Below are positions 1 to 64,000 of a stretch of 64,000 bases of DNA, in pieces; position 1 is the first letter of the stretch, and each line of letters opens with the position of its first letter. Origin of the DNA: Azospirillaceae bacterium. GTDB taxonomy: Bacteria > Pseudomonadota > Alphaproteobacteria > Azospirillales > Azospirillaceae. Both the position numbers and the translations under genes were made by a program. A model generated the notes under the pieces. The model saw nothing but the letters and a program-made list of their open reading frames with translations, was not told the origin of the DNA and searched no databases. The stretch lies in NCBI GenBank assembly GCA_031291675.1, contig JARLIO010000011.1, positions 1-64,000 on the forward strand, read 5' to 3'.

Positions 1-382
1 CTCCCCAGGTGGCATCGATCCCGGCAAGGTACGCCTTCAGTTTCTGCACCGCGGTCACATATTCGGGCACGGTCGCACCCAACTGCCGCAGATCACCCTG
101 CACGATCGTCTCGACACGACTATAGAGTACGTCGACCCGTTCGCGCAGCAGATCGGGTGTCATCTTCGGATCACCGGCGACATAGCGCTGACCCGCCGTG
201 GTCAGGCGCAGCAGATCGACCTCGCTCTGCGCCGCGACATAGAGAATGCTGTCATCAAGCGTCGCGACGCGTTCAATCAGTTCGCTTCGCATCAACACCA
301 GCAAGATGCCGAGACCGACGGCGATCAAGGCGATCGTCCCGGTACACCAGCCGATCGCCCGGTAGAGAAAGCGACGGGTCAC
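1..382 (-). CDS. Membrane-bound sensor protein, N-terminal part (probable histidine kinase)
   Basis: Partial gene running off the left edge; 127 codons are visible. A GTG start overlaps the TGA of the upstream gene (GTGA), indicating translational coupling. The N-terminus has one clear transmembrane helix (about residues 10-30: TIALIAVGLGILLVL), followed by a helical, probably periplasmic sensor region with no recognisable enzyme motif. Lying third in an operon with a receiver-domain protein and a secreted molybdopterin-oxidoreductase-like protein, it is most simply the input part of a histidine kinase. The kinase domain would lie outside the window, so a chemoreceptor or diguanylate cyclase is not excluded. 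Confidence 0.6.
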   Translation of the reverse strand, partial: MTRRFLYRAIGWCTGTIALIAVGLGILLVLMRSELIERVATLDDSILYVAAQSEVDLLRLTTAGQRYVAGDPKMTPDLLRERVDVLYSRVETIVQGDLRQLGATVPEYVTAVQKLKAYLAGIDATWG

Positions 383-885
383 TGGATTTCGATCGTCTTC
401 AATTGCCAGATCGCGCGGTCAAAGTGAATCGGATTGTTGAGATCCGGACGATCATCGAAGGGATAGATCAACCACACCGGCCCCTTGTCACGGGCCGTCA
501 GGCGTTTGCCATCGGCCGAGACAGCCAGGATCGCGCCCGAATCCCGGAAATCCTCAAGGGGAATATCGACCTGATAGTCGTTGAGGGCCCGGGCCAGCAA
601 ATGCGTGCCGCTGCCCCCGAGACGGTCGATCAGGGCCTTGACCCGGACCCCCTCGAACCGGACCTTGCCTTCGGTCCAGGGCGTCTGGGTCGTCACCACA
701 TCCATCCCGATGGCCTGGAGCATCGGCAGATCCAGACGCGCCACGCCCTCCTGATTGGTTTGGGTGATATGGCCGCGGACCTCAATGATCACCGGGCCGG
801 TCGGTGCCGCCAAATCCCCGGCAACGGTGCGCCCAATCGGCATTGCCAGTAAAATCGCCGTCAAGAATACAATAAAACGTTTCAT
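379..885 (-). CDS. Small secreted molybdopterin-oxidoreductase-like domain protein
   Basis: 168 aa with an N-terminal signal peptide (MKRFIVFLTAILLAMPIGRTVAG). The mature part resembles the small stand-alone relatives of the sulfite-oxidase type molybdopterin-binding fold: beta-rich, with a VRFEGVRVKALID segment, a VWLIYPFDD segment and a C-terminal RAIWQLKTIEIQ strand. No cysteine that could ligate molybdenum is visible, so it is more likely a periplasmic binding or sensing partner than an enzyme. It sits 15 bp after the receiver gene and overlaps the sensor gene, so it probably supplies periplasmic input to that two-component pair. Confidence 0.7.
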   Translation of the reverse strand: MKRFIVFLTAILLAMPIGRTVAGDLAAPTGPVIIEVRGHITQTNQEGVARLDLPMLQAIGMDVVTTQTPWTEGKVRFEGVRVKALIDRLGGSGTHLLARALNDYQVDIPLEDFRDSGAILAVSADGKRLTARDKGPVWLIYPFDDRPDLNNPIHFDRAIWQLKTIEIQ

Positions 886-900
886 GTTCCACCCGATGAT

Positions 901-1335
901 TCATGATGCCGGCACGATGGCATGGGCAAATTGTTGCGGAGTCTTGGCGACGATGACGTCGATCCGGTCTTTGACCTGTTTGAGGCTGACGGGCTTTACG
1001 AGATAGCCGTTGACGCCGTTTTCCCGTGCAAAATTCACGGTTTCCGCATGGGCATCGGCCGTCAGGAACACGATCGGTGTGGCATTGGCGCCGCGGACCT
1101 TAATGGCCCGCACCCCTTGCAGAAATTGGCGGCCATCCATCTGTTCCATATGAACGTCGCAAAACACGATGTCAGGCCGGGTCCGGACCACCTCCAGCAA
1201 GGCATCCTTGCCATTGTCCTTCAACCCGATGTGAACGACGCCAATGTCGCGCAGGATCTTGTGGATAATCGCACGCGTAAAGGCCTCATCTTCCACAAGC
1301 AGGACTCTTATTTTGCCGTAGTCAACAAGCGGCAT
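901..1335 (-). CDS. Single-domain response regulator (receiver domain)
   Basis: 144 aa, almost entirely one CheY-like receiver domain. The acidic pocket is in VLLVEDEAF, the phospho-acceptor Asp in FCDVHM, the switch Thr in FLTAD and the conserved Lys in YLVKPVS. There is no DNA-binding output domain, so it acts by protein contact or passes on phosphate. The ATG at 1335 is chosen because AAGG lies about 11 nt upstream; a GTG 18 nt further out lacks a ribosome site. It is first in a minus-strand operon with the oxidoreductase-like gene and the membrane sensor, its likely kinase. Confidence 0.88.
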   Translation of the reverse strand: MPLVDYGKIRVLLVEDEAFTRAIIHKILRDIGVVHIGLKDNGKDALLEVVRTRPDIVFCDVHMEQMDGRQFLQGVRAIKVRGANATPIVFLTADAHAETVNFARENGVNGYLVKPVSLKQVKDRIDVIVAKTPQQFAHAIVPAS

Positions 1336-1706
1336 GATCGCGTCAGCCTTCACAATCGAGCTTTTGATGAACCGGTCGGATCAGACGCACCCCTGCATCA
1401 AGCCCGGTTGCGACAGAATAACGCGGGGTCTCGCTGTCGTATAGTGAATTTCGCGAGCTCACGATTGCAAAATACAATTTTACACGGTCCATATGCTGAT
1501 GATTTCAATCAGCAGCCCCATCGAGGCGTGATGTGATCGCGCCTGCGCCCCTTCCCGGAGATCAGGCGATTGGCGGCACCAACACGGGGCCGCCATGGCC
1601 CCGATTGTGGTCTGCCCGCCACCGCCGTGGCGTGGGCGCAAATTTCCTGGTGCCCCTTTGTCACCCGCGCTAGGGTGCCGCGACCAAGGAAGCATGTGGA
1701 TCCGGT
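1336..1706. other. Intergenic region between divergent operons
   Basis: 371 bp between the minus-strand two-component operon and the plus-strand glycosyltransferase operon. It must carry both promoters. An AT-richer patch near 1440-1500 is the only base-composition change, and I could not place a convincing -35/-10 pair. No convincing open frame is present. Confidence 0.5.
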
Positions 1707-2480
1707 ATGAACGAGTTGTCCGACGGCGTGACGCCCCCTCCTCTCTATTCGCTCGTCATTCCAGCGCATGATGAGGCGGGCAATGTCGTGCCCTTGCTTG
1801 ACGAAATTCACGCCACGCTGGCCGACACGGTGTCCTACGAGGTCATTTTCGTCGACGATGCCAGCCGCGATGCCACTGTGGCCCAATTGACCCCCCGGAT
1901 CGACGGCCATCAGGTGCGTCTGGTCCGACATAGCCAGCGTTGCGGCAAGAGCGCGGCCATCAAGAATGGCGTCAGGGTGGCGCGGGGATCCTGGATCGTC
2001 GTCATGGATGCCGACGGACAAAACGATCCGGCCGACATTCCGGTCCTGATCGCGGCCGCCGGTGCGGCCAACGCCGATATCGCCAACGGCGTGCGCCGCA
2101 GGCGACAGGACACCCTGTCCAAACGCTGGGCGTCCCGCTTTGCCAACAGACTGCGTCGTGCCCTGCTTGATGATGGCTGCCCCGACACCGCTTCAGGATT
2201 GAAACTGTTTCGGCGCGACGCCTTTCTCGAACTGCCGTTTTTCAGCACGATGCACCGTTTTTTCCCCGCGCTGTTCCAGATGCATGGTTACCGCGCGACC
2301 TACCCAATGATCAACGACCGGCCGCGGCGCTTCGGCCAGTCCAAATACAGCAATCTCGGCCGCGCCCTGGTCGGTATCGTCGACCTGGTGGGAGTTTCCT
2401 GGCTTAAACACCGGACCCCGGCCCGTGGCACGGTGACGGAAGCCACACCCGGCCCAGTTGGGGTCAACGCCCGGACCTGA
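1707..2480 (+). CDS. Family 2 glycosyltransferase (polyprenyl-phosphate sugar transferase type)
   Basis: 257 aa GT-A fold enzyme. The N-terminus YSLVIPAHDEAGNV, the nucleotide-binding VIFVDDAS and the metal-binding VVMDADGQNDP (DxD) are typical of dolichol- or undecaprenyl-phosphate mannosyl/glucosyltransferases; the C-terminal GQSKYSN motif is also characteristic. There is no C-terminal membrane domain. It would charge a polyprenyl phosphate carrier with a sugar at the cytoplasmic face. The following LAB_N and GT39 genes would use that carrier, making a cassette for decorating lipid A or another periplasmic glycan. The sugar cannot be read from the sequence. Confidence 0.88.
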   Translation: MNELSDGVTPPPLYSLVIPAHDEAGNVVPLLDEIHATLADTVSYEVIFVDDASRDATVAQLTPRIDGHQVRLVRHSQRCGKSAAIKNGVRVARGSWIVVMDADGQNDPADIPVLIAAAGAANADIANGVRRRRQDTLSKRWASRFANRLRRALLDDGCPDTASGLKLFRRDAFLELPFFSTMHRFFPALFQMHGYRATYPMINDRPRRFGQSKYSNLGRALVGIVDLVGVSWLKHRTPARGTVTEATPGPVGVNART

Positions 2481-2575
2481 CCCCGGCACGGGACGCGCGC
2501 GGCCCCTGTGCCGGATGGCGACGCGCACGCCGGCAGAATCACCACTCCGGATGATGGTACAGCTTGAGGATCGCC

Positions 2576-2887
2576 ATGGATTGGAACATCTGGACCATTA
2601 TCGGTTTCCTGGGGCAGGCGCTGTTTACGATGCGTTTTGCCTACCAATGGCTGGTCAGCGAACGGCAACGCAAGAGTGTGATCCCCGAGGCCTTCTGGTA
2701 TTTCAGCCTGACGGGCGGCCTGACGTTGCTGATCTACGCCATCCAGCGTCATGATCCGGTGTTCATTGTTGGTCAGGGCAGCGGCCTGTTCATCTATGCC
2801 CGCAACATTTATCTGATCCAGCGCGAAAAGCGTCTCAAGCGGCTTGCCGCCACGACCGCGGCGCCGCTCGGTGATGCCGCGAAATGA
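2576..2887 (+). CDS. Lipid-A-disaccharide synthase N-terminal-like (LAB_N) membrane protein
   Basis: 103 aa with about three membrane helices (WTIIGFLGQALFTMRFAYQW; YFSLTGGLTLLIYAI; VGQGSGLFIYARNIYLI). This matches the small LAB_N family found fused to LpxB or beside ArnT-type transferases. The ATG at 2576 is preferred because TTGAGGA lies 5 nt upstream. The gene ends in ATGA shared with the GT39 gene. It probably acts at the inner membrane with its two neighbours in moving or presenting a lipid-linked sugar; the exact role of stand-alone LAB_N proteins is unsettled. Confidence 0.85.
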   Translation: MDWNIWTIIGFLGQALFTMRFAYQWLVSERQRKSVIPEAFWYFSLTGGLTLLIYAIQRHDPVFIVGQGSGLFIYARNIYLIQREKRLKRLAATTAAPLGDAAK

Positions 2888-2898
2888 TGCCGCGAAAT
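2873..2898. repeat. 13-bp perfect tandem duplication at a gene junction
   Basis: The unit GATGCCGCGAAAT is present twice in tandem, spanning the end of the LAB_N gene and the start of the GT39 gene. It duplicates the context of the overlapping start, so there are several in-frame ATGs for the GT39 product. Confidence 0.85.
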
Positions 2899-4554
2899 GA
2901 TGGGAATGCGATGCCCGGTACGTTCACCGCCATCCTGATGACGATCCGCACCCAGGCCCAGGCCGTCGCCCAGGGCCTCGCCCTCGTCCTGTTGTGTCTG
3001 GCGCTGTATCTGCCGGGATTGACCGCACTGCCGGTCGTGGATCGCGACGAGGCCCGGTTCGCCCAGGCATCCCGCCAGATGGTCGAAAGCGGCGATCCGA
3101 TCGCGATTCACTTCCAGAATGAAAGCCGCCTGAAGAAACCGATCGGGATTTACTGGCTCCAGGCCGCCAGTGCTTCCGCCCTGGGCGGTGTCACGGCGCC
3201 GATCTGGGCCTACCGCGTGCCCTCGCTGATCGGTGCGACGATTGCCGTGCTGCTGACGGCCTGGATCGGAATCCGGCTGTTTGGCACCACGGCCGGCATG
3301 ACCGCCGCCGCGATTCTGGCGGGAACCGTCCTGTTGGGCTACGAGGCCCGACAAGCCAAGACCGACGCCGTGCTGCTGGCAACCATCGTCGCCGTCCAGG
3401 GGGCGCTCGCGGCGCGCTGGCAGGATCACCGCGAGGGGCGCAAGACCAGTCTCGGCGTCATCCTGACCTTCTGGGTCGGGCTCGCGGCCTCGATCCTGGT
3501 CAAGGGGCCCATCGTGCTGCTGGTCAGTGGTGCGACCATCGCCGCACTGGCCGCGGTGGAGCGCCAGGTGCGGTGGCTGGCGGGGTTGCGCCCGCGGCTC
3601 GGTCTGCCCCTGTTGCTGGTCCTCGTCCTGCCCTGGTTCATCGCCATCATGATCCAGACCGGCGGGGCCTTCTTCCACGAATCGGTCGGCCACGACCTGG
3701 TCGACAAGATGGTCTCAAGCCAGGAAACCCATGGTGCCTGGCCGGGCTACTATGTCGCCGCCTTCCTCCTGACCTTCTGGCCCTATACCCTGCTTGCGAT
3801 CCCGGCAGCGCCCTGGGCCTGGCGCCATCGCCGCGAACCGGCGGTTCTGTTCTGTCTCGCCTGGCTGGTGCCAGCCTGGCTGATTTTCGAGCTGGTGCCA
3901 ACCAAACTGCCGCACTACGTCCTGCCACTATACCCGGCCCTGGCTTTGCTGACCGGCGCGGCGGCGGCGGCGATGCCGGCACCGGGCCGCCGCCTGTCAA
4001 CCCTGGCCCTGGTGGTCTGGGCGATTCCGGGGATTGCGTTGCTGGCGGCGTTGCTCGGACTGGTTCCCGTGGTTTCCGGGCGGCTGCAACCCGGCGCGAT
4101 CGGGCTTGCCGTCGGCGCCGCGGCGCTGCTGTGGCTGGCGCCGCGCCAGACCCGGTTGTCCAACAAGATGATGGCCCTGGCGCTGGCCGGCGGGCTGATC
4201 ACGGGCGGCGCGTTTCAATTCGTGCTGCCGTCGCTGGATCCGGCCTGGGTCAGCGATGCCGTGAAGGCCCGGATCGATGCCGTCCGCCCCTGCCCGACCG
4301 GGCCGATCGCCGCCGCCGGCTATACCGAGCCCAGTCTGGTTTTTGATGTCGGCACCGGGATTCAACTAACCGATGGTTCCGGCGCCGCCGCCATCGTCGG
4401 CGCCGACGCCTGCGCGGTCGCCGTGGTCGACATCACCCAGGACGCCGCCTTCCACACCGCACTGAGCACAGCAGTGCGCACCCTGGGCCAGGTTCGCGGG
4501 TTCAACTATTCCCGCGGCAAGCCGGTGGACCTGACGCTTTATGCGCGGCAATAG
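2884..4554 (+). CDS. ArnT/PMT-like family 39 glycosyltransferase
   Basis: 556 aa polytopic membrane protein. After the first membrane helix comes the signature periplasmic loop VVDRDEARFAQASRQM, carrying the acidic pair that binds the acceptor/donor in ArnT and protein O-mannosyltransferases, then LKKPIGIYWLQA and roughly eleven further hydrophobic segments. The C-terminal 120 residues form a soluble periplasmic domain. These enzymes move a sugar from a polyprenyl phosphate to lipid A or another periplasmic acceptor. The start overlaps the previous stop (ATGA); in-frame ATGs further in, for example at 2911, are alternatives. Confidence 0.87.
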   Translation: MMPRNDGNAMPGTFTAILMTIRTQAQAVAQGLALVLLCLALYLPGLTALPVVDRDEARFAQASRQMVESGDPIAIHFQNESRLKKPIGIYWLQAASASALGGVTAPIWAYRVPSLIGATIAVLLTAWIGIRLFGTTAGMTAAAILAGTVLLGYEARQAKTDAVLLATIVAVQGALAARWQDHREGRKTSLGVILTFWVGLAASILVKGPIVLLVSGATIAALAAVERQVRWLAGLRPRLGLPLLLVLVLPWFIAIMIQTGGAFFHESVGHDLVDKMVSSQETHGAWPGYYVAAFLLTFWPYTLLAIPAAPWAWRHRREPAVLFCLAWLVPAWLIFELVPTKLPHYVLPLYPALALLTGAAAAAMPAPGRRLSTLALVVWAIPGIALLAALLGLVPVVSGRLQPGAIGLAVGAAALLWLAPRQTRLSNKMMALALAGGLITGGAFQFVLPSLDPAWVSDAVKARIDAVRPCPTGPIAAAGYTEPSLVFDVGTGIQLTDGSGAAAIVGADACAVAVVDITQDAAFHTALSTAVRTLGQVRGFNYSRGKPVDLTLYARQ

Positions 4555-4568
4555 CCCGGCACATTATA

Positions 4569-4595
4569 GCAACGGTCGTGAGAAATGACCGTTGC
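4569..4595 (+). terminator. Perfect 9-bp hairpin after the GT39 gene
   Basis: GCAACGGTC and GACCGTTGC pair perfectly around a 9-nt loop, 15 bp after the plus-strand stop. There is no strong T-run, so termination may be weak or Rho-assisted. Confidence 0.6.
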
Positions 4596-4656
4596 GTTGA
4601 AACGCCACGCCGGCTTCGGTCCTTACGGGCCGCGGCGGCGGTCGCCGCCGATCCCC

Positions 4657-4687
4657 AACCCGCGATGAGTGAAGATCATCGCGGGTT
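4657..4687. terminator. Perfect 12-bp hairpin between convergent genes
   Basis: AACCCGCGATGA and TCATCGCGGGTT pair perfectly around a 7-nt loop, 4 bp beyond the stop of the minus-strand glycosyltransferase. The position between convergent genes suggests a bidirectional transcription end. Confidence 0.7.
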
Positions 4688-4691
4688 GGTA

Positions 4692-5531
4692 TTACAGCGG
4701 CCGGCCACGCAGGGCGAATTCTTGAAAGCTGCTGACCTGGCCGGCCCGGAATGCGGCACCGAACAGACGGTTGATCACAATCTTGCGGCCGATCACCGCA
4801 CGCAACCGGGCGATCAATACCGGGTCGACGATGCCAAGCCCGTCATTGTCGAGCCGCGACAGCAGCCGGAGATAGGAGGCCTCAGCACGATCGGCGCCGT
4901 CGTCGCCGTGGCACATCGAAGCCGGGTGGACACGATATTGCCGCAGCGGCTGGCGCAACACCGGAACCGCGCCGCAGGCCTGCAGCACCGCCATGTTGAA
5001 CACAACATCCTCGCCGATATCGACCCCGTCGAACCAGCGCAACCCGAGCTCCCGGCGCTGGACCAGACACAGCGGTGTCGACAGCGCGATGAATTCATCA
5101 AGGGCCAGGTCAAACGCGTCCGCCGCCGCGGGGAACGGACGCCCCAGCAGGCGATCGTCGCGCTCATCGATGACATCGACATTGTCGCCCGCGGCCCCGT
5201 GTTCGACGGCCAACGGAACCAGGCCTTGAAGCCGCTCCGGATACCAGAGATCATCGGCGTCCAATGGCGCCAGCAGGCTCCCGGTCGCCGCATCCAGCGC
5301 GGTGTTGCGCGCCTCGGGGCAACCGCCGCCAACCCGGCCGGTTGATACGAAGCGGACACGCGAATCGTCAATTCCGGCCCGGGCCAGAATCTCGCGGTAA
5401 TCGGTGCCGTCATCGCTGGCAATAACCAGCTCCCAGTTCTGATAACTCTGAGCCCGAACGCTTTCGACCGCCCGGGCGATCACCCGATGCGCCCGATAGG
5501 CCGGCATCAGCACGGAAACCAGATGTGTCAT
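4692..5531 (-). CDS. Family 2 glycosyltransferase (EpsE/WcaA-like)
   Basis: 279 aa cytoplasmic GT-A enzyme. The N-terminus VSVLMPAYRAHRVIARAV, the WELVIASDDGTD loop, the PEARNTAL segment and the LAPLDADDLWYPE DxD motif are standard for GT2. A later EDVVFNMAVL segment provides the catalytic acidic residue. The frame stays open upstream to about 5807, but family alignment starts at the ATG at 5531. The upstream ATG at 5684 would add an unrelated basic tail; it has a GAG-type site, so it is not excluded. No partner genes reveal the acceptor. Confidence 0.82.
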   Translation of the reverse strand: MTHLVSVLMPAYRAHRVIARAVESVRAQSYQNWELVIASDDGTDYREILARAGIDDSRVRFVSTGRVGGGCPEARNTALDAATGSLLAPLDADDLWYPERLQGLVPLAVEHGAAGDNVDVIDERDDRLLGRPFPAAADAFDLALDEFIALSTPLCLVQRRELGLRWFDGVDIGEDVVFNMAVLQACGAVPVLRQPLRQYRVHPASMCHGDDGADRAEASYLRLLSRLDNDGLGIVDPVLIARLRAVIGRKIVINRLFGAAFRAGQVSSFQEFALRGRPL

Positions 5532-5719
5532 GAACGCCCCCGATCCGGTCCTCTTGTCATCATCGGGGATGCCTTGTCGCCGATTTTTTGGCAAGACCGA
5601 TGGCACCAGTTTCGTCACGAGGCCGCGATTTTTCCGTCGGGTTAATTGACTTGGGTCAAAGTCATCCCATCGATCCAGTGACATAGTTTGTCCGTCTCTA
5701 ACCCTCCCTGTTATCGCCT

Positions 5720-5750
5720 CGGGCCGCCTTCTGGCGGCCCGCTTGTTTTG
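5720..5750 (+). terminator. Strong intrinsic terminator with no upstream plus-strand gene
   Basis: CGGGCCGCC and GGCGGCCCG form a perfect 9-bp stem with a TTCT tetraloop, followed directly by CTTGTTTTG. On the plus strand this is a textbook Rho-independent terminator, yet the nearest plus-strand gene ends at 4554. Confidence 0.7.
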
Positions 5751-5780
5751 TGCCGCCTTCTGGCGACCGGCCTGTTTTGT
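5723..5780. repeat. 29-bp tandem repeat containing the terminator
   Basis: Two adjacent 29-bp units (5723-5751 and 5752-5780) differ at three positions, and a third partial unit begins at 5781. The second unit's stem is weakened by its substitutions. The repeat looks like local duplication of the terminator. Confidence 0.8.
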
Positions 5781-5968
5781 GCCGCCTTCCCGGCATGCCC
5801 GTGGCACTGCGGCTGCCGGCGAATCCTTCGCCGATCATGCGGCTTGACACCAGGTCCCGACACCGTGATCGTGCCATGGTACTGGAGTCACCGGCTCGGT
5901 CATGCGGCACCGGCTGTCAGAAAACCGTCGGTCGTCCCGATCCGGCGCAGGCAGGAGAGTTTCTGTCC

Positions 5969-7177
5969 GTGAGTGAGACAATGACGGCGCGATCCGGCGC
6001 CGAACCCGTCACGGTGTCCGTCCTGGGTGCCGTCAGCCTGTGTCATCTGCTGAATGACACGATACAATCGTTGCTGCCGGCGATTTACCCGATCCTGAAA
6101 TCCGGGTTTGACCTCAGTTTCAGCCAGATCGGTCTCCTGACTCTGACCTATCAGATCACGGCGTCCTTGCTGCAGCCGATGATCGGCCTTTATACCGACC
6201 GTAACCCCCAGCCTTATTCCCTGCCCTTCGGCATGGGCTTCACCCTGCTGGGGCTGCTGGTGCTCTCGGTTGCGCCCAGCTTTCCCGTGCTGGTGGCGGC
6301 GGCAGCGCTGCTCGGGGTCGGGACATCGATCTTTCATCCGGAATCATCGCGGCTCGCCCGCCTGGCGTCGGGGGGCCGACACGGCCTGGCACAGTCGGTA
6401 TTCCAAGTCGGCGGCAATTTCGGCCAGTCGATGGGGCCTCTGCTGGTGGCATTCTTCATTCTGCCGCGCGGTCGCGACAGCCTGGCCTGGTTTGCAATCC
6501 TGGCCCTGGGTGCCATGGCGATTCTGACGGTTCTTGGACGTTGGTACAAGAATAATGGCCATGCCGAACGGCATCACTATCGGATTGCCCGGCGTCATTC
6601 CGACCTGTCGCGACGCCAGGTCACCGCCGCCATTGGCGTGTTGCTTGTGCTGATCTTTTCAAAATACGTCTACCTGTCCAGCATCACCAGTTACTATGTT
6701 TTCTATCTGATGCATCATTTCCAGCTTCCGACCCAGGAAGCCCAGGTCTGCCTGTTCATCTTTCTCGCTTCCGCGGCGGTCGGGACCGTGGCCGGGGGGC
6801 CGATCGGCGATCGCTTCGGCCGCAAACGTGTGATCTGGGGATCGATCGTCGGTGTTCTGCCGTTCACGCTCGCGCTGCCTTATGCCGATCTCACCGGGAC
6901 CATCCTGCTCTCAATCGTGATCGGACTGGTGTTGTCCTCGGCGTTCTCGGCCATCGTCGTTTATGCCCAGGACCTGCTGCCGGGCCGGGTCGGTATGGTC
7001 TCGGGGCTGTTTTTCGGGTTCGCCTTCGGCATGGCCGGTATTGGCGCCGGTGTTCTGGGCGCGCTGGCCGATCACACCAGCATCGAATTCGTCTATTCAG
7101 TCTGTGCCTATCTTCCCCTGCTCGGTCTGATGACCGTGTTGCTACCCAATGTCGAGGATGCCCGGCGCCCGTCGTGA
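5969..7177 (+). CDS. MFS transporter, fosmidomycin-resistance (Fsr) family
   Basis: 402 aa with twelve predicted membrane segments in two halves separated by a basic loop (RHHYRIARRHSDLSRR). Family marks are SLCHLLNDTIQSLLPAIYP near the N-terminus, GTSIFHPESSRLARLASG and VFQVGGNFGQS; the second-half loop is GDRFGRKRVIWGS. Such proteins export drugs or metabolites by proton antiport. A GTG start at 5969 is chosen because AGGAGA lies 10 nt upstream; the in-frame ATG 12 nt further is too far from it. The true substrate is unknown. Confidence 0.88.
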   Translation: MSETMTARSGAEPVTVSVLGAVSLCHLLNDTIQSLLPAIYPILKSGFDLSFSQIGLLTLTYQITASLLQPMIGLYTDRNPQPYSLPFGMGFTLLGLLVLSVAPSFPVLVAAAALLGVGTSIFHPESSRLARLASGGRHGLAQSVFQVGGNFGQSMGPLLVAFFILPRGRDSLAWFAILALGAMAILTVLGRWYKNNGHAERHHYRIARRHSDLSRRQVTAAIGVLLVLIFSKYVYLSSITSYYVFYLMHHFQLPTQEAQVCLFIFLASAAVGTVAGGPIGDRFGRKRVIWGSIVGVLPFTLALPYADLTGTILLSIVIGLVLSSAFSAIVVYAQDLLPGRVGMVSGLFFGFAFGMAGIGAGVLGALADHTSIEFVYSVCAYLPLLGLMTVLLPNVEDARRPS

Positions 7178-7225
7178 TGCGGGCCGGCGGAGATCCGGCG
7201 GTCCCAAGCGGAGGAATTGCTGGCG

Positions 7226-8407
7226 ATGAGCGACGATTTCAGCGGTCCCGGCGAAACCTTTGTCGAGGTCACGCAACGCAGCTGGCTGGGCCGCGCTGCC
7301 GGATCCTTGATTGCGGTTGTGATCGGTCTGATCCTGTTTCTGGGCAGCTTCCCCGTGCTGATCTGGAACGAGGGCCGGGCTGTCGCCGCGATCGACACCC
7401 TCAATGCCGGTGCCCGCAGCGTCGTCTCGGTTGCCGCCGACCATATCGATCCGGTCCATGACGGCCATCTGGTCCACGTCACCGGCGTCGCCACGGTCGA
7501 CCACCCCGCCGTGGATCCGGTCTTCGGCGTCGCGCCGGTAAATGCCGTCCGCCTGCGCCGCCACGTCGAAATGTACCAGTGGCAGGAGCACAAGGAGAGC
7601 CAGACCGACAAGCAGCTGGGCGGGGGTGAGACCACCCGGACCACCTATCAATATCGCAAAGTATGGTCCGAGACCGCGATCGATTCGGCCGGGTTCAAGC
7701 AACCCAATGGCCATGGCAATGCGGTAATGCCCCTGCACAGCACAATGTTCGATGCCAATGGGGTGCGCCTCGGCGCTTTTCATCTGGACGAGGGCCTGAT
7801 CGGACAGATGTCGGGCTTCAAAACGCTGGCGCCACCGACCGACGCGACCGGCGCTGGGGTCGAACCGTTCTTCCGGCGGTTCGGCGAAGGGTTTTACCAC
7901 GGGAGCAGCCCGGAAACGCCGGCACCGGGCGACATCCAGGTGTCGTTCGAGGTCATCGAAACCCAGCCCATCAGCGTCATCGCCGCGCAGGTCGGCCAGC
8001 GCTTCGCCCCGTTCCGCACCGGGAAGGGGCCGGCGATCGAAGCGATCGACCTGGGCACCCACAGCGCCGCTGACATGTTCCAGGAGGCCCAAGCCAGTGA
8101 AGCGACGATGACCTGGATCCTGCGCGGTGTCGGGTTCGTGATGATGGCGTTGGGGGTTGGCCTGATGGCGGCACCGTTGGCGTGGCTCGCCAGCGTGCTG
8201 CCCGTCCTGGAGGGCGTTGTCGATGCGGCCGCCTTTCTTGTCGCTCTGATCATCGCGATTCCGCTGACCGCCATCACCATTGCGATCAGTTGGATCGCCT
8301 ACCGGCCGCTGCTGGGCGGGGGCCTGATCATTGTCGGGCTGGGCCTGGCGATCCTGGTCCGCCGGCTGGCGGGGCGACGTCCGCCGCGGTTCGCCACGCC
8401 GCGCTGA
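7226..8407 (+). CDS. TMEM43/LUMA family membrane protein
   Basis: 393 aa. One membrane helix near the N-terminus is followed by the family signature WNEGRAVAAIDTLNAGA, then a long extracytoplasmic region and four closely spaced helices at the C-terminus (about residues 290-385). This is the architecture of the TMEM43 (DUF1625) family, known from animals and scattered bacteria, whose biochemical role in bacteria is not established. The ATG at 7226 is supported by GAGGA 10 nt upstream. It lies 48 bp after the MFS gene and may be co-transcribed with it. Confidence 0.82.
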   Translation: MSDDFSGPGETFVEVTQRSWLGRAAGSLIAVVIGLILFLGSFPVLIWNEGRAVAAIDTLNAGARSVVSVAADHIDPVHDGHLVHVTGVATVDHPAVDPVFGVAPVNAVRLRRHVEMYQWQEHKESQTDKQLGGGETTRTTYQYRKVWSETAIDSAGFKQPNGHGNAVMPLHSTMFDANGVRLGAFHLDEGLIGQMSGFKTLAPPTDATGAGVEPFFRRFGEGFYHGSSPETPAPGDIQVSFEVIETQPISVIAAQVGQRFAPFRTGKGPAIEAIDLGTHSAADMFQEAQASEATMTWILRGVGFVMMALGVGLMAAPLAWLASVLPVLEGVVDAAAFLVALIIAIPLTAITIAISWIAYRPLLGGGLIIVGLGLAILVRRLAGRRPPRFATPR

Positions 8408-8428
8408 TCCCGGCCACACCGCCGCTAT

Positions 8429-8468
8429 GGATATTTTGCTTTGCGGAAGCACCACCGACGCAATATCC
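8429..8468. promoter_or_regulatory. Inverted repeat upstream of modA-like gene
   Basis: GGATATT (8429-8435) and AATATCC (8462-8468) form an inverted repeat. A directly repeated CGCTAT (8423 and 8473) accompanies it, and the second copy extends to CGCTATAACG, which recalls a ModE half-site. It could be a regulator site for the molybdate-binding protein gene; this is inference only. Confidence 0.3.
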
Positions 8469-8501
8469 TGTTCGCTATAACGACGGAAAAGGGTGCCGGT
8501 G

Positions 8502-9314
8502 ATGCCGTTCGCGAGGTTCCGAGGTTCGATAATCCGGCCGACAATCCTGGCCACCCTTGCCATCCTGGCACTGCCCCTTGCCACGCCGCGGCCGGCCGTG
8601 GCCGAGCCGGTGGTGATCCTGGCGGCGGCGACACTGAAGGATGCGCTCGATGCCGTGACCGCCGCGGCGGCTTCGGCGATGCCGGTGCAGACGACGGCGA
8701 TTTATGGATCGAGCCCGGGTCTGGTCAAACAGTTGGAAAACGGCGCCCCCGGCGATCTTTTCTTTTCCGCTGACACCGACTGGATGAACGAAGCGGTCAA
8801 GCGCCAACTGGTTGATCCGGCGACACGGGTCGATGTGCTGTCGAGTTCGCTGGTGCTGGTCGGCCCGGCCCCGCAACCCGCGGCCACGCCGATAACCGCG
8901 AGCTTTCCGCTGAGCATGATGCTGGGCGACGGACGGCTGGCGATGTGCGATCCCATGATGATGCCGGCCGGGCGCTATGGCCGCATCGCCTTGCAGCATC
9001 TCGGTCTCTGGGAGGGTGTCAAGGATCACGTTGCCAATGCCGAGAACATCCGTGTCGCGCTGACCGAGGTCGCCCATCATGAGACGCCACTCGGCGTCGT
9101 TTTCGACACCGATGCCCGGCTCGACAACCGCGTTGCCATCGTCGGCACCTTCCCGGCGGACAGCCACCCGCCGATCCTGTTCCCGCTGGCGGCGGTCAGC
9201 CACGGCCACAATCCGGACACGGCGCGCCTGCTGGCCTTCCTCGTCTCGCCCGCCGCGCGGTCGATATTCGAGTCCTACGGCTATGCCGTGGTGGCGCCGG
9301 CGACGGCGCCGTGA
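8502..9314 (+). CDS. modA: ModA-like molybdate ABC transporter substrate-binding protein
   Basis: 270 aa periplasmic protein. A signal peptide ends at about AVA-EPVV. Family motifs are AAATLKDALDAV, the oxyanion-binding YGSSPGLVKQLENGAPGDLFFSA (key residues in GSS and SA) and a C-terminal VSPAARSIFESYGY. It would bind molybdate or tungstate. No modB or modC permease/ATPase gene follows, so it must use a transporter encoded elsewhere or act in another role. The ATG at 8502 is chosen over an in-frame GTG at 8493 because GGAAAAGGG precedes it by about 8 nt. Confidence 0.85.
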   Translation: MPFARFRGSIIRPTILATLAILALPLATPRPAVAEPVVILAAATLKDALDAVTAAAASAMPVQTTAIYGSSPGLVKQLENGAPGDLFFSADTDWMNEAVKRQLVDPATRVDVLSSSLVLVGPAPQPAATPITASFPLSMMLGDGRLAMCDPMMMPAGRYGRIALQHLGLWEGVKDHVANAENIRVALTEVAHHETPLGVVFDTDARLDNRVAIVGTFPADSHPPILFPLAAVSHGHNPDTARLLAFLVSPAARSIFESYGYAVVAPATAP

Positions 9315-9409
9315 CCGGGTTCCGACTGGGGCGGATGTGAGGCCGACAAGGTTGCGGAGCGTCGGCATTTAGACGATGCTGCGCGCCCCAACCTTTGAGA
9401 GCCGAAGCG

Positions 9410-10003
9410 ATGGTCAGAAACGTCGATCCGAATCCGGGAACCGCCCTACACGTCCGCCCCTTCGATGCCGCGGACGTGGCGCTGCTGGTCTCGTGGTTCA
9501 CCCGGGAAATCGAGATTGTCCTGTGGAGCGGGGAGGCCTTCCACTGGCCCCTTGACGCGCCCCAAATGGCAAAAATGATCGAGGAGAGCCAGGGAAATCC
9601 CCCGGGACGTACGCTTTGGGCCGTCACCACCGATGACGGGACGATGGTCGGGCATTTCCAATTGGTCCATGACGACCGCCGCCGCACAGACCGGTTGTGC
9701 CGGGTCGTCTTGTCGCCGACGGTTCGAGGGCGCGGCCTCGGCGCGGTCCTGGTCCGTCTCGCCGCTCGGACCGCATTCAACAGTGAGTCCGCGCCCGACC
9801 GTCTCGAACTGTATGTCTACGACCACAATGCCGTGGCTCGTGCCGCCTATCGCCGGGCGGGCTTCGTCGAGGAGGGTCTGCTGCGGCAGAACCTGGCGGT
9901 GATCCCGGGCGACGGCAACCCGACGCGGATCTCGAGCATGATCGTCATGGCGTTGCTGCGCCCGGAATGGCAGGCCCTGCAGCCGGCGACGCCCCGCGTC
10001 TAG
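9410..10003 (+). CDS. GNAT family N-acetyltransferase (RimJ/RimL type)
   Basis: 197 aa. The acetyl-CoA pyrophosphate-binding motif is RGRGLGAVLV, followed by ELYVYDHNAVARAAYRRAGF, typical of RimJ/RimL-like acetyltransferases that modify protein N-termini or small molecules. The ATG at 9410 is preferred to a TTG at 9395 because GAGAG sits about 9 nt before it. It stands alone between modA and the convergent efflux operon, and its substrate cannot be predicted. Confidence 0.85.
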   Translation: MVRNVDPNPGTALHVRPFDAADVALLVSWFTREIEIVLWSGEAFHWPLDAPQMAKMIEESQGNPPGRTLWAVTTDDGTMVGHFQLVHDDRRRTDRLCRVVLSPTVRGRGLGAVLVRLAARTAFNSESAPDRLELYVYDHNAVARAAYRRAGFVEEGLLRQNLAVIPGDGNPTRISSMIVMALLRPEWQALQPATPRV

Positions 10004-10037
10004 ACCTGCGCCGCCAACCCCACCGGGAGGCCCGCCC

Positions 10038-11594
10038 TCAATGTGCCCCTCCGGCATCAACGGGCGCCCCGCCCCGTCGCGCCGGATGGGCCAGCCAGAT
10101 CAACCCGATCAGGGTGAGGAACAGGACACCCGACAGCCAGAACAGGTCGGTCGCCGACAGGATGAAGGATTGCCGGGTGACCTCGGCGTCGATCAGGCCA
10201 TAGGCCTGCTGCGCCGTGAAACCCAGATCCTGGGCGCCGCCGGCCGCCATCGCGGTCGGTGCGGAGAACGCGGTGACGCTTTCGGTCAAGTAGGCATGGT
10301 GGCGGGTTGCCCCGTCCTCCCACAACGTGGTCCAGACCGACGCCGCGAAGGATCCGGCCATGATCCGCATGAAATTGTAGAGGCCGGAGGCCGCAGGAAT
10401 GCGCGATGGCGGCAGCCCCGACAGGATGATCGCCGTCAGCGGAATGAAAAATGTCGCCATCGCGATGCCCTGGACCAGATGGGTCACCGCGATGTCGCCG
10501 GGGGTGATGTCGGGACTGAAGCCGGAGCGCCAAAAACCACACAAGGCGAACACCAGGAAGGCCACCGTCGCCAGCACGCGCGGGTCGATACGGCCCATGG
10601 CCCGGCCCACCAGCGGCGACAGGATGATCGCAAAAATGCCGACCGGCGCCGTAACCAGCCCGGCCCAGGTCGCGGTGTAGCCCATGATCCGCTGCAACCA
10701 CATCGGAATCAGCACGGTGTTGCCGAAAAACGCCGCGTAGCCGAGCGTGATCGCAATCGCCCCCGCGGTGAAATTCCGGCCCTTGAACAGGCTCAGATCG
10801 ACGATCGGGTGCGCATCGGTCAATTCCCAGATCACGAAAAAGGTGAAGCCGATAATCGCGACGATCGCCAGCACCACGATCAGGGACGAATTGAACCAGT
10901 CCAGCTCCTGGCCCTTGTCGAGCAGGATCTGTGTTGCACCGACCCAGATGACCAGCAGGCCGAGCCCGACAACGTCGATCGGTGCCAGGCGCACCGCGGT
11001 CTCGCGTCCCCGCAGCGTCATATAGCAGATCCACGCCGCCACCAACCCCACCGGTATGTTGATGTAGAAGATCCAGGGCCAGGAATAGTTGTCGGTGAAC
11101 CAGCCGCCCAGGATCGGCCCCATCACCGGGGCGACCACCGTCGTCATCGCCCACAGGGCGATCGCCATTCCGGCCTTGGACCGGGGATAGCACTGGAGCA
11201 GCAGCGCCTGGGACAAGGGGATCATCGGCCCGGCGACCAGCCCCTGAAGGCAGCGGAACAGCAGCAGCATTTCCAGGCTGGTGGCCGCACCGCACAGGAA
11301 CGACGCCAGGACGAACAGCAGCACCGAGCTCAGGAACAGACGCAACTGCCCGACCCGCTGGACCAGCCAGCCGGTCAGCGGCACGGCAATCGCGTTGGCA
11401 ACGCCGAACGAGGTGATGACCCAGGTTCCCTGGCTGGCGCTGACCCCGAGGTCACCGGCGATCGTGGTCAGGGCAACATTGGCGATCGTGGTGTCGAGCA
11501 CGTTCATGAACGTCGCCAGAGACAGGGCCACCGTCGCGAGAACCAGGCGGCTGCCGTGCAGCGGGGGAAACGGATCCTGGGCAGTTTGGGCCAT
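10038..11594 (-). CDS. DHA2 family multidrug efflux MFS transporter (EmrB-like)
   Basis: 518 aa with about fourteen membrane segments, as in the EmrB/QacA (DHA2) family. Motifs include the antiport segment LDTTIANVAL in helix 1, WVITSFGVANAIAVPLTGWL and GPILGGWFTDNYSWPWIFYINIPVG (GP and W residues). It exports hydrophobic drugs by proton antiport together with the adaptor encoded 48 bp upstream and the outer-membrane factor before that. It is last in the MarR-controlled operon. Confidence 0.93.
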   Translation of the reverse strand: MAQTAQDPFPPLHGSRLVLATVALSLATFMNVLDTTIANVALTTIAGDLGVSASQGTWVITSFGVANAIAVPLTGWLVQRVGQLRLFLSSVLLFVLASFLCGAATSLEMLLLFRCLQGLVAGPMIPLSQALLLQCYPRSKAGMAIALWAMTTVVAPVMGPILGGWFTDNYSWPWIFYINIPVGLVAAWICYMTLRGRETAVRLAPIDVVGLGLLVIWVGATQILLDKGQELDWFNSSLIVVLAIVAIIGFTFFVIWELTDAHPIVDLSLFKGRNFTAGAIAITLGYAAFFGNTVLIPMWLQRIMGYTATWAGLVTAPVGIFAIILSPLVGRAMGRIDPRVLATVAFLVFALCGFWRSGFSPDITPGDIAVTHLVQGIAMATFFIPLTAIILSGLPPSRIPAASGLYNFMRIMAGSFAASVWTTLWEDGATRHHAYLTESVTAFSAPTAMAAGGAQDLGFTAQQAYGLIDAEVTRQSFILSATDLFWLSGVLFLTLIGLIWLAHPARRGGAPVDAGGAH

Positions 11595-11642
11595 CAGCCT
11601 TCTCCGGGTGCCAAATTGAGGCGATTTTCTGGCAGGCTGTGT

Positions 11643-12863
11643 TCAGGGACCAACCGCGCCGGTCGGGGCCTTCGCCGCGGCGCTGCCCTCGCTCGCGGCG
11701 ATCAGTCGGCGGATCAGATCGTCGGCATCCTTGTCCAGGTCGCTGAACACGCCGGTCTCGGCAACATTGTCGCGCTGACGTCCGACGGAAAGCTGAGGCC
11801 CGCTCTGATCGCGGATGTTGACGTCGATCTGCATCGACAGGCCGATGCGCAGCGGATGGGCCGCCAGTTCGGCGGGATCAAGGCCGATCCGCACCGGAAC
11901 GCGCTGAACCACCTTGATCCAGTTGCCCGTGGCATTCTGTGCCGGCAGCAGCGAGAACGCCGCCCCGGTGCCGGCCGCCAGCCCGACCACGGTGCCGTGA
12001 TAGGGCACGCCGGTGCCATAGACGTCGGCGGTGACCGTTGCCCGCTGGCCGATGCGCATCTGCTGCAATTGCGCCTCCTTGAAATTGGCGTCGATCCAGA
12101 CTTCATCGAGCGGCACGATCGCCATCAAGGGGGTTCCCGGCGTCGTCCGTTGACCGACCTGGGCGGTCCGGCGCGCGATCTGACCCGCGATCGGGGCCAG
12201 AACCTTGGTGCGGCGCCAGGCGACAAAGGCCTCCCGGACCCGCTCCGCGGCGTCCTGGACCCGGGGATGAGCGGCGATCGTGGTGTTGTCGATCAGGACG
12301 TGATTGGCTTCGAGCTGCTTTCGCGCGGCGTCCCGCTGTGCCGTCGCCTGCTCGACCGCATCACGGGCGTGTTTCAGTTCCTCCCCCGACACCGCGCCGG
12401 TATTGACCAGGCGCTGGCGGCGCGCCAGGTCCTGCTGCAGCCGGGCGAGATTGGTGTCCTGCAACGCGACGCCGGCGGCCAGGGCGCCGTCATTGGCGAT
12501 CAGGGCGCGAATCTCGCGTACCGTCTGGGCCAGGGCATCCTTGGCCCGGTCGAGCGCCAGTCTGGTGTCGGTATCATCGATATCGATCAGCAATTGCCCG
12601 GCACGGACATAATCGGTGTCGTCGGCGTGAACGCCGGTCACGGTGCCGGCGATCTGGGGCGTGACCTGGACAACATTGCCCGACACATAGGCATCGTCGG
12701 TCGTGACCGAAAAGCGCGCGACGGTCTGCCAGTGATAGCCATACAAGGCCCCTATGGCGACGAAGATCAGGGTTGCAACCGCCAGCAGCAATTTTCGCCG
12801 CGTGCCGGTACGGGCCGTGTTCGGGACGAAAGGAACGGAGGCGGACGGAGCGGAATCGGGCAT
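11643..12863 (-). CDS. HlyD/EmrA family periplasmic adaptor
   Basis: 406 aa membrane fusion protein. A single N-terminal helix (KLLLAVATLIFVAIGALYGY) is followed by a biotinyl-lipoyl half-motif (TTDDAYVSGNVVQVTPQIAG), a long alpha-helical hairpin (about residues 90-190), the second lipoyl half (VLAPIAGQIARRTAQVGQ) and a beta-barrel. It links the EmrB-like pump to the outer-membrane channel. The ATG at 12863 has CAGGAGA upstream; an in-frame ATG at 12902 lacks a comparable site. Confidence 0.92.
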   Translation of the reverse strand: MPDSAPSASVPFVPNTARTGTRRKLLLAVATLIFVAIGALYGYHWQTVARFSVTTDDAYVSGNVVQVTPQIAGTVTGVHADDTDYVRAGQLLIDIDDTDTRLALDRAKDALAQTVREIRALIANDGALAAGVALQDTNLARLQQDLARRQRLVNTGAVSGEELKHARDAVEQATAQRDAARKQLEANHVLIDNTTIAAHPRVQDAAERVREAFVAWRRTKVLAPIAGQIARRTAQVGQRTTPGTPLMAIVPLDEVWIDANFKEAQLQQMRIGQRATVTADVYGTGVPYHGTVVGLAAGTGAAFSLLPAQNATGNWIKVVQRVPVRIGLDPAELAAHPLRIGLSMQIDVNIRDQSGPQLSVGRQRDNVAETGVFSDLDKDADDLIRRLIAASEGSAAAKAPTGAVGP

Positions 12864-12925
12864 CGGGGTCTCCTGGCAGGCGCACGTCCTGGAGAAAAGC
12901 AAGGGAAAGAGACGAAACTGTTCGG

Positions 12926-14413
12926 TCAGGACCGCGTTTGATCCGCCGGGGGTTGGTTCGGAACGGGCGGATCACCGGGCTGGTAACCACCACCAAGCGC
13001 ATGAACCAGCGCGACCGCGATCACCAATTGCCGGTTCTGCGCCCGGGCTTCATTGCGCCGCTCGGCGGTCAGCTCGCCCTCGGCCGACAGCACGGTCAGA
13101 TAATTGCTGAGACCTTCGCGGAACCGCAGAATCGCGAGGCGATCGGCATCCCGCAGATGGGCGACGGCGACATGTTCCTGGGTCAGCGCCGATTCGTTGG
13201 CGTGCCACGAGGTCAACTGGCCAACGACATCCTGGAGCGCCGCGATGATCGTGCCATTGTAAGTTTCGACCGCAATGTCGAAATCGGCATCGGCCATCGC
13301 CAGATTGGCGCGCAACCGGCCGGCATCAAACACCGGCAGGGTGATCGCCGGGCCGATCGTGGCCAGGGTGCTGCTGGCCATGAAGAACTTGTCGATGCCG
13401 ACCGATTGCAGGCCCAGCGAGGCCGACAGATTAATGTTCGGATAGAAGGTCGCTTTGGTGGCGTCGATCGTCCGGACCGCGGCCTCGATCCGCCAGCGCT
13501 GGGCGACAATGTCGGGACGCCGGCCGATCAATTCCGCCGGCAGCGTGGCCGGCAAGGCGAGGTCATGGGCAACCAGCAGACGTGGGCGCCCGATCGTCGC
13601 GCCGCGATCCGGCCCGGCACCGACCAGGACGGCCAACTGTTGCTGCAGCAGGGCAACACGCTCCTCACTGGCGCTGATTTCGGCCTCGGTCGCCGCGATC
13701 GCGGCGGCGGCCTGTTGAACTTCGACCTCGGTCACCAGTCCGGCGCGCAGCAACCCGTCCGACAGCGCCTTGATTTCATGCTTCTGGCGCAACAGGTCGC
13801 GACTGATCTCCAGTTGATCCCATTCGCCGGCGAGCCGGACATAGGCCTGGGCGATCGCCGTCGTCAGGTCCAGCCGCGCGGTTTGCCGGTCGACCTCGCT
13901 GGCGCGCAGCGCCCCCAAGGCCGCGCGGAACTCGGCCTCCTTGCCACCCCACAGATCGAGGGTATAGCTGCCATCGAGTGCAATCTGATTGTTGGTCCGG
14001 ACATTGCCGGCGAAAGGCGCCGGAAACAGGCCGTTTTCGTTGAAGCGTTCCAGGCTTGGTGCGGCGCCGGCACGAAGCGCGGGAAACAGTGCCGCCTGGG
14101 CCTGCCCCGTCGCCGCCGCGGCCCGGCGGATCCGGGCGTCGGCGACCCGCAAGCTCGGGCTGCCCGACAATCCCTCGGCGATCAGCGCGTCGAGCTGCGG
14201 GTCCTGATAGTCATGCCACCAGTCCAGCGTCGGCCAGGGCGCGGTCTTCGCGACACCCACCGTGGTTGCCGCAATCTGAAGCCGGTTGGCATCGGCCATG
14301 GTGGCGTCGCTGTGAAGCCCGTCCGGACGAACGCAGGCGCCCAGCAGCAACGTGGACAGCGACAGGGCGGCGAAAACGATCCCGGGGCGCAACGCCCGGA
14401 TCGGCGGGGTCAT
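12926..14413 (-). CDS. NodT-family outer membrane factor lipoprotein (TolC-like)
   Basis: 495 aa. A lipoprotein signal peptide ends at the lipobox LLGAC, giving an acylated Cys. Two OEP repeats follow, the helical-barrel architecture of OprM/NodT channels, with DLWGGKEAEFRAALGA in the first repeat and FYPNINLSASLGL in the second. It forms the exit duct for the EmrAB-type pump encoded downstream in the same operon. AAAGGAAG lies 6 nt before the ATG, and a MarR-type palindrome sits just upstream. Confidence 0.93.
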   Translation of the reverse strand: MTPPIRALRPGIVFAALSLSTLLLGACVRPDGLHSDATMADANRLQIAATTVGVAKTAPWPTLDWWHDYQDPQLDALIAEGLSGSPSLRVADARIRRAAAATGQAQAALFPALRAGAAPSLERFNENGLFPAPFAGNVRTNNQIALDGSYTLDLWGGKEAEFRAALGALRASEVDRQTARLDLTTAIAQAYVRLAGEWDQLEISRDLLRQKHEIKALSDGLLRAGLVTEVEVQQAAAAIAATEAEISASEERVALLQQQLAVLVGAGPDRGATIGRPRLLVAHDLALPATLPAELIGRRPDIVAQRWRIEAAVRTIDATKATFYPNINLSASLGLQSVGIDKFFMASSTLATIGPAITLPVFDAGRLRANLAMADADFDIAVETYNGTIIAALQDVVGQLTSWHANESALTQEHVAVAHLRDADRLAILRFREGLSNYLTVLSAEGELTAERRNEARAQNRQLVIAVALVHALGGGYQPGDPPVPNQPPADQTRS

Positions 14414-14449
14414 CGACCGCTTCCTTTCGAAGAAAGGCCGTGGCCGCTA

Positions 14450-14461
14450 CTGCCTAGGCAG
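14450..14461 (-). promoter_or_regulatory. MarR-type operator before the outer membrane factor gene
   Basis: Perfect 12-bp palindrome CTGCCTAGGCAG between marR and the NodT-family gene. It matches, with one change, the palindrome in the marR promoter, so the same regulator probably controls an internal promoter here. Confidence 0.72.
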
Positions 14462-14483
14462 CAAACCAGGCAAAAAAATGCGG

Positions 14484-14957
14484 TCATCGATCGACCTCGT
14501 TGGCGAGCATACGGTCCAGAAAACCCATCAATTGGGCGACCTCGTCGTGAGTGAAACCCCGGAGCAGACGATTTTGCACGTCCACAGCGACCGGCGCGAG
14601 TTTGGGATAGAGCGCCCACCCCGATTCCGTCAGTTTCAGCTTGACAATGCGCCGGTCCTCGACACAGCGGTCCCGGCGGATCAGATTGCGTTTCTCCAGC
14701 CGATCCAGCATTCGGGTCATCGATCCGCTGTCGTGTCCCAACAAACGGCATAACTCCGCCGCACTGGCGCCGACGCCACTGCCGATCCGGATCAGAACAA
14801 TCCATTGCGGGCCGGTGATCCCCAGCACCGACGCCCGCCGATCGATCGCGTGGTTCAGTTGCGCGGCGACATCGATCATGTGACGCCCGACATTGCGGAC
14901 CGGCCTGTAGCTGGTTTCGTCGTAGATCGGGGGTAGGGTGACGGGCTCGGTGTTCAT
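14484..14957 (-). CDS. MarR family transcriptional regulator of the efflux operon
   Basis: 157 aa winged-helix regulator. The HTH covers SAAELCRLLGHDSGSMTRML, followed by the wing RRDRCVEDRRIVKLKLTESG with the DxR motif diagnostic of MarR proteins. Ligand binding normally releases it from DNA. It is the first gene of the operon encoding a NodT-type channel, HlyD adaptor and EmrB pump. The near-identical palindromes before marR and before the channel gene point to repression of itself and the pump. The start at 14957 fits the family; an ATG two codons upstream is equally possible. Confidence 0.92.
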   Translation of the reverse strand: MNTEPVTLPPIYDETSYRPVRNVGRHMIDVAAQLNHAIDRRASVLGITGPQWIVLIRIGSGVGASAAELCRLLGHDSGSMTRMLDRLEKRNLIRRDRCVEDRRIVKLKLTESGWALYPKLAPVAVDVQNRLLRGFTHDEVAQLMGFLDRMLANEVDR

Positions 14958-14983
14958 GCACATCTCAGCGAGGGACAAAATAA

Positions 14984-15023
14984 CTGCCTGGGCAGATATT
15001 GTCGCAGGCAGCGATATTGTCAA
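14984..15023 (-). promoter_or_regulatory. marR promoter with overlapping palindromic operator
   Basis: On the minus strand a perfect -35 TTGACA (15023-15018) is followed after 17 nt by AATATC (15000-14995). The operator palindrome CTGCCTGGGCAG (14984-14995) abuts the -10 and covers the expected start site. A further CAGGCAG (15005-15011) lies in the spacer. This is an arrangement for steric autorepression. Confidence 0.7.
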
Positions 15024-15046
15024 GCGCCGTCTGCGGCGCGGTCGCG

Positions 15047-15059
15047 TCTCAGTTTGAAT
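15047..15059 (+). repeat. Left 13-bp arm of inverted repeat around the ABC-3C operon
   Basis: TCTCAGTTTGAAT here recurs in inverted orientation at 19239-19251. The about 30 bp before it also resemble, with gaps, the 3' end of the LysR gene beside the right arm. Confidence 0.6.
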
Positions 15060-15269
15060 GCGCCTCCCGACCCCGGTGGGCCGCCAGACCGCCGGTGGTG
15101 GGGGAATCCCAGAAGGGGACAATCGGAACTGCGCCCCGATGACGGCTCCGCGCCCATTGCTGCCGTTCGAAGGGCAGAATCTGCGCCCCAAAACCGGCCG
15201 TTCAGCTTCGTCAGACAGGGTTGTGGAACAGTGTCCTCCACGGTGGCGAAAAGCGGGTTACCAGCGGAG

Positions 15270-17213
15270 TCAATCCGCGAGCTCTGGCCAATCTTCCGGT
15301 ACCAGCGCGGGTGGCTTGGTCCAAGGGCGTTCTACTAACGCCTCCTGGAACCACGGATTGCGCAGATTAGCATGCTCGGTGACGATGATCTGGAAACCAG
15401 GCGCGTCTTCACGCGCGAATTTATTGAGCAGCTCAAACAGCCGTCGCACCGCTTCGAGATCGGCATCTTGTTCGGTCTTTTCGATCGAGCCGCCGGCCGC
15501 CTCATACGAAGCTTCTGACGGAAAATAGACTTGAGTTGGCTGATCGATTAGCAGGAAGCGTGGGAGATGCTGGTTCTGGCTCACCGCGAAGCGGTGGAGC
15601 GCCAGCAATGCCGCCAAATGATAGGCGAGATGATTCTCGCCACCACCAGTCCTCTGCATGAAGATCGGTCGGCCTGGCCGGTCAAGTGCGACCGTCAGGT
15701 TGTGCAGATCGAGGCGCGCCGGATATTGGCTGAACTCGGCACCGAGCGCCACGATGTAGCCTGACATATGCATCGAAATATTGTTCAACGTCGAGGCGAG
15801 CCGGGCGCCCGAATCGTCGGCGCCAATGCGCTGTTCGAGATCGGCCACCCGTGCCTTCAAGCGGCGCTGCTCCTGTTCGAGCCGCGCAAACTCGGTATCG
15901 GGTAGCAGACCTTCGAGGAACAGGCTGATCCGGCCGACGACGCGCGAAGCGGCATTGTTGCGATTGGCCAACTGTACTAACACTTCACTCGCCGCTATAG
16001 CGCTCGACAGTTCAAGCTCCTTGGTCCGGATCTGGTCGCCGGTTGTCTGAAGGTCGCGCCTCTGCTCGTCCAGGTAAGCATCTAACTGCGGCCGCTCGCC
16101 GACGACTGCGTTCATCTCCCGATCGAGCGACTCCAGATCGGCGAGCAGAAGCTGAGCGATCGGGCTTTCCAGCGCGAGATTCGCCTCCGCGAACGGCCAT
16201 TGCCATTCGCCGGTCGCCTTGTTGACAGGCAAGGCCTTTATCGAGGTCAGCCGGTCATGCTGTTCAACCGCCTCGGTCTGAAAGCCATCGGCGCGCTTTG
16301 CATATTGCTCGGCTGCGTCGAGACGGCGTTGGATGTCGCGACGCTGCTCACGCAGCGTCACAAGATCATTTTCGATACCAGTTAAGCGTCTTCCATCGTC
16401 CTCGGGAACCGGCGTTGGTCTCCAGGTTAACGCTTTCCGCAGCTGGTCGACGATCTTGACGCCCGCCGCAGGGCTAGCTTGGAGGATGCCTACCGCCCGC
16501 GCCTCTGACTGCAGCCCGATCGCGCGTTCCTCCGAGGTGTCGATTGCAGATTTGGCCTCGTCCAACAGCTTGATGTTTAGGCGCAACTCGCGCTGGGCAG
16601 TGCGCAGCCGAGACTCTAGATCGAACCGATCTCGCGACGATACGCCCAGCAAAATGGGCAACGTGTCCTTGATCGTCTGAGGCTGAAATTGCTCGTTCTG
16701 ACGGTAGAAGAGTTGGTCCTTGTTGGCAACGATGGTCTGTTTCTGGAACAGGTAAAAATACGTGTGCTTGATATTGGCGTCGTAGCTCTCCCGGCTATTC
16801 CCTATCGGCACATCGGTGGTGTTTTCCGGAATGCCGAGTTGCCGCGACAGGAGGCTCACTACACCATCATCGTCGTCATTGATCGTGAGGTCGTCGAGGG
16901 CAGGAACCGTGACCTCAGCCCCTCGACGCACCATGGCGAGGCTACAACTACTACGCCCCGATCCCGGGGCGGGCTTGGCGATCAGCACCTCCTCGCCTTC
17001 AAACGCATAGATTACCGCGTACCAGGAGACGCGCTCTTGGATGATGCCTTCGGGAATGTTGAAGGTCGATCGCCCCATGCAATATTCAATTATGTCCGAA
17101 AGCGCCGACTTGCCTGTCGATGAGCGTCCGGTGATTACATTGAGACCGTCATGGAAGAGGAGGTCGCGCCGGCGGCCGTCGTGGCTGTAAATGTGGATCG
17201 ATCTGATCTTCAT
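15270..17213 (-). CDS. ABC-3C system ATPase (DUF3732, SMC-like)
   Basis: 647 aa ABC/SMC-type ATPase. Walker A is GRSSTGKSALSD near residue 30; a long helical coiled-coil insert covers about residues 200-470; the C-terminal part has the signature TGGGENHLAYHLAALLALH and a Walker B FLLIDQPTQVYFP, with Gln after Asp as is common in this family. DUF3732 ATPases are the motor of ABC three-component conflict systems inferred by comparative genomics. The start overlaps the middle-component stop (ATGA), so the three genes are translationally coupled. Confidence 0.9.
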   Translation of the reverse strand: MKIRSIHIYSHDGRRRDLLFHDGLNVITGRSSTGKSALSDIIEYCMGRSTFNIPEGIIQERVSWYAVIYAFEGEEVLIAKPAPGSGRSSCSLAMVRRGAEVTVPALDDLTINDDDDGVVSLLSRQLGIPENTTDVPIGNSRESYDANIKHTYFYLFQKQTIVANKDQLFYRQNEQFQPQTIKDTLPILLGVSSRDRFDLESRLRTAQRELRLNIKLLDEAKSAIDTSEERAIGLQSEARAVGILQASPAAGVKIVDQLRKALTWRPTPVPEDDGRRLTGIENDLVTLREQRRDIQRRLDAAEQYAKRADGFQTEAVEQHDRLTSIKALPVNKATGEWQWPFAEANLALESPIAQLLLADLESLDREMNAVVGERPQLDAYLDEQRRDLQTTGDQIRTKELELSSAIAASEVLVQLANRNNAASRVVGRISLFLEGLLPDTEFARLEQEQRRLKARVADLEQRIGADDSGARLASTLNNISMHMSGYIVALGAEFSQYPARLDLHNLTVALDRPGRPIFMQRTGGGENHLAYHLAALLALHRFAVSQNQHLPRFLLIDQPTQVYFPSEASYEAAGGSIEKTEQDADLEAVRRLFELLNKFAREDAPGFQIIVTEHANLRNPWFQEALVERPWTKPPALVPEDWPELAD

Positions 17214-17698
17214 GGCCGAACGCCCATCGTCATGTAAAGAGTGCTCCGATCACCAACGCTTGCGAATTCCTTGCCAATAAAGCGCGCGACGCGCTGACAA
17301 GAGATCGTTTCGGCGGTGCCAGTGACTGACTTGCGCATGCCGTTCGGCACCGCCTTAAGCCTCCCCTGATCGTTGACCGTGAACAGGCCCATCTGCATCA
17401 GGAAGCCCAGTGCCTCGAACGCGTATGGCAGCAGATCGGTGGTGCGCCGTGCGAAGCCGACGAGCAACTCGGGATGGGTCGCGACGAGCTTCAGCAGATA
17501 GCTGCGATTGCCCGCTTGCAGAATCTCACGCGAGCGCTTGTGAAGGCAGAGGGGCAGCACCAGTAGTACGAGAGAGAAGGGCATGCCGAGTTCGTTCTTC
17601 TCCTCGTAGCCGCATAGCGCGCGCATCAGAATGAGGCCGCAAAAGGCGGGGTTGAAGAGATTACGAATCTCGACTGGTCGTTCGTCCCACCGCTTCAT
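17210..17698 (-). CDS. ABC-3C system middle component
   Basis: 162 aa mostly helical protein matching the small 'three component ABC system middle component' family: the N-terminus RPVEIRNLFNPAFCGLIL is the recognisable segment, followed by a winged-helix-like C-terminal half. It has no catalytic motif and presumably bridges the effector and the ATPase. Both ends overlap neighbours by ATGA, fixing the start at 17698 although the frame is open further upstream. Confidence 0.85.
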   Translation of the reverse strand: MKRWDERPVEIRNLFNPAFCGLILMRALCGYEEKNELGMPFSLVLLVLPLCLHKRSREILQAGNRSYLLKLVATHPELLVGFARRTTDLLPYAFEALGFLMQMGLFTVNDQGRLKAVPNGMRKSVTGTAETISCQRVARFIGKEFASVGDRSTLYMTMGVRP

Positions 17699-18891
17699 GC
17701 AGCGATCCCGAGCAATTGCTGAAGACGTTCTAAGAAGCAGGGGTGCCAATAGACGCGCGGCCGAGGGCTCGCATTCGCTAGGATATGGAACGCGCCGCGG
17801 ACCACATAGGGTTCGGTAACCCGCTCACGGATGCGCAGCGCGAGCGTCTCCATCTCCGCCCAATTGTAGAGCGCCTTGCCCACAGCAACACAGGCCTCCT
17901 CTTCACGGATGCCGGTCAGCCGTTCGAAAACGATCTCGCGATAACGCCCCCATTCGTCGACCAGCCGGTCCTCATACTCTTCGATCTCACCGGAAATCAG
18001 CAGGCTTTCGCGAGCCCAACTTGAGCGCTGCTCGAAGGCGCGATAGTAGTCGATAATGGCATTGCGGATGCGGGCCGCCGACAGGTCCAGGATGCGAAGC
18101 TGCTTGACGAACAGTCGCGGATCGTTCGCCACGTCGATCTGACCGTCGGGCAGCCGCCCCCGGAAGTTGATCGGCAGATTGCCGTCGCGATATTCTTCAG
18201 CGATCGCCGACAGTTTGTCCGAGACCTCATAACCGAAGACCGGCTCGTCGCGCTCGCCAGCCATCATCTTGATAGCAAGGTCCATCCACCAGCCCTCAAG
18301 GCGTTCGAAAACGGCGGCGCGAAACTCCCTCCGGATTGTACGCAGGTGCAAGTCGATCAACGCAGGCAGGTCGGTGATCCGGGGAGTCGCATCAATGACG
18401 GTGATTCTGCTATAGAAATCGCTGAGTTCTACTTCGCTCAGGGGCTTGAGCGCCTCTCGAACCTTGCCGATCAGTTCCGATTTGCTGGTGTTGAGGACTT
18501 CCTGAGTTTGCTCGACACGGTCTTCGTCGCCGCGCGCGTCTTTGGTGAACAGGAACAGAAATGTGCTTTTGCCAAGGTCGGCTGTCGTGAAGAGTAGGAA
18601 TCGGCCATTCGATGCGATGCCGCCGGTCTTGCGATAGTAAGCTAGCCAAATCCGGACAGATTTCCAGAAATCGATCGACAGGTTGGTCAGCTTGTCGCCT
18701 CCCGCCTTATGCTTAAGCGAGCCGAGTGACCGTATGCCATTCTTGGAGATGAACTCGACGTCGTCTTCCTTCTCAAGGAAGACTGCGGTGCTTTCGGGAA
18801 GTTCCAATATTTTCAGCAACGCAAATCGCGGCTGAAAAAAATAGCCAAGGCCTTGTTCTGCCGCAGAAAACGGCGAACCAGATTCGGTCAT
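17695..18891 (-). CDS. ABC-3C system effector: Cap4-like nuclease domain plus C-terminal ABC-3C domain
   Basis: 398 aa. The N-terminal about 110 residues resemble the DUF4297/Cap4 restriction-like nuclease fold: GYFFQPRFALLKIL, then FLEKEDDVEF (acidic residues E40, D43, D44), then SLKHK (K60) and LTNLSIDFWKSVRIWL. Where relatives have QxKH this protein has SLKH (Ser58). The rest is the helical C-terminal domain (FRGRLPDGQIDVANDPRLFVKQL, WARESLL, YEDRLVDEW) shared by ABC-3C effectors. It would be the toxic or DNA-cutting arm, controlled by the middle protein and the ATPase. A TATAAT string ends at the start codon, which is odd for a promoter position. Confidence 0.82.
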   Translation of the reverse strand: MTESGSPFSAAEQGLGYFFQPRFALLKILELPESTAVFLEKEDDVEFISKNGIRSLGSLKHKAGGDKLTNLSIDFWKSVRIWLAYYRKTGGIASNGRFLLFTTADLGKSTFLFLFTKDARGDEDRVEQTQEVLNTSKSELIGKVREALKPLSEVELSDFYSRITVIDATPRITDLPALIDLHLRTIRREFRAAVFERLEGWWMDLAIKMMAGERDEPVFGYEVSDKLSAIAEEYRDGNLPINFRGRLPDGQIDVANDPRLFVKQLRILDLSAARIRNAIIDYYRAFEQRSSWARESLLISGEIEEYEDRLVDEWGRYREIVFERLTGIREEEACVAVGKALYNWAEMETLALRIRERVTEPYVVRGAFHILANASPRPRVYWHPCFLERLQQLLGIAA

Positions 18892-19240
18892 TATAAAAAA
18901 TCCGACTCAATGTGCTTCCGCGCCAACGCTGCCGCATCCGCCTCCGCACGGCATACTGCCGTCACCTAAGGGCGATAATTATTCCAAGCATCAACCAAAG
19001 CAACCAACGATTTTTGGATCATGAAATAATTTGAACCTTTCCACGCAGCCACGCTACGTCCAGCGATGAAACCCAACGTGCCTGTTGCAGAGTACAGAGT
19101 GCTGGTATGTCTGCCGTTGCGTGAGGCGTGCCCGAAAGGCACCCGTCCCCTTCCGACCCCAACTCGCCTTAAACCGAATAGCCGGTATTCAACATCCGAC
19201 CCTGACGGCAGGCAGACCGCTCCCCACCCCTTGCAGAAAT
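18892..19240. other. Intergenic region upstream of the ABC-3C operon
   Basis: 349 bp, noticeably AT-richer near 18965-19040 than its surroundings. It must contain the ABC-3C promoter. The stretch from 19060 to 19240 shows no plausible gene and ends in the right arm of the bracketing inverted repeat, which overlaps the LysR stop codon. Confidence 0.5.
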
Positions 19241-19251
19241 TCAAACTGAGA
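19239..19251 (-). repeat. Right 13-bp arm of inverted repeat around the ABC-3C operon
   Basis: Inverted copy of 15047-15059; it overlaps the last codons and TGA stop of the LysR gene. Confidence 0.6.
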
Positions 19252-20161
19252 TACGACCGGCGGCGTCCGCGACGGGCGCTTTGATAAAATCGATGAAGGC
19301 GCGCAGCGGTGCCGGCAAATGCCGCCGGCCGGCGTAATACAAAAACGGCCCGGAAAAGCTCAACCACCAGTCTTCAAGCACCGGTTCCAGTGCCCCGGTG
19401 GCCAGGGCCGGGGCCAGGCAGCCTTCGAAGGTCGAAATCAAACCCAGCCCGGCGATCGCGGCGCTGAGCTCCAGCTCGATCCTGTTGGCGACCAAGGGGC
19501 CGGTCGGGTCGATCCGCACCACCTCACCGGCACGCTCGAACTCCCAGGGCGGCTTGACGCCGCTGGCGAAGCGATGGCGAATGCAGGCATGTCCCAACAG
19601 GTCTCGCGGATGTTGCGGCCGGCCCTGTGCCGCCAGATAGGCCGGGGCCGCGGCGGTGGCATAGCGCTGGACCCGGGGACCGATCGGAACCGCGATCATG
19701 TCCTGCTCCAGCCTTTCATCATAACGAATACCGGCATCAAAGCCGGCGGCCAGGACGTCGATGAAGCTGTCCTCGGCACTGATTTCCAGCGTGATGCCCG
19801 GGTGCCGCTTCAGGAAGGCCTCGATGATCGGGGGAAGGATCAGGTGGGCGACGATGACCGGAACATTGAGCCGCAAGGTGCCGGTCGGGCTGTCGCGCAG
19901 GCCGTTGACGGCATCGAGGGCCGCGGCGACCTCGCCCAGCGCCGGGGCCAGACGCTCCAGAAGGCGGGCCCCGGCCTCCGTCAGGGTCACGCTGCGCGTC
20001 GTGCGGTTGAGCAGACGCACGCCAAGCCGGGCCTCGAGCCGGCGCACCGCTTCGCTGAGCGACGACGCGGACACGCCCCGGACGGATGCCGCGCCCCGAA
20101 AGCTGCGATGCCGGGCCACGGCGATGAAGGCTTCGATATCGCTCAGGTCAGGATCGGGCAT
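19241..20161 (-). CDS. LysR family transcriptional regulator
   Basis: 306 aa. The N-terminal HTH (LSDIEAFIAVARHRSFRGAA, then SASSLSEAVRRLEARLGVRL) is followed by a periplasmic-binding-like effector domain (GTLRLNVPVIVAHLILPPI). It belongs to the LysR group that often sits divergent to a transporter or oxidoreductase and regulates it. The MFS gene starts about 240 bp away in the opposite direction and is the likely target. The start at 20161 fits the family N-terminus, although its ribosome site is poor. Confidence 0.9.
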   Translation of the reverse strand: MPDPDLSDIEAFIAVARHRSFRGAASVRGVSASSLSEAVRRLEARLGVRLLNRTTRSVTLTEAGARLLERLAPALGEVAAALDAVNGLRDSPTGTLRLNVPVIVAHLILPPIIEAFLKRHPGITLEISAEDSFIDVLAAGFDAGIRYDERLEQDMIAVPIGPRVQRYATAAAPAYLAAQGRPQHPRDLLGHACIRHRFASGVKPPWEFERAGEVVRIDPTGPLVANRIELELSAAIAGLGLISTFEGCLAPALATGALEPVLEDWWLSFSGPFLYYAGRRHLPAPLRAFIDFIKAPVADAAGRISV

Positions 20162-20402
20162 TGTTGGTATTCCCGTACAAACGGTGTCGATCATCACGAA
20201 TGATCAAACGATACACCGGGACTTCGATGTCCTGTCATCGAACACGTCGTAATTGCGAAACCAGGACCATGAACCGGTCTGAAACTGCGCGTGAGCCGCG
20301 TTGAACCGGCATGGGTCCGGAAGACCGGGAAATGATATGGAACCGGCATGATGCCGCCGGACCAGGGTGGTACCCGGGCGTCACCCCGAAGGAAGAGTTG
20401 CG

Positions 20403-21611
20403 TTGTCTCAGAAAACCCGAACCGTCGGCGCTGGAACCCTGGTTTCCATCGTGACATCGGTCGCCTTCACCTTCATCGTCTATTTCCTGATCGGCATCTC
20501 GCTGTCGACCCTGCCGGGCTATGTCCATTTCACGCTCGGCTATTCCTCGATCGTCGCCGGCAGCGTCGTCAGCACCCAATATCTGGCGACCTTGCTGACC
20601 CGGGCCCAGACCGGCCAACTCGCCGACCGCATCGGCGCGCGCAAAACCGTTCGCTGGGGCTTATGCGCCTGCATCCTCAGCGGTGTCCTGATGACGATGG
20701 CGGCGTGGCTGGAAGCGACCCCCGCCCTTTGTCTCACCGCGTTGGTGCTGGCCCGTCTGCTGTTGGGCATGGGCGAAAGCGGCGTCTCGACCGGCTCGAC
20801 CTTGTGGGGCATCGGCCAGGTCGGGGTTGCCAATACCGCCCGGGTGATCTCGTGGAATGGCATTGCCACCTATGGCGCGCTGGCGGTCGGGGCACCGTGT
20901 GGCGTGCTGTTGCAACAACAAGGGGGCTTGCTGCCAATCGCGGCCGTCGCCCTGGCCTTTCCGGTGGTCGGCCTGATCGGCAGCCTGTTCAAAAGCGACA
21001 GTCCGATCATTCGGGGCGAAAGACTGCCGATCCGTCATGTGATCCGGCGCGTGCTGCCCTACGGGCTGGGGCTCGGGCTGGGATCGATCGGGTTTGGCAC
21101 CATCGCCTCCTTCATCACCCTCTATTACGCCAGCCGCCACTGGCCCCATGCCGCCTTCACCCTGACGAGCTTCAGCGTCGCCTTCGTCGCCGCCCGGTTT
21201 CTGTTCACCACCCAGATCGATCGACGCGGCGGCCTGCGCGTGGCGATGGCCTCGCTGGCGACCGAATGCCTGGGGCTCGGGCTGCTGTGGTGGGCGCCCC
21301 ATCCCTGGGGCGCCCTGGTCGGGGCCGCCTTGTCGGGTTTAGGCTTCTCCCTGGTGTTTCCCGCTTTGGGGGTCGAGGCGATGAACCGGGTGCCGCCGGC
21401 CAGCCGCGGCGCCGCGCTGGGGTTGTTTTCGGTGTTCCTCGACCTGTCGCTGGGGCTGACCGGCCCGATTACCGGTGTCATCATCCACGCCCGGGGCTAC
21501 CCGGCGGCGTTTCTGTTTGCCGCCGCGGCCGCCGCCCTGGCCGGGCTGATCGCCACGGTGCTGCTGATCCGTTCGCGCCCGCTGCGGAACACCGCCGCCG
21601 CCCCGGCCTGA
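20403..21611 (+). CDS. MFS transporter (YhhS-like)
   Basis: About 402 aa, twelve membrane segments. The helix 2-3 loop GQLADRIGARKTVRWG, a helix 4-5 motif LLLGMGESGVSTGSTLWGIG and the late VFPALGVEAMNRVPPASRG resemble YhhS/YfcJ-type exporters. A TTG start at 20403 is proposed because AAGGAAGAG lies 6 nt upstream; an in-frame GTG at 20367 has no such site. The divergent LysR gene is the likely regulator. Substrate unknown. Confidence 0.83.
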   Translation: MSQKTRTVGAGTLVSIVTSVAFTFIVYFLIGISLSTLPGYVHFTLGYSSIVAGSVVSTQYLATLLTRAQTGQLADRIGARKTVRWGLCACILSGVLMTMAAWLEATPALCLTALVLARLLLGMGESGVSTGSTLWGIGQVGVANTARVISWNGIATYGALAVGAPCGVLLQQQGGLLPIAAVALAFPVVGLIGSLFKSDSPIIRGERLPIRHVIRRVLPYGLGLGLGSIGFGTIASFITLYYASRHWPHAAFTLTSFSVAFVAARFLFTTQIDRRGGLRVAMASLATECLGLGLLWWAPHPWGALVGAALSGLGFSLVFPALGVEAMNRVPPASRGAALGLFSVFLDLSLGLTGPITGVIIHARGYPAAFLFAAAAAALAGLIATVLLIRSRPLRNTAAAPA

Positions 21612-21816
21612 AGCCCGGCGCCGGATCTGGTGCTGGCGGATGGCTTCCTCCTGGCCGTCGTCGCGCACGACAGCGAATTCGTGGTCCGGCTTTGGTTCGG
21701 GGGTCTCCGGGACACCGGCCTGCTGGGCCGCGGCGACGCTGAGCCCATGCACTTGATACGGTGCGCAGCGTCCCTCGACGGCGCTCGAAACGAACGGAGG
21801 ATGGGGATCGGCGCGC

Positions 21817-22866
21817 TCAGACCCCGCGCGGTTCCTGCTTGAGCTGGTCACCACGGACCTTGCTCTGGAACTCGAATACCCAGCCGGGATATTCCGCGGG
21901 CAGCTTGCTGACCTCATCGAGTGTTTTCAGTTCGGCGTCGGTCAGCACCACCTTGGTCGCGGCGATGTTATCATCGAGTTGCTCTGGCTTCTTGGCACCG
22001 ATGATTACGCAGGTGACAGCCTTTTGGTGCAGCAGCCAGGCGAGTGCGATCTGGGCGATCGAGACGCCCTTGGCTTCCGCGATCGGCTTCATCGCGTCGA
22101 TGACGTTGTAGCCGCGTTCCTCATTGACCGGCGGGAAATCGAAGGTGGCGCGGCGGTTGTCGCCGTCCTTGGCGCCGTCGCGGCGATATTTGCCTGACAG
22201 AAAACCGCCCGCCAGCGGACTCCACACCATCAGCCCGATGCCTTCGGATGCCATCATCGGCACCAGTTCACGCTCCAGGTCGCGTCCGGCGATCGTATAA
22301 TATGCCTGAAGCGATGCGAAGCGGGCCAGATTGAACTGGTTGGCGATACCGACCGCCTTTGCGATCTGCCAGGCGGCCCAATTGGAGACGCCGATATAAC
22401 GGACCTTGCCCTGTTGGACGACCGTGTCGAGCGCCCGCAGCGTCTCGTCCATCGGCGTGATCTGGTCGAAGCCGTGGATTTGGTAAAGATCGATATGGTC
22501 GACCTGCAGGCGCTTGAGGCTGCCCTCCAGGGCGTAGAGCATATGCGAGCGGGACGTGCCACGCGCGTTCGGGCCGTCGCCCGTAGGCCCGAAGAATTTG
22601 GTGGCGACGATCACATCTTCCCGTGCGATCCCGAGGTTGCGCAACGCCTGGCCGGTGATCTGTTCGGAAAGACCTTTTGAATAGACGTCGGACGTATCGA
22701 TGAAGTTGATGCCGGCATCGATCGCGGTCTTGACCAGACCGTCAGCTTCTTTCTGCTGCAGGCCGCCCATGCTGCTGTAGATACCGCTCCCGCCACCGAA
22801 GGTCATGGTGCCGAGGCAGAGTTCGGAAACGAACAGGCCGGTGCGGCCAAGGATGTTGTAGCGCAT
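21817..22866 (-). CDS. Aldo/keto reductase
   Basis: 349 aa TIM-barrel NADPH oxidoreductase. The catalytic tetrad is visible: Asp and Tyr in FIDTSDVYSKG, Lys in VIVATKFFG and His in DLYQIHGFD. The NADPH-binding C-terminus is IIGAKKPEQLDDNI. It resembles the YajO/Tas group acting on aldehydes, sugars or methylglyoxal. AGGAGAG lies just before the ATG at 22866. The divergent AraC regulator gene 426 bp away is a common partner of such reductases. Confidence 0.92.
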   Translation of the reverse strand: MRYNILGRTGLFVSELCLGTMTFGGGSGIYSSMGGLQQKEADGLVKTAIDAGINFIDTSDVYSKGLSEQITGQALRNLGIAREDVIVATKFFGPTGDGPNARGTSRSHMLYALEGSLKRLQVDHIDLYQIHGFDQITPMDETLRALDTVVQQGKVRYIGVSNWAAWQIAKAVGIANQFNLARFASLQAYYTIAGRDLERELVPMMASEGIGLMVWSPLAGGFLSGKYRRDGAKDGDNRRATFDFPPVNEERGYNVIDAMKPIAEAKGVSIAQIALAWLLHQKAVTCVIIGAKKPEQLDDNIAATKVVLTDAELKTLDEVSKLPAEYPGWVFEFQSKVRGDQLKQEPRGV

Positions 22867-23292
22867 GGGGACTCTCCTGATTGAAATAAACGGGCAGGTA
22901 GATAGGATCAGGCGATCGGGCCGAGTGGCTCCATCGCCAAAGACTGTGACATGCCGCTTTTTCAAGCCTTTCGATCGACCGTCTTCTCCATTCTTATATC
23001 GGGCTGACCGCAGCTTCTCCACGCCGGATCGTCGCAAACTCTTGCCTGATCCGATCAAATGCCGTCTTAGTGACCGAATGGACAGCCGTTCTCATTTTGG
23101 CGACGAAGCGTTAGGCTTTCGCCCAAACCCAACGGGGGCAATGCCCCAGACCCCTTTGTTTTTGTCAAAATAGAGGGGGATTCGGGGTTCACCCCCAGCG
23201 GGTGCGGGCGGCAGCCCGCGGGCCGACAGCCAAAATGAGAACCGCTGCCGAACGGGGCTTGCCTTCGCGGGCGGCGCGAAGGATTGAATGTG
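22867..23292. other. Intergenic region between aldo/keto reductase and araC-type gene
   Basis: 426 bp containing both divergent promoters, which I could not place, and a 155-bp MITE-like repeat (23088-23242) that ends about 50 bp before the AraC start codon. Confidence 0.6.
23088..23242 (+). repeat. MITE-like 155-bp repeat, copy 1
   Basis: Bounded by 14-bp perfect terminal inverted repeats GTTCTCATTTTGGC / GCCAAAATGAGAAC. Inside are short hairpins: GGGGCaatGCCCC-like, GCGGGC-ggca-GCCCGC and GGC-tttc-GCC. A second copy of exactly the same length lies in inverted orientation at 43851-44005. No transposase is encoded, so it would be mobilised in trans. It separates the AraC gene from its upstream region. 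Confidence 0.8.
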
Positions 23293-24156
23293 ATGCACGA
23301 AACTCTCGCCGGCCTCGCTTACCGCCACGCCACTCAGCCAGGGGGAGCGTCGATCCCGCGTGTGAGCGTTCATGTCGCGAAGGAGACCAACTGGCCGATC
23401 CCAACGCTGTACCGGCCCATGCTCGGCATCGTGCTGCGCGGCGCCAAGCGCGTCGTGATCGGTGACCGCACGCTTCGCTACGACGCCAATCATTTTTTCA
23501 TAGCCTCGATCGACGTGCCCGCATCAAGCGTCATGATCGAAACCTCGCCTGAAGCGCCCTACGTCGCGGCGCGGCTGGCGATCGACCAGGATATCCTCGT
23601 GGACCAGGTTGTTGATATACCTCGCGAGGACCGTGTCGATACGACGGCCTTTGCGGTGTCCGCGATGACCCCTGCGCTTCTCGATGCCTGGTCACGGATG
23701 TTGCGGCTGCTGGACGCTCCAGAGGAGATCGACACGCTGGCGCCGCTGTTCGAGCGCGAGATTCTCTTTCGGATCCTCCAGGGGCCACAAGGGGCGCTGC
23801 TTCGCCAAGCCGCTCGAAGCGATAGCCGAATTGCGCAGATCAGGAATGCTATCGCCCATCTACGCGCGAACTTCGATCGCCTCGTTCGCATTGAAGAGTT
23901 GATTGCGATTGCAGGGATGAGCGCGGCGACGTTTCACCGCCATTTTCGAGCCGCGACCGCGATGAGCCCACTGCAATATCAGAAGGCGCTCCGCCTGCAG
24001 GAGGCAAGGCGCCGTTTGATCGCGGACGCCGATGTGTCCGGCGCAGCTTATGCCGTTGGTTATGAGAGCGCATCGCAATTCAGCCGCGAGTACACACGCA
24101 TGTTTGGCACGCCGCCCGCGCGCGATGCTGCCAGGCTGCGGGCTGGCAAGAACTAG
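23293..24156 (+). CDS. AraC family transcriptional regulator
   Basis: 287 aa. The N-terminal AraC_N-type domain (LYRPMLGIVLRGAKRVVIGDR) is followed by a C-terminal double HTH: RIEELIAIAGMSAATFHRHF, then VSGAAYAVGYESASQFSREY. Such regulators commonly activate a neighbouring oxidoreductase gene, here the divergent aldo/keto reductase. The ATG at 23293 is supported by GAAGGA 9 nt upstream. The MITE-like repeat ends 50 bp before the start and may have displaced the original promoter. Confidence 0.9.
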   Translation: MHETLAGLAYRHATQPGGASIPRVSVHVAKETNWPIPTLYRPMLGIVLRGAKRVVIGDRTLRYDANHFFIASIDVPASSVMIETSPEAPYVAARLAIDQDILVDQVVDIPREDRVDTTAFAVSAMTPALLDAWSRMLRLLDAPEEIDTLAPLFEREILFRILQGPQGALLRQAARSDSRIAQIRNAIAHLRANFDRLVRIEELIAIAGMSAATFHRHFRAATAMSPLQYQKALRLQEARRRLIADADVSGAAYAVGYESASQFSREYTRMFGTPPARDAARLRAGKN

Positions 24157-24193
24157 TGGCTCGCGTCGCTGACAATGAGAGGATCTCTCGCCA

Positions 24194-24413
24194 GCGTCAT
24201 GCTCGCGAACGCGGGCATCCAGGGCCCCAGGCGCCATCGTTCGGAGCGTGCGGCTCTGGGTCCCCGCGTTCGCGAGGGCGACGGTCGCACACTCGATGAC
24301 GCCCCCCCACTAGAGCTGTTTCCGATCACGTTGGATCGGAAACAGCTCTAGATCTTTGATTTGTCGCATTTTCTACGCCCAACCGGAGTCCACTTGGTCG
24401 GAAAATGCTCTAG
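24194..24413. repeat. Composite palindromic repeat (RIME/BIME-like), copy A
   Basis: A long imperfect inverted repeat (arms about 24196-24225 and 24253-24292, sharing CTCGCGAACGCGGG) is followed by a perfect 18-bp hairpin with 6-nt loop (24310-24351, CTAGAGCTGTTTCCGATC arm) and a second hairpin (24366-24408, GCATTTTC / GAAAATGC ends). The final CTAG supplies the TAG stop of the ABC ATPase gene. Palindromes of this CTAGAGC type are dispersed in many alphaproteobacteria. It lies between convergent genes and probably also ends transcription. Confidence 0.8.
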
Positions 24414-25519
24414 CGCAAGCGGCTTCCACCACCATCGAAGAGCAAGACATCTTCTGGACGAGAGCCGAGCCGGATGATTGATCCCGGTGCCGGCGGCGGG
24501 CCTGACGCGATCTCGGTCACGACCGCGTGATCGCTGCGTGACTGGCCATGGACATAGGTCTTGTCGCCGAGATATTCGGCAAAATCAATTTTGACCGGGA
24601 TACCGGGATCAGAATCTCCAACAAGATGGAGAAGATGCGGCCGGATCGCGACGGAAACCGCACCATCACAGCGTTGGCCCGCGATGCAATCGGGGCCGGT
24701 GAGGAGCGAGCCGTCGATCTCCAAACCTTCGGTCGTGAACCGGCCGGGCAGGACATTGATCTTAGGCGAGCCGATAAAACCAGCGACGAAGAGATTGTCG
24801 GGGTCACCGAAGATGTCTGCCGGCTTGCCGGCCTGCTCGATGCGACCGCCGCGGAGCACCACGATCCGGTCGGCCAGCGTCATCGCCTCGGTCTGGTCAT
24901 GCGTCACGTAGATCATCGTGTTGCCGAGCCGGCGATGCAATTTGGCGATCTCGATGCGCATCTCGATCCGAAGTTCGGCATCAAGGTTCGACAGCGGTTC
25001 GTCGAACAGGAAGACACGGGGATCGCGCACGATGGCGCGGCCAATCGCGACGCGCTGGCGCTGTCCGCCGGAGAGCTGCGCCGGGCGCCGGTCCAGGAGA
25101 GCGATCAGATGCAACAGCTCGGCGGCGGCTTCGACCTTGGCCGCCACCTCGGCGCGCGGCCGACCGGCCATCTTCAGCGAGAAACCCATATTGTCGCGCA
25201 CCGAAAGATGCGGATAAAGCGCGTAGGTCTGGAACACCATTGCGATACCGCGCTCCGACGGCTCGGCATCGGTGACATCGCGCCCGCCGATGGCGATCGT
25301 GCCGTCGCTGACCTCCTCAAGGCCCGCGATCATGCGGAGAAGCGTCGACTTGCCGCAGCCGGAAGGACCGACGAAGACGATGAATTCGCCATCCGCAATC
25401 GTGAGACTAATGTCGCGCAACACGTCAACGGCGCCGAAGCGCTTGGTGACGCGATCAAGGACGACGCCCGAGGCGGGCGTGGTGGCACCCCTGGACGCGG
25501 CCCTGGCGGCCGACGTCAT
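24410..25519 (-). CDS. Sugar ABC transporter ATP-binding protein (MalK/UgpC family)
   Basis: 369 aa. Walker A GPSGCGKSTLLRMIAG, Q-loop VFQTYALYPHLS, signature LSGGQRQRVAIGRAI, Walker B VFLFDEPLSNLDAELR and switch His in YVTHDQTEAM are all intact; a C-terminal TOBE region follows. It energises the two permeases of the same operon. The start overlaps the GH127 stop. Its TAG stop is formed by the CTAG end of a palindromic repeat, so the last residues may have been altered by that repeat. Confidence 0.94.
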   Translation of the reverse strand: MTSAARAASRGATTPASGVVLDRVTKRFGAVDVLRDISLTIADGEFIVFVGPSGCGKSTLLRMIAGLEEVSDGTIAIGGRDVTDAEPSERGIAMVFQTYALYPHLSVRDNMGFSLKMAGRPRAEVAAKVEAAAELLHLIALLDRRPAQLSGGQRQRVAIGRAIVRDPRVFLFDEPLSNLDAELRIEMRIEIAKLHRRLGNTMIYVTHDQTEAMTLADRIVVLRGGRIEQAGKPADIFGDPDNLFVAGFIGSPKINVLPGRFTTEGLEIDGSLLTGPDCIAGQRCDGAVSVAIRPHLLHLVGDSDPGIPVKIDFAEYLGDKTYVHGQSRSDHAVVTEIASGPPPAPGSIIRLGSRPEDVLLFDGGGSRLR

Positions 25520-27450
25520 CGCGTGCCCTCCTGCCGAACCCAGACGAGCATTTCGCCACCCGCGCGATTATCCCAGGCATAATAGGGCACGGCCTTGATG
25601 CGCGCCGGCACCCGGGCGGGAGCCTGGTTGATATAGAGCGCGCGGGGCGCGGCGGGCGTTTCCCTCAAGCCATCGGCGGCAATCGCGACGGCGCCGTCGA
25701 GCCCGTCCACCGGCTCGCAGACAAAGGCGCCGCCAGCCGGCAAGACCAGCGAATTGAGCGCGGCGCCGTTGTCGACCTCTTCGAGGCAATAGACGAGCGG
25801 ACCGCGCATCAAGGAAACGCGCCCCTGGTCGGCGCCAACCTTCGGGCTCGCGTGGATCGTCTCGACCGGCATGTCGAGTGTCAGCGCGAGTCGGTCGCCC
25901 GGTGCCCAGGTGCGGTTGACGCGGGCATAGCCGTCCGTGACAAGCGACTGAAGGCTGACGTCCGCGCCATTGATGCTGAGCGTCGCGCTGCGTGCCCAGC
26001 CGGGAATGCGCAACGCAAGCGTGAAGGCCGCCGGCGTGCTCGGATCGACGGCGATCTCGATCCGGCCGTCGACCGGATAGCGCGTGGCCTGGGTCAGCGT
26101 CACGGGCACGGCGCCGACCGCGAGTGTTGCCTCGCTCTCGCAATAGAGATGCACCGCGATCACGTCGTCAGCGACGCCGTACATATAGGTACCGACCGAG
26201 GCGACGAGCCGCGCGATATTGGGTGGGCAGCACGGGCAGCGGTGCCAGATCCAGCGATGGTGCTGGCCCCGGCTTTCAAGCGGGTTGTCATAGAAGAAGC
26301 GGGTTCCGTCGAGCGACAGGCCGACGAGCGCACCATTATAGAGCGCCTGCTCCATGATGTCGGCATAGCGGCCGACGGCCCCCATGCCGAGCATCCGGTT
26401 CGCCCAGAAGACGAGCGCGACCGAGGCGCATGTTTCCTGATAGGCCGTGGCATTGGGCAGATCATAGTCGAATGTCAGGCCCTCATTGTCGGCGGAGGGA
26501 CCAAAACCGCCGGTGACATAGAGGTTGCGCTCCGTGAGATGGGTCCAGAGCGCGTCGAGCGCGGGCCTGAGCGTCGTGTCGCCATATTCGGTCGCGATGT
26601 CAGCCATACCGGAATAGAGATAGGCTGCGCGCACCGCATGGCCGACGACGGTCCGCTGCTCGCGCACCGGCACATGCGACTGATTGTATTCATAGGTGGC
26701 AAAATGATAGTCGGCCATCGTTTCGCCGCGCGCACGCATTTCGCCCGCGAAATAATGCGGGCTCTGGCCGCGCTCGTCGATGAAGAACCGTGCGAGGTCG
26801 AGATAACGCCGCTCGCCCGTGGCGCGTGCGAGCCTGACGAGCGCCAGTTCGATTTCGGGATGGCCGCAATAGCCGCGCCGCTGGCCGTCGCCGGAACCGA
26901 AAACGCTGGCGATATGATCAGCATAGCGCGCCAGGATAAGCATGAATTTGCGCTTGCCGGTGGCGTGGAAATAGGCGACCGCGCCCTCGATCAGATGTCC
27001 GGCGTCATAGAGTTCATGGCAGTCGCGCAGGTTCGTCCAGCGCTTCTCCGGCTCCATGCGCAGATACCAGGAATTGAGGTATCCGTCTTCAGCCTGGAGG
27101 CGGCCATAGGCATCGACGATCTCGTCGACCCGGGCCTCGAGCACGGGATCCGGCTTGCGGTAGAGCGCATAGGCCGCCGCCTCGATTGATTTGCCGAAGT
27201 CGGAATCCCAGAACATCTGGGTCGTGACCTGATCGTTGCCGGTCTGATAGGGAATGCGCAGGCCTGGATTGGGCCGGTCCGGATCGACCTGATCGAGCAT
27301 GCCGGCCTCGATGCAGCGGTCAAGCAGCGTGTGGGCGGTCACGGTGGCGATCGTGTCGATGCGCGGTCCAAAGAAGCCGCCGACCTTGATCTGCTCGATG
27401 GACGGCGGACGGAACAGGGCGAGCGGAGGCCGGGAGGCGGCGGTATTCAT
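25516..27450 (-). CDS. Glycoside hydrolase family 127, beta-L-arabinofuranosidase
   Basis: 644 aa. GH127 enzymes bind zinc through Glu and three Cys and use a Cys nucleophile: here YQETCASVALVFW supplies Glu and Cys, and CPCCPPNIARL the Cys-Cys pair. An (alpha/alpha)6 barrel and C-terminal beta domains fit the length. No signal peptide is visible, so it acts on imported oligosaccharide in the cytoplasm. AAGGAC lies 7 nt before the ATG at 27450; an ATG at 27483 overlapping the permease stop (TGATG) is the alternative. An open frame continues far upstream, but that part belongs to another frame of the permease. Confidence 0.9.
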   Translation of the reverse strand: MNTAASRPPLALFRPPSIEQIKVGGFFGPRIDTIATVTAHTLLDRCIEAGMLDQVDPDRPNPGLRIPYQTGNDQVTTQMFWDSDFGKSIEAAAYALYRKPDPVLEARVDEIVDAYGRLQAEDGYLNSWYLRMEPEKRWTNLRDCHELYDAGHLIEGAVAYFHATGKRKFMLILARYADHIASVFGSGDGQRRGYCGHPEIELALVRLARATGERRYLDLARFFIDERGQSPHYFAGEMRARGETMADYHFATYEYNQSHVPVREQRTVVGHAVRAAYLYSGMADIATEYGDTTLRPALDALWTHLTERNLYVTGGFGPSADNEGLTFDYDLPNATAYQETCASVALVFWANRMLGMGAVGRYADIMEQALYNGALVGLSLDGTRFFYDNPLESRGQHHRWIWHRCPCCPPNIARLVASVGTYMYGVADDVIAVHLYCESEATLAVGAVPVTLTQATRYPVDGRIEIAVDPSTPAAFTLALRIPGWARSATLSINGADVSLQSLVTDGYARVNRTWAPGDRLALTLDMPVETIHASPKVGADQGRVSLMRGPLVYCLEEVDNGAALNSLVLPAGGAFVCEPVDGLDGAVAIAADGLRETPAAPRALYINQAPARVPARIKAVPYYAWDNRAGGEMLVWVRQEGTR

Positions 27451-27482
27451 GGGACGGTCCTTGGCTGATGATGTTTCGAGCA

Positions 27483-28364
27483 TCACTTCACCGCGCCGGC
27501 GGTCAGGCCGCGGATGTAGTGGCGTTGCAGGGCGAGGAAGAGGATGAGACAGGGGATCATCATGATGGTGACGCCCGCTTGCACCGCGCCCCAGTCGATC
27601 GAGCCGTAATGGCCGGCGCGCACGGCGGTCAACAGAACAGGAAGTGTGTAATTGTCCTGGCTGGTCAGCAATACGAGTGCGGCGAGGAATTCGTTCCAGG
27701 CGTTCAGAAAAGCGATCAGGCCGACCGATACGATCCCGGGCATGACCAGGGGGCCGAGCACATGGATCAAGAGCCGCAACCCGGTCACGCCGTCGATACG
27801 CGCGGCCTCGGCGATCTCCGGCGGCACCGCGTCGAAGGCATTGCGCATCATGAAGACCGAGAACGGCAGCTGCAGCGTCACATAGATGAGCACAAGCCCG
27901 ACCAGCGTGTTCTGCAGCTTGAGTTCGGCCAGGATCAGGAACAGGGGCGTCAGGATCGACTGGAACGGCACCATCATCGTCGCCAGCACGAGGACGAAGA
28001 AAAAACCCTTCAGCGGAAACCGGTAGCGCGAGAAGCCGTAGCCGGCGAGCACCGAGACCAGAATCGTGAGCGCGGTGGTCGCGATCGCGACGATCAGGCT
28101 GTTCAGCGTATGGTGCAGAATGCCTGCGCCGAAATTCTCCAGCGTGCGGAAATTGTCGAGGCTGATGCCCTCCGTCGGCCAAGGCGGCAGCGGCGGCTGT
28201 GCGGCCTCGGAGCGCGATTTGAAGGTGGCGAGCACCGCCCAGGCGATCGGCGCAAGAAACAAGAGCGCGACGAGGATGCCGGCCGCATGCGACATGATGT
28301 CGATCCGGCGTGGCATCCGACGGCGGGGGCTGGCGACGGCGCCAGATATGGTTGATACGGTCAT
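27483..28364 (-). CDS. Sugar ABC transporter permease (MalG/AraQ type)
   Basis: 293 aa with six membrane segments. The cytoplasmic coupling motif is EAARIDGVTGLRLLIHVLGP, near the C-terminus as in MalG-type permeases. It pairs with the upstream MalF-type permease, whose stop it overlaps, and feeds sugar to the GH127 enzyme encoded immediately downstream. The N-terminal 25 residues are basic and cytoplasmic. Confidence 0.93.
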   Translation of the reverse strand: MTVSTISGAVASPRRRMPRRIDIMSHAAGILVALLFLAPIAWAVLATFKSRSEAAQPPLPPWPTEGISLDNFRTLENFGAGILHHTLNSLIVAIATTALTILVSVLAGYGFSRYRFPLKGFFFVLVLATMMVPFQSILTPLFLILAELKLQNTLVGLVLIYVTLQLPFSVFMMRNAFDAVPPEIAEAARIDGVTGLRLLIHVLGPLVMPGIVSVGLIAFLNAWNEFLAALVLLTSQDNYTLPVLLTAVRAGHYGSIDWGAVQAGVTIMMIPCLILFLALQRHYIRGLTAGAVK

Positions 28365-29269
28365 CGGCCGTCCTCCCCAGAGCGCAAGAGCCGCAATTGC
28401 ACGAGGCTCAGGATCAGGAGAATCCCAAGCAGCACCATGGAAAGCGCCGCGCCATAGCCGAGCCGGAACGAGACGAAAGACTGATTGAAGATCCAGTAGA
28501 CGGCGGTCACGGTCTGGTTCTGCGGACCGCCGGCGAGGATGATGTAGAACTGGTCGAAGGCGAGCATCGATCCCGTGACGGCAAGGATCAGCGCCAGCGC
28601 GAGCGGGCGGCGGATCAGCGGCAGCGTGATGTACCGGAAGCGCTGGAGCCAGGTGGCGCCATCAATGCGTGCCGCCTCGTGATAGTCGGCGGGCACCGCC
28701 TGAAGGCCGCTCATCAGAATCACCATGTAGAAGCCGGACATCTTCCAGACGACCATCAGCGTCACCGACCAGAACGCCGGCGTGAAGTCGGCGTTGAGGT
28801 CGTAGGGCGCGGCGGTCAGTCCGAGCAACTGGGCGAGCGGCGAGAACAGGCCTGAATCGACATTCGACAGCCATGCCCATAGCAAGCTGGCCGACGCAAA
28901 GCCGACCACCACCGGCAGGAAGAAGGCGGTGCGATAGAGGTTGACGCCGGGGCGTGGGCGTTCGACGAAGAGCGCGAGCGCCAGGCCGACGGCCAGAAGC
29001 CCGATCGTAGCGGCGATCGTATAGAAGACCGTGAATTGGAGTGCGTTCCAGAAGCCGTGGTCGTTCCAGAGCGTGAGATAGTTGCCGAAACCGATCCAGC
29101 GCCGCCGGCCGATCAGCGGCCAATTATGGAGCGACATCCAGGCCGTCATGACGAGTGGCACGGCGAAGAAGGCGACGACGAGTGCAATCGCCGGGGCGAT
29201 ATAGAGCAGGCCGATCCATTGCCGGCGAGGTCTTCGTCGCGATGGCACGATGTCACGATTAGCCGTCAT
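28361..29269 (-). CDS. Sugar ABC transporter permease (MalF/UgpA type)
   Basis: 302 aa with six membrane segments and the coupling motif EAARIDGATWLQRFRYITLP. It is the first of the two channel subunits and overlaps the second by ATGA. The substrate-binding protein gene lies 129 bp upstream. Confidence 0.93.
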   Translation of the reverse strand: MTANRDIVPSRRRPRRQWIGLLYIAPAIALVVAFFAVPLVMTAWMSLHNWPLIGRRRWIGFGNYLTLWNDHGFWNALQFTVFYTIAATIGLLAVGLALALFVERPRPGVNLYRTAFFLPVVVGFASASLLWAWLSNVDSGLFSPLAQLLGLTAAPYDLNADFTPAFWSVTLMVVWKMSGFYMVILMSGLQAVPADYHEAARIDGATWLQRFRYITLPLIRRPLALALILAVTGSMLAFDQFYIILAGGPQNQTVTAVYWIFNQSFVSFRLGYGAALSMVLLGILLILSLVQLRLLRSGEDGR

Positions 29270-29398
29270 GGTCGGTCTCCGGCGGTCTCAGAACGGAAGC
29301 GGGGGACGGCCGGTCCGCGACGACGGGGTCGCGAACCTGGTCTCATCCCTGACGTGAGGATCCGGGCATCGGGGCCGACCTCACAGGGGCATGGAACG

Positions 29399-30643
29399 TC
29401 AGCGCGCCGCGTCGATGATTGATTGCATCGCCGCGTCGCCTTCCTTCAGGGACGGTTCGATGGCGCCTGCATCAGCGAACAGCACTTTGCTGAGCGTCGT
29501 GTTCCAGGGACCGTTCGCTGAATTGATCAGATCGTTGAAGACGACCGAATAGGGTGTGCGGCCCTTGGCCATGGCGTCGGCGGCGATCAGATAGCGCGCA
29601 TCGAGATCGGCGAGTGCCTGTTTGGCAATATCGCCACGCACCGGCAGGCTGCCGTTCCTGGCGAGCAATGTTTGGCCCTCAAGCGAATAGGCGTATTCGA
29701 GGAATTCCTTGATCGCGCCGAGTTTCTTCGTGCCTTTGGAGACGACGAAATTGTCGCCGCCGGCAAAGGACGAAGTGCCGCCCGTCTTGCCCGGCAGATA
29801 GGTCACGCCATAGTGGAGGTTCGGATATTGCCCGTTGAGGGCGCCGATGGCGAAGGAGCCGGACGGGGTGATACCGATCTTGCCGGTCGCGAAAGCGGCA
29901 AAGAAGTTGGTGCCCGTGTCGGTCCTCGCGCCGGCGGGCACGAACCTGTCCTTGACCATGCCCTGATAGAAAGCGATCGCATCGCGCATCTGCGGCGTGT
30001 CGAGCGTGGCCTTCTTGCCGCCATCGGAAAAGATGTCGCCGCCCGACGCCCAGATGAGCGGCGTGAAGGTAAAGATGTTGCAGCCGCCGCAATTGCCGGA
30101 GAAATAATAACCGTAGGTGTCGGCGCCGAGCGCGCGGACCTTCTCGGCGTCGGCGCGGATCTCCGCCCAGGTGGTCGGGCCCTTTTCCGGATCAAGGCCA
30201 GCCTTCTTGAAGAGATCCTTGTTCCACAGCAGGACGGAGGCGTCGGCCGAGAACGGCATGCCGTAGATCTTCCCCTCGAAGGTGCCGACGGAGAGATGCG
30301 CCGGCGACAGGCTGGAAAAATACGGCAGCGATTTCGCGAGGTCGGTCAGATCTTCCAGTTGGCCGGAGGAGGCGAATGCCGGCGTATAGATGAGGTCGAG
30401 CGATAGCGCGTCGGGTGCGCTGCCGCCGGCGGACGCGATCGCGTATTTCTGCACGAGTTCGTTGACCGGGACGATCTGCAGCTCGACCCTGGTCTCATGG
30501 CTCTTGTTGAAGGCATCGACGAGTTTCGGCATGAAAGTCGAATCGTCGGAGCGCGCCCAAAGGCTGATCGTTTCGGCGCCTGCTTGCGATGTAACGGCGG
30601 CTGCAGCAAGAAATAGTCCGCCGAAGAGTGTTGCGTATGACAT
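29399..30643 (-). CDS. Sugar ABC transporter substrate-binding protein
   Basis: 414 aa periplasmic protein of the extracellular solute-binding family 1. The signal peptide ends after SQAGA. Family segments are VPVNELVQKYAIASAGGSAPD, YGMPFSADASVLLWNKDLF and the C-terminal helical lid. A strong ribosome site GGGAGG lies 6 nt before the ATG. From the linked GH127 enzyme the substrate is probably an arabinofuranosyl oligosaccharide; this is inferred from context only. Confidence 0.93.
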   Translation of the reverse strand: MSYATLFGGLFLAAAAVTSQAGAETISLWARSDDSTFMPKLVDAFNKSHETRVELQIVPVNELVQKYAIASAGGSAPDALSLDLIYTPAFASSGQLEDLTDLAKSLPYFSSLSPAHLSVGTFEGKIYGMPFSADASVLLWNKDLFKKAGLDPEKGPTTWAEIRADAEKVRALGADTYGYYFSGNCGGCNIFTFTPLIWASGGDIFSDGGKKATLDTPQMRDAIAFYQGMVKDRFVPAGARTDTGTNFFAAFATGKIGITPSGSFAIGALNGQYPNLHYGVTYLPGKTGGTSSFAGGDNFVVSKGTKKLGAIKEFLEYAYSLEGQTLLARNGSLPVRGDIAKQALADLDARYLIAADAMAKGRTPYSVVFNDLINSANGPWNTTLSKVLFADAGAIEPSLKEGDAAMQSIIDAAR

Positions 30644-30726
30644 TTTTTCCTCCCGAGTATGCCTGAACGCGCAGGCTTTCTTGTTTATCGCTCCACCCTG
30701 TTGCTGGGTGGTTGTTTGTCAAGGCG

Positions 30727-31788
30727 TCAGTTCGCTGGAGCACCACAGGATTGGCGAACCACCAGTCGGCACGGCATGCGCCTTATTCCCGGCTCGACGC
30801 GCGTGCCGCCGACAAGATCAAGGAGAGCCGCACCGGCGATGCGGCCAAGTTCGGTCAAGGCCATGTCCACCGAGGTCAATGGCGGGCGGGTTGCTGCGGC
30901 GAAAATCTCCCAATTGTCGTAGCCGACGACCGCGAGGTCGTCCGGAACACGGATACCATGCAGGGTCAGCGCGTCGATGAGGCCGCGCGCGATCTGATCG
31001 TTGCCGCAGAAAACCGCGTCGGGCCGGTCCGCCGATGGTGCCATGATGAGCCGACAGCCCACCGCAAATCCAAACGCCTCGGACCAATCGCCGCGTTCGG
31101 CCACGCCGAAACACGGCAAATCGGCTTCCCCGAGCGCGTCGCGCCAGCCTTCGGCGCGCAGCGCCACGGCGGCGAAACTGTCGGGTCCCGTGACATGCGC
31201 GATACGCCGCCGGCCCAGCGCAATAAGATGCGCAACCGCCGCCTTGGCACCGCCGAAGTCGTCCGGCACGAAGGCAATGTCACTCTCGGCCGCGGCCGAA
31301 TTGACATGAACGACCGGCATCGGCAGTCGGGCGAGATCAAGCGGCGGGCGGCGGTCGATGCGCTTGCCGGCGACGATCAGCCCGTCGACGCACTTCTCCT
31401 GCATGGCGCGCAGATTGATCCGTGCGCGCTCGGGATCGTCTTCGAGCGCGCAGAGGAAAACGGACACGCCGCGATCAACCATCGCGCCAGCAAGTCCGGC
31501 CGCGACGGGCAGCGTGAAACGGCCATAGGTATCATTCGTCAGAAGGCCGATTGTGAAAGAACGCTGGCTCACCAGCGCGCGCGCCATGGCATTGGGTGTA
31601 AAGCCAAGCGTCTGGGCCACCGTGCGAATGCGATCGCGGGTTTCGGGGGTCATCCGGCCCTGATCGTTCAGCGCCTTCGATGCGGTCGAAATGCTGACGC
31701 CCGCCTCGCGCGCAACATCACGAATCGTCACGCGTGCCGCGATCGGTTCGGGGACATCAATCAGGTCCGCAAGGTCTTCCGCATCCAT
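30727..31788 (-). CDS. LacI family transcriptional regulator
   Basis: 353 aa. The HTH TIRDVAREAGVSISTASKAL begins about residue 21, so there is a 20-residue extension over typical members. The hinge helix (TPNAMARALVSQRSFTIGLL) and a periplasmic-binding-type sugar domain follow. It is first in the strand order of the sugar import operon, 83 bp before the binding-protein gene. It presumably represses the operon until an arabinose-type sugar binds. An AAAACGTTTT palindrome upstream is a candidate operator. Confidence 0.93.
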   Translation of the reverse strand: MDAEDLADLIDVPEPIAARVTIRDVAREAGVSISTASKALNDQGRMTPETRDRIRTVAQTLGFTPNAMARALVSQRSFTIGLLTNDTYGRFTLPVAAGLAGAMVDRGVSVFLCALEDDPERARINLRAMQEKCVDGLIVAGKRIDRRPPLDLARLPMPVVHVNSAAAESDIAFVPDDFGGAKAAVAHLIALGRRRIAHVTGPDSFAAVALRAEGWRDALGEADLPCFGVAERGDWSEAFGFAVGCRLIMAPSADRPDAVFCGNDQIARGLIDALTLHGIRVPDDLAVVGYDNWEIFAAATRPPLTSVDMALTELGRIAGAALLDLVGGTRVEPGIRRMPCRLVVRQSCGAPAN

Positions 31789-31830
31789 TGGCGCGACCCC
31801 AAGGTCTTCCGATCCTGCTTTCAGGGTCGG

Positions 31831-31844
31831 GAAAACGTTTTTTC
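31831..31844. promoter_or_regulatory. Candidate LacI-type operator
   Basis: GAAAACGTTTTTTC has a perfect AAAACGTTTT core with a central CpG, as LacI-family operators do. It lies 42 bp upstream of the lacI start, suggesting autoregulation of the operon. Confidence 0.45.
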
Positions 31845-32076
31845 TACTTGGAAATAGGTTTTTTCACCGAGACCCGCCTTTGTCAAGCGGGATCGCCGCG
31901 GCAGCCGAAAATGGGCGTTGATGGACAAATCCGAAGAAGGGCGGCGGGCGGCCATTGTCCAGGGCTTCAGGCGACCTTGCCGGAGATCCTGGCCTCAACC
32001 TTTTGAGTAGACAGAGTCACGTCAAGGGTTGCTCGATCACGGCCTTATACCAGCCCGCCCCGGCCCGGAGGCGCCT

Positions 32077-32748
32077 TCAGCGCCCCGGCGATCCCAGCAG
32101 GCGTCCGCCCCGCCAGCTGCCGACGATGCCGCAACCAACCAGGATCAGCCCGGTCACGCCGAGATTCATCACCAGCACCAGCGCGGTCGGGTCGACGACA
32201 TGGATCAACAGGTGCGCGGTATCGGCAAAGCCCGCGACCGCCAGCGCCCCAAGCCACGCCGTGTTGGCAGCGCGCAGCGGCCGGGACCGGCGCAGCATCC
32301 GCCACAGCACCAGCGCCAGCGGAACGCTGGCCATGACCAGCGTTTCCAGGCAGCGCACGCTGTCCGCGACGATCGGCGCGCCGGTGGGAATCGCGACCCA
32401 ATGCCCCAGACAGCCGGCACCGACGCCCCAGACCCAGACCAGGAATGCCGGCAGTGGCAACAGGAACCAGCGGCGCGACCGGTCGGGAAGCCCGATGGAC
32501 AGGGCCGCCAGGGTCCCGGTCACGCCCGTCAGCCACGACCCCAGAAGCGCCACGACAAAGTCCGGCTCCACCAGGCGCTGGTCCAGATCCGCCCGCAACC
32601 CGCGTGCCGCGGCCAACAGCGTGATCAAAACGGTTGCCAGCACGATCAGCCGCGTGGCGCGCACCGCGGGCGGCGCCAGCGGCTGCACCGGCGCCAGATG
32701 ATCGACGAGCGATTCGATGAGATGATCGGTGGTCGTCATCGCTCTCAC
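32077..32748 (-). CDS. nrsF: NrsF-type (DUF1109) anti-sigma membrane protein
   Basis: 223 aa with six hydrophobic segments, the DUF1109 family that holds ECF sigma factors at the membrane. The GTG start overlaps the sigma stop (GTGA); an ATG at 32739 is an alternative. One family cysteine is present (SVRCLE, Cys133), but the position of the second, normally in a late loop, reads HLLIHVVDP (Val184). Two other Cys are present (113, 206). In Caulobacter both family cysteines are reported to matter for metal response, so sensing may differ here. Confidence 0.82.
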   Translation of the reverse strand: MRAMTTTDHLIESLVDHLAPVQPLAPPAVRATRLIVLATVLITLLAAARGLRADLDQRLVEPDFVVALLGSWLTGVTGTLAALSIGLPDRSRRWFLLPLPAFLVWVWGVGAGCLGHWVAIPTGAPIVADSVRCLETLVMASVPLALVLWRMLRRSRPLRAANTAWLGALAVAGFADTAHLLIHVVDPTALVLVMNLGVTGLILVGCGIVGSWRGGRLLGSPGR

Positions 32749-33290
32749 AATCCCTCCAACAGCGTCCGCAACCGCTTGATCGCCCGATGCGCCGCCACCT
32801 TGAGCGCCGTCTCGGACTGGCCACTGATCGCCGATGCCTCCCTCAATGAAAGTTCTCTCAAGCGCAGCAGTTCGATGGCCTGCCGCTGCCCCGCGGGCAA
32901 GGTCTCGATCGCGCCGCGCAGACGGCGCGAATCACTTCGCTCTTCATGATGGTTCGTTTCATCATGGGCAAAGGTTTCATGCTCTTCGGTCAGCGGCATT
33001 TCGCGCGCCCCCTGACGGCCGCGACGCCGCAAACGATCGGTCAGGCGGTGCTGGGCAACACCGACCAGCCAGGGCGCAAAGGGACGCGTCGGATCATAGG
33101 TATGGCGGATCATGTGCAGGGTCAGCAGAATATCCTGCACGCCATCCTCGATTTCAGGTCCATCCAGCCCGGCACGATGGGCCAAGGCCCGCAAATAGGG
33201 GGTCACCGCCCCCAGCAGCTGACGATAGGCCGCGGCGTCGCCCCCCTGGGCGCGAACCATCAGCGCCGACCAGTCGGATTCTTCCGCCAC
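32745..33290 (-). CDS. sigF: ECF sigma factor (SigF-like)
   Basis: 181 aa. Region 2 is AAYRQLLGAVTPYLRALAHR then IEDGVQDILLTLHMIRHTYD and RPFAPWLVGVAQHRLTDRLR; region 4 is LPAGQRQAIELLRLRELSLR with ASAISGQSETALKVAAHRAI. The GTG start at 33290 follows GGGG and matches the family N-terminus. It is co-transcribed with its DUF1109 anti-sigma and faces the bufferin operon, the arrangement seen for sigma-F in Caulobacter, so it probably switches on bufABC under copper or other metal stress. Confidence 0.9.
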   Translation of the reverse strand: MAEESDWSALMVRAQGGDAAAYRQLLGAVTPYLRALAHRAGLDGPEIEDGVQDILLTLHMIRHTYDPTRPFAPWLVGVAQHRLTDRLRRRGRQGAREMPLTEEHETFAHDETNHHEERSDSRRLRGAIETLPAGQRQAIELLRLRELSLREASAISGQSETALKVAAHRAIKRLRTLLEGL

Positions 33291-33595
33291 TGCGTTACCC
33301 CGCTCCCGAACAGAACAATTCGACAACGCAACCCTGTGCCGCAGGTCGGAACCGGCACCGCGGCACCCGCTTCCCCTGACGCCACCAGACCCGCGCGCGC
33401 CGAAGGTCCACGATCCCGACGCCGGCAAGATTGCACGGGGCCAGGGCCAGGTCCAGAGCGATGCCAAAGGATCACAGGCGGGCGCCGCGCCAACCCGAAA
33501 AAACTGTGCCTGGCGATGTAACGTCGGCCGGCCCCGCGACGAACCTTCCCCTGAACGCCCGCTGTCGGGCGTCCCACCAAACAGGGAGCACTCAG
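33291..33595. other. Divergent regulatory region between sigF-like gene and bufA
   Basis: 305 bp with no gene; it carries the promoter for the bufferin operon on the plus strand and that of the sigma gene on the minus strand. Confidence 0.6.
33517..33543 (+). promoter_or_regulatory. Candidate ECF promoter of the bufferin operon
   Basis: TGTAAC (33517-33522) and CGAA (33540-33543) are separated by 17 nt, the shape of an ECF -35/-10 pair (AAC core and CG-containing -10). The start codon follows 53 nt after the -10. The match to the cognate sigma is inferred. Confidence 0.5.
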
Positions 33596-33874
33596 ATGTC
33601 TCGTTTTGCCACTGTCGCCGCACTGTCCACCGTCCTGGGTCTCGCTGCCGCCATGCAGACCACCGTTGCCAGCGCCGCCGATCCGGCGCCGATGGCGAAG
33701 ACCGAAGCGGCCGTGAAATGTTTCGGTGTCAATGCCGTCGCCAAGAATGATTGCGCCGCCGGCAGCCATTCCTGCGCGGGTCAGGCGAGCATGGCCCGCG
33801 ACCCCAAGTCCTTCATCCTGATCCCGGCCGGCGCCTGCGCCAAGATTGCCGGCGGCACCCTCAACCCCGCGTAA
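33596..33874 (+). CDS. bufA: Bufferin-type peptide precursor (BufA1, DUF2282)
   Basis: 92 aa. A signal peptide ends at about VASA-ADPAP. The mature part carries four cysteines in the family pattern: KCFG, KNDCAAG, SHSCAGQ and GACAKI. In bufferins an MNIO enzyme with its partner converts Cys residues to thiooxazole-type groups that bind copper in the periplasm. The next two genes encode exactly that pair. AGGGAG precedes the ATG at 33596; the frame is open upstream but a signal peptide starts only here. Confidence 0.9.
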   Translation: MSRFATVAALSTVLGLAAAMQTTVASAADPAPMAKTEAAVKCFGVNAVAKNDCAAGSHSCAGQASMARDPKSFILIPAGACAKIAGGTLNPA

Positions 33875-33887
33875 CGGTCCCCCATCC

Positions 33888-34787
33888 GTGTCAAACCTGT
33901 CGGCGTGTTCCGGCGGGTGGCCGGGCACGATCCCCGCTTCGGCGGGGATCGGCCTGCGCTTTCCCCACCATCGCGATGTGATCGAGACCCGGCCGGCCGT
34001 CGGCTGGCTTGAGGTCCATACCGAAAACTATACCGGCGGCGGCAACCCGGCGGCGTGCCTTGAGGCGGTCCGCGCCGACTACCCCTTGTCGCTGCACGGT
34101 GTCGGCATGTCACTGGGCAGCGCGGACGGCCTTGATGCCGATCACCTGGCGCGCGTCCGGGATGCGGTGCGCCGCTTTGAGCCGGCCCTGGTCTCCGACC
34201 ATCTGTCCTGGAGCCTCGGCGACGGCCTCTATGTCGCCGATCTGCTGCCCCTGCCCCTGACCGAAGAGGCGCTGGCCGTGGTCTGTCGCAATGTGGAGCG
34301 GTTCCAGGACGGTCTCGGCCGCCAGATTCTGGTTGAGAATCCGTCAAGCTATTTGCGTTATCGTCATTCGACGATCCCGGAAGCGGAGTTCCTCGGTGCC
34401 GTGGTCGCGGCAACCGGCTGCGGCCTGTTGTGCGACGTCAACAACATCTTCGTCAGCGCCTGCAATCATGGCTGGGACGCGATGCATTATCTCGACACGA
34501 TCCCGGCGGCTGCGGTCCAGGAAATCCATCTGGCCGGGCATGCGATCCGCACCATCAACGGGCGCGACATCCGGATTGATGACCACGGATCGGCGGTCAG
34601 CGATCCGGTGTGGACGCTGTTCTCGGCGGCGATCCAGCGCTTCGGCCGGATCCCGACGCTGATCGAGTGGGACAACAACCTGCCGGCGCTCGATATTCTG
34701 GTCGCCGAAGCCGCCAAGGCCGACGCGATCCTGGCCGCAGCCCCGCAGCACACGTCGGAGAGGGAGCGCCATGCCGCGTTTGCGTGA
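33888..34787 (+). CDS. bufB: MNIO family (DUF692) peptide-modifying iron oxygenase
   Basis: 299 aa TIM-barrel enzyme with the multinuclear iron ligands of DUF692/MNIO proteins visible in order: EVHTENY, SLHGVGMSLG, VSDHLSW, ILVENPSSY, LCDVNNIFV, EIHLAGH and IEWDNNLP. It would oxidise cysteines of the BufA precursor in the cytoplasm before export. GTG at 33888 is the likely start, 13 bp after bufA; an in-frame TTG inside bufA is less likely. It overlaps bufC by 17 bp. Confidence 0.92.
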   Translation: MSNLSACSGGWPGTIPASAGIGLRFPHHRDVIETRPAVGWLEVHTENYTGGGNPAACLEAVRADYPLSLHGVGMSLGSADGLDADHLARVRDAVRRFEPALVSDHLSWSLGDGLYVADLLPLPLTEEALAVVCRNVERFQDGLGRQILVENPSSYLRYRHSTIPEAEFLGAVVAATGCGLLCDVNNIFVSACNHGWDAMHYLDTIPAAAVQEIHLAGHAIRTINGRDIRIDDHGSAVSDPVWTLFSAAIQRFGRIPTLIEWDNNLPALDILVAEAAKADAILAAAPQHTSERERHAAFA

Positions 34788-35604
34788 CCTTCAGACCGCC
34801 TTCGTCCGCAGTCTGCGCGACCCCGACGATGCCATCGCCCTGGCCGCGATCGGCCTGCTCGATGATGCCGCCGATCCCGGGATCCCGGCTACCGCACGGA
34901 TCGGCATTCATCGCAACACCCATATCGGCACCCTGACGACGGCGCTGCGGCAGACATTCCCGGCGGTCGAAGCGCTGGTGGGTGTCGATTTCTTCGAAAC
35001 CGCGATCGCGTTGTTCGTCCAGGAACGCCCGCCGCGGGCCGCGGGTCTCAACGACTATGGCTGCCACGCGCAAGCCGATGGCGCTGCGACCACCGGCCCG
35101 GGATTCCCCGCCTTTCTCGCCCGACTTCCTGCCACGGCGTCCCTGCCCTATCTGCCCGATGTCGCCCGGCTGGAGGCGGCGATCGCCGCCGCGGCCCAGG
35201 CCCCCGATGCCGGGTCCCTGACGCCGCAGGCCCTGGCCGGGCTCGGCGACGCCGCGGCGGATCACGCGCTGACACCGCACCCCTCGCTGCGTCTGGTGAC
35301 CGTGACCGGGCCGATCGAGATTCTGTGGCGGGCGGTGCTCGACCATGACGACGCGACCCTGCGAAGCCTCGCCCTGCCCGGGAACCGCCGCGGCCTGCTG
35401 GTCTATCGCGCCACCGCCGGGGTCACGATCAACGCCCTGGACCCGGCGCAGACCGATTTCGCGGCCCGCTTGTGTGGCGGCCAGCCGCTGCGTACCATCC
35501 TCGACGATGCGACGCCGGCAGCACTGCTGACGCTGTTCGCCGAACTGCTCGCCGCCGGCTGCTTCACCGCGACCCGCCCTCTTGCGATCGAGATGCCGTC
35601 ATGA
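34771..35604 (+). CDS. bufC: DUF2063 (BufC) partner protein of the MNIO enzyme
   Basis: 277 aa. The N-terminal domain (LRDLQTAFVRSLRDPDDAIA, GIHRNTHIGTLTTALRQTFP) is the DUF2063 'putative DNA-binding' fold, which in MNIO systems binds the precursor peptide rather than DNA. A C-terminal domain of about 100 residues contains VYRATAGVTINALDP. It overlaps bufB upstream and the DoxX gene downstream (ATGA), indicating stoichiometric production. Confidence 0.88.
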   Translation: MPRLRDLQTAFVRSLRDPDDAIALAAIGLLDDAADPGIPATARIGIHRNTHIGTLTTALRQTFPAVEALVGVDFFETAIALFVQERPPRAAGLNDYGCHAQADGAATTGPGFPAFLARLPATASLPYLPDVARLEAAIAAAAQAPDAGSLTPQALAGLGDAAADHALTPHPSLRLVTVTGPIEILWRAVLDHDDATLRSLALPGNRRGLLVYRATAGVTINALDPAQTDFAARLCGGQPLRTILDDATPAALLTLFAELLAAGCFTATRPLAIEMPS

Positions 35605-36062
35605 GTCCACCGCCGCCTTCGCCGCTGAGCAGCCTTCGGCCCCCGGTCAAGGCCGTGGTTGCCGCGCTGAACCACGTCCCCTACGCACTGCTGGCACTGC
35701 CCCTGCGCTTTGCCGTTGCCACCGTGTTCTGGAATTCCGGGACCACCAAGCTCGCCGATTGGGGGGCGACGCTACAACTTTTCCGCGAGGAATATCGGGT
35801 TCCACTGCTGCCGCCGGAAATCGCCGCCCCGCTGGCCGCATCGATCGAACTGACAACGCCGATCCTGCTGGTGCTCGGGCTGTTGACCCGGCCGGCCGCG
35901 GCGCTGCTGCTGGGTATGACCACATTCATCGAGGTCTTCGTCTATCCCCTGGCCTGGCCGACCCATATCCAGTGGGCGGCGATGCTGCTGGTTCTGCTGT
36001 GCCGCGGTGCGGGTGGGCTGTCGCTGGACGAACTGCTGTCCCGGCTTTTCGACAAGCCCTGA
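35601..36062 (+). CDS. DoxX family membrane protein of the bufferin operon
   Basis: 153 aa with four membrane helices. DoxX marks are RFAVATVFWNSGTTKLADW and ELTTPILLVLGLLTRPAAALLLG. It is last in the operon, overlapping bufC by ATGA. DoxX proteins often accompany bufferin operons and may help redox handling or export; its precise role is unknown. Confidence 0.88.
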   Translation: MSPPPPSPLSSLRPPVKAVVAALNHVPYALLALPLRFAVATVFWNSGTTKLADWGATLQLFREEYRVPLLPPEIAAPLAASIELTTPILLVLGLLTRPAAALLLGMTTFIEVFVYPLAWPTHIQWAAMLLVLLCRGAGGLSLDELLSRLFDKP

Positions 36063-36116
36063 CGAAGACGCTCAGCCTCGCGGCGATTTCGGCCCAACGC
36101 CGCCGCAGGGCGGCTT

Positions 36117-36704
36117 CTATCCAACGCCGCGGCGTGGTGGCTTGGGCGCGGCGACAATCCGGCCGGGACGAAGCCCGACCGCCGCGGCCAGGGCATGAAG
36201 ATCCGCGACCCCCGTCGCTGCCATCGCGGCCAGGGCGATCCTGGCGCAGGCGTGGGCGTCGCTGCCGGCCTGATGATGATCCAGTTCAACCCCGAGATAA
36301 TCGGCGACCGTCGACAGGCGGTGGTTCGGCAGGTCCGGCCACACCCGACGGGCGATCTTGACCGTGCACAGAAACGGAACATCGGGCCAGGGCAAGCCGT
36401 ACAGGTCGAGACTGGCACGCAGAACGCTGACATCGAAGGCAGCATTGTGCGCCAGGATCACGGTGTCGGGATCACGCGGCGCGACATCGTTCCAGACCTC
36501 GGGAAAGGACGGCATCGCCGCGACATCATCGGGCTGGATCCCGTGGATCTGGACACAAAACGGTGAAAAGCGCAGTTCGTGCGGACGGATCAGCCGCTCG
36601 ACGACCCGACCGACACAACCGCCGTCGATCCAGGCCACACCGATGGCGCAGGCGCTGACCCGCGTTTCATTGGCCGTCTCGAAATCGATCGCCACACCGC
36701 CCAC
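36117..36704 (-). CDS. 3'-5' exonuclease, DnaQ-like DEDDh family
   Basis: 195 aa. The three exonuclease motifs are intact: AIDFETAN (Exo I), AHNAAFDVSVL (Exo II) and HHQAGSDAHACA (Exo III, with the catalytic His). There is no polymerase-binding tail, so this is a stand-alone DnaQ-like repair or RNA/DNA trimming nuclease. GTG at 36704 is proposed since GGGGG lies 6 nt upstream; a TTG at 36740 is less likely. It converges with the bufferin operon. Confidence 0.88.
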   Translation of the reverse strand: MGGVAIDFETANETRVSACAIGVAWIDGGCVGRVVERLIRPHELRFSPFCVQIHGIQPDDVAAMPSFPEVWNDVAPRDPDTVILAHNAAFDVSVLRASLDLYGLPWPDVPFLCTVKIARRVWPDLPNHRLSTVADYLGVELDHHQAGSDAHACARIALAAMAATGVADLHALAAAVGLRPGRIVAAPKPPRRGVG

Positions 36705-36895
36705 GACGTTCCCCCGTGCCCGGCGCAAGATCCCGGGCAAGTGCCATCACAAGTTCATCAAAGGGATATAGCCTGTCCGCCGGTTTGCGCCAACCGGACA
36801 ATTCCCGCCATCGCGACGCTGCCGGCGCCGCGCGTGCTGTCCGCGCTGGATGTTCCGAAAATACAGGACTTGAAAAATACAGGTGTGATGCGACG

Positions 36896-37633
36896 ATGAA
36901 GACAATCAATGTTCCCACGCTTGGCGCCCGATACTGGACTTCTCTCTGTCTGGCCTCCGTGTTCGGCGCCAATATGGGCGATTTTGCCGCCCATAATCTG
37001 CATCTTGGCCACGCCAGCGGCCTGCCACCCCTGGCGGCGCTGCTCGGCATCATCCTGCTCAAGGAATGGCGGTCCCGGTCGCAGGTCGGGACCGAGCTCT
37101 ATTACTGGCTGGCGATCGTCACGATGCGGACCGCCGCGACCAATCTTGGCGATCTGGCGACCCATGATTTTCACCTCGACTATCTCTGGGTGATCGCCGG
37201 CCTGGCGCTGCTGCTGGCGCTGAACGTGTCGCGCGATCCGCTGGCAACGGGCACCAGGGACGCCGGCGCGCACGACCTGCCCGCGACCAATGCCCGGTAT
37301 TGGGGATCGATGTTGATTGCCGGGACCTTGGGCACGGCCGCCGGCGATTTCGCCGCGGACGGCTTGGGTCTCGCCGTCGCCTCGCTGTTTTTTTCGGCGC
37401 TGGTTCTGGCGTTGGTGGCGTTCGGAAACCGGATTCCGCTTCATGCGACGATCTTTTATTGGGTGACGATCGCGTTTGTCCGCACCGCCGGCACCAATGT
37501 CGGCGATCTCCTGGCCGGGCACGAAGGATTACATCTCGGACTGTTGGTCAGCACGCCGCTGACCGGGGCCCTCCTGTATCTCGTGCTGCAATTCTGGAAA
37601 CCGCAGCCGGCGATGCGTCCCTCCCTCGCCTGA
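36896..37633 (+). CDS. COG4705-like integral membrane protein with internal duplication
   Basis: 245 aa with about eight membrane helices. The motif N-x-GD-(F/L) recurs four times (NMGDFAAHNLHLG, NLGDLATHDFHLD, AAGDFAADGLGLA, NVGDLLAGHEGLH), each following a W/Y-rich helix, and the two halves are clearly duplicates. This is the COG4705 repeat membrane family, sometimes linked to metal tolerance but biochemically undefined. The ATG at 36896 follows GTGATGCGACG without a strong ribosome site. Confidence 0.75.
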   Translation: MKTINVPTLGARYWTSLCLASVFGANMGDFAAHNLHLGHASGLPPLAALLGIILLKEWRSRSQVGTELYYWLAIVTMRTAATNLGDLATHDFHLDYLWVIAGLALLLALNVSRDPLATGTRDAGAHDLPATNARYWGSMLIAGTLGTAAGDFAADGLGLAVASLFFSALVLALVAFGNRIPLHATIFYWVTIAFVRTAGTNVGDLLAGHEGLHLGLLVSTPLTGALLYLVLQFWKPQPAMRPSLA

Positions 37634-38474
37634 TCACCGGCCTGGAAGACAGCACAAAGCCCGGGAAACCGGCCGGGACGACCCCGGCGGTGGGCCGAAA
37701 ACGCCTCGGCCCACCGCCCTGTGGCATTGAAGCAAATCCGGATAATGCCGCCGCAATCGGGAAGTCCTGACCGTGGCCTTTTTTGATGTCGCACGACCAG
37801 ACACGAATTATCGCTTGCATCGTTCCCGATCGGCGCTTATTTGAATTGCAGGTTCCGATGAACCTTTCCAAAACGATCCCACAGCCAAAGAACCATGTTG
37901 GTAAAACAAGGCAAGAACCTCATTGAGGTTGAGGTCGTCCGTAAGCGGCGACGCAGCACAAGTGAAAAACCCGCAGCCCCGGCAAGTCACGCTCCGATAC
38001 AACAATCTCGGTCCGATCACGCAGATCAGCAGAGCGGCAGTGCCGCAACGGATATCGCGGCACCACCGGGTGCTTCCTCAAAGACACTTTGGGGTGATCT
38101 CAGCGGATTGTTTGAAGAAGCGGCGCGCCAAACTCAAGACGACGCGGTGTAATGGCTCTTCAAAAGCGGTGTCCAGTCCAGATAGTGGACATCTCGATGG
38201 CGTGAATGCCTGCTATTCCCGTAGCAGCTATCATCAACACTTGAAACGCCTGTCAGCCACGTCGTTGATGGTTGTCATCAGATGCGTCCGGTCGACGGAA
38301 ACGATCACGGGAGCCGCGAGAACGGCGGCGAGCCCCGGCATCCCCGTCGGCGCCGGCATGCGGTTCTGCAATCAGCGCTCCGGCCGGAAGTCAGCATTGA
38401 CGAGATCGGACATTGACTCATGGCAGTCAGTGTGACGACGGTATCGCTGTTACGGCACGGATGAATGATTGATT
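37634..38474. other. Gene-poor stretch with possible decayed sequence
   Basis: 841 bp of lower GC and poor codon structure. The only plausible gene is the 85-codon frame at 37895. Elsewhere protein-like fragments appear in several frames on both strands, separated by stops, as in decayed genes, but I could not name any family. Confidence 0.4.
37895..38152 (+). CDS. Small hypothetical protein
   Basis: 85 aa, not recognised. A basic N-terminal segment (VEVVRKRRRSTSEKP) is followed by a low-complexity Ser/Ala/Pro middle and an amphipathic C-terminal helix (LWGDLSGLFEEAARQTQDD). There is no good ribosome site. It may be a genuine small protein or a chance frame in a decayed region. Confidence 0.3.
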   Translation: MLVKQGKNLIEVEVVRKRRRSTSEKPAAPASHAPIQQSRSDHADQQSGSAATDIAAPPGASSKTLWGDLSGLFEEAARQTQDDAV

Positions 38475-38951
38475 ATGACACACCGCACGTTCGTGTTCTT
38501 GTCGTTTGCCTTGTCGCTGGCTTCCGCCGGGATCGCTGCGGCTGAACCGGTGACCCTGAATTGCCACGGCAAAGCGCTTACCGGCCACACCCCCGGCGCA
38601 CCCATCAGTTTTCGCGTCGATGTCGATCCCACCAGCCAACGGGTTCTGACGGTTGGTCGCGCCCATGTCACCGAGACCACGGGCTACACCGACCGGCAAC
38701 TGACGTTCCGCATCGATTACCGGTCGGCGAAAGGCGCCTTTGCGGCGATTTACGTCATTGATCGCCCGGACGGCGCGTTCAGCCTGCGTGAAGGCGTCAC
38801 GACCGGGCAGCGTAACATCGCCGTCGGCCGTGAACTCGAAACTTTCGCCGGCAACTGCGACGGCATCATGGGCCTGCTGATGTTGCCGACTGCGCCGGAA
38901 ACGCCGGCCATCGACCCGGCGTCCCCTGTGACGGCGCCGTTACCGCAATAG
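38475..38951 (+). CDS. Secreted hypothetical protein
   Basis: 158 aa. A clear signal peptide (FVFLSFALSLASAGIAAA) precedes a beta-rich domain with two cysteines (LNCHGK and GNCDG) that probably form a disulfide. Pattern and length suggest a small lipocalin-like or beta-sandwich periplasmic protein; no family is recognised. The C-terminus is a Pro/Ala tail overlapping the convergent gene by 12 bp. Confidence 0.65.
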   Translation: MTHRTFVFLSFALSLASAGIAAAEPVTLNCHGKALTGHTPGAPISFRVDVDPTSQRVLTVGRAHVTETTGYTDRQLTFRIDYRSAKGAFAAIYVIDRPDGAFSLREGVTTGQRNIAVGRELETFAGNCDGIMGLLMLPTAPETPAIDPASPVTAPLPQ

Positions 38952-39245
38952 CGGTCGCGTTCCCCGATCCGCCGGGGCGCGGAACAAGGCGGGGTCGCCG
39001 GTCAGCGCCAGGGCACCCCAGAACCACAAAGAAAGCACACCAACCACCGGCCATTGGCCGGGCTGGCGAAACACCGCCATCAGCACCAATAATCCCGCCA
39101 ATGCGATCACCATCCGCAGGCCATAGCGTTCAACAATCCGGCCCCCGGCGATCAGGACTTGCGCGAATCGGTCGGGCACCACCGCTGGTCCGGCACCCAC
39201 CGGATGCGGTTCCGCCGTCGTCCGGATCAGATCACCCCGTGACAT
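38940..39245 (-). CDS. Small membrane protein, hypothetical
   Basis: 101 aa with two membrane helices in the middle (LRMVIALAGLLVLMAVF; VVGVLSLWFWGALAL) and charged ends. AGGGAA precedes the ATG at 39245. Not recognised; convergent with the secreted protein gene. Confidence 0.5.
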   Translation of the reverse strand: MSRGDLIRTTAEPHPVGAGPAVVPDRFAQVLIAGGRIVERYGLRMVIALAGLLVLMAVFRQPGQWPVVGVLSLWFWGALALTGDPALFRAPADRGTRPLLR

Positions 39246-39579
39246 GTTCCCTGAAATCTGTGGTTCTACCATTCCCTGCCTTTCCCTTATGGGGCGGGGC
39301 CCGTGATCCGCAGGACCTCGCGCCAAGCCCCACGATGCATCGCGCCATCGCCGAAATCAAAACGTCATGACATGATGCCCCTCGACCGGTGGCGGATCGC
39401 CTTTCGACCACGGGAAGCGGGTGCAGCACCTCGACGACCTTGAATATCGGTTTCGCATCGGCCAAAACAACCACCGCCCTTTTTCTGCGACGACCCGTCG
39501 AGCGATGACCCCGGCCAATCACCCTCCGGTTCCTGGTTCCGTCCCGCCGACAGGCCCGTGCCTCTGATAAGGAATGTCG
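39246..39579. other. Intergenic region upstream of the metallophosphatase gene
   Basis: 334 bp without a convincing gene, repeat or terminator; presumably carries the two divergent promoters. Confidence 0.5.
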
Positions 39580-40410
39580 ATGGATCTTCGTGATCCGATG
39601 CAAACGGATCGGTTGCGGCCCGATGCGGTATTATCGCCGCTCGACGGTGCTGACGACCCGGCGCCGCTCGGGCCGTTCGCCCTGATCCCGCGCCAGGACG
39701 AGTGGGACCGGGTCTATGCCGTCGGCGATGTTCATGGCCGGCTCGACCTGATGATCGCGCTGGAGGACAAGATCCGCGCCGATCTCGACCGGCAACCGGT
39801 ACCGCGACCCTTGATCTGCTATCTGGGAGATCTGATCGATCGGGGTCCCGACAGTCGCGCCGTCATCGACCATCTGATCGACCCCCCGGACGACGGCGTC
39901 GCGCGCCTGGCGTTGCTGGGCAATCACGAACAAAGGATGCTCGATTTCCTCGGCGACCCGGCGGTCGGCCCGGCCTGGCTGAAGCTCGGTGGACGCCAGG
40001 CATTGAGAAGCTACGGTGCGTCGATCAGCGAGCGTCCCTCGGCCAAGGACTTTGTCCGTCTGCGCCGGGCGCTGTTGGCGGCACTGCCCGAGAGCCATAG
40101 CTGTTTTCTGCGCAGCCGGCCGCGCGCCCTGGCCTGGCGCAACTTTGTTCTGGTCCATGCCGGCATCGACCCGGCCCGGCCACTATTGCGCCAGCGTCCT
40201 GACGATCTGATCTGGATCCGCGCCCCGTTCCTGAGCGCCACCAACGATTTTGGCGCCATCGTCGTCCACGGCCATGTTATGGTCGATCGTCCCGATGTCA
40301 AATCCAACCGCATTGCCATCGATACCGGGGCCTGGAAGACCGGTCACCTGACCTGCGTTGTCCTCGACGACGACGCCGGCCGCAACGCACCCCGTTTCCT
40401 GAGCACCTGA
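39580..40410 (+). CDS. Metallophosphoesterase (PrpA/lambda phosphatase type)
   Basis: 276 aa calcineurin-like phosphatase. Metal-binding motifs are intact and in order: AVGDVHGRLD, YLGDLIDRGPDSR, LLGNHEQRM, then FVLVHAGID and VVHGHVMVDRP. It would dephosphorylate Ser/Thr proteins or dinucleotides in the cytoplasm. AAGGA lies 6 nt before the ATG at 39580, which is preferred to the ATG at 39574 directly abutting it. Confidence 0.9.
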   Translation: MDLRDPMQTDRLRPDAVLSPLDGADDPAPLGPFALIPRQDEWDRVYAVGDVHGRLDLMIALEDKIRADLDRQPVPRPLICYLGDLIDRGPDSRAVIDHLIDPPDDGVARLALLGNHEQRMLDFLGDPAVGPAWLKLGGRQALRSYGASISERPSAKDFVRLRRALLAALPESHSCFLRSRPRALAWRNFVLVHAGIDPARPLLRQRPDDLIWIRAPFLSATNDFGAIVVHGHVMVDRPDVKSNRIAIDTGAWKTGHLTCVVLDDDAGRNAPRFLST

Positions 40411-40506
40411 ACCGATGGCGCCGGGTCGTCGTCGGTTTCCCGACGGCCCTGACGGATCAAACTGCTTTCCAGGACCTTAAAAGGTCCAATTTCGGCGGAT
40501 CCAATC

Positions 40507-41625
40507 ATGAGCCTGCTTTTCAGCCCCTTCACCTTCGGGCCCATCACGATACCCAACCGTGTCGTCGTTGCCCCGATGTGCCAATACAGCGCCAATGACG
40601 GCTGTGCCAGTGACTGGCACCTGGCGCATCTGATGCAGCTCGGCACCTCGGGCGCCGGCCTCGTTGTCGTCGAGGCGACCGCGGTCGAACGGCGCGGCCG
40701 CATCAGCCATGGCGATCTCGGGCTCTATTCGGACGACAACGAGGCGGCGCTGGGCCGGGTCCTGGGCGCGGCACGGCGCGTCGCCGGCCCCACAACCCGC
40801 TTCGGGATCCAGATCGGCCACGCCGGCCGCAAGGCCTCGACCCAGGCCCCCTGGGACGGTGGCGGCCCCCTCAAGGGTCACGAAGACCCCTGGCCGGTGG
40901 TTGCCCCATCGGCCCTGCCGTTCGACGATCATTACCCGGTTCCCGCCACCCTGGACGCGGCGGGTCTTGAGCACATCGTCGCGGCGTTTGCGGAAACCGC
41001 GCGCCGGGCGGCGCGTATCGGGTTCGATGTTGTCGAGGTTCACGCCGCACACGGCTATCTGCTGCATCAGTTTCTGTCGCCGCTCAGCAACCACCGCGAC
41101 GACGCCTTTGGCGGGACCGCGGACAATCGCCGGCGCTTTCCGCTGCAGGTGCTGCAGGCGGTCCGGACCGCACTACCAGCCACCGTTGCGCTGGGCATCC
41201 GCATCTCGGCAACCGACTGGGTTGACGGGGGCCTGACGGTCGCCGACTCAGCCGCATTCGTCGCGGCGGCCCGGGAGGCCGGCGCCGACTATGTCTGCGT
41301 GTCGTCGGGCGGGCTGGTCCCCCATGTGCGCATTCCAACGGCGCCCGGCTATCAGGTGCCGTTCGCCGCGGAAATCCGCGCGACCACAGGGATGGCGACG
41401 CGAGCCGTCGGGCTGATCGCGGCGGCCGACCAGGCTGAAGCGATCCTGACCGCCGGTCACGCCGATATGATCGCCTTGGCCCGCGCCTTCCTCGACGACC
41501 CGCGTTGGGCCTGGCACGCCGCCGACCGATTGGGCGCGACGCTTGAGCGGGCGCCGCAGTACCAGCGCGCGGCCGCCGCGCTATGGCCGGGCGCCAAACT
41601 CAGCCGGCCGCAAGACTTCGTCTGA
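40507..41625 (+). CDS. NADPH dehydrogenase, old yellow enzyme family (YqjM-like)
   Basis: 372 aa FMN-dependent TIM barrel. The N-terminus FTFGPITIPNRVVVAPMCQYSA has the Cys and Tyr that define the YqjM ('thermophilic-like') class; the substrate-binding pair is HAAHGYLLHQFLSPLSNHR and the FMN phosphate site is near ADMIALARAFLDDP. It reduces activated C=C bonds. It stands alone, so its physiological substrate is unknown. Confidence 0.93.
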   Translation: MSLLFSPFTFGPITIPNRVVVAPMCQYSANDGCASDWHLAHLMQLGTSGAGLVVVEATAVERRGRISHGDLGLYSDDNEAALGRVLGAARRVAGPTTRFGIQIGHAGRKASTQAPWDGGGPLKGHEDPWPVVAPSALPFDDHYPVPATLDAAGLEHIVAAFAETARRAARIGFDVVEVHAAHGYLLHQFLSPLSNHRDDAFGGTADNRRRFPLQVLQAVRTALPATVALGIRISATDWVDGGLTVADSAAFVAAAREAGADYVCVSSGGLVPHVRIPTAPGYQVPFAAEIRATTGMATRAVGLIAAADQAEAILTAGHADMIALARAFLDDPRWAWHAADRLGATLERAPQYQRAAAALWPGAKLSRPQDFV

Positions 41626-41666
41626 ACGGCACCGGCCGCGCCCTCGCCCGGGCGGACCGGCCCTGG

Positions 41667-41826
41667 AGCAGTTCCCCCCGCGTTCGCGAGGGCGACGGTT
41701 GCAAATTCGATGACGCACCCCACAAGAGCATTTTCCGACCAAGTGGATTCCAGTTGGGCGTAGAAAATGCGATAAAACAAAGTTCTAGAGCTGTTTCCGA
41801 TCCAACGCGATCGGAAACAGCTCTAG
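41667..41826. repeat. Composite palindromic repeat (RIME/BIME-like), copy B
   Basis: Shares with copy A a left part (CCGCGTTCGCGAGGGCGACG, then TTCGATGACGC) followed by the two hairpins, but here the hairpins are in reverse order and orientation: GCATTTTC / GAAAATGC (41728-41770) first, then the perfect 18-bp CTAGAGC hairpin (41785-41826). The final CTAG again provides the TAG stop of the adjacent minus-strand gene, cheZ. Confidence 0.8.
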
Positions 41827-42731
41827 TCACCGAACAGAGTGTGGATCGTCGCCATCAGTTGTGCCGTTTCCTCATCGGCGTCCGGTTCGCGGTCCGCGCG
41901 GGCCGGCGCCGACACCGCGCCAGGGGCCGCCGACATTTCGCCGGAAAACAACTGGTCGCCGGAAAACAACTGGTCGACGGCCGACTGATCGATACCACCG
42001 GTCAGCGACGGACCATTCAACAGATGCGCGTCGGGACGATCATCGTCGAGCTTGCGGTGCGCGGCGACATCGCCGTCGATAATCCGGCCACTGCCACCGG
42101 CTTCATCGATGCCCCAGATCTGGATCATCGCGTTGACCCGCTGCTCGATATAACGCAGCGTATTGACGACCTTGGTGGTTCGCTGACCCGTAATATCCTG
42201 AAAGCTGCAGGCCATCAGGATGTTGGTGCCCTGATTCTCGATTTCATTCATCGCCGCGGCGATGACCGGGTCGGTCCGCGAAACTTTTGCGGCCTCTTCA
42301 AGAATTCGTTCGGTGCCGTTGAGGATTTCCGAGGTCGCGCGTTCCGTCGCCGAGACAATGGCGTCCAACTCGCCGGTTGCCGCGATGATGCGGTTGGAAC
42401 CGGCATCGATTGGCTTCAACCCGGCAATGTCGCGCCGGGTCTGCTCGATGACCTGGCTCATCTGGCGCAACTCGCCACGCAGCACCGGCAGCCCCGGTTC
42501 GCGTTCCTGCAACGGCGCGAGCCGCTCCAATCGGTCGATCTGTGCCTGCATCTGCTGCGTCACCGCCAGCAGGATGGTCTGGTCGCCGCCCTCTGCGCTG
42601 CGCCGGCCATGCATACGCAGGAAGGCCCGGCCGCGTGCCGTTGAGGCAATAACACCTTCGATCGCCTGGTAATCCCGCTCGGAGAGCGCGGTATCGGTCG
42701 GAAATATGTCCATCGGGCCCGTCTTCGACAT
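41823..42731 (-). CDS. cheZ: CheZ family protein phosphatase
   Basis: 302 aa. The helical-hairpin phosphatase signature is present as SFQDITGQRTTKVVNTLRYI, with the catalytic Asp/Gln pair (QD..GQ) that dephosphorylates CheY-P. Near the C-terminus a perfect 18-bp tandem duplication at 41941-41976 encodes DQLFSG twice. The TAG stop comes from the adjacent palindromic repeat. It lies outside the flagellar cluster, 10 kb from a second CheZ-like gene. Confidence 0.88.
   Translation of the reverse strand: MSKTGPMDIFPTDTALSERDYQAIEGVIASTARGRAFLRMHGRRSAEGGDQTILLAVTQQMQAQIDRLERLAPLQEREPGLPVLRGELRQMSQVIEQTRRDIAGLKPIDAGSNRIIAATGELDAIVSATERATSEILNGTERILEEAAKVSRTDPVIAAAMNEIENQGTNILMACSFQDITGQRTTKVVNTLRYIEQRVNAMIQIWGIDEAGGSGRIIDGDVAAHRKLDDDRPDAHLLNGPSLTGGIDQSAVDQLFSGDQLFSGEMSAAPGAVSAPARADREPDADEETAQLMATIHTLFGD
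41941..41976. repeat. 18-bp perfect tandem repeat inside cheZ
   Basis: CCGGAAAACAACTGGTCG occurs twice in tandem; in-frame expansion or contraction would change the number of DQLFSG units. Confidence 0.9.
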
Positions 42732-43438
42732 TTTCCTGCACTACGACCGAAGCCAGCCCAAACCTATCCGCGCGATGATCATACGCGGGTCCGGAATGGC
42801 GGCCAGTTTCAGTGCCGGCGAAAAACCATGAAACAATAAGGCCATTGACCACAGACCCTGTCCCCACCGGGGCCTCGCCGTACCAGCACGACGTGTCATT
42901 ATGCGATTTTGCAATAACAAGTAAAGCCATCCACCGGTGTAGCATGACGCAATCGCCGGTCGCCCGGCCCTCGCGCCCGGATTACCGCGCCCCGAGGCCG
43001 GGGTGCCCGGGGCCAGACCGCGACGAGCCGCCGGGCGCGTGCCGGCGCCATCATGCCAGCTCCCGGACCCGACCCGGTGTCGCGTCGCACCGCCCCCGGG
43101 CCGAATCGGTGACGACCGGCCCGGGGGGCTTCTCCTGAAAGCACCGCCGCCCCAAGGCGGGTGCCGCCGGACGGCAAGCACCAGGGCACCGACGTGGCGC
43201 GCCGCGGCACCGAACCTCTGCGCCGGGCCCTGTTTTACCGCCCGCGACCGCATCGGCAATTTCCGCTTCATCCTGTTTGGCGCTGATTTCCTTTTTATCA
43301 ACAAACAGCTAACAATTCGTCAAGGGCTACGGGTTTCATCGACGGCGCCACCAACGACGTGATCTTGCCTTTGTTCGCCGGCATTGGTGTTGTTATGATG
43401 GGCCACCGGACGTCTGACGCTAACCGATCGTGACGGCG
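42732..43438. other. Long intergenic region upstream of cheZ
   Basis: 707 bp. The first 200 bp are mixed; 42940-43250 is very GC-rich and codes in no believable frame; 43270-43340 is AT-richer (TTTATCAACAAACAGCTAAC) and probably includes the promoter of the RHH gene. A long minus-strand open frame here is of the GC-shadow kind and is not called. Confidence 0.45.
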
Positions 43439-43813
43439 ATGAATTCTCGGAAATTCGATCCTGATCCGTTGTTTCATCCGCTCGAGACACGAAATATCGT
43501 CGTCTGCGGCCATCGCACCAGCATCAAGCTTGAACCCTATCTCTGGCAGTCGCTGGAGGATATTGCCGAGCGCGAAAACCTGGCCATCAGCCAGCTTTCG
43601 AGCCTGGTGAAGGAGTTGGCCGAGGCTGCGCCTCCCGGCATTGCCGGTGACGGCACCGTAACCCTGACCTCGATGATCCGGGTTTTCATCCTGCTGTATT
43701 ACCGCGGCAGGCTGAGACGCAAAACCGACGCCACCGGCAGCCGGCGGACCAGCCTTGATGTCGCCTCAGACGCCGATATGGTCACGGTCCTTGCGGCGAT
43801 CACCGCACGCTGA
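43439..43813 (+). CDS. Ribbon-helix-helix domain protein (RHH_4)
   Basis: 124 aa. The central domain NIVVCGHRTSIKLEPYLWQS then LEDIAERENLAISQLSSLV is the RHH_4 fold common in alphaproteobacteria; a conserved helix RVFILLYYRGRLRR follows. Stand-alone members are thought to be DNA-binding regulators. The C-terminal tail ends 37 bp before the second MITE-like repeat. Confidence 0.82.
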   Translation: MNSRKFDPDPLFHPLETRNIVVCGHRTSIKLEPYLWQSLEDIAERENLAISQLSSLVKELAEAAPPGIAGDGTVTLTSMIRVFILLYYRGRLRRKTDATGSRRTSLDVASDADMVTVLAAITAR

Positions 43814-43850
43814 TCGACCGCAAATCAAGGTCCCGGGTTCAGGCCCAGCC

Positions 43851-44005
43851 GTTCTCATTTTGGCCGTCGGCCGCGGGCTGCCGCCCGCACCCGCTCGGGA
43901 TGAACCCCGACCCCCCCTCTATTTTGACAAAAACAAAGGGGTCTGGGGCATGGCCCCCCGTTGGGTTTGGGCGAAAGCCCAACGCTTCGTCGCCAAAATG
44001 ACAAC
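43851..44005 (-). repeat. MITE-like 155-bp repeat, copy 2
   Basis: Inverted copy of 23088-23242 with the same 155-bp length. Its right terminal repeat differs by one base (GCCAAAATGACAAC). The same internal hairpins are present. It lies just after the RHH gene and 19 bp before the end of the convergent gene at 44025. Confidence 0.8.
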
Positions 44006-44024
44006 CACTGGTTCAGGCCCCGGA

Positions 44025-44465
44025 TCAGCGTGGCGTCAGTGACCAGGCCGGCGCGTCCGACCGCCGTAGCGCGATTGCGATCAGGTAATTGGCGAAATCC
44101 GTCACCTTCAGCCTGACCGCCGCGGTTTCCGAGTCGCCGGATAGGGCGCGCGACACCAGAAAGTAATTCTCGACATGGCTGGGCGATACTTTGAACAGTC
44201 CGACCGCGCCCTTCAGACGCGGATAATAGAGCGCCTCGATCGGCTTTTCCTTGCGCCCGACACGGTCCAGCGCCTCCGCCTCGGTGACGTCGCCGGCCTC
44301 TTCGCGGCGCACCAGGGTCCAGTCGGTTTCGCCGCTCCACCCCGCCTCAATCACGGCTTTGACCGGTTCGTCGGCGATGCCGACTTTGAACACATGTTTG
44401 CTCAGTCCGACGTCGGATGCCCATTTCCCGAACTGTACGCTTCGCGCCACATAGATGACGGCCAT
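44025..44465 (-). CDS. Conserved hypothetical protein, possible GIY-YIG-like fold
   Basis: 146 aa. The order of segments IYVARS, HVFKVGIADE, WTLVRREE, EALYYPRLKGAVGLFKV and VENYFLVSRAL is like small alphaproteobacterial proteins of unknown function; the first two strands and the basic helix resemble a GIY-YIG/T5orf172 core, but the catalytic Arg/Glu pattern is not clear. GAGGAC lies 9 nt before the ATG. It may be a degenerate nuclease or a plain hypothetical. Confidence 0.65.
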   Translation of the reverse strand: MAVIYVARSVQFGKWASDVGLSKHVFKVGIADEPVKAVIEAGWSGETDWTLVRREEAGDVTEAEALDRVGRKEKPIEALYYPRLKGAVGLFKVSPSHVENYFLVSRALSGDSETAAVRLKVTDFANYLIAIALRRSDAPAWSLTPR

Positions 44466-44630
44466 GACTGCCGCGTCCTCGATTCCATTTCAATTCGTCG
44501 CGCGGTTCAGGCCGGCAGCAACGATCGCCACAGCGTGGGATCCACCATTGGAACCCGGCCGCGGCCCCATGTCCAACACGAAAATGACACGGGCGCGGGG
44601 GACGCTCCGACACCGGTCCCCGGTTGCGCC

Positions 44631-44906
44631 CTATTTTCGCGTCAAATCCAGTACGCCCTCGATCCAGGCCGAGCCGCGGGACAGGGTCAAGGCCGACCGG
44701 CCCGTCCCGGTGGCCCCGCCCCTGTGCCAATCATGCAGACGCATGACCAGCTCGGCGACATCCGGCGGCGGCAAATCGATCTGCATCGACTGAAGATAAT
44801 TCTCAATCACGATAATGGCGATTTTCAGGGTTTCCCGGTCCAAGGAGGGAGAACTCTGCGCTTTCTCGGGTGTTTTTACCGATTGCGCCTGTTGCCGATC
44901 GTCCAT
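44631..44906 (-). CDS. Small helical hypothetical protein
   Basis: 91 aa, not recognised. A polar N-terminus is followed by an amphipathic helix (ETLKIAIIVIENYLQSMQID), a PPPDVAELVMRLHDW segment and a basic tail. AGAGA precedes the ATG at 44906. The hydrophobic pattern argues for a folded small protein rather than a chance frame. Confidence 0.5.
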   Translation of the reverse strand: MDDRQQAQSVKTPEKAQSSPSLDRETLKIAIIVIENYLQSMQIDLPPPDVAELVMRLHDWHRGGATGTGRSALTLSRGSAWIEGVLDLTRK

Positions 44907-45455
44907 TGCATCTCTTTCGGTGTTCCCGGTCCTGGATCCACCGAACCGCCACGGATCGACCCGATGAATCGGCGCCGCGCTGAGACATCGCGCGCGGCCG
45001 GCGAATCCGATTATGCCCCTTCCGGAACCGGTCACGCGTCTCGGCCTCACGATCCTGCGAGGCGACCCAACGCCCGGGGCATGCGGCGCCAGCGGCCACC
45101 CGACCCGGCTCATCAAACCCGGCCCGCGCTGTGACGATGATTCCGTTTCGGATGGATCCGTCATCGTGAGGGCAGTATCACACAGACTCCGGTCCTGATG
45201 AAGAGGGAAGCATCCCATTACCGGCGTATCCACCCAAAGACGGCGGCTGCCATCCCGATCTCCCGCCGGAACCACCGCCACGATGGCGATCACGACGGGG
45301 ACTCCCGTCGTTTAACCTTGAATGCACTCCCGCTGTCGCAACATAGTCGAGCATTGGATTATGGCGTCAAACGCGCCGACCGACCCATGCTTCGAGCGAT
45401 CGCGGGTGGTTGGTTTCCCGGATCCGGTTTCTGCGCAATCCTGAGAGGGTTCTGT
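44907..45455. other. Intergenic region upstream of the DUF2147 gene
   Basis: 549 bp with no convincing gene. Base composition alternates between GC-rich and moderate; no repeat or terminator was seen. Confidence 0.45.
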
Positions 45456-45920
45456 ATGAAGGCCTTGTGCTTGTGGCTGGTGTCGATTGTTGTGGCGCTC
45501 GCCCTCGTGGCGACGCCCCACACTGTCACGGCCGCCGCCACGGCCCCGGTCGGGGTCTGGCTGACCGAATCGCGGGACGGCGCCATCGCGATCGCTCCCT
45601 GCGACAGCGGACTGTGTGGCGCGCTGGTCTGGTTCCAACCGGGCGACGGGGCCGAGAGCGCCCCCCCGGTCGATGAGCACAATCCCAAGCCGATGCTGCG
45701 CCATCGCCCGTTATGCGGGCTGACCATGATCACCGGGCTCACCGAGACCGAAGGCGGGTGGACCGGCTGGATCTACAACCCGTCCGATGGCAGTACCTAC
45801 CATACGCAACTGATAATGCACGCCGACGATACCCTCGAAGTCCATGGCTATGTCGGCATTCCCCTGCTGGGCAAGAGCCAGATCTGGGTCCGCGCGCCCG
45901 CCGACCTTGGTCATTGCTGA
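45456..45920 (+). CDS. DUF2147 family secreted protein
   Basis: 154 aa. A signal peptide (LWLVSIVVALALVATPHTVTA) is followed by the DUF2147 pattern: GVWLTESRDGAIAIAPCDSG, a second Cys in LCGALVW, WTGWIYNPSDGSTYHTQLIM and LEVHGYVGIPLLGKSQIWVR. Members are periplasmic beta-barrel-like proteins of unknown function. GAGAGG precedes the ATG. It converges with the TetR gene. Confidence 0.88.
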   Translation: MKALCLWLVSIVVALALVATPHTVTAAATAPVGVWLTESRDGAIAIAPCDSGLCGALVWFQPGDGAESAPPVDEHNPKPMLRHRPLCGLTMITGLTETEGGWTGWIYNPSDGSTYHTQLIMHADDTLEVHGYVGIPLLGKSQIWVRAPADLGHC

Positions 45921-45978
45921 GCCGGCGCCGAACGCGAAGACGGCGGCATCCGAACCGCCGACCAGCCTCAGGGACGTT

Positions 45979-46638
45979 TCAGCGAGCCACGGCGCCATCG
46001 ATCAGCGCCTCGGCCACCGCGAGCAGGGCGATGGCCGGACCGCCCGGACCAAAGGTCTGGCTGCTGGCGTAAGCGCCTTCCAGCAGCAGCAGCAGGCCAT
46101 CCCCCAGGGCGACCGGATCCCGCGCCACCAGCCGCGCCGCCATCTGCCGCAGTCGCTGACGCAGTTGCCGTTTGTTGGCTTCGGCAACCTGTCGGCCGGG
46201 ATGGTTGGCATCGGGGAATTCGATTGCCGCGTTGGTAAAAGGGCAGCCCCGATATCCCGGGCGCAACGCCAGACCCATGACCCGTTCGAACAGGGCCCGG
46301 ATCTGCGCCCGGGGGTCCCCGTCATGCTGCGCGACGATCCGGTCCCAAGAGCGCCAATAATTCGCGTCGGCATCCTCGAGATAGGCCCCGACCAGCGCAT
46401 CCTTGGAGCCGAAATGGCGATACAGGCTCATCTTGGTGACGCCGGCCCGCTCAACGACGGCCTCGACGCCAACGGCCCGGATGCCGTCCCGGTAAAACAA
46501 CTCCCTGGCAGCATCCAGGACCCGATCCCGCGCCGGACGAACGCCGGTCGACTCGGGATCCGGAGCCGCCTGGGCTGACGTCCCCCCGGCATCGGCCCCC
46601 GCGCCGCCAGCCGCCTGACCCACAGCATCCTCTGTCAC
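45979..46638 (-). CDS. TetR family transcriptional regulator
   Basis: 219 aa. After a disordered 35-residue N-terminus comes the HTH DRVLDAARELFYRDGIRAVG then VVERAGVTKMSLYRHFGSKD, and a helical ligand domain. GTG at 46638 is taken as start, following GGAAAG; upstream open frame belongs to another frame of the MFS gene. Two copies of a TetR-type palindrome lie in the divergent region, so it probably represses itself and the MFS gene at 46822. Confidence 0.88.
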   Translation of the reverse strand: MTEDAVGQAAGGAGADAGGTSAQAAPDPESTGVRPARDRVLDAARELFYRDGIRAVGVEAVVERAGVTKMSLYRHFGSKDALVGAYLEDADANYWRSWDRIVAQHDGDPRAQIRALFERVMGLALRPGYRGCPFTNAAIEFPDANHPGRQVAEANKRQLRQRLRQMAARLVARDPVALGDGLLLLLEGAYASSQTFGPGGPAIALLAVAEALIDGAVAR

Positions 46639-46678
46639 AGCGCTTTCCGCCCTCCCGAGCAAATTCCTCTTGAAATGA

Positions 46679-46725
46679 GACCGACCGGTCCGTACCTTCA
46701 CGAGCAAGATACCGACCGGTTGGTC
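46679..46725. promoter_or_regulatory. Pair of TetR-type operators between divergent genes
   Basis: GACCGACCGGTCC (46679-46691) and ACCGACCGGTTGGTC (46711-46725) share an ACCGACCGGT core and are near-palindromes, with centres about 32 bp apart. They lie between the tetR and MFS starts, suggesting repression of both. Confidence 0.65.
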
Positions 46726-46821
46726 GCATGCCTTTTGTAGTTCATTGACGCCCGGCTGTCCATCCTGCGCATCGTCACGCCGATGCCGGCAAGAGGCGGC
46801 CGACAACCCGAGGAGTCGGAC

Positions 46822-48114
46822 ATGCCCGGTATTTCCCGTGCCGTCCAGGCCATCACCGGTCACAAACTGCATTATGCCTGGATCGTTGTCGGCCTGACCT
46901 TCCTGGTGATGCTGACCGCGGCGGGAATCCGGGCGACCCCCAGTGTGCTGATCGTCCCGCTGGAGCAGTCCTTGCACTGGAGCCGCGCCAGCATCTCGCT
47001 CGCGATCGCGATCAATATCGCGCTTTATGGTTTGATGGGCCCCTTCGCGGCGGCCTTGATGCAGCGCATCGGCGTGCGTCTGACCATCATCATCGCGCTC
47101 GGCCTGCTGTGTCTGGGGACCGCGATCAGCACCACGATGACCCGGCCCTGGCATATGATCCTGTTGTGGGGATTGATGGTTGGCGCCGGGACCGGAATTG
47201 TCGGCATGACCCTGGGTGCCACGATCGCTACCCGCTGGTTTGACAGGCGGCGCGGGCTGGTCATGGGTGTCCTGTCCGCCAGTTCGGCCACGGGCCAGCT
47301 GGTATTTCTGCCGGCGCTGGCCTGGATCGCCGAGACCTGGGGCTGGCGGCCGGTCTCCTGGACGATGGCCACGGTCGCGCTCCTGGCAATCCCGCTGGTG
47401 GCGCTGCTGCTGCCGGAGCGGCCCGCGCAACTGGGCCTGGCGCCGCTCGGCGGCACGCGGCAGCCGGAGTTGCCGTCAAACCAGCAAAACCCGGTGGTCG
47501 TGGCGGTGAGAATGCTGGGCCGTGCCGGCAGGTCCCGCGATTTCTGGCTGCTGTTCGCCAGCTTCTTCGTCTGCGGCGCCAGCACCAACGGCCTGATCGG
47601 CACCCACCTGATTCCCGCCTGCCTCGACGAAGGCATACCGGAGACCGGTGGTGCCGCCTTGTTGGCGATGATGGGGATCTTCGATCTGGTGGGCACCACG
47701 GCATCGGGCTGGCTATCCGACCGCTATGACAACCGGGTCCTGTTGTTCTGGTATTACGGGTTGCGCGGCCTGTCGCTGCTGTTCCTGCCCTTCGCTTTCG
47801 GCCTGTCCTACCCCGGCCTGGCGCTGTTTGCGGTGTTTTTCGGTCTCGACTGGATCGCCACCGTTCCCCCGACCTTGCGCCTGACCACGGATGTGTTCGG
47901 CAGCCGTGACGCCCCGGTTGTCTTTGGTTGGATCCTCGCCGGTCACCAGTTGGGCGCCGCCGCCGCGGCGTTGGAGGCCGGCATGATGCGGGCCGCGTTG
48001 GGGCGCTACCTCGAAGCCTTCATGATTTCCGGTGTGCTGTGCGTTGGCGCCGCCATCATCGTGCTGAGGATCGGGCGCGACCGGATCCCGGGCCCGGTCG
48101 AGGCGCTTTCCTGA
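46822..48114 (+). CDS. MFS transporter (MCT/oxalate-formate antiporter-like)
   Basis: 430 aa, twelve membrane segments. Features are SRASISLAIAINIALYGLMG, TRWFDRRRGLVMGVLSASSA and, in the second half, GWLSDRYDNRVLLFWYYG followed by FGLDWIATVPPTLRLTTDVF. These fit the monocarboxylate/oxalate-formate type MFS. GAGGAG lies 7 nt before the ATG at 46822. The divergent TetR gene and operators suggest substrate-induced expression. Confidence 0.9.
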   Translation: MPGISRAVQAITGHKLHYAWIVVGLTFLVMLTAAGIRATPSVLIVPLEQSLHWSRASISLAIAINIALYGLMGPFAAALMQRIGVRLTIIIALGLLCLGTAISTTMTRPWHMILLWGLMVGAGTGIVGMTLGATIATRWFDRRRGLVMGVLSASSATGQLVFLPALAWIAETWGWRPVSWTMATVALLAIPLVALLLPERPAQLGLAPLGGTRQPELPSNQQNPVVVAVRMLGRAGRSRDFWLLFASFFVCGASTNGLIGTHLIPACLDEGIPETGGAALLAMMGIFDLVGTTASGWLSDRYDNRVLLFWYYGLRGLSLLFLPFAFGLSYPGLALFAVFFGLDWIATVPPTLRLTTDVFGSRDAPVVFGWILAGHQLGAAAAALEAGMMRAALGRYLEAFMISGVLCVGAAIIVLRIGRDRIPGPVEALS

Positions 48115-48191
48115 CCCCACCGGCCCCCGGCCAAAACCAGGACCGGGCGGCAACCATTTACGGCGCGGCCGCCCGGCGTCATACTGGCACG

Positions 48192-48896
48192 ATGCATGAC
48201 CCAATCGGACTCAAGGCTGAGGACACGGAGACGATCCGCGGCACCGTCCTGTTCCAGCGCCTCGGAGACCGTGGCCTGCGCGCGCTGTTGGCGCAGGCCA
48301 CGGTGCGTACGCTGGATCGCGGCGCGACCCTGTTTTTGCAGGGCGAGCCGGCAGATCGCTTCTTCGTCCTGTTGCGCGGCTGGGTCAAACTATACCGCCT
48401 GGGCCGCGACGGCAGTGAGGCGGTCGTCGCCCTGGTTGGCCCCGGAGAAACCTTCGCCGAAGCGGCGGTGTTTGCCCATGGCGGCTTTCCGGTCTGCGCC
48501 CAGGCGATCGATTCGATCCGCATCCTGACGATGACCGCTGCCAGCTTCGCCCGGACCATCCGCGAGGACGAAGAGATCGCATTCGCAATGCTGGCGGCGA
48601 TGTCGATGCGGTTGCGCCATCTGGTCTCGCAGGTCGAGCAACTCCAGGTGCGCCCGGCGCCCCAGCGGCTGGCTTCGTTCCTGCTGCAATTCTGCGCGGC
48701 GACGACCGGATCCGCCTCCTTCGCCCTGCCATTCGACAAGGCGCTCGCCGCCAAGCGGCTCGGGATGCAGCCCGAGACGTTTTCCCGGGCGCTGGGCAAG
48801 CTGCGCCCGCTCGGTGTCAGCGTCGACGGCCCGACATTCCTGATCGCCGACGTCGAGCGCCTGCGCGACTTTTGCAGCGAGGATGCGCAAACCTGA
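48192..48896 (+). CDS. Crp/Fnr family transcriptional regulator (Dnr-like)
   Basis: 234 aa. The cyclic-nucleotide-type beta-barrel (GATLFLQGEPADRFFVLLRG, GPGETFAEAAVF) is followed by the dimer helix and a C-terminal HTH whose recognition segment is AAKRLGMQPETFSRALGKL. The PETFSR motif is that of FNR/Dnr/NnrR-type regulators. No N-terminal Fe-S cysteines are present, so oxygen sensing by FNR chemistry is unlikely; a haem/NO-sensing Dnr role is possible. No nitrogen-oxide genes adjoin it. Confidence 0.88.
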   Translation: MHDPIGLKAEDTETIRGTVLFQRLGDRGLRALLAQATVRTLDRGATLFLQGEPADRFFVLLRGWVKLYRLGRDGSEAVVALVGPGETFAEAAVFAHGGFPVCAQAIDSIRILTMTAASFARTIREDEEIAFAMLAAMSMRLRHLVSQVEQLQVRPAPQRLASFLLQFCAATTGSASFALPFDKALAAKRLGMQPETFSRALGKLRPLGVSVDGPTFLIADVERLRDFCSEDAQT

Positions 48897-48910
48897 CGAC
48901 CGGCCCGCTG

Positions 48911-51900
48911 TCACGAGGGGGGCGGCGCGTCCTTCATCTTGCGATAGCCATTCAGGAAATCCTGAAACAGCGAAACCTCGGCAACCCGGTTCTTGATCGA
49001 TTGCGCGTCACCGAGACCGGTGGCCTGGTCCGGCCGGGTCAACAGCAGGAAGGTATTGGCGTCGGGACCCGTGGCCATCGCGGTGGAAAAATCCTTGCGC
49101 AACTGGCCCAACGCCGCGGAATCGCCGGCCATCGACAAGGCGATGGCCCGATTGATCACCAACTGCGACGTCTTGAGATCCAGCGGCGGGGCGCCGGCCG
49201 CTGGCCCTGGACCGATCAGGCGTGCCAGCACCGCCGCGGACTCGGCCCACTGTCCCGCCTGCCGGGCGATATCGCTGCGCAGATACTCGGCGGGCCGGCT
49301 GTTGTCATTGGCCAGCAACTGCAACGCTTCAGCCGTCTTGCCGCTCATCGCCAGCGCCTTGGCGCGCATCGTTCGTCGTTCGGATTGCTGATCGGTGGTG
49401 AGTTCGGGGACCTCGCTTTCATCAAGAGCTTTGACCGCCAGATCCCCCTTGCCATCGAGCAACCGGATCGCCGCCAGACGGGTCCCGACTTCGCCCTTTT
49501 TCTGTCCCTGAAGCCGGAAATTGACCTGATGTTCCAGCAGGTCGCCGGCACGGTCGAGCAGGTCGATCTCGACCAGTCGCTCCGCCAGCTTGCGGATGAT
49601 TTCATCGCCGTCGTCGCCGACCGGCGTCAGCTCCTTGAACTGGTCATACAGCCCCAGAGCCTCGACCGGGTTGAGCTGCGCGGCACCGTCCTTGATGAAG
49701 ATATCGCGAAATGCCGTGGTCATCTCCCCGGCGATCCCGGCCGAACGGGGATTGTCCGGGAACAAAGCCTCGGTCTCGCGCAAGGCGGCAAAACCGGCGG
49801 GATAGTTCCCCGCCATCAGGTGCACCTGGCCCCGGCGATGCAGAATATCGAATTCCAGGTCGTCACCGCGCCACGCGAATCGGAGCCGTTCCAACCGGAC
49901 CGCGGCATCGGCTGGTTTCAGGCGTCCTTGAGCCAGGTCCAGATTGATCAGCGCCAATTCCCCGCGCACCTGATAAAGGTGATCGCTGCTGTTGGATGCG
50001 GCCTTGAACATCTCCTCGGCGCGGGAGATCTTGCCCTGCTGGCTCAGAAGGACGCCGTTGAAATATTGCACGGCCGGCAAACTGTTGGCCGACCCGCCGC
50101 TGCGGGCCGACATCCGGTTCAACAGCCGCTGGGCCTCGGTCTGATTTCCGGTTTCGGTCGCGGCCTCGATCGCGGCCATCGCGACCCGGGTGAACAGCGG
50201 ATCGGGGTAGGTGTCAAGGCGGGCCGACGACGCCCCCAGCAATTGCGCCGCGCGCCCCCATTCATGACGTTTTGCCGCGGCCACGCCCTGCCAGATCTTG
50301 ACGTCGGGATATTGTTGCAAGTCCGGGTCGCTCAGGTCCTGATCACCCTCGGCGACCATGTCGTCAAGAACGCGGGCGGCGCCACGCAATCCCTTGAAGT
50401 TGGTGTTGGTGTTGAAATCGGGATGGGCCGCGGCCAGCATATCCATCAGCCCCACCGCCTCGGCGCCATAGCCACGGGCAAAATAGAACCGGGCCAATTC
50501 GGCCTCGGCCTGCGGCCGGGTCTCCTCGGTCGCCTTCTCGATCGTGTGCTGCAGCATCTGGCGCGCCGTCGAGAAATCCTTGGCGTCACCGTGCCGCCAG
50601 GCCTCAAGGTCGAACAGCGGGGCCGGTGCGGTATCACTGGGCGGCGCCAACGCGGCCGGGGGCGTGATTCCGGCGAAATCGGCGGCAGGCGACAATTTCA
50701 AACCACTTGCGGTTGAGATCGCGACGCCGTCGGCGGCGGCATGAACCCCGACATTGTCTGCGGTGGGCCTGACGACGATGCCCTGGACCGCAGGCAACAG
50801 CTCGAGCTGGGCATAACTTCGCCGCTCGGTGACGGCCTGGCCGGCAACCGGTAATGTCGCGACATACAGGAGGTCGCCGACGGTCGGATCCAGCAGCGAC
50901 ACCACCGTGGCGGCATCTTCGGCATGGACCAGGATCCGGGCCCCGAACGGATTGTCGGGATCGGCAACGACAGGAAGCGACGCCACGGGCGGCGCCGGCG
51001 GTGCGCTCAGCGCGACCTGCCATTTCGTGTCCTGGCGCGTGACCTTGGGGACCAGCGTCGGCGGCACCGAAATGCGAAAGGCACTGACCGAAGAACTCGG
51101 TACCGCTTCGGGTTGCCCGATCTGATAACTGCCGGGGATGATGCCGATCCCGCTGGGCAACGTCAATTTGCGGTCAAACACGACGTAGAGATAGCCTGAG
51201 CGCTGGTAAACGGCGGCCGAGGATGGCTGCTGGGGATCGAAGGTCAGGACCGCGTCGGCGGTCGGGGCCGTGGCGGGCACCGCGCCCGCACCCCCGGGTC
51301 CTGCCGGCGCATTGCCGGCGCCGGCCGCCGCCGCGCCCGGTTTCGCCGCATCCAAGCTGGGCGCGGGTGCCGGGGTGGTGGGTGCCGGCGTTGCGGGCGT
51401 TGCCGGCGCCGGGGATGCCGCCGCCGCGGGCCTGGCGGCGTCGCCCCCCGCCTTGGCCGCCGCGGCCGGATCAGACGGTTTCGTTTTCCCCGGATCGGTT
51501 TTCCCCGGATCGACCAGATCAAGCACGAGGGTCCGCCCCTCGCGGGAATGCCGGACCTGGGCTCCAGCGCGCAGTGTCAGTTTGAGCTGCAACGGCGAGC
51601 TCTGGGCCTCGACAATGCGCTCGAGATTGCGCAGACGCATCCGGCCCAGCACCGCGGCATCAAGGCGCCCTGGCCGATCGAAGGTGAGCGTGACCGTGCG
51701 GTCGTCCTGGGCAACGGTGTAGCCGACCTCCCCCGGCCACGCCAGCACCAGCCGGGAAAAGCCGGGATGGCTGCCATAACGCAGGCCGATCAGCGGCACG
51801 GCGGCGGCCGGCGGCGGCGCGTTCTGAGCCCGGACGGGCACGACCAGGGCGATCAGCATCAGGATCAGAACCGCGCCCTGACACCAGCGGATATATGACC

Positions 51901-51913
51901 TAGTGGCGATCAT
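48911..51913 (-). CDS. Large TPR-type periplasmic/envelope protein of the flagellar cluster
   Basis: About 1000 aa. A signal-type helix (CQGAVLILMLIALVVPVRA) is followed by a beta-rich AMIN-like domain, an Ala/Pro-rich linker containing a duplicated DPGKT unit, another beta domain, and about 500 residues of helical repeats of TPR type (AEAELARFYFARGYGAEAVG; LDTYPDPLFTRVAMAAIEAA). It is last in the minus-strand flagellar operon and overlaps the MotB-like gene by 14 bp. Proteins of this kind occur beside motor genes in Rhodospirillales; a role in envelope anchoring of the motor is inferred. Confidence 0.72.
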   Translation of the reverse strand: MIATRSYIRWCQGAVLILMLIALVVPVRAQNAPPPAAAVPLIGLRYGSHPGFSRLVLAWPGEVGYTVAQDDRTVTLTFDRPGRLDAAVLGRMRLRNLERIVEAQSSPLQLKLTLRAGAQVRHSREGRTLVLDLVDPGKTDPGKTKPSDPAAAAKAGGDAARPAAAASPAPATPATPAPTTPAPAPSLDAAKPGAAAAGAGNAPAGPGGAGAVPATAPTADAVLTFDPQQPSSAAVYQRSGYLYVVFDRKLTLPSGIGIIPGSYQIGQPEAVPSSSVSAFRISVPPTLVPKVTRQDTKWQVALSAPPAPPVASLPVVADPDNPFGARILVHAEDAATVVSLLDPTVGDLLYVATLPVAGQAVTERRSYAQLELLPAVQGIVVRPTADNVGVHAAADGVAISTASGLKLSPAADFAGITPPAALAPPSDTAPAPLFDLEAWRHGDAKDFSTARQMLQHTIEKATEETRPQAEAELARFYFARGYGAEAVGLMDMLAAAHPDFNTNTNFKGLRGAARVLDDMVAEGDQDLSDPDLQQYPDVKIWQGVAAAKRHEWGRAAQLLGASSARLDTYPDPLFTRVAMAAIEAATETGNQTEAQRLLNRMSARSGGSANSLPAVQYFNGVLLSQQGKISRAEEMFKAASNSSDHLYQVRGELALINLDLAQGRLKPADAAVRLERLRFAWRGDDLEFDILHRRGQVHLMAGNYPAGFAALRETEALFPDNPRSAGIAGEMTTAFRDIFIKDGAAQLNPVEALGLYDQFKELTPVGDDGDEIIRKLAERLVEIDLLDRAGDLLEHQVNFRLQGQKKGEVGTRLAAIRLLDGKGDLAVKALDESEVPELTTDQQSERRTMRAKALAMSGKTAEALQLLANDNSRPAEYLRSDIARQAGQWAESAAVLARLIGPGPAAGAPPLDLKTSQLVINRAIALSMAGDSAALGQLRKDFSTAMATGPDANTFLLLTRPDQATGLGDAQSIKNRVAEVSLFQDFLNGYRKMKDAPPPS

Positions 51914-52628
51914 GATCCCGCACCAATATCGCCAAAGTTGAACTGCCGGTTCCCGGTCCGGCCGGCGCCACCAGGGCCGTGATATCGCGGACAAAGCCGG
52001 TCTGGCGTAACGCCATTGTCAATCCGAGGGCCTGACTCAGTGCCTTGCGCCATCCGGCGTCATCGGCGTCCGGCGCGCTATAGCCAATCGCCTCGACGCC
52101 GTTATCCAGGCGGTCCAGGGCACCACCGAGGCGGGTCAGCATCCGTCGGCCCCGATCGGAGAGATGGCCATCGCCGTCAAACAGAGCGGATGTCGGTAGA
52201 TCGATGGCAACGCGATCCGGGAGACGCCGTAACGTCGCCAGATGCAGGTCGTCATCCTCGGCGAGCTGTCGGTCAAGGATCGCGGCGAGATAGTCCAGGT
52301 TGATTGCCGGGACCGGCTTGGTCAAACGCGGCACGAACGCGGCCCCCGACGACGCGCCGGCATTCGCCGCGGGAACCGCGCCGACGCCGAGACCCGCCGT
52401 GAGTTTGCGCAACTGCGCCCGGTCCGGCTCGCTCATGGCATAAAGCAGGATGAAGAAGCTCAGCATCAGGCAGCAGAGGTCGGTGAAGCTGATCATCCAG
52501 GGCTGGCGCAACACCCGCCGTGGCGGCCGCACCGGCACCAGAGTGGGCGAGGCCCATGGTTTGGCGCCACGGCCTCGGCTGCCATTCGCGAGGCTGTCGC
52601 CGCTTGGCGGTCCGGCGTGATTAACCAT
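51900..52628 (-). CDS. MotB-like flagellar stator protein
   Basis: 242 aa. A basic cytoplasmic N-terminus leads to a membrane helix PWMISFTDLCCLMLSFFILL, matching the MotB plug region with the essential proton-carrying Asp in the TDL motif. The C-terminal OmpA-like peptidoglycan domain is short and divergent (LFDGDGHLSDRGRRML). With an ion-carrying Asp it could form a stator with a MotA encoded elsewhere; no motA is in the window. Confidence 0.8.
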   Translation of the reverse strand: MVNHAGPPSGDSLANGSRGRGAKPWASPTLVPVRPPRRVLRQPWMISFTDLCCLMLSFFILLYAMSEPDRAQLRKLTAGLGVGAVPAANAGASSGAAFVPRLTKPVPAINLDYLAAILDRQLAEDDDLHLATLRRLPDRVAIDLPTSALFDGDGHLSDRGRRMLTRLGGALDRLDNGVEAIGYSAPDADDAGWRKALSQALGLTMALRQTGFVRDITALVAPAGPGTGSSTLAILVRDHDRH

Positions 52629-53286
52629 GCGGCCCCCCGGCGGCGTGAACCGAGAGGATCAAGCGGATTTCCCCTGCCTGGCCGTGCTCGAGCCCCGCCG
52701 CAATCAGATCGGCCGGGACGCCGCGTCGAAACAGGGTCCGGGCGAAGGCCGCGGCGCGGCTGACCGCGAGATCATGGCCCAGCGTGGCCCCGACGGCGGT
52801 GTTGATCCCGATCAGGGCTTGCAGATCGACACGAACCCCCGCCGGAGGCTGACGCAGCGCATCGGCCAGACGGTCGAGCAGGCCGGCGCGAACCGCCAGC
52901 AACTCCGCCTGCTCAGGGTCAAAGAGCCGCTCGATCGGCAAGCGCAGAACCAGGACCGCGCCGTTGCCGGCCAGATCGACATGGGCACCCTCGATGTCGG
53001 CGCCGACCTGGGCGCCGAGGCGCTGGAACAGTGGCAGCCCTTCGCCGGGCAGGATCGCGCTGGCCTCGATCTCGGGCAGGCGGATCAGCGGCCCCCGGCC
53101 CCGCGCCGCGAATGCCGTGTCGAGACTGGCCATGACCGCCCTGACCCGATTCTTCTGCATGCTGGACAGGGCGACCAGGGTCGCAAACACGGCGAGCATC
53201 ACCAGGAACAATGACATCAACAGTGTCAACGCCCCCCGGCCCGACGTCAAACTTTCTTCGGCCGGAGCCCGACGCGGCGGCACCAT
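52621..53286 (-). CDS. MotB/OmpA-like membrane protein lacking the stator Asp
   Basis: 221 aa with one N-terminal membrane helix (LTLLMSLFLVMLAVFATLVALS) and a periplasmic domain that has OmpA-like segments (LFDPEQAELLAVRAGLLDRL; DLAVSRAAAFARTLFRRGV). Unlike the following MotB-like protein, its helix has no Asp, so it cannot carry protons. It may be an accessory stator or peptidoglycan-anchor subunit. The gene overlaps its downstream neighbour by 8 bp. Confidence 0.72.
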   Translation of the reverse strand: MVPPRRAPAEESLTSGRGALTLLMSLFLVMLAVFATLVALSSMQKNRVRAVMASLDTAFAARGRGPLIRLPEIEASAILPGEGLPLFQRLGAQVGADIEGAHVDLAGNGAVLVLRLPIERLFDPEQAELLAVRAGLLDRLADALRQPPAGVRVDLQALIGINTAVGATLGHDLAVSRAAAFARTLFRRGVPADLIAAGLEHGQAGEIRLILSVHAAGGPHG

Positions 53287-53295
53287 GGCGTGCCC

Positions 53296-53940
53296 CTAAT
53301 CCGTTCCAGACATCAGGCGATCAATCTCATTCTGATCGATCGCAACCGCGGCCATTTGCGGTCCGTTCAACAGTGCCGCCTCGCCGACCGGCTCCGGTCC
53401 CTCGGCGGTCAAGGTCGTGATCCGTTCGACCTCCTCCCCCAATATCGCCACCAGAAGGTCAATCTTGCGTTCGATGTGGCGCAAGGTCCGGACCACTTTG
53501 GTGATGCGCTGACCGGTAATGTCCTGGAAATTGCAAGCCTCGAAAATCCGGGTCACCGCCCCGGTGACCGCGACACCGACGTCGGCATCGCAACGACCGG
53601 CCAGGGCCGAAATCTCATCACAACTGTCCATGATGCGATTGGTTGCATCTTCCGTTGCACCAATCACCGCATCCAGCTCATCCGTCGCGATCGGAATATC
53701 GCGGCCGCCAATCGTATCCGGCTGCAGATTGGCGATTTCGCGCTTCGAATCCTGGATATAGCGGGCCAATTCCTCCAATTCACGATAAAGTCGGCGGTCT
53801 TCCGCCGACACCGACCCGGTATCGCTGGACACCGCGAGCGACGCAACCGCCAGCGCGACGAGATCGGGGTCGCTCAGCATGCTTTGCTGCGCCCGGGCCG
53901 TCGCCAGCCGGGCGGCGAATTCCAACTCAAATTTCCCCAT
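53296..53940 (-). CDS. cheZ: CheZ family protein phosphatase (flagellar operon copy)
   Basis: 214 aa. The catalytic segment is NFQDITGQRITKVVRTLRHI, with the same Asp/Gln arrangement as the copy at 41823. The protein is shorter and ends in a conserved NEIDRLMSG tail that could bind CheY. It is located between the MotE-like gene and the MotB-like pair, so this copy is the one tied to the motor. Confidence 0.87.
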   Translation of the reverse strand: MGKFELEFAARLATARAQQSMLSDPDLVALAVASLAVSSDTGSVSAEDRRLYRELEELARYIQDSKREIANLQPDTIGGRDIPIATDELDAVIGATEDATNRIMDSCDEISALAGRCDADVGVAVTGAVTRIFEACNFQDITGQRITKVVRTLRHIERKIDLLVAILGEEVERITTLTAEGPEPVGEAALLNGPQMAAVAIDQNEIDRLMSGTD

Positions 53941-54050
53941 GATGGTGTCGCTATTCCTTTCGGCGCGTTCCGCTCAACCGCAGGATCCCTCGGCTGGTTC
54001 GAAAATTCAAAAAAGTCAAAAACCGGCCGCGATAGCGCATGCCTTCCGCT

Positions 54051-55064
54051 TCATTGCGGTGGCAATGTCGGCAATTGGCGGCGGTCGGCAAGCTGGGTCG
54101 TGACATCCTTGGCGCGCATCGGGTCCATCGCCGCCATGATCGGGGCGGTCTTGGTCTCCTTCATGCGCTCAAATACGTTCAACAGGACCGGCATATCGAG
54201 GGTATTGAAAATACGGGCGGCATCGGTCGGCTTCATCGTCTCGTAGATCTTGACCAGACTGTCAAGCTGAGCCTGCTGTTTTTCGTCAACCGTTCCGATC
54301 AATTTCTCGATATTGGCCCGGAGATCGTTCAGCTCGGTCACTTTACGATCAATCCGCTTCTCGGCAGCGGTCAACAGGGCTTCGCGCTCGTCCAGTTGTT
54401 GCGCCCGCTGATCCAACTCCGTCCGCCGGGTTTGCAGCCGCTTGAGAAGGTCCATCTGGACATTGCCAAAATTCGGGTCCCCGGAATCGGCACCCGCCTC
54501 CGGACTCGTGTCGCCGGTCGCGGCCTTGCCGGCCGGGGCCGCGGCCGACGGCTTGTCGGGCGACGGCTTGTCGGTCGCCGCGTCGGCGGCCGGTGCCGGT
54601 ACCGGTACCGGTGTGGTCGCGGGCGCCGGTGTCGGGGCCGCGGCCGGGGTCGCCGCTTTCGCGCTGTCGATGAGGGGCGCCGTCGCCACCATCCGCCAGG
54701 TGTCACCGACCCGCATGCCCAGGACGAGAACGCCGAACACGATCATTGTCGGCAACAAACGGAATCGGAAGCGCCACCCTCGGGCGGCGGGGGCCGGGGC
54801 TTGCGGCAACGCCCCGGCCACGCGCTGACGGCCGGCCTTGGCCCCCGAACCCGGCTTGGCCGCCGGACCCCGTGCCGCCGCCGCACCGGCCGGCGCCGGG
54901 CCGGTGCTGGCGGGTCTGGTCGGGATGGGACTGGCACCAACGGGCCGGATCGGGGCCGCACGCGGTTTTTCCCCGGATGCCGGGCCCTTGGTTGCGGCCG
55001 CGGCGCCCGAAGACGCCGAAGAACGGGGCGCGGTGTGCGGAGCCGGGGAACGAGCCATTGTCAC
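54051..55064 (-). CDS. MotE-like protein (MgtE N-terminal domain family)
   Basis: 337 aa. An Ala/Pro-rich N-terminus, one membrane helix (LLPTMIVFGVLVLGMRVG), a second low-complexity Ala/Pro/Asp linker, a coiled coil (LKRLQTRRTELDQRAQQLDE onward) and a C-terminal MgtE-N domain with YETMKPTDAARIFNTLDMPV. This is the architecture of MotE, a periplasmic chaperone of MotC in Rhizobiales. The GTG at 55064 lies only 2 bp after the DUF6468 stop. Confidence 0.82.
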   Translation of the reverse strand: MTMARSPAPHTAPRSSASSGAAAATKGPASGEKPRAAPIRPVGASPIPTRPASTGPAPAGAAAARGPAAKPGSGAKAGRQRVAGALPQAPAPAARGWRFRFRLLPTMIVFGVLVLGMRVGDTWRMVATAPLIDSAKAATPAAAPTPAPATTPVPVPAPAADAATDKPSPDKPSAAAPAGKAATGDTSPEAGADSGDPNFGNVQMDLLKRLQTRRTELDQRAQQLDEREALLTAAEKRIDRKVTELNDLRANIEKLIGTVDEKQQAQLDSLVKIYETMKPTDAARIFNTLDMPVLLNVFERMKETKTAPIMAAMDPMRAKDVTTQLADRRQLPTLPPQ

Positions 55065-55066
55065 GG

Positions 55067-56017
55067 TCAGCGCCTCTTTTCCATCGCTCTCAGCAGATCG
55101 CGTTCAGCCCGCGACAAGGCTTCCTGGCCATCGCGGGCGCGCGGCCGGGCCTCGTTCGCCATTTCTTCCGGCTCGTCCTCATCCACCGGCGCGGTTTCCA
55201 CAACGCCGCCGGCACGAAAGACCGGCCCGGGCTGACGGGGACCGATCGGCTCCATGTTGCCGCGGCGCGGCGCCGCGAGGTGCGGCATGTCCGGTTCATC
55301 CTCGTCATCAAGCGCCAGGCGCCGGATCGCCGCGGCGGTGGCCCTGCGGCTGGAAATTCCGGCCCCGCGGCCACCGCCGGCCAGGTCGGATCCGCCGGAC
55401 GCGGCACCAGCCGGGCGAAATGGCGCTTCGGCGGGGCGGCCGCGCCGCTCGTCTTCCTCGACCGGGGGACGCAAACGCCGTTCTTCCTCCTCGACCAGGG
55501 GGCGCAGGCGCCGCTCGATCTCCTCGGGCGATGACCGCCCCCGGTGGTCGACGTCGGGCAATGTCGGTCGCCGCATCGGCGCATCACGATCGTCAGACGC
55601 CGTGGCGTTCCCCATCGAAGATGCCGGACGAACCGGCCGGGGCCTGGCCGCCGTTGCCGGGGCCTGGGACGGGACCGCCCCAATCCTCTCGTCGCCACCG
55701 CGCACGACACGCTCCAGACGATTGGCAAGGCTGTCCGCCGCCTCGATCATGAATTGAAGCTCATCGCGCAGCGACTGGGCGCGATTGACCGCCTTTTGCA
55801 GCGTTTCACCGGATTCCGCGGCGGCACGACGCATGCCGTCGACCCCCGCTTCGGCCCGACCGGTGGCTTCGCCGAAACCGGCGATCAACCCTTCAAGCTC
55901 GTCGCGGCTATCGCGCAGAATTGTCAGTTGCCGGTTCAAACGGATCACGAAACCGATGGTGGCGACCAGCAGGACCACAACGGTAACATCCACGATCAGT
56001 GCCAGATTGATGGTCAT
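55067..56017 (-). CDS. DUF6468 domain protein of the flagellar operon
   Basis: 316 aa. An N-terminal membrane helix (LIVDVTVVVLLVATIGFVIR) and a helical segment (LRDSRDELEGLIAGFGEATG through MIEAADSLANRLERV) match DUF6468, a family found almost only next to fliM/fliL in alphaproteobacteria. The remainder is Arg/Glu/Pro-rich and disordered, with a C-terminal ERDLLRAMEKRR. Its function is unknown. It overlaps fliM by ATGA. Confidence 0.85.
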   Translation of the reverse strand: MTINLALIVDVTVVVLLVATIGFVIRLNRQLTILRDSRDELEGLIAGFGEATGRAEAGVDGMRRAAAESGETLQKAVNRAQSLRDELQFMIEAADSLANRLERVVRGGDERIGAVPSQAPATAARPRPVRPASSMGNATASDDRDAPMRRPTLPDVDHRGRSSPEEIERRLRPLVEEEERRLRPPVEEDERRGRPAEAPFRPAGAASGGSDLAGGGRGAGISSRRATAAAIRRLALDDEDEPDMPHLAAPRRGNMEPIGPRQPGPVFRAGGVVETAPVDEDEPEEMANEARPRARDGQEALSRAERDLLRAMEKRR

Positions 56018-57099
56018 CGGCGCGCTTCCTCACTCTTGGGCGTTTCACGTTCGATGCGCACTGCGATATGGCCGCCCTTCCGCCCCATCCGTCCCTCAAA
56101 CATCGACACATCGCCGCAGCGCAGTTCGACCATGTCCTCGGGAGAGGCATTCAGAAGAATTCGGGTGCCAACCTTCCACTCCAAAACATCGTGCAAGGTC
56201 AGGGTAATTTCGTCGAGCACCGCGCTGATCTGGACATCGGTCAGCCACAGTTCGCTGGCAAGGTGGGTTTCCCAAATGGAGTCACGACCGAATTTTTCGC
56301 CCATGAACATCTGGAGCAACAGCTCACGAACCGGCTCCAGGGTGGCATAGGGGATCAGAAGCTCCAGCCGGCCACCACGGTCTTCCATGTCGATCCGCAG
56401 TTTGGCCAGGACCGCGGCGTTGGCCGGGCGGGCGATCGTGGCAAAGCGCGGATTGGTTTCCAGGCGGTCGAAGCGGATCGTCACGGGAGACAGCGGATCG
56501 AAGGCCGCGGACAGGTCGCTGAGAACGACATGAACCATGCGTTCGACCAGGTTGCGTTCGATGGTGGTGTAGGGCCGACCTTCGATCCGCATCGCCGCCG
56601 TGCCGCGACGGCCGCCCAGCAACACGTCGACGATTGAGTAGATCAAGGCACTGTCGACGACCATCAGGCAATAATTGTCCCACTCCTCCGCTTTCGCGAC
56701 GGCGAGCATCGCCGGCAGCGGGATCGAGTTGAGATAGTCACCAAACCGCACCGAAGAAATCTGGTCGAGGCTGACTTCGACATTGTCCGAGGTGAAGTTG
56801 CGCAGCGACGTCGACATCATCCGCACCAGACGATCGAACACCACCTCCAGCATCGGCAGGCGCTCGTAATTGACGAGCGCGCTGTTGACCAACGCCATGA
56901 TGCCGGAACTGTCACCGTCGCCGCTGCCATCCTTGTCAAAGCCCAGCAGGCTGTCAATTTCGTCCTGGTTGAGGACGCGCGTCGACCCGCCCGCGGGCGC
57001 GGCGCCGTCCTCGCCGGACGACGGCTCCTCGGCCATGGCGGCCCATTCTGCCGCCAGCCTTTCGTCTTCGCTCAGTCCATCAAGAGGCGGATCGGCCAT
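56014..57099 (-). CDS. fliM: Flagellar motor switch protein FliM
   Basis: 361 aa. The CheY-P binding/early motif VLNQDEIDSLLGF lies at about residue 42, later than in most FliM proteins. The middle domain has RFGDYLNSIPLPAMLAVAKA and CLMVVDSALIYSIVDVLLGG; the C-terminal SpoA domain ends with VELRCGDVSMFEGRMGRKGG. It forms the C-ring rotor. It lies 9 bp after fliL in the same operon. Confidence 0.95.
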   Translation of the reverse strand: MADPPLDGLSEDERLAAEWAAMAEEPSSGEDGAAPAGGSTRVLNQDEIDSLLGFDKDGSGDGDSSGIMALVNSALVNYERLPMLEVVFDRLVRMMSTSLRNFTSDNVEVSLDQISSVRFGDYLNSIPLPAMLAVAKAEEWDNYCLMVVDSALIYSIVDVLLGGRRGTAAMRIEGRPYTTIERNLVERMVHVVLSDLSAAFDPLSPVTIRFDRLETNPRFATIARPANAAVLAKLRIDMEDRGGRLELLIPYATLEPVRELLLQMFMGEKFGRDSIWETHLASELWLTDVQISAVLDEITLTLHDVLEWKVGTRILLNASPEDMVELRCGDVSMFEGRMGRKGGHIAVRIERETPKSEEARR

Positions 57100-57108
57100 C
57101 GTCGAGCC

Positions 57109-57627
57109 TTATTGCACCAACATTTCCCGAAACAATACATCCTTGACCTTCACCGGTTCCACGGCGCCATTGACACGCATCAGCAGTTCCTCGCGCAAGC
57201 GGTACATTCCCGCCGAACCCTTGAGATCGTCCAGACGCAGTTCCCGCAGATAGACCTGGAAGTTGTCGATAATGCGGGGCAGCACCTGCTGCACGGCGGG
57301 GACATCCTCCTGCCGGGCCAGCTCAAGGCTGATCTGCATCTTCAGGAAGCTCGGACGGCGGCCCGTGACGTTGAGGTTGACCAGCATATCCGGCAAATCG
57401 AAGAACACGGCCGGGGCCGCCTTTGTCGCATCCTCGGCCTTCTTTTCCTCCTTCTTGGAGGCCTCGTCCGTCTTGGCGTCGAGGATACCACTGAACATCA
57501 CCGCCGCGCCGCCACCGACCAACAGCAGCATCGGCAGGACAACAAACAACACCAGCTTCTTGCCGCTGAACTTCTTCTTTGGCGGAGGACTGCCACCGTC
57601 TTCATTGTCGGATTCTGCCATCGACAT
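57109..57627 (-). CDS. fliL: Flagellar basal body-associated protein FliL
   Basis: 172 aa. A single membrane helix (KLVLFVVLPMLLLVGGGAAV) is followed by the periplasmic FliL domain with FFDLPDMLVNLNVTGRRPSF and a C-terminal VLFREMLVQ. It supports stator function. It is first in the operon; a sigma-54-like promoter lies about 110 bp upstream. Confidence 0.94.
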   Translation of the reverse strand: MSMAESDNEDGGSPPPKKKFSGKKLVLFVVLPMLLLVGGGAAVMFSGILDAKTDEASKKEEKKAEDATKAAPAVFFDLPDMLVNLNVTGRRPSFLKMQISLELARQEDVPAVQQVLPRIIDNFQVYLRELRLDDLKGSAGMYRLREELLMRVNGAVEPVKVKDVLFREMLVQ

Positions 57628-57745
57628 CTGATTTCCTGGTCCTCATGGTCGGGCACTGGCCGGGCGCCACGTCGAAAGCCACGCACGCTGCCACCCTATC
57701 TTAACGGGCCGTTGCTTAATAACTTATTGTCCCTCACACCGCGCG

Positions 57746-57760
57746 GCAATGGTGCGACCG
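57746..57760 (-). promoter_or_regulatory. Candidate sigma-54 promoter of the fliL operon
   Basis: On the minus strand CGGTCGCACCATTGC has GG and GC at exact -24/-12 spacing and a good TTGC, but the -24 box is GGTCG rather than GGCAC. Start expected about 110 nt before fliL. Confidence 0.4.
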
Positions 57761-58039
57761 GGATCCGCGACCAATCATAAAGGCTTTCGCAATCGGCGCG
57801 TCAGAAAAGTTACGGCCACAAGCAGGAACCGTCTTCGGCCGATCCCGGATGATTAATGCCGATCGGCTGATTTTACCAGCCCGGGCCGACGAAACCCGCC
57901 GATTTCGGCAAGATTTGCCCAGCAGTGCCGACCGGAAAGTTGCCGCGCCCCTCGATCCCGCGGCCGGTGCCCCGCGATCGCGGCGGCGAAAGTGCCAAAA
58001 GCGCCGGAAAACCCAGGCGATCCGCGGCGTCACGGCACT

Positions 58040-58056
58040 TGGCACGATCCCTGCTT
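58040..58056 (+). promoter_or_regulatory. Sigma-54 promoter of the flgF operon
   Basis: TGGCACGATCCCTGCTT matches the sigma-54 consensus: perfect TGGCAC, 5-nt spacer, CTGCT for TTGCW, with GG and GC exactly 10 nt apart. It lies about 75 bp before the flgF start. Confidence 0.75.
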
Positions 58057-58129
58057 AAGGTTGCCTGCGGACCGATGACCAACGCCCCTTTCCCACCGGC
58101 CCGAACCTACAGCATGTTGAGGAATGGCA

Positions 58130-58846
58130 ATGGACAACGCGATTTACATCGGCCTGTCATATCAAACGGCCCTGCAGCGTCAACTGGACGTTATCGCCAA
58201 CAACATGGCCAACCTCAACACCACCGGTTTCAAGGGCGAGCACGACGTGTTCAGCCAGTTTCTCGACAAACCGCCGCACGGATCAACCCTTTCCATGGTC
58301 CAGGACGTCAATACCACCCGGGATCTGCGCGAAGGGCCGATCGAAACGACCAACAACACCCTGGATTTCGCGCTGCAAGGCGAAGGCTATTTCACGGTCG
58401 AGACCTTGAACGGCCCGCGCTACACCCGAACCGGCAGTTTTGAACTCGACAATGCCGGCGAAATCGTGACCCCCGAGGGTCTGCCGGTCCTGGACACCCA
58501 GAATCGGCGGATCACGATCCCGGCAACCGCCAGCGAGATCAACGTCACCAGCGACGGCATTGTTTCGACCAACCTGGGCCAGTTGGCAACGCTCAAGATT
58601 TCCGGTTTCACCAACCAGGTCCTGATGCAGCCGCTGCCCGATGGCCTCTATGACACCACCGAGGCGCCCGTGGCGGCGACCGCGAGGGTGGTCCAGGGGG
58701 CTCTGGAAGGGTCCAACGTCGAGGGCGTGGTCGAGATGACAAGAATGACCGAAGTGACGAAACACTACCAGATCGCCCAGAATATGCTCGACAGTGAAAA
58801 TACCCGTCAAAAAGATGCCATCGACAACTTGGCAAAAGTCCAATAA
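58130..58846 (+). CDS. flgF: Flagellar basal-body rod protein FlgF
   Basis: 238 aa. N-terminal rod motif VIANNMANLNTTGFKGEHDV and C-terminal helix VEMTRMTEVTKHYQIAQNML are typical. It is the proximal rod subunit, exported by the flagellar type III system. The ATG at 58130 is preferred because TTGAGGA lies 6-7 nt upstream; the ATG at 58124 directly abuts it. Confidence 0.95.
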   Translation: MDNAIYIGLSYQTALQRQLDVIANNMANLNTTGFKGEHDVFSQFLDKPPHGSTLSMVQDVNTTRDLREGPIETTNNTLDFALQGEGYFTVETLNGPRYTRTGSFELDNAGEIVTPEGLPVLDTQNRRITIPATASEINVTSDGIVSTNLGQLATLKISGFTNQVLMQPLPDGLYDTTEAPVAATARVVQGALEGSNVEGVVEMTRMTEVTKHYQIAQNMLDSENTRQKDAIDNLAKVQ

Positions 58847-58863
58847 CCAGGAGAAATCGTCCC

Positions 58864-59655
58864 ATGCGCAGCCTGAGTATTGGCGCCACCGGTATGTTGG
58901 CACAGCAGCTGAACATCGAAACCATCTCGAACAATATTTCAAACATGAGCACGACGGGTTTCAAACGCCAGCGTGCGGAGTTTCAGGATCTGTTGTACCA
59001 GAGCCAACGCCGGGTCGGTTCGACGACATCCGATGCCGGCACGGTAGTCCCGGTCGGAATCCAGATTGGCGCCGGCGTCAAGCCGACTGCGGTCTACCGG
59101 ATCAACGAACAGGGGTCACTGTCGACAACCAACAATTCCCTCGACATCGCGGTCAATGGCCAAGGTTATTTCCAGATCACGATCCCGGGCTCGAACACCC
59201 AGACCGCCTACACCCGCGCCGGGTCGTTCCAATTGGACTCCCAGGGTCAGATCGTCACCGCCGACGGCTATGTCGTGCTTCCCGGCCTGACCATTCCGGC
59301 CAACACCACCGCGATCACCGTCAGTTCGACCGGCGTGGTCCAGGCCACGGTCGATGGCCAGGTCACGGCGGTTACCGTCGGCCAGTTCCAGATGGCGAAT
59401 TTCACCAACCCGGCCGGTCTGGACGCGATCGGCGACAACCTGCTGCTGCAGACCACGGCTTCGGGCCAACCAACGACAGGAACCCCGGGATCAACCGGGT
59501 TCGGCAAGCTGGTCCAGGGATCGCTTGAGGAATCCAACGTCAATATCGTGACCGAGATCACCAACCTGATTTCGGCCCAACGGGCTTACGAAATGAACAG
59601 CCGTGTGATCCAGGCCGCCGACGACCTGCTGACGACACTGGCGCAGATGAAGTAA
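58864..59655 (+). CDS. flgG: Flagellar distal rod protein FlgG
   Basis: 263 aa. Rod-family N-terminus (ISNNISNMSTTGFKRQRAEF), the FlgG-specific long central region, and the C-terminal VTEITNLISAQRAYEMNSRV. It builds the distal rod. CAGGAGAAA precedes the ATG, 17 bp after flgF. Confidence 0.96.
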   Translation: MRSLSIGATGMLAQQLNIETISNNISNMSTTGFKRQRAEFQDLLYQSQRRVGSTTSDAGTVVPVGIQIGAGVKPTAVYRINEQGSLSTTNNSLDIAVNGQGYFQITIPGSNTQTAYTRAGSFQLDSQGQIVTADGYVVLPGLTIPANTTAITVSSTGVVQATVDGQVTAVTVGQFQMANFTNPAGLDAIGDNLLLQTTASGQPTTGTPGSTGFGKLVQGSLEESNVNIVTEITNLISAQRAYEMNSRVIQAADDLLTTLAQMK

Positions 59656-59686
59656 TCAGCGCCTCGCCGGCGCCAGATGAGGAACC

Positions 59687-60673
59687 ATGACCATGTCCCG
59701 TTTCACCCCTTCCCGGATGGCCGGTCTTCTGATCGCGGGCGCAATGTCAATGACGGCGTGGTTTCCAGCCTGGGCAATCGATCTGCGAAGCGAAACCGTG
59801 GTGAACCGCGACAAGGTCACACTGGGCGACCTGTTCGACAATATCGACAAGAGCACGTCCGGATACGGCGCCGATCAGGTGATCGGAGCGGCGCCGGCCC
59901 CGGGCAAGCGCGGTCTCTACGACGCCGCCTATTTGATGAAACTGGCGGAAGTCTATCAATTGCCCTGGCGCCCGGGCAGCCCGTTTGATCGCGTCGTCGT
60001 GACCCGGGCGTCAAGCCTGGTCCCGACCGAGGCGATCCGCGCCGCCCTGGTCGACGCCCTGCGGCCGCAACTGCGGCTCGACCGGATTGATGTCGAGCTC
60101 GATAATCATGGGCTGCAAATCACGGTGCCCGAAACCGAAGACCCGCCGCAACTGGCACTGGACGATCTCACTCTCGACAGCGGCCGCACCCGGTTCAACG
60201 GCACCATGGTGGCCACGGTCGCCGGTGCCGATCCGGTCCGGGTGGTGGTCACCGGGCGGGTCTCCGGCATCGTCAGGATCCCGATCCTGACCCGCAGCAT
60301 CCCGCAGAATGACGTCATCAGCGCCAGCGATGTCGACTGGATCGATGTGCGCAGCGACCGCCTCTATGGCGATATCCTGAGCTCGGACAGCCAGTTGATC
60401 GGCATGCAATCGCGTCACCAACTGGCACCGAACCAGCCGCTTCACCTTTACGACGTCCGCCCCCAGATCTTCGTCACCAAAGGCTCCCTGGTCACCCTGA
60501 CCATCCAGACGCCCTTCCTGTCGATTTCGACCCAGGGTCGGGCGATGGAAGACGGGGCCAAGGGTCAGGTCATCCGCCTCGTCAATACCACCAGCAACAA
60601 GAGCGTCGAGGGCACGGTCACCGGCCTCAACGTCGTGGCGATCAGTCCACCCGGAAGCATCATGACAAATTGA
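59687..60673 (+). CDS. flgA: Flagellar P-ring chaperone FlgA
   Basis: 328 aa. A signal peptide (ends at AWA-IDL) is followed by an N-terminal SAF-type region and the C-terminal FlgA domain (GRVSGIVRIPILTRSIPQND, VTLTIQTPFLSISTQGRAME). It helps P-ring (FlgI) assembly in the periplasm. GAGGAA lies just upstream of the ATG. Confidence 0.93.
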   Translation: MTMSRFTPSRMAGLLIAGAMSMTAWFPAWAIDLRSETVVNRDKVTLGDLFDNIDKSTSGYGADQVIGAAPAPGKRGLYDAAYLMKLAEVYQLPWRPGSPFDRVVVTRASSLVPTEAIRAALVDALRPQLRLDRIDVELDNHGLQITVPETEDPPQLALDDLTLDSGRTRFNGTMVATVAGADPVRVVVTGRVSGIVRIPILTRSIPQNDVISASDVDWIDVRSDRLYGDILSSDSQLIGMQSRHQLAPNQPLHLYDVRPQIFVTKGSLVTLTIQTPFLSISTQGRAMEDGAKGQVIRLVNTTSNKSVEGTVTGLNVVAISPPGSIMTN

Positions 60674-60744
60674 CCATACCTCCCGGGACCGGCGGAGACC
60701 TGTTAATGGTGCCACAAGCCCCCGCCCGCGCTGCGACGCCGCCT

Positions 60745-60774
60745 CGGATGACAATCATCCGGACTGTTTTTTTT
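60745..60774 (+). terminator. Intrinsic terminator between flgA and the first flgH
   Basis: CGGATGA / TCATCCG stem (7 bp, 3-nt loop) followed by a run of eight T (60767-60774). The T-run touches the ribosome site of the next gene (GAAGAGG). It may end or attenuate transcription between flgA and flgH. Confidence 0.75.
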
Positions 60775-60790
60775 GAAGAGGGCCTCCACG

Positions 60791-61552
60791 ATGTTTCTGC
60801 GCCCCTTTCCGCTGACACGCTGGGCCATTGTCGGGTTCACCAGTTTGGGACTGTCCGGCTGTGGCAGCCTGGATCGTATCGGCGATATCGGTAAGCCGCC
60901 GGATCTCTCCCCGGTGAGCGACCCGAAATCCCAGCCGGGCTACACCCCGGTCAGCCTGCCGCTGCCCGCCCCCCAGCTCGGCGAGCACCCGGAGAATTCG
61001 TTGTGGCGCAGCGGTTCGCGGTCGTTCTTCAAGGATCAGCGCGCCCACCGGGTCGGCGACATCCTGACCGTCACCATTGCGATCAACGACAGCGCCAACC
61101 TGTCCGACGTCACCGAGCGCAAACGGGCCAACAGCGAATCCAGCGGTTTTCCCAACATGTTCGGGCTCGAGACCGCGTTGCCGCGCTGGCTGGCCAGTCA
61201 CAGCCTCAGTACCTCGACCCTGGTCTCGACCAGCAGTTCAACCGACAACAAGGGCACGGGCACGATCCAGCGCAGTGAGACCATCAACCTGTCGATGGCC
61301 GCGCTGATCACCCAGATCCTGCCCAATGGCAATATGGTCCTGCAGGGCACCCAGGAGGTCATGGTCAACTACGAGCTCCGCGCCCTGACGGTGACCGGCG
61401 TTATCCGACCGGAAGACGTCACCTCGGCCAACAAGATCGACTACACGAAGATCGCCGAAGCACGGATCAGCTATGGCGGTCGCGGTCAACTCAACGATGT
61501 CCAGCAGCCGCGTTACGGCACGCAATTGCTTGACGTCATTCTACCTTTCTAG
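60791..61552 (+). CDS. flgH: Flagellar L-ring protein FlgH, copy 1
   Basis: 253 aa lipoprotein. A lipobox in GLSGC gives an acylated Cys, followed by the FlgH signature NSLWRSGSRSFFKDQRAHRV, ILTVTIAINDSANLSD and a C-terminal GGRGQLNDVQQPRYGTQLLD. It builds the outer-membrane L-ring. The ATG at 60791 has GAAGAGGG about 8 nt upstream. An intrinsic terminator precedes it, and a close paralogue follows 31 bp downstream. Confidence 0.95.
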   Translation: MFLRPFPLTRWAIVGFTSLGLSGCGSLDRIGDIGKPPDLSPVSDPKSQPGYTPVSLPLPAPQLGEHPENSLWRSGSRSFFKDQRAHRVGDILTVTIAINDSANLSDVTERKRANSESSGFPNMFGLETALPRWLASHSLSTSTLVSTSSSTDNKGTGTIQRSETINLSMAALITQILPNGNMVLQGTQEVMVNYELRALTVTGVIRPEDVTSANKIDYTKIAEARISYGGRGQLNDVQQPRYGTQLLDVILPF

Positions 61553-61583
61553 AAACCGGCGTACAGCAAAAGGACCCCGGATC

Positions 61584-62342
61584 ATGACACACCTGCCCCA
61601 CCGCCTGACCCGCCTGATCATCCTCGGCAGCGCTGCACTCGGGCTCAGCGCATGCGGCAGCCTCGACCGCGTCGAAAACATCGGCAAGACGCCCGATATG
61701 AGCGCGATCCAGAATCCCAAGACCCAGCCGGGCTATACCCCGGTCAGCTTGCCGATGCCATCGCCGCAGATCGGCGAACATCCCGGCAATTCCCTGTGGC
61801 GCAGCGGCAATCGTTCCTTCTTCAAGGATCAGCGCGCCCATCAGGTCGGCGATATTCTCACCGTCAGCATCTCGATCAATGACAGCGCGGCCCTGTCCAA
61901 CGTGACCGAGCGCAAGCGAGCCGATAGCGAAGCGATGGGCATGCCCAACATGCTCGGCCTGGAAACCGTACTGCCCCATCTGCTGGGCAGCAGCATCAAC
62001 ACCTCGAGCCTGGTCAGTGACAGCAGCACCACCGACAACAAGGGCACCGGAACCGTGGCGCGCAGTGAGGCCATCAGCGTGTCCGTCGCGGCGCTGGTGA
62101 CCCAGATCCTGCCCAACGGCAACCTGGTGATCGAAGGCAAGCAGGAAGTCCGGGTCAACTATGACCTGCGGGAGCTGACGGTCACCGGGGCTATCCGGCC
62201 CGAGGACATCACCTCGTCGAACACGATCGATTACTCGAAAATCGCCGAGGCCCGGATCAGCTATGGTGGCCGCGGCCAGCTCAACGATGTCCAGCAGCCC
62301 CGCTATGGCACGCAATTGCTCGACGTCGTCCTGCCGTTCTGA
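61584..62342 (+). CDS. flgH: Flagellar L-ring protein FlgH, copy 2 (tandem paralogue)
   Basis: 252 aa lipoprotein with lipobox LSAC. It aligns along its full length with copy 1: identical or near-identical blocks are RSFFKDQRAHQVGDILTVSI, VTERKRADSEA and GGRGQLNDVQQPRYGTQLLD. Both copies have intact frames, signal peptides and ribosome sites (AAAAGGA here). Divergence is spread through the gene, so the duplication is not recent. Whether both enter one L-ring or serve different filaments is unknown. Confidence 0.95.
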   Translation: MTHLPHRLTRLIILGSAALGLSACGSLDRVENIGKTPDMSAIQNPKTQPGYTPVSLPMPSPQIGEHPGNSLWRSGNRSFFKDQRAHQVGDILTVSISINDSAALSNVTERKRADSEAMGMPNMLGLETVLPHLLGSSINTSSLVSDSSTTDNKGTGTVARSEAISVSVAALVTQILPNGNLVIEGKQEVRVNYDLRELTVTGAIRPEDITSSNTIDYSKIAEARISYGGRGQLNDVQQPRYGTQLLDVVLPF

Positions 62343-62423
62343 TCCACATCGCGGCGCGCCGGATCAGGATCCGGACGCGACCGCGCCCCGGCCAATCATC
62401 ACCGGGGTCAATCGTCGCCCGGG

Positions 62424-62843
62424 TCAATCGTCGCGGTGCGTCCGCTCCAGACGTTCATGCCGTTCCTGGGCGTCGAGGCTCAGCGTCGCGATCGGCCGGG
62501 CGTCGAGGCGATGGATCCCGATCGGCTCGCCGGTTTCCTCGCAATAGCCGAAACTGCCATCGACGATGCGACCCAGGGCGGCATCGATCTTTGCGACCAG
62601 TTTGCGTTCACGGTCACGTGTCCGCAGTTCCAGAGACCGGTCGGTCTCCAGCGACGCGCGATCGGCGATGTCGGGCTCCTGCATTCCACCATCCTGGAGG
62701 CTTTGCAGGGTCTCGGTCGACTCCTGCAGCAGTTCACCCCGCCATCGCAACAATTTGCGGCGGAAATACTCGACCATGACCGGATTCATGAAGGGCTCGT
62801 CCTCGGACGGCCGATAATCAGGCGGCAAGAGCGGCGACGACAT
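62424..62843 (-). CDS. dksA: DksA family RNA polymerase-binding regulator (single-Cys type)
   Basis: 139 aa. Coiled-coil region FRRKLLRWRGELLQESTETL and tip residues in DIADRAS are DksA-like, followed by the finger GYCEETGEPIGIHRLDARPI. Only the first zinc cysteine is present; the other ligand positions are Thr, Ala and Ala, as in many alphaproteobacterial DksA proteins that fold without zinc. It modulates transcription with ppGpp. The ATG at 62843 follows GGTCAGGG closely. Confidence 0.92.
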   Translation of the reverse strand: MSSPLLPPDYRPSEDEPFMNPVMVEYFRRKLLRWRGELLQESTETLQSLQDGGMQEPDIADRASLETDRSLELRTRDRERKLVAKIDAALGRIVDGSFGYCEETGEPIGIHRLDARPIATLSLDAQERHERLERTHRDD

Positions 62844-63134
62844 CCCTGACCTATCCAACCTGCAGACTAACCAAAGTGGCGCGGAGTATAGGGATGGTGA
62901 CCCCAGGCCGCAACCCCGCGCACGAGGCCTGACGGGATCATCTGCACAGCCGCGCGCGAACCGCGCGAGCGGACGCGGATGTGACCGGCGGCGGCCCGCT
63001 GTGATGGCATCCCGGCCCGGGGCGCACGGCTCACGAGCGGCGCGCCCGTCAGGCCACGCCGGGCGCCGGGGCCGGCCCGCGGACCCTGCTGGTGACAAGC
63101 TGTTGGCCGGTGGCAAGGCCGCCCGGCGCGCGGA

Positions 63135-63560
63135 TCAGCGCGCGGCTTCGAACTTCGCCAGCTCGACCTGTGCCCGCAGATCGACCTCGTCGAGGATCGC
63201 GGTAAGACCGGGGTCATCAATGCCGTCGCGCTGAACCTTTATCGCCGCCGCCAGCGCCGTCAATTGCGCCTGGCTCAGAGAACCGCTCAGCAAGGCGTCG
63301 CGAATCTGATCGAGCTTGTCGAGAATGGTCTCGGCGCGGCGCCGGGCCTTGGCGGGACGACCCGCCGGATCGTCAACCTCCTGAAGGGCGAACAGCGGGT
63401 TGACCGTATTGATCCCCGCGGCGGCCGACGAACCGCCCGGGCCACCGGCGCTTTCCTCCAGAGCCCGCGCGAACTCACCGTCATGAGCGACATCACCGCG
63501 GCCAAGTTTGCGCGTCGACCCCGACGGCGTCGCGATGCCTTTGGGTCCATCAACCTTCAT
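63135..63560 (-). CDS. fliX: Flagellar assembly regulator FliX
   Basis: 141 aa. N-terminal MKVDGPKGIATPS and the C-terminal helical RAETILDKLDQIRDALLSGS with AILDEVDLRAQVELAKFE define FliX. In Caulobacter FliX couples basal-body assembly to the sigma-54 activator FlbD and its gene is divergent to flgI, as appears here. A sigma-54-like promoter lies about 100 bp upstream. Confidence 0.9.
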   Translation of the reverse strand: MKVDGPKGIATPSGSTRKLGRGDVAHDGEFARALEESAGGPGGSSAAAGINTVNPLFALQEVDDPAGRPAKARRRAETILDKLDQIRDALLSGSLSQAQLTALAAAIKVQRDGIDDPGLTAILDEVDLRAQVELAKFEAAR

Positions 63561-63660
63561 TGGCGCCCTCTCCCAGCCGGAATGGCGTTATCAACCCGTC
63601 AATCATGCCAGCCCCGATGCCGAACGGCCCGCCCGTCGTCCAAGGAAATCCTTCGGCAAC

Positions 63661-63675
63661 GCAACGCACCTGCCA
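63661..63675 (-). promoter_or_regulatory. Sigma-54 promoter of fliX
   Basis: Minus-strand TGGCAGGTGCGTTGC: GG and GC are 10 nt apart, -24 box TGGCAG (one change from TGGCAC), -12 box TTGC perfect. About 100 bp upstream of the fliX start. Confidence 0.65.
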
Positions 63676-63899
63676 ATTTCTTCGAGAATAGGCGAATCGT
63701 CCGCCAGGGTCACCTAAATTGCGGTTCGGGGCGCGGCAGACGGTTTCTGCAACCGCCTAAGCAACTCGGCAAGAATTACCGGGTTCCAGAGATGTCGGTG
63801 GCGAAATTTGCCGGACGACGCCGGGCCCATCAGCGATCAGGCGCGGCGAAAGCCCGCAAAACGCCCGAATAGCGGGTCCAGCGCGGGCGGCCGTCCCGG

Positions 63900-63916
63900 T
63901 GGCACGACATTTGTAT
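63900..63916 (+). promoter_or_regulatory. Candidate sigma-54 promoter of the right-edge gene
   Basis: TGGCACGACATTTGTAT has a perfect -24 box and TTGT in place of TTGC at -12. It lies 65 bp before the ATG at 63981. Confidence 0.5.
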
Positions 63917-63980
63917 ATCATCACAGCGCAGCAAGAGCGGACGATACGCGCCCTGGCGCCCCCTGCTGGAGAACCCGGTC

Positions 63981-64000
63981 ATGTCACAGCCGTTTGCCAC
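63981..64000 (+). CDS. Start of a gene truncated by the window edge, probably flgI
   Basis: Only six codons (MSQPFA) are visible after GGAGAA and a sigma-54-like promoter. Position divergent to fliX and downstream of flgA-flgH suggests flgI, the P-ring gene; this is context only. Confidence 0.35.

Follow-up and report, generated by a model that had tools for sequence, protein, structure and literature searches.

The six genes at 32077-36062 of the window (the whole stretch of DNA analysed here, 64,000 nucleotides of an Azospirillaceae bacterium) form a Buf1 bufferin operon divergent from genes for an ECF16/SigF-type sigma factor and its NrsF anti-sigma factor. The genes, the promoter match, the His-type residues of NrsF and their distribution were all observed directly in this analysis. 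We propose that the operon is under SigF/NrsF control and that a soft metal, binding at a Cys110-Cys130-His180 site of NrsF, would free SigF and switch on the bufferin, a reading that we hold to be about evenly poised between right and wrong.

Gene content of the locus

The span runs exactly from the stop codon of nrsF to that of doxX, and all six genes are present. The minus strand carries nrsF (32077..32748), encoding a six-helix membrane anti-sigma factor of the His type (PF06532, 56.6 bits against a cut-off of 26.8), and sigF (32745..33290), encoding an ECF16-type sigma factor (39.9 bits for sigma region 2 and 35.2 bits for region 4, models Sigma70_r2 and r4_2) whose closest relative found is in Rhodospirillaceae R-7 (69% identity, locus L172). 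On the plus strand lie bufA (33596..33874), encoding a Buf1 bufferin precursor of 92 aa (DUF2282, PF10048, 69.6 bits, cut-off 22.4), bufB (33888..34787) for the MNIO maturase (PF05114, 343.5 bits), bufC (34771..35604) for the DUF2063 partner protein (PF09836, 63.4 bits) and doxX (35601..36062) for a gigT/bufD-like membrane protein (PF07681, 64.9 bits). The last two are both above their Pfam cut-offs, and doxX scores 50.6 bits with the NCBIfam HvfX-family model, under its cut-off of 80. The most likely start codons are GTG 33888 for bufB and GTG 33290 for sigF; nrsF starts at GTG 32748, overlapping the sigF stop, or alternatively at ATG 32739, from which we count NrsF residues.

BufA has Cys at positions 42, 53, 60 and 81 of the 92-residue preprotein, and these columns are Cys in 109, 109, 107 and 106 of 109 aligned BufA sequences (the window and 108 others). 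Its N-terminus, MSRFATVAALSTVLGLAAAMQTTVASA, is by inspection a putative Sec signal peptide. We place it in Buf1 on the strength of the Pfam DUF2282 match, its score with the NCBIfam BufA2 model being weak (29.7 bits, cut-off 60), and BufB passes the NCBIfam bufferin-maturase equivalog NF050167 (371 bits, cut-off 310). By analogy with known bufferins, BufB and BufC would act in the cytoplasm, converting the two central BufA Cys by oxidation to thiooxazoles, and the modified peptide would then be exported by Sec and buffer copper in the periplasm; thiooxazoles of the Caulobacter bufferin are reported to bind Cu(I)/Cu(II) (PMC12452194).

The window's genome (97.7% complete) yielded one MNIO gene and one NrsF. 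Across 80 loci chosen by sigma-factor similarity, the fetched flanks hold an MNIO gene in 61, in divergent orientation in 33 and on the same strand in 28. A four-Cys bufA with MNIO, DUF2063 and DoxX genes facing a SigF-like sigma factor and a DUF1109 protein is what the sequence-only reading had described, and the family models, the gene order and the SigF-type promoter agree with it. The same three lines of evidence support the identification behind its forecast of a metal-induced, copper-sequestering modified peptide, which stands as a prediction from sequence. Its view of the layout as open ground holds only in part, since the same gene set has already been studied in Caulobacter, Cupriavidus metallidurans and Sinorhizobium meliloti, and the bufferin operon here is one more member of a large known family.

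The predicted SigF promoter of bufA

New in this analysis is a predicted SigF-dependent promoter upstream of bufA, GTAACG-N16-CGAA at 33518..33543 on the plus strand, whose position is conserved in relatives. Found first by eye and then by pattern searches, it ends 52 bp upstream of bufA, contains the ECF16 target pattern GTAAC-N17-CGAA and resembles the published Caulobacter SigF consensus, GTAACC-N16-CGAA (PMC3511200). Given how often the pattern occurs in this genome, chance alone would put about 0.0007 sites in the bufA intergenic stretch. Of 65 bufA upstream regions, 40 have a SigF-type motif at the corresponding position, whereas base shuffles gave a mean of 0.96 and a maximum of 3; this frequency, together with an MNIO gene near the sigma factor gene in 61 of 80 loci, puts the layout above chance.

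That the sigma pair leaves the adjoining operon alone, bufA being driven by another regulator, strikes us as very improbable. In C. metallidurans, gig expression in metal-treated cells is reported to have gone up on deletion of rpoQ, a result that also weighs against our preferred explanation, and the same study is reported to have found nothing to show that an RpoQ-dependent polymerase starts gig transcription (PMC10304878); yet the SigF motif precedes bufA both in the window and in the relatives counted above, and the data reported for Caulobacter and S. meliloti favour sigma control of the operon (PMC3511200, PMC6180224).

We considered whether SigF has a broader regulon in this genome and rejected the idea: there are 14 exact GTAAC-N17-CGAA sites, fewer than the 32 of the reversed control, and among mechanically called ORFs none but the bufA site is convincing by position. 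We count this lack of genome-wide enrichment against our preferred explanation. We likewise reject sigF autoregulation in the window. A second motif, GTAACG-N16-CGAC, overlaps the sigF start (33273..33298, minus strand) and is probably there by chance, being missing from all 80 named loci, so that the window is the only match among 81 sigF upstream regions (shuffled mean 0.92 in 81). An autoregulatory motif before sigF occurs in 3 of 42 His-type systems, the window being one of the three, against 25 of 48 Cys-type systems. The gig operon of C. metallidurans is reported to be induced by Cu and Au through a periplasmic signal, with an RpoD-dependent rpoQ-rsqA promoter (PMC10304878); should RsqA be of the His type, the latter would be in keeping with the scarcity of the autoregulatory motif in such systems.

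A histidine-type NrsF

The window NrsF is a member of PF06532 that has Cys at position 131 of the Caulobacter numbering and lacks Cys at 181, and so falls outside the studied two-Cys type. By alignment it belongs to a large subfamily in which His takes the place of the second conserved Cys. The sequence-only reading had overlooked this feature, because of which the inducing signal known for Caulobacter or Bradyrhizobium cannot be carried over unchanged. A codon check places His180 (32200..32202, minus strand) at Caulobacter C181 and Bradyrhizobium OsrA C179, and Cys130 (32350..32352, minus strand) corresponds to Caulobacter C131, a Cys in 100 of 102 alphaproteobacterial rows. Cys110 (32410..32412, minus strand) is an extra Cys confined almost entirely to His-type NrsF. 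In the same 102 rows, column 181 is C in 49, H in 43, E in 7 and D in 2, with one gap. Some 20 residues ahead of C131, 32/43 His rows and 0/49 Cys rows (1/49, locus L159, in a later alignment) carry an extra Cys, and 9 of the 11 His rows that lack it have a CxxC instead. In the named rows of the His-type subfamily, which were selected by sigma-factor likeness, His occupies 181 in 78/80 (two have Tyr) and the extra Cys is present in 80/80.

The NrsF searches were of several scopes. The order search gave 23 NrsF matches, of which 22 were used and one fragment dropped, and the class search gave 90, reduced to the 80 that were fetched by removing seven fragments and three repeats. A phylum search, excluded from the C/H typing, matched NrsF in 81/398 genomes. 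These searches may understate the His type, since Pfam scores of its members run from about 50 to 107 bits and, in the class and phylum searches, no more than seven candidates were scored in each genome. A further alignment sets the window NrsF beside 181 other rows; this 182-row set holds four places twice (L050/L219, L130/L245, L141/L218 and L155/L226) and two more identical pairs, and its 122 His rows include L168, a partial match with a gap at residue 181 in one alignment and His in another.

An AlphaFold2 model of NrsF (pLDDT 88.8) has six long helices, and a fold search with it against solved structures gave no match at E <= 0.001. In the model, residues 110, 130 and 180 sit at the termini of helices (the end of helix 3, the start of helix 4 and the end of helix 5) on the same side of the membrane, predicted to be periplasmic by the positive-inside rule, where they could form a metal site. 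At rest, NrsF would hold SigF at the inner membrane, as its homologues do. Excess periplasmic soft metal, most likely Cu(I) and possibly Au, Cd or Hg, would bind this site and free SigF, a release known from homologues, and SigF with RNA polymerase would then transcribe bufABCD from 33518-33543. The metal-site reading is favoured because residue 181 is mostly C or H (92/102) and C131 is nearly invariant, both residues being soft-metal ligands, and because the extra Cys accompanies His at 181 rather than Cys. In addition, OsrA C179S of B. japonicum is reported still to repress and to have lost its H2O2 response (PMC3420878), so a natural C-to-H exchange at that position argues against the known peroxide switch.

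Two thiols remain in His-type NrsF, however, so a disulphide switch must be weighed: NrsF may be a redox sensor in which a Cys110-Cys130 disulphide, formed under oxidative, hypochlorous or thiol stress, replaces C131-C181, with the bufferin part of a general periplasmic thiol-damage response. In its favour, NrsF without Cys at 181 retains two thiols, the traits agreeing in 105/110 tree rows. The link between residue 181 and the second thiol goes back to a small number of independent changes (2 of them on supported branches, 4 in total; sign test median p 0.5), which we count against the metal site. Several bufferin-free His-type loci carry the motif ahead of genes for thioredoxin-like proteins, methionine-sulfoxide reductase, DUF1223 or cytochrome b561; such targets resemble thiol or oxidative repair and count against the metal site, and the thioredoxin-like and MsrA ones speak for a redox sensor. 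Bradyrhizobium EcfF/OsrA and Brucella ECF16 are also described as answering peroxide or hypochlorous acid (PMC3420878, PMC8315932). Yet a disulphide needs no His at 181, where the named rows have it almost throughout, and Caulobacter SigF targets reportedly rise at most twofold with H2O2, tBOOH, paraquat or diamide (PMC3511200). We judge a redox sensor unlikely, though well short of negligible.

A simpler scheme, in which Cys130 by itself senses metal in the Caulobacter manner, His180 is a neutral substitute and Cys110 has a structural role, seems to us quite improbable. It draws on the near-invariance of Cys130 and on the report that single C131S and C181S mutants of Caulobacter were still induced further by dichromate (PMC3511200), so that a metal response does not strictly depend on C181, a point that also tells against our metal-site reading; the frequencies of His and of the extra Cys in the named rows, albeit rows chosen by sigma-factor likeness, exceed neutral expectation. 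His-type NrsF was also tried as a bufferin marker and rejected: an MNIO gene lies near both types (21/43 His-type, 18/49 Cys-type, Fisher p = 0.29), so the target cannot be told from the kind of NrsF, and we count this against the metal-site reading. Caulobacter, with its Cys-type sensor, also controls bufferins, and we counted this on the same side.

The way in which ECF16/NrsF systems sense stress is unsettled, the members studied responding to chromate and cadmium in Caulobacter, peroxide in Bradyrhizobium, hypochlorous acid in Brucella and none of the stresses tried in Sinorhizobium. A natural subfamily that has His where Bradyrhizobium needs a Cys for its peroxide response, often beside copper-peptide operons, could allow metal sensing to be told apart from redox sensing by a clean comparison. 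We tentatively suggest, while thinking it rather doubtful as a whole, that the NrsF family uses at least two sensor chemistries, the window and an Alpha-/Betaproteobacteria clade having swapped the redox-capable C131/C181 for a periplasmic Cys110-Cys130-His180 soft-metal site, without sigF autoregulation. If true, this would be a direct copper/gold sensor releasing an ECF sigma factor, and exchange of residue 181 could toggle metal versus oxidant sensing.

Comparison with known systems

The gene architecture is already known from Caulobacter CC3252-3257, C. metallidurans gigPABT/rpoQ-rsqA and Sinorhizobium RpoE7. Caulobacter vibrioides/crescentus sigF-nrsF (CC3253-CC3252) with CC3254-CC3257, for which promoter mapping and Cys mutants are published (PMC3511200), is the same gene set, divergent by gene order like that of the window; its NrsF shares the conserved C131 and its promoter consensus is alike. 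It differs in having C181 (Cys-type) and a SigF-type promoter before sigF, where the window NrsF has His180 and the extra Cys110. Cupriavidus metallidurans gigPABT/rpoQ-rsqA is described with the divergent layout and gene content of the window (PMC10304878). The only Cupriavidus typed here, C. basilensis (L179), has a His-type NrsF and a divergent bufferin operon; among the 74 plasmid records matching its NrsF, C. metallidurans was not seen and Cupriavidus was represented by sp. KK10 and C. necator.

In S. meliloti, RpoE7-EcfR7 and SMb20527-SMb20530 are reported as a divergent ECF16 pair and DUF692/DUF2063 operon, as in the window, with a motif, GTAACA-N16-CGAA, akin to ours (PMC6180224). Unlike the window, EcfR7 is reported to conserve both Cys and the system appears autoregulated; the same account gives no response of RpoE7 to H2O2, Cd or chromate (PMC6180224), which weighs against our preferred explanation. 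Bradyrhizobium japonicum EcfF-OsrA (ECF16) shares with the window an NrsF/DUF1109 anti-sigma factor, in which Cys129 is probably needed for sigma binding, and differs from it in that Cys179 is needed for the H2O2 response and the reported targets are stress-repair genes (PMC3420878).

The bufferin cluster and its promoter

Family models confirmed the six genes that the sequence-only reading had placed at 32077-36062, at those coordinates and in the families it had named. BufA is a DUF2282 protein of 92 residues with four Cys and, as judged by inspection, an N-terminal signal peptide; BufB scores above the threshold of the NCBI bufferin-maturase equivalog, BufC contains DUF2063, and gene four of the operon encodes a DoxX protein. 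The opposite strand carries the genes of an ECF sigma factor (sigF) and of NrsF (DUF1109), the nrsF start overlapping the sigma stop codon. A search of the genome (5.87 Mb) turned up one MNIO gene and one NrsF. Adjoining the cluster, at 25516-31788, is a putative set of sugar ABC transporter genes accompanied by a LacI-like regulator, all recognized by eye, and we saw no link between this set and the bufferin operon.

GTAACC-N16-CGAA is reported at Caulobacter SigF targets (PMC3511200), and GTAACG-N16-CGAA lies upstream of bufA at 33518-33543, 52 bp from the start codon. GTAAC-N17-CG occurs in 40 of 65 bufA upstream regions (the window and 64 "named" loci, fetched by sigma-factor similarity, with start codons picked by a simple rule), whereas 50 base shuffles gave 0.96 on average and never more than 3. 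When spacers of 10–23 were compared, 17 was commonest, followed by 16 (21 regions), and 12–14 gave 12–13 each. Across the genome, exact GTAAC-N17-CGAA sites number 14, below the 32 of a reversed control, so the motif alone is uninformative at that scale, unlike its position before bufA, which is informative.

Residue types of NrsF

NrsF sequences were aligned first from the order (22) and then from the order and class (102). The column of Caulobacter C131 is Cys in 100/102 rows, while that of C181 holds Cys (49), His (43), Glu (7), Asp (2) or a gap (1); the window's NrsF has His (His180). An extra Cys about 20 residues N-terminal of C131 is present in 32/43 His rows versus 0/49 Cys rows, and a later alignment contains a single Cys row (L159) with Cys there. 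Nine of the 11 His rows lacking it come from one genus and carry CxxC at C131. CxxC at C131 also marks all six rows that have Glu in that later alignment (L113, L114, L115, L118, L121 and L124), a third sensor type found near an MNIO gene in two of six cases.

All 80 named loci have both the extra Cys and the C131-position Cys, with His (78) or Tyr (2) at residue 181; since they were picked by sigma-factor likeness to His-type partners, these counts show conservation inside the subfamily, not its frequency. An MNIO gene lies within the fetched flanks at 61/80, divergent at 33 and on the same strand at 28. The Tyr-type loci, L202 (Rhizobium rhizogenes) and L225 (Bradyrhizobium sp. Gha), have no MNIO gene within those flanks; at L202 a SigF motif precedes a thioredoxin-like gene (CPYC, by eye). 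Genome G033 encodes both Cys-type and His-type NrsF (L039 and L050/L219), making it a good test organism.

The two types also differ upstream of sigF itself: among systems from the order and class, the motif occurs in 25/48 of Cys-type versus 3/42 of His-type (Fisher p = 3e-6, with no correction for common descent). These three include the window, which is also the sole case among the named set plus window (1/81); its motif overlaps the sigF start codon and is probably there by chance. In a quick sigma-factor tree (110 of 178 sequences, near-copies dropped), 63 His rows and one Tyr row form one group (support 91, not starred), 30 Cys rows neighbour it and 8 other Cys rows group with Glu rows. 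The contrast between types thus rests on few evolutionary events, with 4 independent pairs, 2 of them on supported branches (sign test, median p 0.5). Locus L241, from a record labelled Mycobacterium sp. KBS0706, groups with proteobacterial loci, and that label is probably wrong.

Metal binding or a redox switch

For the window's NrsF, AlphaFold2 with 56 rows (one from the window, the others from 55 of the 80 named loci) gave a model with six long helices (24-46, 59-82, 96-112, 123-152, 157-179 and 186-214) and a mean pLDDT of 88.8; the model matched no solved structure at E <= 0.001. Cys110, the extra Cys, is predicted to sit in the last part of helix 3, Cys130 (C131 in Caulobacter) close to where helix 4 begins, and His180 just past helix 5. 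Given the basic helix 2-3 and 4-5 loops, all three would face the periplasm; the adjoining loops are less certain (mean pLDDT 67 for 111-120, 78 for 181-190).

In Bradyrhizobium OsrA the Cys at the C181 position is required for the peroxide response and dispensable for repression (PMC3420878). A natural His at this position, often beside copper-peptide operons, suggests that Cys110, Cys130 and His180 form a putative site binding a soft metal directly. Alternatively, a disulphide between the two thiols could act as a redox switch: at some His-type loci without bufferin the motif precedes genes for thioredoxin (L144), MsrA and cytochrome b561 (L138) or DUF1223 (L241). Two further points count against metal binding, namely that His-type and Cys-type are similarly often near MNIO genes and that Caulobacter C181S still responds to dichromate (PMC3511200). 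Weighing these, we give the metal site about an even chance and consider the switch rather unlikely.

Secreted thioredoxin-like genes (WCPxC by eye, Pfam checked for L144) follow a SigF motif at His-type L218 (same place as L141), L221, L223, L224, L237, L247, L133 and L144, which suggests a second regulon type. At L142 (G218) and L148 (G444), His-type without bufferin, the motif lies ahead of a gene whose product, of ~350 aa, has 29–31 Cys in NPC repeats, perhaps another metal-binding target; the L142 product carries a C-terminal cytochrome P460 domain (PF16694).

Comparison with known systems

We found no description of His-type NrsF in the literature searched; it may be mentioned in the first bufferin paper, the large ECF reclassification or elsewhere. 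Scarcity of the motif before sigF in His-type systems would fit the reported RpoD requirement of Cupriavidus metallidurans rpoQ-rsqA (PMC10304878), if RsqA is His-type. Bufferins are modified at their central Cys, and the Caulobacter peptide carries thiooxazoles and binds Cu(I) and Cu(II) (PMC12452194). In Caulobacter, replacement of C131 and C181 in the negative regulator NrsF is reported to raise expression, and chromate and cadmium are inducers while the oxidants tried are not (PMC3511200). The window's operon and its layout are already a known kind, because the same is described for Caulobacter, whose SigF governs CC3254-3257 (DUF2282, DUF692, DUF2063, DoxX; PMC3511200), for C. metallidurans, where rpoQ-rsqA is divergent from the Cu- and Au-induced gigPABT (PMC10304878), for S. 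meliloti, where RpoE7 is divergent from an operon of this kind (PMC6180224), and for Buf1 clusters, which can include sigma and NrsF genes (PMC12452194).
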